This document shows, piece after piece, positions 1 through 33,084 of a stretch of 33,084 bases of DNA (position 1 is its first letter; each line of letters begins with the position of its first letter). The notes beneath the pieces are model-generated. The model was not told the DNA's origin, did not search any database, and saw nothing but the letters and a program-made list of their open reading frames with translations. The position numbers were made by a program, and so were the translations under genes. This stretch comes from Candidatus Saccharimonadota bacterium (GTDB taxonomy: Bacteria; Patescibacteriota; Saccharimonadia; Saccharimonadales; UBA4665): positions 1 to 33,084 of the forward strand of contig JAGQNT010000145.1 of the NCBI GenBank assembly GCA_020427965.1, read 5' to 3'.

Positions 1-608
1 AATTTGAGTTTCTTGCGTGTTAGAGAGGGCACATGACCAGTTTTGTACATGTAGGCAAATAGCAGGTGTGAATCCCGCTTTGCATACGCTAGGCTTTCTG
101 CCCGTATGGACTTATGCACAAAGCCGCCAGTGGTGTGACTGCGTCTAGTATTTGTAGCCTTTATAAAATTCAAAAATAAGGGGCTAGCGGATGTGAATGT
201 TATATAAAACATAAAGCTTGATTTCCATCTCTTATCCACGAAGCCGAAACTGCTGCCGTCACCGTCGAAAAGTCCGAGCAAAAAATCTGAGTACAGTTCG
301 TCGGGTATGTCCAAAGACCCAATGGTCTTACTTTTGTTTGGGGTGAGTCCGGCAGATAATAAAAAGTCGTAGTATGCTACATCGCTAAATTGAATGCGCC
401 ACGCCTTCTGGTTGTTATTGTTAAATTTTGAGCTTATCGGCAACTTTCGGCCGATTGCCTCCTGAAAGTTATGAAGCTGTTCGATGTCAACGGAAGTTAG
501 GTCTATGTGCCGGCCATCTTTTTGCAGGCAACCATCACTAGCAATCAATCCGACGGTGTACGCTAGACCTGGAGACCAACTGTATACCCGCTTTTGTTTA
601 TATCTCAT
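1..608 (-). CDS. LAGLIDADG homing endonuclease-like protein (3' end outside window)
   Basis: Reading the minus strand from ATG at 608 gives an open frame of 202 codons that runs off the window start, so the C-terminus is missing. The protein has two LAGLIDADG-type helices: LAYTVGLIASDGCL near residues 16-29 and DFLLGLFDGDGS near residues 111-122. Both end in the acidic residue expected to bind the catalytic metal. Two such motifs in one chain are typical of a monomeric double-motif endonuclease that cuts long asymmetric DNA sites. Stand-alone members are common in CPR genomes (general knowledge). No intron, intein or host gene surrounds it here; it is divergent from tRNA-Val. A -10 box (TATACT on the minus strand, 617-622, preceded by TGG) lies 8 nt before the ATG and there is no Shine-Dalgarno site, so the mRNA is probably leaderless. 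Whether it is active, or a maturase or regulator instead, cannot be told. Confidence 0.8.
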   Translation of the reverse strand, partial: MRYKQKRVYSWSPGLAYTVGLIASDGCLQKDGRHIDLTSVDIEQLHNFQEAIGRKLPISSKFNNNNQKAWRIQFSDVAYYDFLLSAGLTPNKSKTIGSLDIPDELYSDFLLGLFDGDGSSFGFVDKRWKSSFMFYITFTSASPLFLNFIKATNTRRSHTTGGFVHKSIRAESLAYAKRDSHLLFAYMYKTGHVPSLTRKKLK

Positions 609-647
609 GTGAGCATAGTATACCATTTTGAAACAGGGGCGAATGTG

Positions 648-653
648 CTATAC
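648..653 (+). promoter_or_regulatory. Promoter of tRNA-Val (extended -10)
   Basis: TG-C-TATACT is an extended -10 element ending 16 nt before the tRNA 5' end. It faces away from the minus-strand -10 at 617-622, which serves the endonuclease gene. Confidence 0.6.
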
Positions 654-669
654 TCGTATCTGTTAGATT

Positions 670-746
670 GGGTGATTAGCTCAGTTGGCTAGAGCATCTC
701 GTTTACACCGAGAGGGTCGGGGGTTCGAGTCCCTCATCACCCACCA
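670..746 (+). tRNA. tRNA-Val (anticodon TAC)
   Basis: A full cloverleaf can be drawn. The acceptor arm is GGGTGAT with ATCACCC, the discriminator is A743 and CCA is encoded (744-746). The anticodon stem CTCG/CGAG encloses loop TTTACAC, giving anticodon TAC, which reads GTA and other GTN codons. A rho-independent terminator follows at once. The 3' part, from the T-arm through the terminator, occurs a second time at 871-929. Confidence 0.95.
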
Positions 747-783
747 AACAAAGACCGTCCGTCAGGGCGGTTTTTGTTTGGTT
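725..783 (+). repeat. Direct repeat copy 1: tRNA-Val 3' end plus terminator
   Basis: This 59-nt stretch matches 871-929 at 58 of 59 positions; the only difference is A754 versus G900. It covers the T-arm, acceptor strand, CCA and terminator hairpin of tRNA-Val. Confidence 0.93.
754..776 (+). terminator. Terminator after tRNA-Val (copy 1)
   Basis: ACCGTCC-GTCA-GGGCGGT forms a 7-bp stem (one G-T pair) followed by TTTTTG. The flanking CAAACAAA and TTTGTTTG can extend the stem, so it could work in both directions. Confidence 0.8.
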
Positions 784-887
784 TGTCGAACGGACTCGAA
801 CGCGAGCGCCAGTGGCGCTCAGCCGCCCGTAGCCTGGCGACCATGGGAGCCAGGTCGCCGTTAGGCGAGGTCGAGTCCCTCATCACC
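784..887 (+). pseudogene. Multi-hairpin spacer ending in a tRNA-Val 3' fragment
   Basis: Between the two repeat copies lies an 87-nt stretch with a 7-bp hairpin GAGCGCC-AGT-GGCGCTC (about 801-817) and a second stem GGCGACC...GGTCGCC, which GCCT...AGGC can extend. It runs into a second copy of the T-arm and acceptor strand of tRNA-Val. No full cloverleaf can be formed because the 5' acceptor strand is missing. Either this is a tRNA remnant left by recombination or it is a structured RNA that borrowed a tRNA end. Confidence 0.55.
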
Positions 888-929
888 CACCAAACAAAGG
901 CCGTCCGTCAGGGCGGTTTTTGTTTGGTT
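871..929 (+). repeat. Direct repeat copy 2: tRNA-Val 3' end plus terminator
   Basis: 58 of 59 nt are identical to 725-783. The terminator hairpin of this copy (900-917) sits at the 3' end of the convergent carboxypeptidase gene and probably also stops that transcript, because the flanking A and T runs make it bidirectional. Confidence 0.93.
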
Positions 930-2187
930 ATATCGATCTGGCTATTTCGAGCGGGTGGGTGAGGCGCCACATGACGTTCGGCGCATCCAAATTGTCGGTC
1001 AACTCAAGCGGTATTTTGGCCTGATCGGCCAGGGCAATGCCCGTAACAATGACCGATCCAACGACTTGGCCCTTGTCAGCCGGAGTTCGTAATGCCTCGG
1101 TTTGAGGCGAAACTTGTACGTTGCTGCCTTTCCAGACGACAGCGGAGTAACTCTTGGCGGTAGCCGCTTCAGCCGATTCACCCCACGTAGTCGAGTAGGC
1201 ACCAAACGTCTGACCTGTGCTCAGAATTTTCATCGAAATCAGGTTCTTTTTGGCATTTTTGGCGACTTGCAGCGCATCTTTCATGGCTATGGTCAGGTGT
1301 GGTGCACCAAGTACGGCAGAAATGATCACCACTGATGTTTTACCCACTTTGTGGGTTACGGCCAGTAACATGCAGCCGCCAGCCTGATCGGTATTACCAG
1401 TTTTGATACCTACCACACCTTCGCCCAGCCGAAGCATGCCGTTCACGTTATGAATGGTGCCGGCTACCGGAATGACAGCTGTCGACTGGCCGACAATTTC
1501 AGCAATAACTGGATTGTCCATAGCGTGTTGTCCGAGTTTTACCAGATCAGTCGCCGTACTGACGGTGTCTGGGCTAAAACCGCTGGCATCAGCAAAATGA
1601 CTGTTTTGTAGCCCTAGCTCTTTGGCGTAGTCGTTCGCGAACTCGGTGTAATCCAGGATAGAGCCAAAGGTCCAGATGACCAGCGTATCGGCGAAGTTAT
1701 TTGCCGATGGTAGCAACAAAGCTTGCAATGCTTGGTATTCAGTAATTTTTTCACCAACGGCTACTGGTGCTATTGACCCGTCCTTGCGGTAATATTCATC
1801 ATAAATTTGCTGATCGTCCTGCGTTAGTGTCAGGGTCGGGCCCTGTTCACCAGGCTTCAGCGGTTTTTCGTGTAGTACCGACAAGGCGGTCATAATTTTA
1901 GCTACGCTGGCGATGGGAACTGATTTGGTGGTGGGGCCATGTTTTGCCAGTAAGCCTCCCTGTTGGGTGCCAACGGCTGCTTGGCCGTAATTTGGCCAAG
2001 TCATGCTTGCTTTACCTGTGTCGTAGTAGGGTGCGATCGCCGGCGCTACCGCATAAATTTGTTGATGCAGTGGTGCGAACAAGGTGACGCCAAAATATGC
2101 CACTAAAACAACGACGAGAAACAAGGCCATGGGGTTCCCGCGCCGCTTGGGGCGCCGCTGCGGTTGTCGGTATTGGTAATACGCCAT
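928..2187 (-). CDS. Membrane-anchored D-alanyl-D-alanine carboxypeptidase (peptidase S11)
   Basis: The 419-aa protein has the three active-site motifs of S11 penicillin-binding proteins in the right order: SVAK (S94, K97), SAN (161-163) and KTG (262-264). This family removes the terminal D-Ala from peptidoglycan stem peptides outside the membrane. The N-terminus is basic (RRPKRRGNP), followed by a hydrophobic helix at about residues 20-40, so it is likely an uncleaved signal anchor. About 150 residues follow the KTG motif, consistent with a DacA-type C-terminal beta domain, though that part is divergent. There is no Shine-Dalgarno site; a -10-like TATCAT lies 7 nt before the ATG, which fits a leaderless mRNA. 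The gene is divergent from lemA. With the MurF-like ligase, Ddl and deacetylase near 25-29 kb it makes wall metabolism a main theme of the window. Confidence 0.92.
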   Translation of the reverse strand: MAYYQYRQPQRRPKRRGNPMALFLVVVLVAYFGVTLFAPLHQQIYAVAPAIAPYYDTGKASMTWPNYGQAAVGTQQGGLLAKHGPTTKSVPIASVAKIMTALSVLHEKPLKPGEQGPTLTLTQDDQQIYDEYYRKDGSIAPVAVGEKITEYQALQALLLPSANNFADTLVIWTFGSILDYTEFANDYAKELGLQNSHFADASGFSPDTVSTATDLVKLGQHAMDNPVIAEIVGQSTAVIPVAGTIHNVNGMLRLGEGVVGIKTGNTDQAGGCMLLAVTHKVGKTSVVIISAVLGAPHLTIAMKDALQVAKNAKKNLISMKILSTGQTFGAYSTTWGESAEAATAKSYSAVVWKGSNVQVSPQTEALRTPADKGQVVGSVIVTGIALADQAKIPLELTDNLDAPNVMWRLTHPLEIARSI

Positions 2188-2231
2188 TACACCTATGATA
2201 CAGGACTAGTGATTTCTCGGGAGGTTTGGGC

Positions 2232-2237
2232 TATACT
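2232..2237 (+). promoter_or_regulatory. -10 box of the lemA-to-ITPase operon
   Basis: TATACT lies 26 nt before the lemA start, leaving room for a short leader that carries the strong ribosome site AAGGAG (8 nt before ATG). This operon therefore uses ordinary Shine-Dalgarno initiation, unlike many single genes nearby. Confidence 0.5.
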
Positions 2238-2263
2238 AGAGGTACGAAAACAAGGAGATACGT

Positions 2264-2827
2264 ATGAGTGTGTGGGTAATTATTGGAGTAGTAGTTGTCT
2301 TGGCGTTAGTGCTCATCGGCATGTATAACGCGCTAGTACGACTTAATATTCGCGCCAACGAGGCGTGGAGTGACATCACGGTTCAGCTAAAGCGACGCGC
2401 CGACCTGATCCCGAACCTCGTCAACACCGTCAAAGGTTATGCCAAGCACGAAAAGGGTATTTTCGAGGAAGTAACCAAAGCTCGCGCCGAAACGCTCAGT
2501 GCGCAAACTCCTGGAGAGGCCGCCAAAGCCGAGGGCGATTTCCAAAAGACTATGAAGAGCCTGTTTGCGGTGGCAGAAAACTACCCAGATCTAAAGGCAT
2601 CAGACAATTTCAAGGAACTGCAAGCGGAGTTGACCGACACAGAGGACAAAATTCAGGCTTCACGACGTTTCTATAACGGTGTTGTTCGAGATTTTAATAC
2701 CAAGCGAAAAACCTTCCCAACCAACATTTTTGCCGGCCTACTAGGCTTCAAGCAAGACAAAGAATTCTTTGAAGTCGACGAAGCCGAGGCTGCTACTATC
2801 CAAAATCCCGTTGACGTCAAATTTTAA
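2264..2827 (+). CDS. lemA: LemA family membrane protein
   Basis: The 187-aa protein has one N-terminal membrane helix (about residues 3-22) and then the LemA signature: LNIRANEAWSDITVQLKRR, followed by DLIPNLVNTVKGYAKHE. The rest is a helical bundle ending in FKQDKEFFEVDEAEAATIQN. LemA proteins are widespread in bacteria and their molecular role is poorly defined; many sit beside the protease HtpX, as here. A good ribosome site (AAGGAG) precedes the ATG. It is the first gene of a six-gene operon and is followed after 25 nt by htpX. Confidence 0.93.
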   Translation: MSVWVIIGVVVVLALVLIGMYNALVRLNIRANEAWSDITVQLKRRADLIPNLVNTVKGYAKHEKGIFEEVTKARAETLSAQTPGEAAKAEGDFQKTMKSLFAVAENYPDLKASDNFKELQAELTDTEDKIQASRRFYNGVVRDFNTKRKTFPTNIFAGLLGFKQDKEFFEVDEAEAATIQNPVDVKF

Positions 2828-2852
2828 CGGTGGTGACTGACGGGGAATAGTT

Positions 2853-3731
2853 ATGCAAACCTATGCTGCTATCGCTGCTAACAAGCGCAAAACGTGGTTC
2901 ATAATGCTGTTTTTTGTGCTGGTCGTTGGAGGCTTGGCCTGGCTTTTTAGTCTCTACGTTGACGGCACGCCCTCGCTGACAATTGGTGTTTTGATAGGCG
3001 CAGTCATCTATACTGCCATCACGTACTTCAGTGGTATGCGCATGAGTTTGGCCGTCAATGGGGCGCATGAAATCAAAAAGAGTGACAATCCACGCCTGTG
3101 GCGTATCGTCGAGAATCTTTCTATTGCCGAAGGGCTACCAATGCCACGAGTGTTTATAATGGATGATCCGGCGCCGAACGCCTTTGCGACCGGACGTGAC
3201 CCACACCATGCGGTGGTGTGCGCAACCACAGGCATTCTCGACATACTTACCGACAGTGAGCTCGAAGGAGTTATGGCTCACGAGCTGGGTCATGTAAAGA
3301 ACTATGACATCAGAGTTTCTATGGTGGCGTTTGCACTCACGGCGGTTGTTTCGCTGTTAGCGGATCTGCTGCTGCACATGACCTGGTTCCGTAGTCGCGA
3401 AAACAACAACCAACTCATCGTGATCCTGGGTATTATTGGGGCGATACTCGCACCCCTAGTCGCAACGTTGATTCAGCTGGCTATCTCACGTCGTCGTGAA
3501 TACCTAGCCGACGCCACTGGTGCACTGACTACACGATATCCAGAGGGGCTTGCCAGCGCGTTAGAGAAAATTTCGCAAACTGGTAGCGCTACCAGACGCC
3601 AAAACACTGCTACGGCGCACTTATTCTTCGCTAACCCGCTGAAGGGTGGTAGTGTGGCTGGATTGTTCAGTACTCACCCGCCTATTCAGGATCGAATTGC
3701 TCGACTGCGCGGCATGGACGTAGGGAAATAG
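2853..3731 (+). CDS. htpX: HtpX-like M48 zinc metalloprotease
   Basis: The 292-aa membrane protein has the zinc site HELGH (143-147), with the third ligand expected at E216 in RRREYLADATGA. Hydrophobic helices are visible at about 15-35, 43-60, 155-176 and 187-211, the HtpX plan with the catalytic domain on the cytoplasmic face. HtpX degrades damaged or misfolded membrane proteins. The ribosome site is weak (GGGGAATAG before ATG), so translation may be coupled to lemA. The LemA-HtpX pair is a recurrent bacterial gene pair. Confidence 0.94.
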   Translation: MQTYAAIAANKRKTWFIMLFFVLVVGGLAWLFSLYVDGTPSLTIGVLIGAVIYTAITYFSGMRMSLAVNGAHEIKKSDNPRLWRIVENLSIAEGLPMPRVFIMDDPAPNAFATGRDPHHAVVCATTGILDILTDSELEGVMAHELGHVKNYDIRVSMVAFALTAVVSLLADLLLHMTWFRSRENNNQLIVILGIIGAILAPLVATLIQLAISRRREYLADATGALTTRYPEGLASALEKISQTGSATRRQNTATAHLFFANPLKGGSVAGLFSTHPPIQDRIARLRGMDVGK

Positions 3732-3733
3732 TC

Positions 3734-4645
3734 GTGGCGCGGCAGGCTGCCAAGCAACCAGCGAAAAGGACTTCCAAGAAGCCGGTGCCGCAGACCAAAG
3801 TTGGCGCCAAAACTAGCAATGTATTGGTGTTAAGTCGAAAATCTCTAGCTGTCATCGGCCGTAACTGGCGATTTTTCCTGTGGTTTATGGTCGTCTACGC
3901 TGCCTTAAACATTCTGTTGGTACACAATTTTGTGAGTGATGTCGGATCGCTGCGTGATCAAGTACAGCAACTTTTCGGCGGTACCAATCAGGCGCTCACG
4001 AACACCGGTACTTATGTTTTGCTAGTGGCCAACCAAAGCAGCGCCAGCGGTGCGGCAGGTGTCTATCAGTACATGTTAATGATCGTTGGTAGCTTGGCGT
4101 TAATTTGGGCGATCAGGCAATTCATGAGCGACAACCCACCCCAGTCACTACGGGTTCGTGACGCCTATTACGAGGGCCTGTATCCGCTGGCAACATTCGT
4201 GTTGGTGTTAGTTGTGCTTGCACTCGAGCTACTACCACTCATATTTGGTGGAACGGTTTACAGCCTGGTCGTGACAGGTGGCGTGGCGTCATCTGGTTTC
4301 GAACAGGTTTTCTGGGGTTTGGTTTTTCTCGGAGCAATCATGCTGTCCGGCTGGCTGATTCTGCGCTCGATTTTTGCACTGTATATTGTGACCCTGCCAG
4401 GAATGACCCCGATTGCGGCGCTGCAACATGCCGCCAGGGTGACGAGTGGCTACAAATTAAATATGGTTCGCAAATTTGTGTTTCTTTTCATGATTTTTGC
4501 AATTCTCAGCGCAATTGTGATGGTACCAGCAATCGCTTTTGTTCCAAACGCTGCCCAAACGGTGTTATTTACCCTAGGGCTGATCAGTTTACCGGTTGTG
4601 CACTCGTATCTCTATACCATGTATCGGGAGCAAGTCGGTGAGTAA
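3734..4645 (+). CDS. Six-helix integral membrane protein, family not recognised
   Basis: The 303-aa frame starts at GTG 3734, two bases after the htpX stop. The first 45 residues are Lys/Arg/Pro-rich and probably cytoplasmic. Six hydrophobic segments follow: near FFLWFMVVYAALNILLV, YMLMIVGSLALIWAI, TFVLVLVVLALELLPLIF, VFWGLVFLGAIMLSGWLIL, FVFLFMIFAILSAIVMV and VLFTLGLISLPVVHSYLY. The layout resembles glycerophosphoryl diester phosphodiesterase-like or DUF975-type polytopic proteins, but I see no diagnostic motif. Its end overlaps the ligA start by 8 nt, so the two are translationally coupled. Confidence 0.8.
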   Translation: MARQAAKQPAKRTSKKPVPQTKVGAKTSNVLVLSRKSLAVIGRNWRFFLWFMVVYAALNILLVHNFVSDVGSLRDQVQQLFGGTNQALTNTGTYVLLVANQSSASGAAGVYQYMLMIVGSLALIWAIRQFMSDNPPQSLRVRDAYYEGLYPLATFVLVLVVLALELLPLIFGGTVYSLVVTGGVASSGFEQVFWGLVFLGAIMLSGWLILRSIFALYIVTLPGMTPIAALQHAARVTSGYKLNMVRKFVFLFMIFAILSAIVMVPAIAFVPNAAQTVLFTLGLISLPVVHSYLYTMYREQVGE

Positions 4646-6650
4646 GTCGTCAGCCGAACGCAGTGCTGAGCTCCGCGATTTACTGTCGGAATACAGCTAC
4701 GCCTACCACGTCAATGACGACCCGGTTGTCAGCGACGCGGTGTACGATAGCTTGTTTGGTGAGCTCAAACAGCTCGAGGCCGAGCATCCCGAACTTGTCA
4801 CGCCCGACAGCCCGACGCAGCGAGTCGGTAACGCTCTAAAAGACGGCTTTAAAAAGGTCGAACACAGTACTCGTATGTTGAGCCTGAATGATGTGTTTGA
4901 CAGGGGTGAAGTAGAGGCGTGGGTGCAGCGCATGGACAAACTATTGCCCAGCACAAAGCACGAATTTTTTGCCGACATCAAAATGGACGGCTTGGCTTGT
5001 GCGTTGATGTATCAAGATGGTTTGTTCGTCCAGGCTGTGACGCGCGGCGACAGTTTTATTGGCGAAGATGTTACCAACAATGTACGCACCATCAAGAACG
5101 TACCGCTACGCCTGCGAAAAACCAAAGGGTTCGAGCGGTTTTTGCAGGGGCGAACCGAGATTCGGGGTGAGATTGTTATGCTCAAGAAAGATTTTGCCGC
5201 TCTCAACGAACGTCAGGAAAAAGAAGGTAAACCAGCCTTTGCAAATCCGCGTAACCTAGCCGCGGGCACGATTCGTCAGCTTGACCCCCAACTGGTAGCA
5301 GCGCGGCCGCTGACGTTTATTGCTTATGATTTGTACCGTGACGATGCTGGCGAAATACCCACTCACATGCATGCCTACGAAACAATCTCGGCGCTTGGTA
5401 TTCGGCGCAACAGTGAAGCATCGATATTTGATAATCTTGACGGTGTCATGAAATTTGTCGATGAGTGGGATGAAAAACGCCACGATTTGCCGTTCAACAC
5501 CGACGGTTTGGTGATAAAAGTGAATAATCGCGCTCAGTATGCCGAACTAGGTGTGGTCGGCAAGCAGCCGCGCGGTGCGGTCGCGTACAAGTATGCGGCC
5601 GAGCAAGCCACGACGGTGGTCAAGGACATAGTGCTGAGCATTGGCCGGACTGGTGCCGCGACGCCCGTAGCTGTGTTTGACCCGGTTGTTGTTGCTGGTA
5701 CCACCGTGCAACATGCCAGCCTGCACAATGCAGACGAAATCAAACGCAAGGATATCCGTGTTGGCGACACCGTCGTCATTTTCAAGGCAGGTGACATTAT
5801 TCCCCAAGTTCAATCTGTACTCAAAGAATTGCGTCCAAAATCTGCCAAGACGTTCCTGATGGAAAGCGAGCTGCAGCGCCAATATCCAGAGTTAGAGTTT
5901 GAACGCCCAGAGGGCGAGGCGGTGTACCGCGTCAAAGGTGCGACGGGTTCGCTGTTGCTGAAACAGGCACTGGCGCATTTTGCCAGTAAAGGTGCCCTGG
6001 ATATCGATACGCTTGGCGAAAAGAACGTAGCAGCGCTGGTGGACGCCGGACTGGTCAAAGACATTGCAGATATTTATCAACTGACCAAAGACCAGTTGTT
6101 GGCGCTTGAACGCTTCGCAGATATCTCGGCTCAAAAACTAATAGATGCAATCGCTGATAAAAAACAGCCGCCGCTATCGCGATTTGTCTATGGCCTGGGT
6201 ATTCGTCATGTTGGTGCGCAGACAGCAATCGACCTCGCTAACAAGTTCCGTAAGTTGGACAACATCGGTGTTGCGAAACTAGATGAGCTTAAAGCGGTCG
6301 AGGGCGTCGGCGATATTGTGGCCGACTCGGTGTATTTGTGGTTTGACGAGGAAGATAACCAGGCGTTATTGGCTAAATTCCGAGGTTTTGGCGTTTGGCC
6401 GCAAGATGTTAAGTCGGTTGGCGGTAAGTTGTCTGGCCAAAATTTTGTAGTGACCGGCACGCTGGAAACCATGGGTCGCGATGTGGCTGCCGAAAAAATC
6501 CGCGCCCTCGGTGGTACCTTTCAATCTAGTCTTGGAAAAGACACGACCTACCTGGTGGTCGGCAAAAACGTTGGTGCGTCCAAGTTGGCTAAAGCTGAAA
6601 AATACGGCACCAAACAGCTCACCGAAGACGAATTTCTGGAGATGCTTTGA
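4638..6650 (+). CDS. ligA: NAD-dependent DNA ligase LigA, zinc-finger cysteines missing
   Basis: I chose GTG 4638 because GGGAG lies 7 nt upstream and the resulting 670 aa is the normal LigA length; the frame is open further upstream to GTG 4596. LigA seals nicks with NAD+ in replication and repair. Visible parts in order: the Ia domain (YHVNDDPVVSDAVYDSLF), the adenylation site KMDG with lysine 115 (the same number as in E. coli), the OB fold (FKAGDIIPQ), helix-hairpin-helix repeats (GIRHVGAQTA, VEGVGDIVADSV) and a C-terminal BRCT domain (LSGQNFVVTGTLETMGR). Oddity: the Cys4 zinc finger normally near residues 405-435 contains no cysteine. The segment encoded at about 5838-5960 is aligned by its flanks but has none of the four ligands. 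The only cysteine in the whole protein is C121. Confidence 0.97.
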   Translation: MSKSSAERSAELRDLLSEYSYAYHVNDDPVVSDAVYDSLFGELKQLEAEHPELVTPDSPTQRVGNALKDGFKKVEHSTRMLSLNDVFDRGEVEAWVQRMDKLLPSTKHEFFADIKMDGLACALMYQDGLFVQAVTRGDSFIGEDVTNNVRTIKNVPLRLRKTKGFERFLQGRTEIRGEIVMLKKDFAALNERQEKEGKPAFANPRNLAAGTIRQLDPQLVAARPLTFIAYDLYRDDAGEIPTHMHAYETISALGIRRNSEASIFDNLDGVMKFVDEWDEKRHDLPFNTDGLVIKVNNRAQYAELGVVGKQPRGAVAYKYAAEQATTVVKDIVLSIGRTGAATPVAVFDPVVVAGTTVQHASLHNADEIKRKDIRVGDTVVIFKAGDIIPQVQSVLKELRPKSAKTFLMESELQRQYPELEFERPEGEAVYRVKGATGSLLLKQALAHFASKGALDIDTLGEKNVAALVDAGLVKDIADIYQLTKDQLLALERFADISAQKLIDAIADKKQPPLSRFVYGLGIRHVGAQTAIDLANKFRKLDNIGVAKLDELKAVEGVGDIVADSVYLWFDEEDNQALLAKFRGFGVWPQDVKSVGGKLSGQNFVVTGTLETMGRDVAAEKIRALGGTFQSSLGKDTTYLVVGKNVGASKLAKAEKYGTKQLTEDEFLEML

Positions 6651-7306
6651 TGAACAAGCAGCAGATTATCCTAAAAACTGCCGATTTCGTAAAGGATAAA
6701 TTTAGCGGCGAGTCTACAGGTCACGACTGGTGGCATATGTACAGGGTTTGGCAATTGGCCAAGACTATCGCTAAAGATGAGCCAACTGCAGATGTGTTCG
6801 TTGTCGAAATAGCCGCACTACTACATGACATTGCTGACTGGAAGTTCCATGACGGCGACGAAGAAGCAGGTCCCAAGGCTGCCCGGCAGTGGCTAGAGCA
6901 GCAGAAGGTCGATGAAGCAATCATTGTGAATATCGAAGATATCATTCGCACTGTTTCGTTTAAGGGCGCGGGCGTGAAAAATAACATGAAAACTATCGAG
7001 GGTAAGATTATTCATGACGCTGACAAAATCGATGCAGTGGGTGCTATCGGTATTGCGCGCGCGTTCGCATACGGTGGTGCCAACCACAGGCCTATATACG
7101 ATCCAGAGCAAAAGCCGACCATGCACACCGACTTTGAAGCATATAAAAACGGCGTTAGCCACACCATCAACCACTTTTACGAAAAGTTGTTACTCCTTAA
7201 AGATCGCATGTATACCAAAAAAGGTAAGGCAATCGCACAGCAGCGCCACGATTTCATGGAGCAGTACCTAGCGCAATTCTATAACGAATGGGACGGCCAA
7301 CGGTGA
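6650..7306 (+). CDS. HD-domain phosphohydrolase
   Basis: The start is ATG 6650, overlapping the ligA stop by one base (TGATG), with GGAG 8 nt upstream. An in-frame TTG one codon earlier is less likely. The 218-aa protein has the HD metal-binding pattern: H25-D26 in STGHDWWHMYRV, H59-D60 in AALLHDIADWKF, and a later aspartate in IIHDADKIDAVGA. This matches the stand-alone HD hydrolases related to YedJ, whose substrates are generally nucleotides or other phosphoesters. The substrate here is unknown. Its place between ligA and an ITPase-like gene suggests a link to nucleotide-pool or DNA maintenance, which is inference. Confidence 0.9.
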   Translation: MNKQQIILKTADFVKDKFSGESTGHDWWHMYRVWQLAKTIAKDEPTADVFVVEIAALLHDIADWKFHDGDEEAGPKAARQWLEQQKVDEAIIVNIEDIIRTVSFKGAGVKNNMKTIEGKIIHDADKIDAVGAIGIARAFAYGGANHRPIYDPEQKPTMHTDFEAYKNGVSHTINHFYEKLLLLKDRMYTKKGKAIAQQRHDFMEQYLAQFYNEWDGQR

Positions 7307-7854
7307 TAATAGCATCAGAAGTTGTGTTCATAACCGGCAATAAACACAAGGTCCGATACCTTGAACAGTGGCTTGGTATGCCAATACGACATCAGAAAAT
7401 CGACTTGGACGAAGTGCAGTCGTTGGATCTCAAAGTTGTGACCGAACATAAAGCGCGCCAAGCCTACCATATCGTGCAAAAACCCGTACTCGTCGAGGAT
7501 GTGGGCTTAACATTTAATGCGCTCGGTCGACTACCTGGGCCACTCATCAAGTGGTTTCTAGAAGAGTTAGATCTGCGGCAATTGTGCAACCTACTGTCAA
7601 AAGACGACGATCACTCAGCGGTAGCTTCGATTTTGTACGGACTGTACGACGGTAAGACCATGCACTATTTTGGCGCAGACATTTCGGGGACTATTACCGA
7701 CAAGCCACGGGGTGATTTGGGGTTTGGCTGGAACGCGATTTTCGTGCCGGATGGCAGCGACAAGACCTACGCCCAGATGACAGACGAGGAGATCGTACCG
7801 TTCAGTCATCGTGCGGCTGCTATCGAGAAGTTACGCGCATTCTTGACAAAGTAG
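7303..7854 (+). CDS. Non-canonical purine NTP pyrophosphatase (Ham1/RdgB-like)
   Basis: The chosen start GTG 7303 overlaps the preceding stop in a GTGA arrangement; in-frame ATG 7288 is the alternative. The protein begins with the family signature VVFITGNKHKVRYLEQWLG and continues with VLVEDVGLTFNALGRLPGP, the Ham1 substrate pocket. FGWNAIFVPDGSDKTYAQM follows near the C-terminus, as in ITPases, together with SHRAAAIEKL. The family hydrolyses dITP and XTP to monophosphates so that deaminated purines do not enter DNA. At about 183 aa it is slightly short but complete. Last gene of the operon; a strong hairpin follows 100 nt downstream. Confidence 0.88.
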   Translation: MIIASEVVFITGNKHKVRYLEQWLGMPIRHQKIDLDEVQSLDLKVVTEHKARQAYHIVQKPVLVEDVGLTFNALGRLPGPLIKWFLEELDLRQLCNLLSKDDDHSAVASILYGLYDGKTMHYFGADISGTITDKPRGDLGFGWNAIFVPDGSDKTYAQMTDEEIVPFSHRAAAIEKLRAFLTK

Positions 7855-7954
7855 CCAGATCCATTATGCTAAAGCTAATCGTGCGCAACCGCGGCGCTTG
7901 CAAATAAAAACATCAAAACAAACATGCACCCGCCGCAGGGTGGGCGCGCACGAA

Positions 7955-7983
7955 AAATACCGGCTCATGAGCCGGTATTTTGT
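7955..7983. terminator. Bidirectional terminator between convergent genes
   Basis: ATACCGGCTC-AT-GAGCCGGTAT is a perfect palindromic stem with A-rich sequence before and TTTTG after. It can stop both the plus-strand operon and the minus-strand gene ending at 8001. The 100 nt before it (7855-7954) holds GC-rich sequence but no gene I can support. Confidence 0.85.
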
Positions 7984-8000
7984 ATAAGAACTAGGCAATT

Positions 8001-8609
8001 TTAGTAAGATTCTGCCTTTTTAAAAATATCTACAATTTGTCCCGGGTTTATGGAGCTGTCCCAGCTATCTTGGCATTCGTTGGCATTCACAAATTCGTAA
8101 ACTTGTAGATTTCGGCCATCCGCCAACTTGACAGTGTGTGGTTTTTCACTGGGGTTATATGGGTGTTGTTTGTTCTCTATCTTCAGTCGCACCAAAATAC
8201 CGCAGTTAAGAGTCAACTCTCGCTCAGGGTATTGATACGCCGTAGACGAAACATCTACTTCACCCGATTGTATGGGGTCACTGTCGTTGTAAGGATCATC
8301 TTCACCACGAATGCCATAGGTGATCGAACGTGCGAGCGATGAGAATGGCATTTTTATCCTTAGCTCCGGCATGTACACGTACTTTCCATCTTTGTCGGCC
8401 ACAACATGATTAGTGTAGTTGCTGCTATACAGATCATGTCGGGCTAGTGAAATCCGTTCATCGAGCTTGCCGACTTGTTTCTGTAAGTTTTCAATTTGTG
8501 ATGCCTGATGATGGGTTTTAGCACAGAGTAACACCAACACACCAAGCACAATCAGTGCGAACACGGCAAAAAACACGCGATTTCTAGTGATCAGCAACAT
8601 TTTGGGCAT
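8001..8609 (-). CDS. Single-pass membrane protein with coiled coil, function unknown
   Basis: The preferred start is ATG 8609 (202 aa); a TTG at 8642 in the same frame would add 11 residues. A membrane helix (VFFAVFALIVLGVLVLLCA) is followed by a short coiled coil (QASQIENLQKQVGKLDERIS) and then a soluble domain of about 140 residues with two cysteines (NCGILV and NECQDSW) that could form a disulfide outside the cell. I recognise no family. The layout, a short cytoplasmic tail with an anchored extracellular domain, is frequent in CPR genomes. No Shine-Dalgarno site is visible; CTACAAT about 25 nt upstream of the ATG may be the -10. It is divergent from corA. Confidence 0.75.
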   Translation of the reverse strand: MPKMLLITRNRVFFAVFALIVLGVLVLLCAKTHHQASQIENLQKQVGKLDERISLARHDLYSSNYTNHVVADKDGKYVYMPELRIKMPFSSLARSITYGIRGEDDPYNDSDPIQSGEVDVSSTAYQYPERELTLNCGILVRLKIENKQHPYNPSEKPHTVKLADGRNLQVYEFVNANECQDSWDSSINPGQIVDIFKKAESY

Positions 8610-8715
8610 GATTTTGACTCTTTTTACGTATTGTAGGCTCAATATACTTCTTGCCTTGCATTAGCACAATAGAAATTTGAAATTTTGCTATACTACAGCA
8701 TAAGAGGAAATAAAC

Positions 8716-9645
8716 ATGATCAACTATTACTACAAGAGCCTACGCAGCGAAGAAGTCAAAGAGCTAGAGGACTATAAGCGTGGCGCTTGGGTATACGTGG
8801 AAGCACCGAGCGAACGCGAGGTTGCCGAACTCGTCGAGAAGTTCAAGCTAGATCAGAGCACTATCGAGGATGCGCTGGACGAAAACGAGATGCCACGTCT
8901 AGAAAAAGACGGCAGCACCAGCTACATCTTTGTCCGGTTTGCCATGACCAACGAAGACGGCGAACTGATGACCATGCCGCTGTTATTTGTCTTTGGCGAA
9001 GAGCTGTTGATGACCGTTTCGCTGGTTCGCTTGCCGCCGCTGTCTAATTTTATGTCTGGCAAGGTCGAATTCGCGACGACCCAGCGTGCCAAGCTGGTGC
9101 TGCAGATCCTTAATCAGATCTCCGACCACTACGACACCTACATTAGTGTTACCTCCAAGCAGATCAAGCGCATTCGCGCGCATTTGCGACAACACGACAT
9201 CGGCAACCAGGATTTCATCGATTTTGTTGGTATCGAGGACGAGCTCAACGAGTTTTTGTCAGCGCTGATACCTACCAACGCCACTTTGCGACGTTTGTTA
9301 CTAGGTCGCTACATGCCACTGTTTGAAGAGGATCAGGACATCGTCGAAGACCTGCTGCTCAACAATGAGCAGTCCATCGAGGCGTGTAATAGCAATATGA
9401 AATCCATCACCAACATTCGCGATGCCTACACGTCCATTAGTTCCAATAACCTAAACCGCACGATTAAAATCCTGACCATCGCCACGGTGATGATCGCCAT
9501 CCCTAATCTGTTTTTCAGCATGTATGGCATGAATATTGACCTGCCGTTCCAGCACCACATTTGGGCGTTTACGGCACTGCTGAGCTTCAGTGTCATATTG
9601 CTAGTTGTCGTCGGCAGCTACGCTCGTCGCAAACGGATCTTCTAA
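8716..9645 (+). CDS. corA: CorA-family magnesium/divalent metal transporter
   Basis: The 309-aa protein has the CorA plan: a long soluble N-terminal domain (about 1-240) and two C-terminal membrane helices, with YGMN (GMN at 271-273) at the end of the first helix. GMN is the selectivity motif of the pentameric channel. The second helix ends in the basic tail ARRKRIF. CorA moves Mg2+ (sometimes Co2+ or Ni2+) down its gradient. The site AAGAGG sits about 8 nt before the ATG, so it starts by Shine-Dalgarno pairing. The extended -10 of the next transcription unit (TG-T-TAAAAT, 9663-9668) begins shortly after the stop. Confidence 0.94.
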   Translation: MINYYYKSLRSEEVKELEDYKRGAWVYVEAPSEREVAELVEKFKLDQSTIEDALDENEMPRLEKDGSTSYIFVRFAMTNEDGELMTMPLLFVFGEELLMTVSLVRLPPLSNFMSGKVEFATTQRAKLVLQILNQISDHYDTYISVTSKQIKRIRAHLRQHDIGNQDFIDFVGIEDELNEFLSALIPTNATLRRLLLGRYMPLFEEDQDIVEDLLLNNEQSIEACNSNMKSITNIRDAYTSISSNNLNRTIKILTIATVMIAIPNLFFSMYGMNIDLPFQHHIWAFTALLSFSVILLVVVGSYARRKRIF

Positions 9646-9662
9646 GTTTCATCCGTATCTGT

Positions 9663-9668
9663 TAAAAT
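9663..9668 (+). promoter_or_regulatory. Extended -10 before the structured leader of tRNA-Ala
   Basis: TG-T-TAAAAT predicts transcription from about 9673-9676, exactly where the outer stem of the predicted RNA begins. Confidence 0.5.
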
Positions 9669-9672
9669 ATGG

Positions 9673-9808
9673 TCTGTCTTTTTGTTAGTCAATCGACCAA
9701 ACCAGGGAGCGAAGTCGACCGTTTGGGCGATTGGGAGGACGACCGTAGCTACAAGTCGAAGCTTTTGCAGTAATCTGCAAAACGAGACAGAAGCGTACGG
9801 GAGGACGA
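9673..9808 (+). ncRNA. Candidate structured RNA upstream of tRNA-Ala
   Basis: This 136-nt intergenic stretch folds by eye into a closed multi-branch RNA. P1 pairs TCTGTCTT (9673-9680) with GAGACAGA (9784-9791). P2 pairs CAATCGACCAAAC (9690-9702) with GTTTGGGCGATTG (9721-9733), 12 of 13 pairs. P3 is CGAC/GTCG (9740-9743/9755-9758). P4 is TTTTGCAG-TAAT-CTGCAAAA (9763-9782). The motif GGGAGGACGA occurs twice, at 9733-9742 and 9799-9808, the second ending exactly where tRNA-Ala begins. An extended -10 sits just upstream, so the RNA and tRNA-Ala are probably one primary transcript. No start codon follows the Shine-Dalgarno-like GGGAGG motifs. I do not recognise it as RNase P, tmRNA, SRP or 6S RNA. 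Confidence 0.55.
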
Positions 9809-9885
9809 GGGGATATAGCTCAGTTGATTAGAGCGCTACGCTGGCAGCGTAGAGGTCGAGGGTTTGAGTCCCTCTATCTCCACCA
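9809..9885 (+). tRNA. tRNA-Ala (anticodon GGC)
   Basis: The cloverleaf is complete: acceptor GGGGATA/TATCTCC contains the G3-U70 wobble pair that identifies alanine tRNAs. The anticodon stem CTACG/CGTAG holds loop CTGGCAG, giving anticodon GGC. CCA is encoded (9883-9885). It follows a structured leader with no gap and is followed by a terminator. Confidence 0.95.
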
Positions 9886-9890
9886 TGAGC

Positions 9891-9916
9891 AGCCAAACTA
9901 ACAGTTTGGCTGTTTT
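9891..9916 (+). terminator. Terminator after tRNA-Ala
   Basis: AGCCAAACT-AAC-AGTTTGGCT is a perfect 9-bp stem followed by GTTTTTC. Confidence 0.88.
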
Positions 9917-9958
9917 TCTTTATTGGCGGTACAATAGATATACCAATAGGGAGGAAAG

Positions 9959-10714
9959 ATGACGTTATTGATTTGGCTCGTGATAATCGTAGTGGTATTT
10001 GTTTTGGCGGGCATCAAGGTGGTCAACCAATACGAGCGCGGCGTGGTATTGACGCTCGGTCGTTTTACCGGCATTCGAAACCCTGGTCTGCGTATTGTCG
10101 TGCCTGTCTTTCAGACTATGCGCAAGGTCGATGTCCGTTCCACGCCAATCGATGTGCCAAAACAAGAAGTCATCACCCGTGATAACGTCACTGTTAACAT
10201 CGACGCAGTCGTCTATTTCCGAGTTGTTGATGCCCAGAAAGCCGTACTAGAAACGGTTAACTACGCATATGCGACCAGCCAGTTTGCGCAGGCAGCCCTT
10301 CGTGATGTGGCTGGTAATGCAGAGTTGGACGAACTCCTTAGTAAGCGCGAGGAAATGAGCACCCAGATCAAGGAAATTGTCGATGGCGAGACCGACAAGT
10401 GGGGCATTGACGTCGAAAACGTCAAACTGCAGAATATCGAATTGCCACAAGACATGAAGCGTGCCATGGCCAAGCAGGCGGAAGCCGAAAGGGAAAAGCG
10501 TGCCAAAATTATCGCAGCCGAGGGTGAGGCCCAGAGTGCAGCCAAGCTAGGCGAGGCCGCCGATGTCATCGCCGCGCACCCGATCGCCTTGCAGCTACGA
10601 AACCTCCAGGTATTGAATGAAATTGCCGTTGAAAAGAACAGTACTATTGTCTTTCCCAGTCAGTTCCTGGACACCATCAAGAGCGTCAAAGAATTTGTCG
10701 CCAAGGAGAAGTAG
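9959..10714 (+). CDS. SPFH/band 7 protein (slipin-like)
   Basis: The 251-aa protein has an N-terminal membrane helix (LIWLVIIVVVFVLAGIKVV), then the band-7 core: YERGVVLTLGRFTGIRNPGL, RKVDVRSTPIDVPKQEVITR and NVTVNIDAVVYFRV. A helical region rich in Ala/Glu/Lys follows (about 165-205, KRAMAKQAEAEREKRAKIIA). This is the stomatin/slipin form of the SPFH family, which oligomerises on membranes and organises lipid domains or membrane proteases. Many bacterial slipins pair with an NfeD protein; none is nearby. GGGAGG lies just before the ATG. The next gene starts 3 nt after its stop, so the two form an operon. Confidence 0.9.
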   Translation: MTLLIWLVIIVVVFVLAGIKVVNQYERGVVLTLGRFTGIRNPGLRIVVPVFQTMRKVDVRSTPIDVPKQEVITRDNVTVNIDAVVYFRVVDAQKAVLETVNYAYATSQFAQAALRDVAGNAELDELLSKREEMSTQIKEIVDGETDKWGIDVENVKLQNIELPQDMKRAMAKQAEAEREKRAKIIAAEGEAQSAAKLGEAADVIAAHPIALQLRNLQVLNEIAVEKNSTIVFPSQFLDTIKSVKEFVAKEK

Positions 10715-10717
10715 CCT

Positions 10718-11104
10718 ATGGCAACCACCACTAACGACGACAAATGGAAGCTGACGTATTGGTACCCCAGCAATAATCATCCAGGCGAAGATACCAGCGA
10801 GTACATTATGCAGCGCCACGAGGCTGGCAAAGCGTGGGTGTTCGAGAGTGAGCCCAACAACGAGCGGTCCTACATGTTCGCGCGAATCTTGGACGACGGC
10901 GACAACTTGTATGCTGGCACCTGGTACGAAACCACATCACCAACTGGTGAGTTCAAGGGTGCACAGTACAGCGGAGCCGGGCAGTTATTGCTCAGTGATG
11001 CCGGCGACAAGCTGGAAGGCATGTGGGCAGGAGCCGGCTATGACCACGACAAAAAGGAAATGAAGGTCTACAGCGGCAAGTGGCTAATTGAGAAACTAAA
11101 TTAG
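10718..11104 (+). CDS. Small beta-rich protein, family not recognised
   Basis: The 128-aa protein is acidic, has no signal peptide or membrane helix, and is rich in Trp, Tyr and Gly. Short strand-like units recur (YAGTWYETT, GAGQLLLSD, LEGMWAGAGYDHD, VYSGKWLIEKLN), which suggests a small beta-barrel such as a lipocalin-like or avidin-like fold; that is inference from pattern only. It is co-directional with the slipin gene (3-nt gap) and is followed by a strong terminator, so it is the end of a two-gene operon and may work with the slipin. Confidence 0.8.
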   Translation: MATTTNDDKWKLTYWYPSNNHPGEDTSEYIMQRHEAGKAWVFESEPNNERSYMFARILDDGDNLYAGTWYETTSPTGEFKGAQYSGAGQLLLSDAGDKLEGMWAGAGYDHDKKEMKVYSGKWLIEKLN

Positions 11105-11126
11105 GGTAAATAACTTTTGGTAACCA

Positions 11127-11160
11127 AGTAAAAACCGGTCACAAGGACCGGTTTTTACTT
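11127..11160. terminator. Bidirectional terminator between the slipin operon and tRNA-Phe
   Basis: AGTAAAAACCGGTC-ACAAG-GACCGGTTTTTACT is a perfect 14-bp stem with T runs in both directions. It serves the plus-strand operon and the minus-strand tRNA-Phe. Confidence 0.9.
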
Positions 11161-11235
11161 GGTGGCTCCTCCCAGACTCGAACTGGGGACACAAGGCTCT
11201 TCAGGCCTCTGCTCTACCAACTGAGCTAAAGAGCC
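11160..11235 (-). tRNA. tRNA-Phe (anticodon GAA)
   Basis: On the minus strand the acceptor arm is GGCTCTT/AGGAGCC with discriminator A and encoded CCA. The anticodon stem closes loop CTGAAGA, giving anticodon GAA. The tRNA's own upstream 30 nt lacks a convincing -10. The nearest good one (TAGAAT on the minus strand, 11379-11384) lies before the scrambled partial copy at 11269-11366, so that copy would be transcribed first. Confidence 0.95.
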
Positions 11236-11268
11236 ACGAAATTCGTGGTATTGGTACCGGGTTGTTAA

Positions 11269-11366
11269 AAGAGCCTTGTGTCCCCCGGGGACTCATTATT
11301 GATTTGTTCGGCTCCGCCGAAACGCTCTTCAGCCTCTTGCAATCACGAACTGAGCTAAAGAGCCAC
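11269..11366 (-). pseudogene. Scrambled partial copy of tRNA-Phe
   Basis: On the minus strand this begins like tRNA-Phe: the first 19 nt (11348-11366) equal 11219-11237. It reaches a degenerate anticodon arm (AGAGGCTGAAGAGC) and then departs into a perfect hairpin TTCGGC-GGA-GCCGAA and a GTCCCC/GGGGAC stem. It ends with a stretch that is the reverse complement of tRNA-Phe: 11269-11285 pairs perfectly with 11185-11201 over 17 bp. A direct 5' half joined to an inverted 3' half is hard to get by simple duplication and recalls template switching. It cannot form a functional tRNA. Confidence 0.6.
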
Positions 11367-11378
11367 ATTAACCCCATT

Positions 11379-11384
11379 ATTCTA
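11379..11384 (-). promoter_or_regulatory. -10 box for the tRNA-Phe unit
   Basis: TAGAAT on the minus strand lies 12 nt before the pseudo-tRNA and about 140 nt before the intact tRNA-Phe. Confidence 0.45.
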
Positions 11385-11447
11385 GGGTAAATTCCCATTT
11401 TGAGCAAGGTAACTACCATTACTCACCCCTGTGTTACAATCATCACA

Positions 11448-12170
11448 ATGAGGCAAAGCGAAATTATTACACAAACTGACGGTGCTGGCGAATACGAAGT
11501 TGAGGTTTTCGACTGTGAAAATCCAAAGAGTGTCATCTTGTGTGTACATGGAAATGGCGTCCGTCGCTGGGATGGTGAGCGTTTTTTCTATGCGGTCGCG
11601 GATCACTACTCAGACAGAATCGTAATCCTGGTCGACCAAAATCAGACGTACATGGACGGATGTCAGTTAAATCCACTAGAGATAATGGTTAGTCGAGTAC
11701 AGGGAATTGTTGATATGGCTACGAAAGATTACCCGAACATTCCCAAAATTGTCATGGGGCATTCCATGGGTTGCGGCATTGCCACCCAGCTGGATACCAC
11801 TAGCGTCGATCGGATGGTTTTTGTAGCACCAGTGGCAGGGGATTTTATGGGGAAACAAATCAATCGCTATGGTCCGGAGGTTGAACAGGGTATGGTGGTA
11901 AAAACGAGTGACGGACTGACGAAGTTCCTCACCAAAGAGTACGTTGCCTCATTCAAGGGCATTGTTTGGGAAGATGAATACCGCAAATTCCTCCAGAAAT
12001 ATCACGAGGTGTATGTATTCGAATCTGGCGATGAAGAAATTGTTGGCGAGGAAAGATTGACGCACCGCGATATGCCCTTTGCCGAGTATACGATTATTCC
12101 CGGGGCCAAGCACAATCTAGCGGGCGAGCCACTTCACGCGTTATTTGGTCACACTGACACGCTAGTGTAG
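11448..12170 (+). CDS. Alpha/beta hydrolase (serine hydrolase, S33-like)
   Basis: I chose ATG 11448 (240 aa) because an extended -10 (TG-T-TACAAT, 11435-11440) ends 7 nt before it, so an upstream start at 11400 would lie before the promoter. The fold shows the oxyanion segment CVHGNG (33-38), the nucleophile elbow GHSMG with S106, an acidic candidate in ESGDEEIVGEE and the C-terminal histidine in GAKHNLAGEP. No signal peptide, so it is cytoplasmic. It resembles monoacylglycerol-lipase or lysophospholipase-like hydrolases, but the substrate is not predictable. A palindrome follows the stop. Confidence 0.88.
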   Translation: MRQSEIITQTDGAGEYEVEVFDCENPKSVILCVHGNGVRRWDGERFFYAVADHYSDRIVILVDQNQTYMDGCQLNPLEIMVSRVQGIVDMATKDYPNIPKIVMGHSMGCGIATQLDTTSVDRMVFVAPVAGDFMGKQINRYGPEVEQGMVVKTSDGLTKFLTKEYVASFKGIVWEDEYRKFLQKYHEVYVFESGDEEIVGEERLTHRDMPFAEYTIIPGAKHNLAGEPLHALFGHTDTLV

Positions 12171-12177
12171 CACCAGG

Positions 12178-12205
12178 CTTGTTACGTAGCATGTTACGTA
12201 ACAAG
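12178..12205 (+). terminator. Hairpin after the hydrolase gene (terminator-like, no T run)
   Basis: CTTGTTACGTA-GCATGT-TACGTAACAAG is a perfect 11-bp stem 8 nt after the stop codon. No T run follows, so it may be a processing or protein-binding site rather than a terminator. The next 170 nt (12206-12377) are a long untranslated leader for the following gene, with one further weak hairpin (CCTAC...GTAGG) and no gene. Confidence 0.5.
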
Positions 12206-12377
12206 AACAGGGGTAGAACGTGCACAAGTTTTTACAAAAACACTGCTATGAGGTGATGTGAAAATTATTACTGATCAAACTTGTCAACCCTACAACTGTC
12301 TGGGGTAGGGTCCGTTTTCTAAATAACCTGGGTGTATGCTGAGAAAGTAACTTTTGTAAAAAAAGGAGGGATCTGTT

Positions 12378-14003
12378 TTGACATTAAAATATAATCGCTA
12401 TACCTTGCGGCGAGGCTTCGAGAAGGTCAAAACCCGGACGGGTGTACTGTTGACTTCTCTGGCGCTGGCCGTCAGCGGCGGCAGTGGCTTGTCGCTCGCG
12501 TTGTTCAATAGTGCTAGTGCCGCCGGATCAACAGTAGTAGTCACTGGTAACACCGCTGGAGCCGAGAACAATCCAGGCTGGATGTTTAACCGTGACCCAG
12601 ACAACCAATCGCCTTTTGTATTCAACACTGACGCAGCTAGTATTGGTACCGGCAGTGTGTACGTGGGACCCATTACTAACAGTATTGGGCCAGGGGGTAG
12701 CGACAAATTCATAGCAGAGAACTTTGTTTTATCGAATATGTCCGATGTAAGTTCTATTTCTTACGATTACAAAATTGGCACTGGTGGTTCGGCTTCGGAC
12801 GCTAACCAGTTCTATATGAATGTATACGCAAACTTTGGCGAATCTTCACCAACTAAGTTCTACGATTGTAAGTACGATGTTGTACCAAGTGTTGGCTCTA
12901 CATCCGATTTCACGACCGTAAGCTTTGACACTTCACAGGCTTATCCTGTGACAACGCGAGGAACTTCACCCTACACTTGTCCAGCGGTACCCGCGAATAT
13001 GCAGGGAATGGGTAGTGGCGATGCTACCATTCGTGCTGTTGCGATTAATCTCGGTGATACAAGCACATCGGATACAGGCTTAGACGGCTACTTCGACAAT
13101 GTCGTTGTTAACAAAGTGTCTGATGTTACGACATACGATTTTGAACCACTAGGTATGCCAACGCTTGTCGCACCTGCAAATAATTCCGTAGTAAAGGGAG
13201 CTAGTCTACTCAGCGACTGGACAGATGTCCCAGGTGCTGATCACTACTTCTATCAGAGTTGTAATGACTCAGCATGCGCAAGTGAGCGTTTCCACAGTGA
13301 CTACAGCGCGAGTGAGAAAACCGCAACAAATGTTGCTGACGCAGTTTTCTGGTGGCACGTACGAGCCGTTAACTCCAATGGTGACATGGGCCCATGGAGC
13401 GACACCTGGAAAGTTACTGTAGATAACACCGCGCCTGACGTAGAGATCACGAACCCTGCCGATGGTGACACACTCTACGGAACGGTTGATGTCCGGGGGA
13501 GTGTTACAGATGCCAATCCTCATCACTACTACACGGTAGTTCGAGATAGTAGCAACAATAACGTGGCAGGTCCTGGTACCGTCATGGACACTAATTCGTT
13601 TACAGATCAGCATCTGTTCGATTTTGACACCACTGCCGTTCCAGATGGTGACTACACAATCCGTTTGGAGGCACGAGATGCAGCCGGCGGCACCATCAGC
13701 AGCGGCAACAAAGATTCTGGCTCTGTTGATGTCATCAATGTGACGGTCAACAACATTCCCGACAACAAGATGCAGTGTAAGAATGACGGTTGGCAGAACT
13801 TTGTCGATCCTTCGTTCCGTAACCAAGGTGACTGCGTTAGTTACGTCGAACACCACAACGGTGTTGGTCACGATGACGAACAGCACGAGGAGCACCACGA
13901 AAATCACAGCGAACGCAGCGAGAAGCGCAACGAACACAGCTTCTTCGTGTTTCAGTGGTTCAACTGGTTCCGACACTTCAACTTCAGCTTCTTCCACTTC
14001 TAG
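12378..14003 (+). CDS. Large secreted surface protein with Fn3/Ig-like domains and aromatic tail
   Basis: The start is TTG 12378, fixed by AAAGGAGGG 8 nt upstream. The 541-aa protein has a long signal peptide: basic n-region (RRGFEKVKTR), hydrophobic core (VLLTSLALAVS) and likely cleavage after NSASA near residue 48. A jelly-roll-like region follows (about 50-255). Next comes an Fn3-like domain (PTLVAPANNSVVKG to GPWSDTWKVTVD) and an Ig-like domain opening with NTAPDVEITNPADGDTLYG. The end has a short module CKNDGWQNF...FRNQGDCVSYV, seen in many CPR surface proteins, then a His/Glu/Asp-rich stretch. The last 20 residues are strikingly aromatic (FFVFQWFNWFRHF then NFSFFHF). It probably contacts the outside or host cells; function is inference. 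Terminator follows. Confidence 0.88.
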   Translation: MTLKYNRYTLRRGFEKVKTRTGVLLTSLALAVSGGSGLSLALFNSASAAGSTVVVTGNTAGAENNPGWMFNRDPDNQSPFVFNTDAASIGTGSVYVGPITNSIGPGGSDKFIAENFVLSNMSDVSSISYDYKIGTGGSASDANQFYMNVYANFGESSPTKFYDCKYDVVPSVGSTSDFTTVSFDTSQAYPVTTRGTSPYTCPAVPANMQGMGSGDATIRAVAINLGDTSTSDTGLDGYFDNVVVNKVSDVTTYDFEPLGMPTLVAPANNSVVKGASLLSDWTDVPGADHYFYQSCNDSACASERFHSDYSASEKTATNVADAVFWWHVRAVNSNGDMGPWSDTWKVTVDNTAPDVEITNPADGDTLYGTVDVRGSVTDANPHHYYTVVRDSSNNNVAGPGTVMDTNSFTDQHLFDFDTTAVPDGDYTIRLEARDAAGGTISSGNKDSGSVDVINVTVNNIPDNKMQCKNDGWQNFVDPSFRNQGDCVSYVEHHNGVGHDDEQHEEHHENHSERSEKRNEHSFFVFQWFNWFRHFNFSFFHF

Positions 14004-14021
14004 AATTGGCTGAGTTGTATT

Positions 14022-14055
14022 GAAAAGTGCAGGCCGAAAGGCCTGCACTTTCATT
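14022..14055 (+). terminator. Terminator after the surface protein gene
   Basis: AAAGTGCAGGCC-GAAA-GGCCTGCACTTT is a perfect 12-bp stem with a GAAA tetraloop, followed by CATTTT. Confidence 0.9.
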
Positions 14056-14071
14056 TTCACCGAAGTTTTGC

Positions 14072-14077
14072 TACAAT
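14072..14077 (+). promoter_or_regulatory. Extended -10 before the broken tRNA-Gly copy
   Basis: TG-C-TACAAT lies 22 nt before the broken copy, which is therefore probably still transcribed. The intact tRNA-Gly has its own -10 (TATAAT, 14257-14262). Confidence 0.5.
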
Positions 14078-14094
14078 TTTCCGAGTAGATTTAC

Positions 14095-14124
14095 ATTATG
14101 CGGGTTTAGCTCAGTTGTTTAGAG
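14095..14124 (+). repeat. Direct repeat: tRNA-Gly 5' half, copy 1
   Basis: All 30 nt are identical to 14274-14303: five flanking bases and the acceptor strand plus D-arm of tRNA-Gly. Confidence 0.95.
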
Positions 14125-14240
14125 TGAGATATGCCGGCGGCATATTGCAAGGGAATCTTCTGATGGCAACTGGTTGCCAATCGCGAAGTTCCGGGGTCGC
14201 GGAACGTGACCATCCTTGCCAGGCCAAGGAGGCGCCCAAT
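14100..14240 (+). pseudogene. Broken tRNA-Gly copy with three-hairpin insertion
   Basis: It starts as a perfect copy of the tRNA-Gly acceptor strand and D-arm (14100-14124). Then about 86 nt are inserted, containing three perfect hairpins in a row: ATATGCC-GGC-GGCATAT, TGGCAAC-TG-GTTGCCA and GTTCCG-GGGTCG-CGGAAC. After them comes CATCCTTGCC (14211-14220), identical to the 5' side of the tRNA-Gly anticodon arm (14306-14315), followed by an altered 3' side. The T-arm and 3' acceptor strand are missing. It may be a decayed duplicate or a stable structured RNA with a tRNA-like 5' end. Confidence 0.6.
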
Positions 14241-14256
14241 TCTACGCACTTTTCGG

Positions 14257-14262
14257 TATAAT
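14257..14262 (+). promoter_or_regulatory. -10 box of intact tRNA-Gly
   Basis: A consensus TATAAT lies 16 nt before the tRNA 5' end. Confidence 0.6.
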
Positions 14263-14273
14263 ACGTATCACCA

Positions 14274-14303
14274 ATTATGCGGGTTTAGCTCAGTTGTTTA
14301 GAG
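14274..14303 (+). repeat. Direct repeat: tRNA-Gly 5' half, copy 2 (within the intact gene)
   Basis: 30 of 30 nt match 14095-14124, which lies 179 nt upstream. Confidence 0.95.
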
Positions 14304-14355
14304 CGCATCCTTGCCAAGGATGAGGCCGCGGGTTAGAGTCCCGCAACCCGCACCA
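14279..14355 (+). tRNA. tRNA-Gly (anticodon GCC) with unusual D- and T-loops
   Basis: Acceptor GCGGGTT/AACCCGC, discriminator A, encoded CCA. The anticodon stem GCATCC/GGATG closes loop TTGCCAA, giving anticodon GCC. Oddity: the T-loop reads TTAGAGT where TTCGAGT is usual, so C56 is A. The D-loop reads AGTTGTTTA where AGTTGGTTA is usual, so G19 is T. These two positions normally form the G19-C56 elbow pair; here the pair would be U19-A56, a compensated change. Confidence 0.93.
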
Positions 14356-14434
14356 ATTAGACCCAAACGATTTTAAAACAGTATACTTTCTAACATTTGA
14401 GCCTGAATAAGGCTCTTTTTGTTATAGTGTCGCT

Positions 14435-14983
14435 ATGAGTAAGCATGAAATTATTGATGTACTAAACGAGGATGGCGAAGTTATTGATACTGTCTCACGA
14501 GAGCAGGCAGAACGAGACAATCATATAACTGAGAATGTTTTAGTATTTGTTTTTAACTCTCTTGGTAGAGTTTGGGTGCAGCTACGACCACAATCTAAGA
14601 ACCACTATCCTGGCAAATGGGATATTTCTGCCTGTGGCGGCGTTTTAAGCGACGAAACAAACGAGCAAGCGGCTCACAGAGAGACACTTGAAGAAATGGG
14701 CATTGAAGTTGATTTGCATTACGTAGAAAGTTTCTTGAACGTCTTTCCTGGCGATAATGGCGAAAAAAGAAAGAGACTGTCGCACTTATACGTGGGGATT
14801 AGCGACAAACAGCCACAAATAAGTGACGAGGTTGATGAGTTTAAAGATTGGCTACCAGACGAACTACGAGCAGATGTCGTGTCAAATCCTAGTGCTTATA
14901 TACCATCATTTATTGTTGAGCTTGATAAGGCAACTCAAGGCTATGAGCAACTAGCCCAGCAAATTACTGGACAACCCAAATAG
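14435..14983 (+). CDS. NUDIX hydrolase (IPP isomerase-like subgroup)
   Basis: The 182-aa protein contains a NUDIX box at residues 68-90 (G68, E74, R82-E83, E86-E87, G89), with Thr where a hydrophobic residue is usual after RE. The preceding WDISACGGVL and the opening EIIDVLNEDGEVIDTVSR are typical of the NUDIX subgroup that includes isopentenyl-diphosphate isomerase-like and YfcD-like proteins. The substrate is unknown. The gene has an extended -10 (TG-T-TATAGT, 14423-14428) 6 nt before ATG and no Shine-Dalgarno site, so its mRNA is probably leaderless. The terminator at 15075-15100 ends the unit. Confidence 0.88.
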   Translation: MSKHEIIDVLNEDGEVIDTVSREQAERDNHITENVLVFVFNSLGRVWVQLRPQSKNHYPGKWDISACGGVLSDETNEQAAHRETLEEMGIEVDLHYVESFLNVFPGDNGEKRKRLSHLYVGISDKQPQISDEVDEFKDWLPDELRADVVSNPSAYIPSFIVELDKATQGYEQLAQQITGQPK

Positions 14984-15074
14984 TTTAGCCAAGTTTATTA
15001 GCTTCATGTCGTCTACCTTTTCAATCGCAGATGTTTGAAATGCGTCAACTATCTTGCACCAAATGGGAATTATC

Positions 15075-15100
15075 GGACGCTTCGGCGTCCTTTTTGTTTT
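15075..15100 (+). terminator. Terminator after the NUDIX gene
   Basis: GGACGC-TTCG-GCGTCC followed by TTTTTGTTTT. The UUCG tetraloop and T run make a strong rho-independent site. Confidence 0.9.
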
Positions 15101-15150
15101 GTGAGTGCTAAAATTGGAAGAGACACAACGTAATTACCGAGGGAGGAGAA

Positions 15151-15531
15151 ATGGCTAAATACGTAGATGGTTTTGTACTGGTAGTACCAAAAGGAAAAGA
15201 GGCGGAATACCAAACAATGGCCGAAATGGGGCGTGATGCGTGGATGAAGCATGGTGCCCTGCAATATTTTGAATGCCGCGGTGACGACCTAAAGCAACAA
15301 GAAATGGGCGATGAAAAGTCACGTGCCTTTGCGGAGATGACTGGCGCTGGTGCTGACGACAACGTCTGGTTTTCGTTTATTGTGTTTGAATCAAAAGAAC
15401 ACCGTGACGAAGTAAACAAAAAGGTCATGGCAGAAATGGCCGACATGCCGATAACACAACCTGATTTTGAAATGCCAACCGACATGAAAAAAATGGCCTA
15501 TGGCGGCTTCGAAGCGGTTGTCGAAGGGTAG
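15151..15531 (+). CDS. DUF1428 family protein
   Basis: The 126-aa protein matches the DUF1428 family by its opening (YVDGFVLVVPKGKEAEYQTM), the central WFSFIVFESKEHRDEVNKKV and the ending MAYGGFEAVVEG. The fold is a dimeric ferredoxin-like (Dabb) barrel; the function is not established. GGGAGGAG precedes the ATG. It is the first of three small genes transcribed together with gaps of 3 nt and an overlap of 1 nt. Confidence 0.92.
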   Translation: MAKYVDGFVLVVPKGKEAEYQTMAEMGRDAWMKHGALQYFECRGDDLKQQEMGDEKSRAFAEMTGAGADDNVWFSFIVFESKEHRDEVNKKVMAEMADMPITQPDFEMPTDMKKMAYGGFEAVVEG

Positions 15532-15534
15532 GCC

Positions 15535-15924
15535 ATGGCCGACACGTCCGTAGCCGAGCAGATAGACGACATTATCAAACTCCACCCAAATTGGCAGGGT
15601 GAGCTGATCAAAAACCTCCGTGCGGTCATAACGAGTGCCAGCCCCGAAATATCTGAGGAAGTAAAATGGCGCATGAAAAGCCGGCCCGAGGGTCTGCCCG
15701 TATGGTCTGCATCTGGCAATATCGTCTGTTACGTCGAAACATTTAAAAACGACAGCAAACTAGTATTTTTTTACGGCTCAAAGCTGAAAGATCCCAAGAA
15801 GCTGTTTAATGCCCGCCTGAACAGTTCCGTCCGGGCTATCCAATTTAATGAAGGTGACACCATCGACAAAGCTGGCATTAAAGCCCTAGTTATCGAAGCG
15901 GTGGAATTCAACCGGAGTAAATAA
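15535..15924 (+). CDS. DUF1801 (YdhG/CyaY-like fold) protein
   Basis: The 129-aa protein has the DUF1801 pattern: an N-terminal helix pair ([20 protein letters not shown]), then [36 protein letters not shown] and [20 protein letters not shown]. The family has a CyaY/frataxin-like fold and no firm biochemical role. It begins 3 nt after the DUF1428 stop, and its own stop overlaps the next start (TAATG), so the three genes are one operon. Confidence 0.9.
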
Positions 15925-16274
15925 TGAACAACGATAAAATCCACAGCATGAAAGTTGCCGGTGTGTACCCGCTGTATGTGGCAAAAGCCGAACGTAAGGG
16001 CCGTACCGCCGCTGAAGTAGACGAAATTATCCTGTGGCTGACGGGTTACGATGAAGAATCGTTGAAGGGTGCCATCAAAAGTGACGTAGATTTTAAGACT
16101 TTTTTTAACGATGCGCCAAAACTAAACCCATCCAGGAAGCTGATTACCGGTGTGATTTGTGGAGTGCGCGTCGAAGATATCGAAGACCCGATCACCCAAG
16201 AGGTCCGCTACCTAGACAAACTTATCGACGAGCTGGCCAAAGGCAAGGCCATGGATAAAATTTTGCGTAGCTAA
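15924..16274 (+). CDS. DUF2200 family protein
   Basis: The 116-aa protein is an end-to-end match by eye to DUF2200: [50 protein letters not shown] and [19 protein letters not shown]. The family is short and cytoplasmic, without known activity. Third gene of the DUF1428-DUF1801-DUF2200 operon, overlapping its neighbour by one base. These families are common in free-living Firmicutes, Bacteroidetes and Actinobacteria, so the set may have been acquired as a block. Confidence 0.93.
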
Positions 16275-16282
16275 ACTTATTC

Positions 16283-17176
16283 CTAGCAAAACCGCAGCAA
16301 CGAGCTTAGATCTTCGATTGCTTCATTAGGGAAGTGTGATATTGGTTCCGCCTCCGATTTTTGTCGGATTGTTTCGCCTATCCCAAATACGTATGGTACC
16401 AGCAAGTCGAATCGTCGGCTCATGCCGGGGCGGTGTAAAATCTCGTCGATGATAACTGCCGGGTTTACAGACAAAGTCGGTGGGTCGTCAATAAATCGAA
16501 TCATTTCGTCATTTCTATTCGCCGTATAAAACGAAGGATCGATTGCTGCCAGATAAGCTTCCGTTAGTGCGAGGGCTCTTTTCATCTCTGGAGCCATGAA
16601 CTGTTTCTTTTTGAGGTTTATCGTCTGTTCTTTAAGTACCTTTTTGTATTTTTGGACATCAAAGGACAAAGTATATTTGAAGGCACGTGGTACACCAACC
16701 ATTTCGGTTCGCAGCAGTGTGTGCAAGTCTTTGGCAGGACATGATTGTGTATCAAAAAGATCTAACTTCCGATTTGGGATGACTACACGGCGATGAGACT
16801 CGTCCTTGAGCCCCCAATTTGATTCTAAAAATTCTTGCACGTATTGCTCGGTGAGCATCCTAGAGTCAGTTATAGAAGCTTGGAGCGCCATGCCCGCAGC
16901 GGCAATTCCAAAAAATATGCCTTTTGCATCAACTCCCTCCGCCGCAGTATACAGAAAAGGTAGAACCTCAGAGCTAGTTAGGTTTGCGGCGAGTTCATGG
17001 GCTAGGTGTTTGCGTCGCCTCATTCCTGAAATCATATCGATCTCTCTAGGGTCGTACGCTTCATTCCAGTCTATTACTAAATCACCGTCACTGTCCTGGT
17101 AAGAATAGAAAATTGGGTCAAAATCGTTAGACGGCAAAATAGGAATAAACTGGTAATCACTTTGTTTCTCTGACAT
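16283..17176 (-). CDS. Cytoplasmic protein of unknown family
   Basis: The 297-aa protein has no signal peptide or membrane helix; a weakly hydrophobic Ala/Gly stretch (GIFFGIAAAGMALQASI) is probably internal. The N-terminal part is acidic (DSDGDLVIDWNEAYDPREID). A basic Lys-rich stretch lies in the middle (QKYKKVLKEQTINLKKKQ) and a predicted helical C-terminus ends in RFC. I recognise no catalytic motif. It has a classical promoter on the minus strand, -35 TTGACT (17209-17214) and -10 TAAGAT (17186-17191) with 17-bp spacing, 9 nt before the ATG. The gene ends 8 nt from the convergent DUF2200 stop. Confidence 0.75.
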   Translation of the reverse strand: MSEKQSDYQFIPILPSNDFDPIFYSYQDSDGDLVIDWNEAYDPREIDMISGMRRRKHLAHELAANLTSSEVLPFLYTAAEGVDAKGIFFGIAAAGMALQASITDSRMLTEQYVQEFLESNWGLKDESHRRVVIPNRKLDLFDTQSCPAKDLHTLLRTEMVGVPRAFKYTLSFDVQKYKKVLKEQTINLKKKQFMAPEMKRALALTEAYLAAIDPSFYTANRNDEMIRFIDDPPTLSVNPAVIIDEILHRPGMSRRFDLLVPYVFGIGETIRQKSEAEPISHFPNEAIEDLSSLLRFC

Positions 17177-17185
17177 TAGGTATGT

Positions 17186-17214
17186 ATCTTAGAGAGAAAG
17201 AGTTTTCAAGTCAA
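17186..17214 (-). promoter_or_regulatory. Promoter with -35 and -10 of the 16283-17176 gene
   Basis: On the minus strand TTGACT, 17 bp, TAAGAT. A perfect 14-bp palindrome TTGGCAATTGCCAA (17238-17251) lies 23 bp upstream of the -35 and could bind a regulator. Confidence 0.6.
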
Positions 17215-17304
17215 TATAAACAAGATATGTCAATTTTTTGGCAATTGCCAACTTACGGCTCAGACCAGTCGTGGATAGACACGCTGACATTTCATAAGAG
17301 GGAA

Positions 17305-18624
17305 CTATTGTAATGATCCGATATTATTGACGATGTCGTTGACAGCATTGACGTAAGACTGGTCGGAGACATCTTGGTAGTAGCGGCTGTAATCGTGGTG
17401 CGCTCGGGTGCTCGTGAGTTTGAGTTTAATCAGGTATGGTCCCGAGTAGAATGTCACAAATTTAGGGCTATCAAGCGTTGATGAGGGGTCGGATATCTTC
17501 TTTTCTGAAATCAGTGCCAGGGCGGCCTCTGTTTTTACTTTGTGTACGGTGTAGCCGTCGGCGCCCTTTATGGGCGAATCGAACCTTGCTTTGTATTCAT
17601 CTGTTAGTGGGATAGTTTGGTTGCTGTAGATGATGTCCAGGTAGGCGTAGTCGCTGTCTGTACTATTGCCGCCAATCTTGAGTGCGTAGCGAGTACACGA
17701 GCCAGTTACGTACTTGTCACCACTGGATAGCGTCCAGAGTTTTGGCCCGGGCACTTCCTGGCGCGCGGTCGCGTCGTCACTCCTGCCAAATCCCAACTTG
17801 AATGTATCCTGCGTCATGAACTCGCATGGTGCCAACACTTGTGTTTTGCCGAGTGTACTACCGACATACACATCTCCCGTGAGCATGTCTTGACTCAGCT
17901 TGTCGTCTTGCCAGTTGCTATCGATGGTATCAAACGCGGTTTTGAACTTGCCGCTCATGGCCAGTAGCTTAGTGGCGGTGAAATCTTTTTTGAATACGTT
18001 GTACGTCAGGGTTACCAGAACTGGCCCGTATTGTTTGACGAATTTTGAACGGTACGGCACAAAAACAATATCATCTCCGAGCCGTTTGGTAAGTAGACCG
18101 GCTTCTTTCTTTTCGATACTGGCGATACCCTCGCGGATAATCTGTTCAAAGGCATCATCGGAAGCACTATAGTCAATGGCGCCATCGGAAGATTGTGTGG
18201 TCGGTTTTGTTAACGATTTGCGGTAATCGCCAGACGTTACATCCAGCGGAAATTTCCAACGCTCGTGTGCCTGGTTAGTGTTGGGGTAATACCGAGCCTC
18301 GACCGTCAACGTGCCCTGATCGAGATAATATTTGCACTGGGTAGCAATGTCTCGATCGTTAGTGGCAGAACGTTGTAGATATTGCTGTTCCGCGCCCGTC
18401 GTGCTGGTCTGCTTGCCAAAAATATTCTGTGCCTGGGCCGGCGACAGTAGGTTGCAAGGATCCTTGTAATCACGATCATTGACCGTTAGTCGTTCTTTTT
18501 GCGATAGAAATGGTAAGCTTCCTGGCGCCCGCAGAAAAACAAAGAAGCCACCAATCGCGGTAATTATTAGGGCAATGATGGCAAATAATACTATTCGTTG
18601 CTTGGTTATCGTTACTCGAAACAT
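17305..18624 (-). CDS. Membrane-anchored extracellular protein with two DUF3558-like halves
   Basis: The 439-aa protein has one membrane helix (IVLFAIIALIITAIGGFFVFL, about 11-31) and a large outside part. Two segments open alike: DPCNLLSPAQAQNIFGK (about 55-71) and APCEFMTQDTFKLGFG (about 262-277). Both resemble the PCxLL...A...G start of the DUF3558 fold seen in actinobacterial lipoproteins, which suggests an internal duplication. I know no activity for this family. The -10 box TATACT (minus strand, 18632-18637) is 7 nt before ATG without Shine-Dalgarno site, so the mRNA is probably leaderless. Confidence 0.78.
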   Translation of the reverse strand: MFRVTITKQRIVLFAIIALIITAIGGFFVFLRAPGSLPFLSQKERLTVNDRDYKDPCNLLSPAQAQNIFGKQTSTTGAEQQYLQRSATNDRDIATQCKYYLDQGTLTVEARYYPNTNQAHERWKFPLDVTSGDYRKSLTKPTTQSSDGAIDYSASDDAFEQIIREGIASIEKKEAGLLTKRLGDDIVFVPYRSKFVKQYGPVLVTLTYNVFKKDFTATKLLAMSGKFKTAFDTIDSNWQDDKLSQDMLTGDVYVGSTLGKTQVLAPCEFMTQDTFKLGFGRSDDATARQEVPGPKLWTLSSGDKYVTGSCTRYALKIGGNSTDSDYAYLDIIYSNQTIPLTDEYKARFDSPIKGADGYTVHKVKTEAALALISEKKISDPSSTLDSPKFVTFYSGPYLIKLKLTSTRAHHDYSRYYQDVSDQSYVNAVNDIVNNIGSLQ

Positions 18625-18690
18625 AGAAACAAGTATAACCTATAGACGCACCTGTAAATGGACTAGTCAGATGTTTGTTATGATAGTTCT

Positions 18691-19095
18691 ATGAAAAAGC
18701 AAGAAATAATTGATAAGGTGAAAAGCCTGGGCCTGCCGGAGGGTGAGTATATTGTGTTTGGTAGCTGTCCGCTAGCCGCTGCGGGCATCCGAGAAGCTGG
18801 CGATATTGATATGTTGGTGTCTGACAAATTGATGACAGAACTCGCTGAACGCGGTTGGCAAGAAGTTGACAAAGGCAAATACAACAAACCACTTACTCAC
18901 GAGGAATTCGAAGCTCACAGTAGTTGGCGCTTCAGTGCTTACAACCCATCACTAGCACACTTGCTGCAAAATGCTGATCACTTCGATGGCATCCCGTTTG
19001 CCTCTCTGTCAGAAGTGAGAAAATGGAAAGCTGCTTCCGGTAGACCAAAAGACTTACGAGATATTGCACTCATTGATGCCCACCTTTCCAAGTAG
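18691..19095 (+). CDS. Nucleotidyltransferase-fold protein (stand-alone)
   Basis: The 134-aa protein contains VFGSCPLAAAGIREAGDIDMLV (residues 22-43), the hG-S...D-x-D pattern of the DNA polymerase beta-like nucleotidyltransferase superfamily, with acidic pair D38 and D40. A second acidic residue later in the chain is less clear. The end (PKDLRDIALIDAHL) resembles that of AbiEii-like or MNT-like nucleotidyltransferases, which often work with HEPN or antitoxin partners, but no partner is adjacent. -10 TATGAT preceded by TGT lies 6 nt before ATG, so it is likely leaderless. Confidence 0.75.
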   Translation: MKKQEIIDKVKSLGLPEGEYIVFGSCPLAAAGIREAGDIDMLVSDKLMTELAERGWQEVDKGKYNKPLTHEEFEAHSSWRFSAYNPSLAHLLQNADHFDGIPFASLSEVRKWKAASGRPKDLRDIALIDAHLSK

Positions 19096-19197
19096 TTTCG
19101 CAAGAGGGAATTAAGGTGGCTTGGCCTTGCGGTGTTGGTTATGGTTGCATCAGCGGCCGATAGGCATATACTTAGAACCAAATTTTAGGGAGGTTCA

Positions 19198-20970
19198 ATG
19201 ACGGCAGGTTTTGAATTCACAGAAGACAACCCAGGCAGGCTTTGCCAAGCAGTCGGTACAGCGAATGCACTCGGCCAGGATCCCACCAAAGTTGAGGATG
19301 GTGTTTGGACGGTGGTCGGTAATGAGGGTGACAGCCAGTGTTACGTAGGAGTCGAAAGTAAAGTCCAAGCAATTATGGGTGCTATGAGTGATCGGGTCAA
19401 TACGGCCAATCTACCGGTGCGTCTCATCGCGGCAAACGTCGCGGGCGGCGTGTCGGACGGTCAGCTCAACGGCACCGATCGCATGCGCTTTTCGCTGACT
19501 GGGCGAGAAGTGACGCAAGACGGCGTCAATATTCATATCAGTGGTAGTGATGCCAAAGGTATCATTGCTGTGGTGGCATGTGATAAACCGCCGGTTGGCA
19601 CATTGGCGGCGTTGTTGGAGCACAATCAACCTGCAATTATAATGTCGGATGGATCAATACGTCCAGGCACCGACCCGGAAACGGGTGAGCGGATTGATAT
19701 CGTTAGCTGTTTTCAGGCGGCAGGTGATCCAGATGCGGCCTATCGAACACGCTTGGCTATGAATGCTTGCCCTGGCTACGGTAGCTGCGGCGGCATGTTT
19801 ACATACAACACTATGCAATCGTTTATTGCTGCCATTGGCATGGAGCCAATCCACATGGTGTCACCGGCCTCTGAAGACAGCAGACGGACAGAGTCTTTTC
19901 CGGGCGAATTGGTCGATTTCCTCGAAAATGCCGTCAATATGAATATCAGGCCTCGTGACATCGTCACTCCGGCTGCATTGCGAAATGGCATGGTCGTGGC
20001 CATGGCTATGGGTGGATCGACCAACGTGGTACTCCACGCACCAGAGATTGCCCGTGCGGCAGGTTACAGTTTCTGGGATGAGGTCATGAGCCAGGAGGAA
20101 TTTAACGAACTTTCTCGCAAGCTACCAGTACTGGTCAACGCGCGTCCATTCGGCGCTTACTCGATGGTTGATATCGACGAAAAGGGTGGCGTGCAGGTGA
20201 TCATGAAAGAGTTGCTAGACCATGGGTATTTGGATGGTAGTTGCATGACCTGTACGGGTGAGACGCTTGCAGAACAGATCAGAGAATTAGAACCGGTGGC
20301 GCCTGATGGCGACGTTATACGCAGCATTGAGTCTCCCTTTAAGGAGACTGGTGGCCTGCGACTGCTGAAAGGTAACATCGCGCCGCAAGGTGGCGCAGTT
20401 ATCAAGCTTGCTGGTGTTGAGGGTGGCGTTGAAAACAACCAGTTCGTGGGGCAAGCTCGTGTATTTAATAGTGAGGCTGATTTACTGGAAGCATTATCGA
20501 ATGACGCAGACGGTTTTAACGACAAAGACATGGTAGTGATCCGCTACGAGGGTCCACGCGGTGCACCTGGTATGCCAGAGATGCTTGACCCGACCTCTCG
20601 CATCTCGGCTATCTGTCGCCGACGCGGAATTACGGTGGCACTCATGACTGACGCTCGTTTTTCTGGCGGGTCGGTTGGGCTAGTCATTGGCCACGTCAGT
20701 CCAGAGGCATCACAAGGCGGGCCTATTGCACTAATCGAGGATGGTGATACGATTCGCGTTAACCTGGACACAGATTCAATTAACTGTGATGAGTTGGCTA
20801 ATCCGGCAGTATTTACCGAGCGATCTGACAGATGGGAATTCGAGAGGTCAGCGAACGATGGCATACACCCCAATGTGCGCTATGTCGGAAACAGATTATT
20901 ACGTCGAATGCGTGGCTATGCTGCAACTGCGCTAGAGGGTGCTGGTATCTCGGAAATGGGCGAAGGCTAA
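19198..20970 (+). CDS. IlvD/Edd-family dehydratase (dihydroxy-acid or sugar-acid dehydratase)
   Basis: The 590-aa protein belongs to the IlvD/Edd iron-sulfur dehydratases. All three cluster cysteines are present: C48 (GDSQCYVG), C128 (VACDK) and C197 (GSCGGMFTYNTM). The C-terminal MTDARFSGGSVG with the catalytic serine and GHVSPEA is also conserved. The family removes water from 2,3-dihydroxy acids: dihydroxyisovalerate in valine/isoleucine synthesis (IlvD) or sugar acids such as 6-phosphogluconate (Edd) and aldonates. No other ilv or Entner-Doudoroff gene is in the window, so the substrate is open. AGGGAGG precedes ATG. A -10-like TATACT lies at about 19168-19173. The CDK segment reads CDKPPVG, slightly off the usual CDKxxPG. 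Confidence 0.92.
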   Translation: MTAGFEFTEDNPGRLCQAVGTANALGQDPTKVEDGVWTVVGNEGDSQCYVGVESKVQAIMGAMSDRVNTANLPVRLIAANVAGGVSDGQLNGTDRMRFSLTGREVTQDGVNIHISGSDAKGIIAVVACDKPPVGTLAALLEHNQPAIIMSDGSIRPGTDPETGERIDIVSCFQAAGDPDAAYRTRLAMNACPGYGSCGGMFTYNTMQSFIAAIGMEPIHMVSPASEDSRRTESFPGELVDFLENAVNMNIRPRDIVTPAALRNGMVVAMAMGGSTNVVLHAPEIARAAGYSFWDEVMSQEEFNELSRKLPVLVNARPFGAYSMVDIDEKGGVQVIMKELLDHGYLDGSCMTCTGETLAEQIRELEPVAPDGDVIRSIESPFKETGGLRLLKGNIAPQGGAVIKLAGVEGGVENNQFVGQARVFNSEADLLEALSNDADGFNDKDMVVIRYEGPRGAPGMPEMLDPTSRISAICRRRGITVALMTDARFSGGSVGLVIGHVSPEASQGGPIALIEDGDTIRVNLDTDSINCDELANPAVFTERSDRWEFERSANDGIHPNVRYVGNRLLRRMRGYAATALEGAGISEMGEG

Positions 20971-20980
20971 TCCCTGTAAC

Positions 20981-21343
20981 CTACTCTGCTGAGCTGACGG
21001 GACGGATCATACCAAGTAGAGCGTACATCTGGATATGATGGGCTTGAAATGGTGCCCATCTAAGCACTTCATCGTGCCTGCCCGCATCAAGAAATGCATG
21101 AAGTGCGTCGATGCCGGTTACGGCAAACATCTCTCTTGTAGGAAAATGGGTAGCTTCAAAAATTTCGCTTCTATGGAGGGCAAGATCACCAAGCAAGTTT
21201 TCTCTAACTGGTACGGTCAGCCCGCATAAATGAGACTGAATGATATTTGGTTGTGTATCTTTTAGATTTGCCAATACATCAAACGCAAACACAACTGGCC
21301 CAGCTATGGCAGTTTGACTTTTTTCGGCAATGGGCGAGAGCAT
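20981..21343 (-). CDS. Possible small protein, function unknown
   Basis: This 120-aa frame fills an otherwise empty gap and ends 10 nt from the convergent dehydratase stop. Its composition looks protein-like: Ala/Leu/His/Phe mixed with charged residues, for example FEATHFPTREMFAVTGIDAL and HAFLDAGRHDEVLRW. It has no membrane helix and no motif I recognise. The evidence for the start is weak: GATACT on the minus strand is 11 nt from the ATG and there is no clear ribosome site. It may be genuine or a decayed gene. Confidence 0.5.
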   Translation of the reverse strand: MLSPIAEKSQTAIAGPVVFAFDVLANLKDTQPNIIQSHLCGLTVPVRENLLGDLALHRSEIFEATHFPTREMFAVTGIDALHAFLDAGRHDEVLRWAPFQAHHIQMYALLGMIRPVSSAE

Positions 21344-21425
21344 GGCAATTCAGTAGTATCCAATTGTAATCTTATGAAACTATATCACTTATATCATAAA
21401 AAGCAAATATTTACAGAGAATTTGC

Positions 21426-21431
21426 TATAAT
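21426..21431 (+). promoter_or_regulatory. Extended consensus -10
   Basis: TG-C-TATAAT lies 10 nt before ATG 21442 and only 1 nt before ATG 21433. Transcription should begin downstream of 21433, so the second ATG is the better start. Confidence 0.6.
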
Positions 21432-21441
21432 AATGCCTAAT

Positions 21442-22233
21442 ATGAGTCGTGTACGTTCCGTCAGTCATGCAGGAGTAAAACTGATATTAAACGTCCTGCT
21501 GGTGTTGGTTTTTATTGATATATTTGTGTTTCTGATTGCTCAGATTGCCGATGGGCGCGCTATTTTGTGGCCATTGGTCGGGCTGTGGCTACTCGCTGCC
21601 TATATTATTTTGCCGCGGATACATCGCTTTCTGACTAAAATTTATATACCGAACTACTTTGTCGGACGCACTAGGACGGGGGATGGGTTTTATGGTGACC
21701 CCGTCAATCTTGCGTTGATTGGTAGCGAAGAGCAACTTCATCAAGCTATGACAGCTGCGGGGTGGGCGAGAGCGGATGACCTGAGTCTACAATCATCTCT
21801 CAAAATGACCTACACATCACTCAGGAAAAAAAGCTACCCCGAGGCTCCAGTGAGCTCGCTGTATCTGTTTAGTGAAAAACAAGACTTTGCTTATCAAAAA
21901 GAAGTGAATGGCAATCCCCGGGTACGTCACCATGTACGTTTTTGGCAAACACCAGAGGACTGGTGGTTGCCGGGCGGGCACGAGGTCGACTGGCTTGGAG
22001 CCGCCACGTTCGATCGACGGGTCGGCCTGTCACTGTACACCGGACAAATTACCCACAAAATAGACGATAACACTGACGAAGAACGTGACCATGTGGTTAA
22101 AACCATGAAAAATACCAAGCACGTTAAAGATGTCGAAGTGGTTGAACACTTCACGACTGCGTTTCGCAGTCGCAATGGCGGTGGGGACCGCATCGAAACC
22201 GACGGCTCATTACCATTTATCTACCTAAAGTGA
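21442..22233 (+). CDS. Membrane protein with LssY C-terminal-like domain
   Basis: Start ATG 21442 was chosen because the -10 TATAAT ends at 21431; ATG 21433 would lie within the promoter. The 263-aa protein has two N-terminal membrane helices (LILNVLLVLVFIDIFVFLIA and ILWPLVGLWLLAAYIILP). A soluble domain matching the LssY C-terminal family follows: RTGDGFYGDPVNLALIGSEE, AMTAAGWARADDLSL, APVSSLYLFSEKQDFAYQKE, VRFWQTPEDWW, WLGAATFDRRVGLS and ITHKIDDNTDEERD. LssY-C domains occur at the end of PAP2 or DedA-type membrane proteins and are thought to be phosphatase-associated; here it stands alone with a simple anchor. The catalytic role is unproved. Confidence 0.85.
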   Translation: MSRVRSVSHAGVKLILNVLLVLVFIDIFVFLIAQIADGRAILWPLVGLWLLAAYIILPRIHRFLTKIYIPNYFVGRTRTGDGFYGDPVNLALIGSEEQLHQAMTAAGWARADDLSLQSSLKMTYTSLRKKSYPEAPVSSLYLFSEKQDFAYQKEVNGNPRVRHHVRFWQTPEDWWLPGGHEVDWLGAATFDRRVGLSLYTGQITHKIDDNTDEERDHVVKTMKNTKHVKDVEVVEHFTTAFRSRNGGGDRIETDGSLPFIYLK

Positions 22234-22266
22234 TTAAGGTTGAGAGATAAATCTTACCGTTACTGG

Positions 22267-22310
22267 AAAGCGGATTTAAAGCGGATTTAAATCCGCTTTC
22301 GTGATATGAT
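22267..22310 (+). promoter_or_regulatory. Operator-like repeat and promoter of the AbrB-like gene
   Basis: Three 11-bp units lie head to tail without spacers: AAAGCGGATTT (22267-22277), the same again (22278-22288), then its reverse complement (22289-22299). The last two make a perfect 22-bp palindrome. The extended -10 TG-A-TATGAT follows at 22305-22310, so the palindrome covers the -35 position, a classic place for a repressor. Confidence 0.7.
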
Positions 22311-22334
22311 AGAAAAATAACAGAGGAGAATAGC

Positions 22335-22511
22335 ATGGGAGCACGAAAGACTGACGAACAACATGTTCGTAACATAACCAAAAATTCGAGTGGTACATAC
22401 TCGGTAACTATCCCGATTGAGTTTATTCGGGAACTGTATTGGCAAAAGGGTCAGCAGGTAACATTTCGGCTGCGCGGCAACAGGCTCATCATCCAAGACT
22501 GGGATAGTTAG
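22335..22511 (+). CDS. AbrB/SpoVT-like small DNA-binding protein
   Basis: A 58-aa frame with ribosome site GAGGAG. After an N-terminal tail (MGARKTDEQHVRNITKNSSG) comes TYSVTIPIEFIRELYWQKG, then QQVTFRLRGNRLIIQDW. This is the swapped-hairpin AbrB fold: strand, IPxxxxxxL helix, and two more strands. Such proteins are dimeric transcription regulators or antitoxins. No toxin gene lies beside it: tRNA-Cys follows 48 nt downstream. The palindrome over its own promoter suggests autoregulation. Confidence 0.85.
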   Translation: MGARKTDEQHVRNITKNSSGTYSVTIPIEFIRELYWQKGQQVTFRLRGNRLIIQDWDS

Positions 22512-22532
22512 AATATTTAGACTTGGATTTGG

Positions 22533-22538
22533 TATACT
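22533..22538 (+). promoter_or_regulatory. Extended -10 of tRNA-Cys
   Basis: TG-G-TATACT lies 21 nt before the tRNA-Cys 5' end. Confidence 0.55.
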
Positions 22539-22559
22539 ACAGGGGTACTTTTTTGATGT

Positions 22560-22633
22560 GGCGCGGTGGCGGAGTAGTTACGCAGTGGTCTGCAAAACCA
22601 TGTACACGGGTGCAAATCCCGTCCGTGCCTCCA
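22560..22633 (+). tRNA. tRNA-Cys (anticodon GCA)
   Basis: Acceptor GGCGCGG/CCGTGCC (one G-T pair), discriminator U as expected for cysteine, encoded CCA. The anticodon stem TGGT/ACCA holds loop CTGCAAA, giving anticodon GCA. Its 3' 30 nt recur at 22686-22715. Confidence 0.94.
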
Positions 22634-22637
22634 AATA
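22608..22637 (+). repeat. Direct repeat copy 1: tRNA-Cys 3' end
   Basis: 29 of 30 nt are shared with 22686-22715; it covers the T-arm, acceptor strand, CCA and four flanking bases. Confidence 0.92.
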
Positions 22638-22661
22638 TGAAAGACGCTTCGCTCGTGACTA

Positions 22662-22715
22662 CATACTAGCCCACCGGGCTAGTATGGGTGCAAATCCGGT
22701 CCGTGCCTCCAAATA
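22662..22715 (+). pseudogene. Perfect hairpin fused to a tRNA-Cys 3' fragment
   Basis: CATACTAGCCC-ACC-GGGCTAGTATG (22662-22686) is a perfect 11-bp hairpin whose last base is the first base of a second tRNA-Cys T-arm and acceptor strand (22686-22715). The 5' half of a tRNA is missing. The layout parallels the fragment after tRNA-Val at 784-929. Confidence 0.6.
22686..22715 (+). repeat. Direct repeat copy 2: tRNA-Cys 3' end
   Basis: 29 of 30 nt match 22608-22637; the mismatch changes one T-stem base, C22620 to G22698. Confidence 0.92.
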
Positions 22716-22733
22716 CATAACTCCAATTCGGAG

Positions 22734-23324
22734 TTATTTTTGTTTCAGTACGTCGAGCAATTCAGGAAAAGTTGCCTGCCAGAAGTGACCACGATCAGTA
22801 AAAACATGGCTCCGTGCCTGAGGTAAATCACTTTCAAACTTTGCAAGCTCGTGAAAGGCCACAATTGGATCGTCCTGACTATGCCATAAGTGAGTTTCAT
22901 TGGCGCTTTTGGCCACGTTTGTTGCGGATTCTATCAAGAAGCTACCACAATCCTCATTGCTATTATCGTCATAACCACCCGCAACCAGGTGTAGTTGTGC
23001 AACGGGGTTGTCAAAACGATTAGTCTGTAGATATTTCGCAAGAAACATTGCGCCCAGGCTGTGGCCGACTAGTCGAACATCGTCTTCCAAAAACGGCAAG
23101 ATTTTTTCAAACCAAATGACCCATTCATCGTACACAGCGTTGTCTCTATTGGGCATGTGTGGCAATAGGATGTCTGCGTCAGGCATTTCATCAATGAGCC
23201 AAAGTTTCCAACTGGGCGAGTAGAGCAATCGCTCGTATTTTAGCTCTGCTGCCTTCAGCTCTTGTAGATATTTTTGTCGCGAACTGTAACTATTGCCGCC
23301 ATGAATCACTAAAACTTGCTTCAT
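22734..23324 (-). CDS. RBBP9/YdeN-type alpha/beta hydrolase
   Basis: Start ATG 23324 (196 aa) was chosen because VLVIHGGNSY follows directly and a -10 TATACT lies 6 nt upstream on the minus strand; the open frame further upstream would cross the promoter. The protein has the RBBP9 pattern: HGG oxyanion segment (8-10), DEWVIWFEKIL, nucleophile elbow LVGHSLGAMF with S89, an Asp in HSQDDPIV and a His in DRGHFWQATFPEL. This family of small serine hydrolases is cytoplasmic with unknown natural substrates. It shares a bidirectional promoter with the NUDIX gene. Confidence 0.9.
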   Translation of the reverse strand: MKQVLVIHGGNSYSSRQKYLQELKAAELKYERLLYSPSWKLWLIDEMPDADILLPHMPNRDNAVYDEWVIWFEKILPFLEDDVRLVGHSLGAMFLAKYLQTNRFDNPVAQLHLVAGGYDDNSNEDCGSFLIESATNVAKSANETHLWHSQDDPIVAFHELAKFESDLPQARSHVFTDRGHFWQATFPELLDVLKQK

Positions 23325-23330
23325 AACTTT

Positions 23331-23338
23331 AGTATACT
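23331..23338. promoter_or_regulatory. Shared palindromic -10 for two divergent genes
   Basis: AGTATACT is its own reverse complement and contains TATACT on both strands (plus 23333-23338, minus 23336-23331). It lies 6 nt from the minus-strand ATG (23324) and 19 nt from the plus-strand ATG (23358). One symmetric element can therefore serve both genes, but polymerase cannot occupy both directions at once. Confidence 0.7.
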
Positions 23339-23357
23339 GGATGTAATTGGAGGCGAT

Positions 23358-23765
23358 ATGAACAAGACACAATTAGCGGGTGGTGTGCTGTTAAATCAAA
23401 ACGGTGACATCCTGCTATTACATCGTAATACCGAGGAGTTTGATCATTGGGAAGTGCCAGGTGGCAAGATTGATGCTGGTGAAACTGCTCAAATTACTGC
23501 TGGGCGTGAGCTGAAAGAAGAGTTGGATGTTGAGGTTGAGGTAGGTGATGCAATCGCCACTGCCGAATTCGAAGATCATGGACGGATGTTTGTCTCAACG
23601 TGGTTTCGCGTAACCACCAGCCAGCAGCCGAGAGTAGCCGAGCCCGAAACGTTCAGCGAGTGTCAATACGTGTCCTTGGCAGATCTTGAAACTGGTCAAT
23701 TGCCTTTGTCCGTGGGCGTACAAACACTGTTAGGGTTGGTCAAAAGCGGTCACGTATCGTTATAA
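23358..23765 (+). CDS. NUDIX hydrolase (MutT-like)
   Basis: Start ATG 23358 is fixed by TTGGAGG just upstream. The 135-aa protein has a NUDIX box at residues 36-58: G36, E42, R50-E51-L52, E54-E55; the usual Gly after EEx is Asp. It is preceded by WEVPGGKIDAGE, the hallmark MutT-like stretch. Such enzymes clean oxidised or unwanted nucleoside diphosphate derivatives; the exact substrate is unknown. It is divergent from the RBBP9-like gene, and the HNH gene starts 48 nt downstream with its own -10. Confidence 0.9.
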   Translation: MNKTQLAGGVLLNQNGDILLLHRNTEEFDHWEVPGGKIDAGETAQITAGRELKEELDVEVEVGDAIATAEFEDHGRMFVSTWFRVTTSQQPRVAEPETFSECQYVSLADLETGQLPLSVGVQTLLGLVKSGHVSL

Positions 23766-23812
23766 CCAGACAAAAAGACTACCAACTAGGAAATATGTGC
23801 TAGAATCCGCCC

Positions 23813-24298
23813 ATGCCAAATAAACGATCCTGGACAGACGAAGCGTTGAAGCAGGCAGTAAGAGAGAGTAGCAGTTATCGTCAGGTAATTTACAAGCTGC
23901 ATCTTATCCCCGCCGGCGGTAATTATGTCCAAGTACAGGCAAGAGTTCGAGACCTGCGGCTAGACACATCGCATTTTACTGGCTCCCGCTGGAATGCTGG
24001 CAAAACTTACCACACAAACAAGCGCCCTGCCCTAGAGACGCTGCTTAGAGTAAATTCGTCTGTACAAAGTTATAAACTCAAAAGACGACTTTTCGAGGAA
24101 GGGTTCAAGAGTCCATTTTGTGAACTGTGTGGGTGGGCTGAAATGTCAGCCGATGGCAGAGTTCCGGTGGAATTAGATCATATCAACGGTGTACACACAG
24201 ACAATAGACTTACAAACTTACGCATACTTTGTCCAAACTGCCATAGCCTTCAACCCACACATCGTGGTAAAAATAAGAGGGTAAAATTAAGAGATTAA
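23813..24298 (+). CDS. HNH endonuclease-like protein
   Basis: The 161-aa protein has a C-terminal HNH (beta-beta-alpha-metal) domain: zinc pair C103/C106 (CELC), catalytic D122-H123 (ELDHINGVHTDN), N131 (RLTNLRILCPN) and second zinc pair C140/C143 plus H144. The N-terminal half (RSWTDEALKQAVRESSSYRQ) looks like a helical DNA-reading domain of the kind seen in phage HNH proteins. It could be a homing or defence nuclease. Leaderless layout: TG-C-TAGAAT ends 6 nt before ATG. It is directly upstream of tRNA-Leu, as the LAGLIDADG gene is beside tRNA-Val. Confidence 0.9.
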   Translation: MPNKRSWTDEALKQAVRESSSYRQVIYKLHLIPAGGNYVQVQARVRDLRLDTSHFTGSRWNAGKTYHTNKRPALETLLRVNSSVQSYKLKRRLFEEGFKSPFCELCGWAEMSADGRVPVELDHINGVHTDNRLTNLRILCPNCHSLQPTHRGKNKRVKLRD

Positions 24299-24313
24299 CA
24301 TAGAAGTCTAAGC

Positions 24314-24399
24314 GCGCGGGTGTTGGAATTGGTAGACAAGAGACACTTAAAATGTCTTGCCCACAAGGCGTGCGGGTTCGATTCCCGCCCCGCGCACCA
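24314..24399 (+). tRNA. tRNA-Leu (anticodon TAA)
   Basis: Class II tRNA with long variable arm, acceptor GCGCGGG/CCCGCGC, discriminator A and encoded CCA. The anticodon stem GACA/TGTC with loop CTTAAAA gives anticodon TAA (reads TTA and TTG). Unlike the other tRNAs here except Ala, I see no partial copy of it nearby. Confidence 0.95.
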
Positions 24400-24435
24400 A
24401 CTAAAAGGCTGACCGTATGGTCGGCTTTTTAGTTT
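24400..24435 (+). terminator. Terminator after tRNA-Leu
   Basis: ACTAAAAGGCTGACC-GTAT-GGTCGGCTTTTTAGT forms a long stem with two G-T pairs and a T run. Confidence 0.88.
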
Positions 24436-24471
24436 GTTCTGGCTACCTCTTGAACTGTTACAATACTAATC

Positions 24472-25350
24472 ATGTCGACAAAAGTGCAATTGGGAATGTC
24501 CATACGGTTTATTGTTATTGGTATAACTGTCACAATGATCCTCACTTCTTTTTGGTGGACGCAAGCGTACCAAAGCCCACAACGGGCATTTCGTGACATG
24601 TTGGTCAATAATCTGACGACCACGAGTGTCACTAAGAGCGAACTGAGCTCTAACGATACTCGTAACATTTTGCAACATGTCACGATTAGCTTGGGCGCGG
24701 TCAGTGCCGCCCGCTGGCTTGTCACCCTCCAAAGCGGCAATACCAGTGTTACGACGGAAAGTATCGGCACGCCGTCCAGTGGCTACCTACGATATCTAGA
24801 AATTCAGGACACCAACAAGTCACACAATTACGCGCCAATTATTAATGTTTGGTCAAAGGGTGACTCGAACACGTCGCTAGGATTACTATTCAGCCAGGCA
24901 CTGCTGGATGTAAACAGCGCACCCGTCCCTCCAATTGGTAATCCAAGCAAAGAAATTCGAGATGAAATATTGGACTATATCGACAGTGAAGCTGTTTTTA
25001 CGCCAGATTATAGTAACGTCAAAACAGGGACTGTCAATGGTCGCAAGGTGTACGCCCTGAATGTAGAGGTCAAGTTGGCGCCGTATCTGCGCATGATGCA
25101 GGCATTTGCCGAGGCATATGGGTTGTCGGCACTCCAGGATATTGACCCGACGCAGTATCAAGCAGTGCCGGCTGCAAAGGTGTCGATTGCTATTGATAAA
25201 CTGTCCCACACGATGGTGCGCGTTCAGTACTCGGCGGCAAATTTCGTGGAGACGTATAGCGACTACGGATTGACACAGCCCCTTACTGTACCGACGGCTC
25301 AACTGAAAGTCTCTGAGCTACAAAAACGATTCGACAGCATACAGCAGTAG
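24472..25350 (+). CDS. Membrane-anchored extracellular protein, family not recognised
   Basis: The 292-aa protein has one N-terminal membrane helix (FIVIGITVTMILTSFWW, about 13-29) and a soluble part of about 260 residues with alternating strands and helices, many Thr/Ser and no cysteines. The plan resembles the LppX/LprAFG-like lipoprotein fold, but this is a guess from secondary structure only. Extended -10 TG-T-TACAAT (24459-24464) lies 7 nt before ATG, so it is likely leaderless. The MurF-like gene follows after 30 nt with its own -10, so a role in the cell envelope is plausible. Confidence 0.78.
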   Translation: MSTKVQLGMSIRFIVIGITVTMILTSFWWTQAYQSPQRAFRDMLVNNLTTTSVTKSELSSNDTRNILQHVTISLGAVSAARWLVTLQSGNTSVTTESIGTPSSGYLRYLEIQDTNKSHNYAPIINVWSKGDSNTSLGLLFSQALLDVNSAPVPPIGNPSKEIRDEILDYIDSEAVFTPDYSNVKTGTVNGRKVYALNVEVKLAPYLRMMQAFAEAYGLSALQDIDPTQYQAVPAAKVSIAIDKLSHTMVRVQYSAANFVETYSDYGLTQPLTVPTAQLKVSELQKRFDSIQQ

Positions 25351-25380
25351 CTCTTTCGATGTATACTGTTCGGTAAGAAT

Positions 25381-26994
25381 ATGCGACGTTTAGCTGCTGA
25401 CATTGTTGCCCTGTATGGCCGGACGGCACCGGCTCGTTTGATTGGACTGTATCACGAAACGGGCGGTCCCTTCAGCTTCCTGGGTCGCTACTGGACCACG
25501 CAACATTTTTCAAAAGTGCCGCAACACTGGCACGCGAGCTATGCTTCTACGTATCGTTTGATGGGAGCGGGTATGCTGGCCCAGGTGATTTACGGCTTAG
25601 TTTTGATATATCTCGGCAGTTTCCAGGATACTGCCGGTGCGATCTACCTTGGCGTAGCGGTGATCGTTTCGTATCCGCTCGTCTGGGCGCACATTTTGTT
25701 TATGCTAGCCTTTGTCTGGACACTACTGCACCCCAAGCGGTGGGGCAAAGCTATACTTTGTATAGTATTAGAACGACAGGTGAAGAAACTGCGCCGTAAG
25801 AACAAATTCACCATCGTGGCGGTGGCAGGCAGCGTCGGCAAGACTTCGACCAAGCTAGCGATCGCCAAAACGCTGGCTGCCAGTAAGCGGGTGCGCTATC
25901 AAGAAGGCAATTACAACGACCGTTTGACAGTGCCGCTGGTGCTTTTTAATGCCGCGCAACCCGCTATCTTTAACGTATGGGCATGGCTAAAAATTCTGGC
26001 CCACAATCATCAAAAGCTCAAACAACCGTATCCGTTTGATATCGCGGTGGTTGAGCTGGGCACGGACGGCCCGGGACAGATGCGCCGCTTTGCCTACCTA
26101 AAGCCTGAGCTAGGCGTTCTCACCGGTGTGACAGACGAGCACATGGAGCAATTTGGCAATCTCGATAATGTAGCCAAAGAAGAGTTAACAATTTTTAATT
26201 ACTGCAGACAAGTGCTTGTGAACGTCGCGGATACACCCAGGAAATACCTTAAGGATCGTATTTTCACCAGTTATGACACTGCTGACCAAGCCGATTACTC
26301 CGTAAAAGTTTCTGGAGCAGTGACGGTAAAAGGCCAGAAATTATCGATGAATCTGGCGGGTAAATCGCTCACTTTCACCGGCAGGCTTTTGGGACAACAA
26401 GGAGCCAAAATCACTCTGGCTGCTGCGGCAATCTCACATATATTGGGCATGGACAACAAAGAGCTAAAGGCAGCCCTGACGGCGCTTGAGCCGGTTGCCG
26501 GGCGTCTACAGCGGCTAAAGGGTAGCAAGAATACAATCATTCTGGACGATACGTATAATGCAAGCCCAACGGCCGTCAAGGCAGCACTGGACGTCTTATA
26601 CCAACTAAAGGGTGGCCCACGAATCGCGATATTGGGGGGAATGAACGAGCTTGGCGATACATCGAAGGCATCTCACAAGGAGATTGGGTCGTACTGTGAT
26701 GCAAAGAAATTAAAGCTGGTGGTGACCATTGGCGCTGAGGCAAAACAATACCTAGCTCCAGCCGCTAAAAAAGCCGGTTGTACCGTGAAGTCATTCTTGG
26801 ATCCGCGCGAAGCTGGTGAGTACGTCAAGGCCAATCTGAAGCCAAAATCAATTATTCTAGGCAAGGGTTCTCAAAATGGTGTCTTCGCCGAAGAGGCAGT
26901 TAAAGTACTGTTAGCAAACCCCAAGGATGCCGACAAACTAGTACGCCAGAGTCGCTACTGGATGCAGATCAAGCACTCGCAGTTTGGTTGGTAA
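25381..26994 (+). CDS. Membrane-linked MurF-like Mur ligase
   Basis: The 537-aa protein has an N-terminal membrane region instead of the usual MurF substrate domain: three hydrophobic segments near 62-80, 88-104 and 105-117. A complete Mur-ligase core follows: P-loop VAVAGSVGKTSTK (GSVGKTS 150-156), HNHQK, VVELGTDGPGQM, TGVTDEHMEQFG and the C-terminal ILDDTYNASPTAVKAAL, a MurF hallmark. MurF joins D-Ala-D-Ala to the UDP-MurNAc tripeptide, and the neighbour on the other strand is D-Ala-D-Ala ligase. The replaced N-terminus may tether the enzyme to the membrane. Its 3' end overlaps ddl by 26 bp, tail to tail. -10 TATACT at 25362-25367. Confidence 0.85.
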   Translation: MRRLAADIVALYGRTAPARLIGLYHETGGPFSFLGRYWTTQHFSKVPQHWHASYASTYRLMGAGMLAQVIYGLVLIYLGSFQDTAGAIYLGVAVIVSYPLVWAHILFMLAFVWTLLHPKRWGKAILCIVLERQVKKLRRKNKFTIVAVAGSVGKTSTKLAIAKTLAASKRVRYQEGNYNDRLTVPLVLFNAAQPAIFNVWAWLKILAHNHQKLKQPYPFDIAVVELGTDGPGQMRRFAYLKPELGVLTGVTDEHMEQFGNLDNVAKEELTIFNYCRQVLVNVADTPRKYLKDRIFTSYDTADQADYSVKVSGAVTVKGQKLSMNLAGKSLTFTGRLLGQQGAKITLAAAAISHILGMDNKELKAALTALEPVAGRLQRLKGSKNTIILDDTYNASPTAVKAALDVLYQLKGGPRIAILGGMNELGDTSKASHKEIGSYCDAKKLKLVVTIGAEAKQYLAPAAKKAGCTVKSFLDPREAGEYVKANLKPKSIILGKGSQNGVFAEEAVKVLLANPKDADKLVRQSRYWMQIKHSQFGW

Positions 26995-27889
26995 GTGCCG
27001 ACTGGACTAATTGGCTGCACAATGTAGGCATGTTGATGCCAGCCACAGCAGCCGCCTTGGGAAACAAACTCTGGTCAGTCATGCCGGGAAGGGTGTTGGT
27101 CTCTAGCACGGTCAGCGAGCCGTCCGCACTTACGATCATGTCCGTTCTGGAGTAGCCACCACAACCACAAAGTGTGTGAATTTGGACCGCCATATCACGG
27201 GCATGTCGCTGTACGTCTTCGTTGACATGTAGTGGTGGACATAGTTCCTGAGATTGACCGTTGTATTTGTTGTCGTAGTCGAATTCGCCACTTTCAGGGG
27301 GGATAATTTCGATAACAGGTAGCGCACCATCACCCAGTACCGGTACGGTAATTTCTACACCGGCAACTAAATTCTCGAGAAGCATTTTTGAGTGATTGGC
27401 AAACATTTGTTCTACTGTCTGACGGTCAAGTGTATTTGGATCACGCTGAATCAGTGTGTCGATGCTGGAACCGCCATCGTATGGCTTTAAAACGAAGGGT
27501 TGCTTGACTAAGTCGGATTGCCAGAACGACTCAAGGTCGACTAGTTCGCCTCGGGCTACGCGAAAACCAGCCTCCAGGAGCTTTTCACGGTAGCGCCACT
27601 TGTCAAAACAGAGTTCCGACGAGACAGTATTTGATCCAACGTAAGGTATGCCGATTGCATCAAGCTGCGCTTGCATGACGCCGTCCTCGCCTCCGGTGCC
27701 ATGGAGTACCGAAAAGACTATATCGTAACCTCGCGTGGCCGTAGCGAGGTCAAAATCTTGGTTCCCTGGATCTGCCACTCCCACTTCATGGCCGGCCAAC
27801 TCTAAAGCGTTTTTTACTGAACTTCCAGATCGTAGAGAGACCTCGCGTTCACTTGAGGTCCCGCCCTGAAGAATTAATACTTTTGTCAT
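26969..27889 (-). CDS. ddl: D-alanine--D-alanine ligase
   Basis: The 306-aa protein is an ATP-grasp ligase that makes D-Ala-D-Ala for peptidoglycan. Visible are the N-terminal GGTSSEREVSLRSG with the first D-Ala site glutamate, LHGTGGEDGVMQAQLD (63-78), PFVLKPYDGGSSIDT in the ATP-binding domain, VEITVPVLGDGALPVIEI and the metal/product loop LETNTLPGMTDQSLFPK. Length is normal. -10 TATACT (minus strand, 27896-27901) lies 6 nt before ATG and there is no Shine-Dalgarno site, so it is likely leaderless. The last 26 bp overlap the MurF-like gene on the other strand. Confidence 0.95.
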   Translation of the reverse strand: MTKVLILQGGTSSEREVSLRSGSSVKNALELAGHEVGVADPGNQDFDLATATRGYDIVFSVLHGTGGEDGVMQAQLDAIGIPYVGSNTVSSELCFDKWRYREKLLEAGFRVARGELVDLESFWQSDLVKQPFVLKPYDGGSSIDTLIQRDPNTLDRQTVEQMFANHSKMLLENLVAGVEITVPVLGDGALPVIEIIPPESGEFDYDNKYNGQSQELCPPLHVNEDVQRHARDMAVQIHTLCGCGGYSRTDMIVSADGSLTVLETNTLPGMTDQSLFPKAAAVAGINMPTLCSQLVQSALTNQTASA

Positions 27890-27913
27890 CCCAATAGTAT
27901 ATCAAGCTAATGG

Positions 27914-27919
27914 TATACT
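27914..27919 (+). promoter_or_regulatory. Extended -10 of the deacetylase gene
   Basis: TG-G-TATACT lies 9 nt before ATG 27929. It is 12 bp from the oppositely directed -10 of ddl (27896-27901), so the two wall genes share a 39-bp divergent promoter region. Confidence 0.6.
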
Positions 27920-27928
27920 AGAACGGCA

Positions 27929-28813
27929 ATGGGGAGATTACGTCAAGCGTTACTGATGTTACGCTCGGTTCAGTTCCTGGCCGTGTTAGTGACGGTCGGG
28001 CTGATCTATAGCTCGATCCGGCCTGATGTTGCGCTCCCGACGATCGCAACTGCGCAGGCGCTCAGCTTCCTACAACCAGCGGATGAGGGTTCAAAGCCAA
28101 CAATCTCAATTAATGAGCCTGGTCTGCCCGCACTGAAAAAAACCGGCCAAACCAAAGGTGCGCATACCAATACACCGGCCCAGCCAACGAAACCCAACTG
28201 TCAAAAGCAGCCATGTATTGCACTGACGTTCGATGACGGCCCCGACGAGCGCTATACCCCAAAAGTACTGGATATTCTTGAGGATGAGCATGTTACCGCC
28301 AGCTTCTTCTTAATTGGCCGTAACATTCATGGCAATGAAAAGATAGTACAGCGCATGGTGCGTGATGGGTTTGAGGTCGGTAATCACAGTTGGAATCACC
28401 CAGACTTCAAGAAATTAAAAGCGAGCCATATTCGCGAAGAAGTACTGGCCACACAGGCAGCAATTGTTGAGGCTGGTGCGCCGCTACCAACACTATTTCG
28501 TCCACCGTACGGCTCTGTTGATAAACGGGTCGAAAAAGTCATCAATCTACAGGTGGTGCTCTGGAACGAAGATCCGGAGGATTGGAATACCAATAACGCC
28601 AAAAAGCTAACCAAGGGCATTGTGAAAACCGCCAAAGCAGGAGGTGTCGTCGATATGCACGACATACACAAGGTTACAGTCAGTGCGCTGCGTCCCGCCA
28701 TCCACAAACTCCGTGACAAAGGCTTTCAGTTTGTGACCGTGTCCGAGCTGATGGATGCTCAAAAGCAAGCCCAAAAAGAAGATACGCCGTTCTTTGGCCT
28801 CTACAAACCCTAG
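27929..28813 (+). CDS. Secreted polysaccharide deacetylase (NodB domain)
   Basis: The 294-aa protein has an N-terminal signal anchor (FLAVLVTVGLIYSSI, about 16-30), a Pro/Thr-rich linker (about 50-90) and a NodB deacetylase domain: TFDDGPD with D102-D103, metal histidines H153 and H157 in GNHSWNHPDF, the RPPYG motif and the late histidine in VVDMHDIHKV. Such enzymes remove acetyl groups from N-acetylglucosamine or N-acetylmuramic acid outside the cell and can protect peptidoglycan from lysozyme. A possible disulfide (C91, C96) precedes the domain. Four bases overlap the convergent HD gene. Confidence 0.93.
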   Translation: MGRLRQALLMLRSVQFLAVLVTVGLIYSSIRPDVALPTIATAQALSFLQPADEGSKPTISINEPGLPALKKTGQTKGAHTNTPAQPTKPNCQKQPCIALTFDDGPDERYTPKVLDILEDEHVTASFFLIGRNIHGNEKIVQRMVRDGFEVGNHSWNHPDFKKLKASHIREEVLATQAAIVEAGAPLPTLFRPPYGSVDKRVEKVINLQVVLWNEDPEDWNTNNAKKLTKGIVKTAKAGGVVDMHDIHKVTVSALRPAIHKLRDKGFQFVTVSELMDAQKQAQKEDTPFFGLYKP

Positions 28814-29487
28814 GTTTGGGCTGACAGTGAGAACTGTTGCTCGAAATGTTGACACAGGATATTGCGTACATCGTGCAGGAAATCTAGTTCCTTTTCAGGG
28901 AACATATCCATAAAGCGTTGCCTAAGCATGTCATGCGTATCAGTTAGCTGGTCAATGGTGGTGACGGAGTAGTCCTCTTCCATGACTTTTCTACCCGGCC
29001 CAGCGATATCCACAATGACAGGTAGAATTTTATCTACCAACCGCACAAAACGTGCCTCTGGTTCAACCTGTTCTTCGTACCGCAAAAATAACTGTCGCGT
29101 GTATGTTGGAAGGATCTCTGCAACGCGGTCGAGCGCAGAATACTCAGCCGCTGCCTTTACAGCTAGTGTCTCATCGTCGATCGTAAACGTCGCGACGTCG
29201 TCAGTTTCCAACTCGACCAGGTCATGCACATTCGCAAACTGTGCAACCAGCCCGGGATCAAGATTGGCAAAATAACTACCTGCCAGTTCACTGGCGACTA
29301 ACGAAAGCATGAAACTATGCTCAGCATCGTTCTCGCGACTTGTCTCGTCATAGCGCGGGACGCGTTCAACGCGCGCAAAAGCCATGGATAAATAGCCCAA
29401 TTGGAAGGCGACCCTGGCTGCTTCTTCGTGAAATGGCAGTACAGCAAACTGCTCAAATGTGTCAATTTGATCTAGTGACTTGATCAT
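28810..29487 (-). CDS. HD-domain phosphohydrolase (YfbR-like 5'-nucleotidase)
   Basis: Start ATG 29487 gives 225 aa beginning MIKSLDQID; the frame is open further upstream but that part reads like non-coding. AAAGGA lies about 10 nt upstream. The protein has the YfbR/HD_3 pattern: RYDETSRENDAEHSFML with the first histidine, NVHDLVELETDDV with the HD pair, and ARFVRLVDKILPVIVDI with the final aspartate. YfbR releases nucleosides from deoxynucleoside monophosphates. It is divergent from the winged-helix-NUDIX gene and convergent with the deacetylase. Confidence 0.87.
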   Translation of the reverse strand: MIKSLDQIDTFEQFAVLPFHEEAARVAFQLGYLSMAFARVERVPRYDETSRENDAEHSFMLSLVASELAGSYFANLDPGLVAQFANVHDLVELETDDVATFTIDDETLAVKAAAEYSALDRVAEILPTYTRQLFLRYEEQVEPEARFVRLVDKILPVIVDIAGPGRKVMEEDYSVTTIDQLTDTHDMLRQRFMDMFPEKELDFLHDVRNILCQHFEQQFSLSAQT

Positions 29488-29596
29488 CGCATGAATCCTT
29501 TCATTTTTGAAATAACAGATACAAAACGATGATACTAATGTGGTTATATGATTTATAGAAAGTACAAATTGACTCAAATTGATTTATACTAACGAC

Positions 29597-30250
29597 ATGC
29601 ATTTTATCCAGTCACACATATTGCAAGTCCTGACCTATCAACGCTACGCGCGGTTTAGTGAAATGAAACCGGCCCGTGTAGATTCGAACGTCTATAGCTA
29701 CCACCTGAAGACATTGCAAAAGGATGGGTACGTGCATAAATCCGAACGGGGATATACCCTATCTGCAAAAGGTCTCAGTTATGTTGATGCACTCAGTGCC
29801 GACCATCGCAAGGCACGAAAACAACCAAAAGCAATCGCCATATTTGGCCTCCAGAATACCAAGGGAGCATGGTTGGTTGTAGAGCGGCTTACCCAGCCAT
29901 ACATCGGTCAGTTTATGTTACCGAGTGGCAAACAGCATTTTGGCGAATCACCCGAAGAGCATATCCGCAGAGAATTGCGCGAACAACTAGGAACAGTACC
30001 AGACGTCCGCCGCTGCGGTTACTCTGACGTTCGTATTCACAAAGATGGAGAGGTGATTACGCACATCTGTGGTCATGTCTATTCGGGAAAGTTCAACGGA
30101 CCACTGCCAGATGGTAACAAGAAGTTTCGCTACGTGTTCCTCGACAAAGGCCATCGTAATCTAGTGGCGCGCACCACAGACTTGATCGAGGCTATAGAAA
30201 CATCCAGCGAGCCGTTTTTCCGATCATTCGATGCCGAAGCTGGCGAATAG
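29597..30250 (+). CDS. Winged-helix plus NUDIX domain protein, likely transcription regulator
   Basis: Start ATG 29597 follows a -10 TATACT (29585-29590) by 6 nt, so it is probably leaderless; the upstream in-frame start at 29579 would lie in the promoter. The 217-aa protein begins with a winged helix (1-70): ILQVLTYQRYARFSEMKP, VYSYHLKTLQKDGYVHK and a wing GYTLSAKGLSYV. A NUDIX domain follows, with the box at 111-132: G111, E117, R125-E126, E129. The second glutamate of the EE pair is Q130, which should weaken or abolish catalysis. That suggests a ligand-sensing regulator, with the domain order opposite to NrtR. It is followed after 25 nt by the LeuRS gene. Confidence 0.85.
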   Translation: MHFIQSHILQVLTYQRYARFSEMKPARVDSNVYSYHLKTLQKDGYVHKSERGYTLSAKGLSYVDALSADHRKARKQPKAIAIFGLQNTKGAWLVVERLTQPYIGQFMLPSGKQHFGESPEEHIRRELREQLGTVPDVRRCGYSDVRIHKDGEVITHICGHVYSGKFNGPLPDGNKKFRYVFLDKGHRNLVARTTDLIEAIETSSEPFFRSFDAEAGE

Positions 30251-30262
30251 ACCCGCCTCTGT

Positions 30263-30268
30263 TATACT
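30263..30268 (+). promoter_or_regulatory. Extended -10 of leuS
   Basis: TG-T-TATACT lies 7 nt before the ATG of leuS, so an upstream start in the open frame (30231) would not be transcribed from it. Confidence 0.65.
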
Positions 30269-30275
30269 AGTAGCG

Positions 30276-32753
30276 ATGCAGAGATATAATCCAAAAGAAA
30301 TCGAACCAAAGTGGCAAAACATTTGGGATGAATCTGGTACCTACACCGCTGATTTACAGTCCAATAAGCCCAAATACATCGCCATGAGCATGTTTAATTA
30401 CCCAAGTGGGGCTGGTATTCACATTGGCCATGCCATGAATTACACCATTTCTGATGTAAAAGCGCGGTTCAAGCGGCAGCAAGGCTTTGAAAGTTATCAC
30501 CCAGTTGGCTGGGACGCCTTTGGATTGCCAGCAGAAAACTACGCCATCAAGGCAGGTGTGTCGCCGCAAGAATCGATGGCGACAATTATTCCGAGCTATC
30601 ACAAGCAGTACAAAGCCATGGGCTGGAGCAACGACTGGGAAAAAGAAATCTCAACTCACCTGCCCGAATACTACAAGTGGACGCAGTGGATTTTCTGGAA
30701 GATGCACGAGCAAGGCCTGGCTTACCAGGACGCGCGCATGCAGTGGTGGTGCACCAAATGTCAGACAGTGCTCGCCAACGAGCAAGTGATTGACGGCAAA
30801 TGTTGGCGACACGACGGAGCAGACGATCCAATAGTCGAGAAAAAAGAAGTCAAACAATGGTTTTTCAAAATCACCGACTATGCAGATGAGCTCTTGGAAT
30901 CAATCGAGGGGCTGGACTGGACCGACACCGTCAAATTGGCACAAAAGAACTGGATCGGCCGTAGTGAAGGCATTGTATATAAAAATAAAGTTCGAGATAC
31001 CGATCTTGAAATCGAATCATTCTCGGCTCACTTTGAAGCTTTTACGGCCAACACGTTTGCCGTAATTGCGCCCGACCACCCGTTTCTTGCAGAGCTTGTA
31101 AAAGGCGTAGAAAACGAGCAAGAAATCTTAGATGAGGCAAAAAAAATGCTTTCTCGGCGTGACAAGGAGGGCATGAAAGCACTGGCTGAAACTGAAGGAA
31201 TTTTTACTGGTCGCTATGCTAGTGATTCGTTCGGTGACGAGGATTTGCCGATATGGGTTGCAAGCTATGCAATCGCGGATTACGGAACAGGAATCGTACT
31301 CTGTTCTGCGCACGACGAACGTGACTTTGAGTTTGCGAAAAAATACGGAATTCGTTTGAAGCCAACGATGGCGCCTAGTGATCCCAAAGAGGCAGAAAAA
31401 GTTCGTGACCTAGAATATTGCTTTACGGATATGACGACTGGAACGCTCCTAGAACCGGAAGCATTCAAAGGCAAAAACGCTGAAAAATCGCGCCAGGAAA
31501 TCGCCGACTATCTCGAAAAAGAGGGCATTGCACGCAAGGAAATCACCTACAAAATGCGAGATTGGTCGGTGAGTCGACAGCGCTACTGGGGTGCGCCAAT
31601 TCCAATTGTGAATTGTCCAAAAGACGGTGCAGTATTACTTCCGGAAGATCAACTGCCGGTATTGTTGCCAGAGTTGGATGACTTCAAGCCAGCTGGTGAT
31701 GGGCGCAGTGCGTTAGCGCGTGCGACTGACTGGCTGGAGACGGAATGTCCGAAATGTGGCGGCAAAGCCGAGCGCGAAACCGACACGCTGGACACCTACA
31801 TCTGCAGTAGCTGGTACATGTACCGTTACTTTGACCCCCATAACCAACAGCAAATTTTTGACAGCAAAATTGTCAAAAAATGGGAGCCTATTGATTTTTA
31901 TAACGGTGCCGACCACGCCACGGCTCACCTGTTGTATGCGCGCTTTATCGGCCATTTCTTTAAAAAACTTGGCATGGTGAACGAACCTGAGCCATTCAAG
32001 CAATTCCTGTTCAACGGTAAAGTGACCGCTCAAAATGGCGAGATGTTTAGTAAGAGCAAGGGTAACGGCGTTGATCCACTGGAAATTATCGACCAGGGGT
32101 ATGGTGCTGACGCATTGCGCACGTACCTGATGTTTGCCGCGCCACTCGATCAGTGGGTACGCTGGGATCCACAGGGTGTACCAGGTACGCACCGCTTCTT
32201 GTCGCGTGTCTGGACGTTGGTGCAAGAGTACCTCGAGGCCAAAGCGGCAAAGGCCGACGACAAAACAACCGCCGAGCTACGGCGTGCTACCCACGCTATG
32301 ATCAAAAAAATGACCGAAGACCTAGAAGAGAACCGCTATAACACCGCAATTGCGGCCGCCATGACCGCCACCAACGATCTGTACAAGCTCAAAGTTGATA
32401 AATTGGCCCAAAATGATGCATGGCAAGAGGCGCTCGAGCATGTTGTAGTCTGTATCGCCCCATTTGCGCCACATATCGCTGATGAATTATGGTTCCAGTT
32501 GGGTCATCACACCTCTGTTCATGCAGACACCTGGCCCAAATATGAGGAAAAATACCTGGCGACAGAAACGGTAACAGTGGTCGTACAGGTTAACGGTAAG
32601 TTACGTGCACAGCTTCACTTATCCCCCGATGTGACCAAAGAAGAGGCCATAGAGGCGGCCAAAAATGACAGCAATGTAGTAGCCCACTTGGGGGGTAAAA
32701 CCGTTTCTAGGGCCATCTACGTGCCCCACAAGCTAGTTAATCTAGTAGTTTAG
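30276..32753 (+). CDS. leuS: Leucyl-tRNA synthetase with altered editing domain
   Basis: Start ATG 30276 (MQRYNPKEIEPKWQNIWDE) gives 825 aa, the usual bacterial LeuRS start; -10 TATACT is 7 nt upstream. Class I signature HIGH is at 49-52 and the second signature is FSKSK in GEMFSKSKGNGVDP, where KMSKS is usual. Zinc-type cysteines occur in WCTKC and in CPKCGGKAERETDTLDTYICSSWY. Oddity: the CP1 editing domain has lost the threonine-rich TTRPDT segment; the chain reads FEAFTANTFAVIAPDHPF (near residue 255) instead of a TTRPDTxFGxT form. AHDERDFEFAKKYG with its conserved aspartate is still there. Proofreading of mischarged tRNA may be reduced. The C-terminal domain is complete. Confidence 0.96.
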   Translation: MQRYNPKEIEPKWQNIWDESGTYTADLQSNKPKYIAMSMFNYPSGAGIHIGHAMNYTISDVKARFKRQQGFESYHPVGWDAFGLPAENYAIKAGVSPQESMATIIPSYHKQYKAMGWSNDWEKEISTHLPEYYKWTQWIFWKMHEQGLAYQDARMQWWCTKCQTVLANEQVIDGKCWRHDGADDPIVEKKEVKQWFFKITDYADELLESIEGLDWTDTVKLAQKNWIGRSEGIVYKNKVRDTDLEIESFSAHFEAFTANTFAVIAPDHPFLAELVKGVENEQEILDEAKKMLSRRDKEGMKALAETEGIFTGRYASDSFGDEDLPIWVASYAIADYGTGIVLCSAHDERDFEFAKKYGIRLKPTMAPSDPKEAEKVRDLEYCFTDMTTGTLLEPEAFKGKNAEKSRQEIADYLEKEGIARKEITYKMRDWSVSRQRYWGAPIPIVNCPKDGAVLLPEDQLPVLLPELDDFKPAGDGRSALARATDWLETECPKCGGKAERETDTLDTYICSSWYMYRYFDPHNQQQIFDSKIVKKWEPIDFYNGADHATAHLLYARFIGHFFKKLGMVNEPEPFKQFLFNGKVTAQNGEMFSKSKGNGVDPLEIIDQGYGADALRTYLMFAAPLDQWVRWDPQGVPGTHRFLSRVWTLVQEYLEAKAAKADDKTTAELRRATHAMIKKMTEDLEENRYNTAIAAAMTATNDLYKLKVDKLAQNDAWQEALEHVVVCIAPFAPHIADELWFQLGHHTSVHADTWPKYEEKYLATETVTVVVQVNGKLRAQLHLSPDVTKEEAIEAAKNDSNVVAHLGGKTVSRAIYVPHKLVNLVV

Positions 32754-32767
32754 CCCGATTTTTCGCT

Positions 32768-32807
32768 GTTTTCAGCTCTTCAGTACGAATACGCATTCGT
32801 AGAAAAC
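32768..32807. repeat. Bulged hairpin after leuS
   Basis: Inner stem TACGAAT-ACGC-ATTCGTA, outer stem GTTTTC/GAAAAC with a 10-nt bulge on the 5' side. It sits 14 nt after the leuS stop and may act as its 3' end structure, although no T run follows directly. Confidence 0.65.
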
Positions 32808-32814
32808 GGGTTAC

Positions 32815-32860
32815 GGCAGACAATCTGATTGAACAGGTGAACACCTGTAGATTGTCTGCC
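32815..32860. repeat. Large near-perfect inverted repeat between convergent genes
   Basis: GGCAGACAATCT (32815-32826) pairs with AGATTGTCTGCC (32849-32860) over 12 bp. Inside is a second stem ACAGGTG-AA-CACCTGT (32833-32848), with a 6-nt bulge on one side only. It lies between leuS and the convergent zinc-finger gene. No T run follows on either strand, so it may be a terminator of other type, a cruciform or a protein site. Confidence 0.75.
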
Positions 32861-32895
32861 GGCTCGGTCGTCCCGAGACTTTCGTTCGCCGATGG

Positions 32896-33084
32896 CTACT
32901 CGTAGCCGGTGCCCTGACAGTACATGCAGGCACCCTCCAGACACTTACTGCAGCCCTGGCCGCTACAGAAGGTGCACAGACAAGAACCGTGACACTTACG
33001 GCACACGACGCGCTCGTCGTCATCATCACCCTGCGCCTGAACGTGGGGCAAGAGCGTGCGAGTGCCCGGGTCGCGGAAAAGCGT
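32896..33084 (-). CDS. C-terminal end of a cysteine-rich zinc-finger protein (5' end outside window)
   Basis: On the minus strand the frame is open from the window edge (33084) to TAG at 32896-32898, giving the last 62 residues. They hold repeated CxxC pairs: CRKCHG, CLCTFCSGQG, CSKCLEG, CMYCQGTGYE. The C-G spacing resembles the zinc-binding domain of DnaJ (CxxCxGxG repeats) and of Tsi1/RHH-like zinc ribbons. It is packed more tightly than DnaJ, and here it closes the protein. The part before it is acidic (QGDDDDERVV). Full identity needs the missing N-terminus. Confidence 0.75.
   Translation of the reverse strand, partial: TLFRDPGTRTLLPHVQAQGDDDDERVVCRKCHGSCLCTFCSGQGCSKCLEGACMYCQGTGYE

Follow-up and report, generated by a model that had tools for sequence, protein, structure and literature searches.

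A dispersed, covarying RNA family that abuts tRNA and tmRNA genes of Patescibacteria, mainly Saccharibacteria

What is the structured RNA that lies between a promoter and the tRNA-Ala(GGC) gene in this genome of Candidatus Saccharimonadota? The window, which is the whole stretch of 33,084 nucleotides that was analysed, contains six tRNA genes, with tRNA ends set by ARAGORN, and tRNA-Ala(GGC) directly follows the candidate RNA, as had been proposed from the letters alone. The promoter placed ahead of the fold by the original prediction was found by eye as an extended −10 (Table 1), which is not among the sites listed by a sigma-70 scan; its form CTGTTAWAAT also precedes other Saccharibacteria tRNA genes. 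The structured leader element is referred to here as E. The intrinsic terminator behind tRNA-Ala makes a one-tRNA transcript likely, so that E, as read from these signals, looks like nearly the entire leader of a single-tRNA transcript.

Table 1. Positions in the window of E, its parts and the neighbouring signals.
Feature	Position	Strand	Basis
Extended −10 (TG-T-TAAAAT), predicted	9660-9668	+	By-eye sequence reading; start predicted near 9675
E, whole structured leader	9687-9808	+	Match to covariance model R1, 120.7 bits, E-value 8.8e-30, this copy being one of the 21 sequences used in building R1
P1 hairpin, with CA bulge and inner stem	9690-9702/9721-9733 (9690-9733)	+	Every pair covaries, 104 copies
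AGGA, near-invariant	9736-9739	+	Column counts 103, 98, 101 and 104 of 104
P2-P4 arm	9740-9803	+	Covariation; minimum-energy fold
P2	9740-9747/9796-9803	+	Part of P2-P4 arm
P3	9748-9750/9792-9794	+	Part of P2-P4 arm
P4a	9755-9757/9786-9788	+	Part of P2-P4 arm
P4b, UAAU loop	9763-9770/9775-9782	+	Part of P2-P4 arm
GACG and one variable base, at tRNA −1	9804-9808	+	GACG near-invariant; zero spacer in 81/97 tRNA-5' copies
tRNA-Ala(GGC)	9809-9885	+	ARAGORN and Rfam
Intrinsic terminator of the tRNA transcript	9887-9919	+	0.4 expected by chance in the region

The predicted fold of E has a free energy of −43.2 kcal/mol with z = −3.9, equalled by none of 200 shuffles, and that of the longer fragment 9673-9808 has z = −2.8, equalled by one of 200. 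The arm with 12 of 13 pairs and the 8-bp arm with a UAAU loop, both described in the original prediction, are present as P1 and P4b. From 5' to 3', E consists of P1, a short purine link holding the near-invariant AGGA, P2, P3/P4, and GACG with one variable base, followed by the tRNA. In the minimum-energy fold of E, AGGA lies opposite GAC with a single G-C pair and a 2x2 loop, so that P2 can run on to the tRNA junction through this pair and the tandem G.A mismatches on either side of it. The outer stem that had been proposed to close the fold exists in this copy, as an 11-nt complementarity seen only in the fold of the longer fragment, but is not a conserved feature; the mean longest complement in 97 homologues is 4.96 compared with 4.79 ± 0.11 in shuffled sequences.

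A DNA search of 60 related genomes has shown that the leader, beyond the tRNA alone, recurs several times within some genomes, and reading of these loci places this RNA in front of tRNAs for Lys, Val, Arg, His, Gln, Ser, Leu, Gly, Glu and Met. Twenty-one copies of E were aligned (A1), and the covariance model R1 was built from E alone, with no tRNA sequence in it. R1 gives 91 matches in 20 of the 60 relatives. Of 295 genomes belonging to the same order (Ca. Saccharibacteria), 66 have a match, as do 16 of 380 genomes across the sampled phylum, eight of which lie outside the order; a few matches below about 35 bits may be false. The number of copies per genome ranges from 0 to 14, and the named records carrying E are mostly Candidatus Saccharibacteria. 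Within the window, E is the only match. The genome of the window has 4 matches and 44 tRNA genes, G101 has 13 and 38, and the incomplete G028 has 12 and 24. Most of the genomes are metagenome assemblies, that of the window comprising 244 contigs with 8.3% contamination, and the family is also present in the single-contig genomes G070, G155, G317, G352 and G498. Rfam 15, applied to E at gathering score and weakly to an E-value of 10, returned nothing credible but tRNA, and no description of E was found in the open-access literature searched. E is thus a member of a dispersed, strongly covarying and previously uncatalogued RNA family of ultra-small Patescibacteria, mainly Saccharibacteria. None of the known families tested fits it, which is a statement about family membership and not about demonstrated function.

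In A1, 23 of 40 pairs show changes on both sides, and the covariation score is 0.38 compared with 0.12 for shuffled alignments and at most 0.09 for slid structures, independently of model fitting. In an alignment of 104 copies (A2), which is fitted to the model and in which the slid controls nonetheless collapse, 91% of cells pair and double changes occur at all 40 pairs, with 883 double-change cells compared with 230 expected from shuffles. These compensatory changes beyond the controls make E a conserved structured RNA. In agreement with this, the covariance search with homologues that had been suggested as a check finds such changes in P1 and throughout the P2-P4 arm, and the claim of a new structured RNA in a tRNA transcript holds. 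On the tRNA-sense strand, G.U pairs outnumber A.C mismatches by 129 to 52, and by 53 to 11 within P1, an excess that indicates, at the level of sequence, that selection acts on the sense RNA of E.

The middle base pairs of P1 vary freely with compensation and the CA bulge is conserved, and P2 keeps its pairing across copies with variable sequence. In the sequence class of the window, P3/P4 reads GUCGAAGC...CGAGAC around UUUUGC/GCAAAA; divergent classes carry other hairpins in its place, some with CUUG tetraloops. Other pairs (AGUGA/GAACU) replace AGGA/GAC in the divergent copy G049:C1, and minimal copies (L182, L171 and L177) have just a plain hairpin on either side of an AGAGGA-like link. Among the copies of G049 and of G028 are some whose P2 arms are nearly identical but whose P1 middle pairs differ, with compensation, as if P1 had been renewed separately from the rest of E.

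When 136 copies were read, 97 lay at a tRNA 5' end, covering 18 isotypes, most with zero spacer (Table 1) and the rest within 4 bases (a spacer of 1-4 nt in 15). Five copies abut tmRNA, 10 are inverted against a tRNA 3' CCA end, 15 are separated from the tRNA by a gap, in many cases because E adjoins a degenerate or intron-containing tRNA copy, and 9 lie elsewhere. Since R1 contains no tRNA sequence, this placement is not built into the matches. The proposed tie to tRNA-Ala stands as adjacency at this locus but not as specificity. The GACG end always points toward the tRNA, in tRNA-5' and inverted 3' copies alike, and the inverted copies mostly read GACG-T-GG, which is E against the complement of CCA. 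Two G032 loci have the order tRNA, inverted E, direct E, tRNA, and G049 holds direct and inverted copies with near-identical P2 arms. The neighbours of the few copies away from tRNA genes look by eye like ordinary genes, and a protein-coding partner was rejected. One such copy (L249:4520-4642, minus strand, G044:C38) is followed immediately by a ribosome-binding site and an Hsp20-like ORF in place of a tRNA. The tRNA-Met behind E is interrupted by a group I intron (RF00028, 74 bits) in L204 (G108), and in L042 (G033:C1) by an insert that appears to hold another complete tRNA-Met.

The decamer GGGAGGACGA, to which the original prediction drew attention, has exactly two occurrences in the window (9733 and 9799), but is not a conserved repeat: of the first, homologues retain AGGA alone, and of the second GACG alone, the remainder being variable, base-paired P2 strand. 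The GGGAGG cores are likewise not conserved as such, with GAGAGGAC, GAAAGGAA and GAGAGGAG as alternatives, and only AGGA is near-invariant. Pairing of GGGAGG with the anti-Shine-Dalgarno sequence, or its recognition by a GGA-binding (CsrA-like) protein, is hardly credible. AGGA could pair with UCCU, but the GGAGG form is not kept, the second occurrence consists of P2 strand and GACG, and AGGA opposite GAC closes a helix in the minimum-energy fold; the anti-Shine-Dalgarno idea found no support. Since the family is multi-copy on 18 isotypes and tmRNA, its conservation does not point to ribosome sequestering or to GGA-protein binding.

The exact junction raises the possibility that E serves the host as a cis-acting leader of RNase P substrates, governing the rate or condition of tRNA and tmRNA maturation; its closed structure would prevent misfolding with the tRNA, stack on the acceptor stem and be bound by a protein or RNase P. 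tRNA and tmRNA have little in common save 5' processing by RNase P, and both have E next to them, in most cases without a spacer; the strong covariation, the sense-strand G.U bias and the near-invariant AGGA/GACG at the junction are also in favour of such a role, which we regard as a serious but lesser possibility. The 10 inverted copies at tRNA 3' ends, the genomes of the order in which E is undetected, which are the majority, the orthologous tRNA genes without E and the 4 matches among 44 tRNA genes in the genome of the window argue against it. The compact fold with near-invariant bases clustered at the junction would also suit a putative cis-acting ribozyme that cuts at its own 3' end to free the tRNA. 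However, RNase P RNA is present (in 55 of the 60 relatives), 15 copies have a spacer of 1-4 nt, inverted copies have no adjoining tRNA sense strand, minimal two-hairpin copies exist and no Rfam ribozyme matches, and so a ribozyme is very improbable. The presence of RNase P RNA also means that E is no substitute for RNase P, an idea that was rejected.

The sequences of E group by genome and not by tRNA identity. For 33 of 87 copies the nearest neighbour comes from the same genome, compared with 4.8 expected, and for 6 of 87 it is on the same isotype, compared with 6.6 expected; isotype-specific regulation was rejected because there is no isotype signal. Gene conversion between copies would also produce likeness within a genome. 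In one genus, E precedes tRNA-Leu(CAG) in G168 and is absent from six congeners. At tRNA-Glu(CTC) of one genus, E is full in one genome, degenerate-looking in two and absent in another, and the E-less genome has the promoter and leader start in common with an E-bearing one (one pair). In the one comparable pair of empty and filled sites (L233/L231), whose flanks have diverged, no target-site duplication is seen.

These observations lead to the hypothesis, to which we give about an even chance, that E is a small dispersed element targeted to tRNA ends, which is transcribed as the leader of the pre-tRNA and which RNase P presumably cuts away. Fold, selected strand, exact junction, dispersal within genomes irrespective of tRNA identity and presence or absence at corresponding tRNA genes were computed for E, and we infer that dispersal is by active transposition and that a mobilising machinery recognises tRNA ends. 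E would spread through patescibacterial genomes, mainly those of Saccharibacteria, and insert next to tRNA and tmRNA genes so that its GACG end meets the end of the gene. At the usual site, between promoter and tRNA, it would be transcribed as the 5' leader of the pre-tRNA and fold into the P1 hairpin and the P2-P4 arm, with a GA-rich base ending at nucleotide −1. Insertion may be tolerated because host RNase P presumably removes E from the pre-tRNA. Inverted copies, patchiness and indifference to tRNA identity are the reasons for preferring a dispersed element over a maturation leader. Sense-strand selection and the near-absence of E away from tRNA and tmRNA genes would suit a host function equally well.

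Several results weigh against a dispersed element, namely the strong selection on the RNA, the failure to find a mobilising gene, the lack of terminal inverted repeats (the ends of E are not inverted repeats of each other in A1 and A2), the lack of a target-site duplication in the pair compared and the lack of E in the viral, phage and plasmid collections searched. IMG/VR pattern scans, strict and for typical forms only, and blastn against phages and plasmids gave no E, and a phage or plasmid origin was rejected; pattern matches in Stutzerimonas are due to chance, with no model match. RAYT-like genes occur in 9 of 20 E-bearing genomes and in 4-5 of 40 other relatives. The 20 RAYT-like loci show no match to E even at an E-value of 10 or below and carry palindromes of their own, and so a RAYT/Y1 transposase was rejected as the mobiliser. 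These Y1 transposase genes (L211-L230, about 205-237 aa) often have a matching short palindrome, such as AGGTCCGTCCT, on both sides. A bolder version of the dispersed-element hypothesis, which we consider rather unlikely, is that E is what can be seen of a selfish element of a new kind, which moves, perhaps via an RNA intermediate, when its 3' end becomes attached to the end of a tRNA-like molecule or gene in either orientation, and which rides on pre-tRNA transcription and RNase P removal.

E resembles several known systems. REP/BIME sequences (RAYT, TnpA-REP) are likewise short non-coding hairpins dispersed in one genome, sometimes as inverted pairs, but E lies at tRNA and tmRNA ends with one fixed end, and the RAYT-like genes here are flanked by other palindromes. 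MITEs share small size, non-autonomy, multiple copies and patchiness, whereas the two ends of E differ (CAAAA.. and ..GACG), target duplication was not seen and the RNA fold is conserved across genera. Eukaryotic tRNA-targeted retrotransposons, such as Ty3 and Dictyostelium TRE, place themselves precisely beside tRNA genes of many isotypes. E does so too, but is bacterial, gene-less and non-coding, about 120 nt long here and about 80-145 nt in the family, is part of the tRNA transcript and is found at the 3' end as well, in inverted orientation. T-boxes are structured leader RNAs connected with tRNA that sit before aminoacyl-tRNA synthetase or amino-acid genes and end in a terminator/antiterminator, whereas E precedes the tRNA itself, with no terminator before it and no Rfam match. 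Isotype-specific recognition of the T-box type was not found in E, whose sequence ignores isotype and has no T-box match.

The tRNA/tmRNA placement suggests that E is either a small mobile element which seeks out tRNA genes or a novel type of tRNA leader. No Rfam bacterial RNA family, nor any found in the open-access papers searched, is the immediate leader of tRNAs of nearly all isotypes and of tmRNA. If mobile, E would be a case of targeting to tRNA ends in bacteria, which is best known from eukaryotic retrotransposons; a functional E would mean that the leader of a pre-tRNA can be an elaborate, conserved RNA. Either reading adds to the little-known RNA biology of ultra-small, host-dependent Patescibacteria, and E provides precise junctions and a covariance model for testing.

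Two other stretches near tRNA genes of the window deserve mention. A second candidate RNA family, with no Rfam match, is found at 14073-14240 (also L252-L257), just upstream of an intact tRNA-Gly. There, a site resembling a promoter and 25 nt that repeat the tRNA-Gly 5' end exactly are followed by TGAG..GCAAGGGAATCTTCT-hairpin-GAAGTTCCGGGGTCGC..GTGACC. Its core is fused to tRNA-Pro 5' pieces in G046; in G044, G048 and G016 it follows intact tRNAs and is fused to 3' pieces of tRNA-Met, -His and -Trp. An exact pattern detects it in 5 of the 60 relatives compared with 0 for a reversed control pattern. At 11236-11364 on the minus strand, upstream of tRNA-Phe, there is a degenerate copy of the 5' part of that tRNA, within which 11267-11285 is antisense to its anticodon/variable region.
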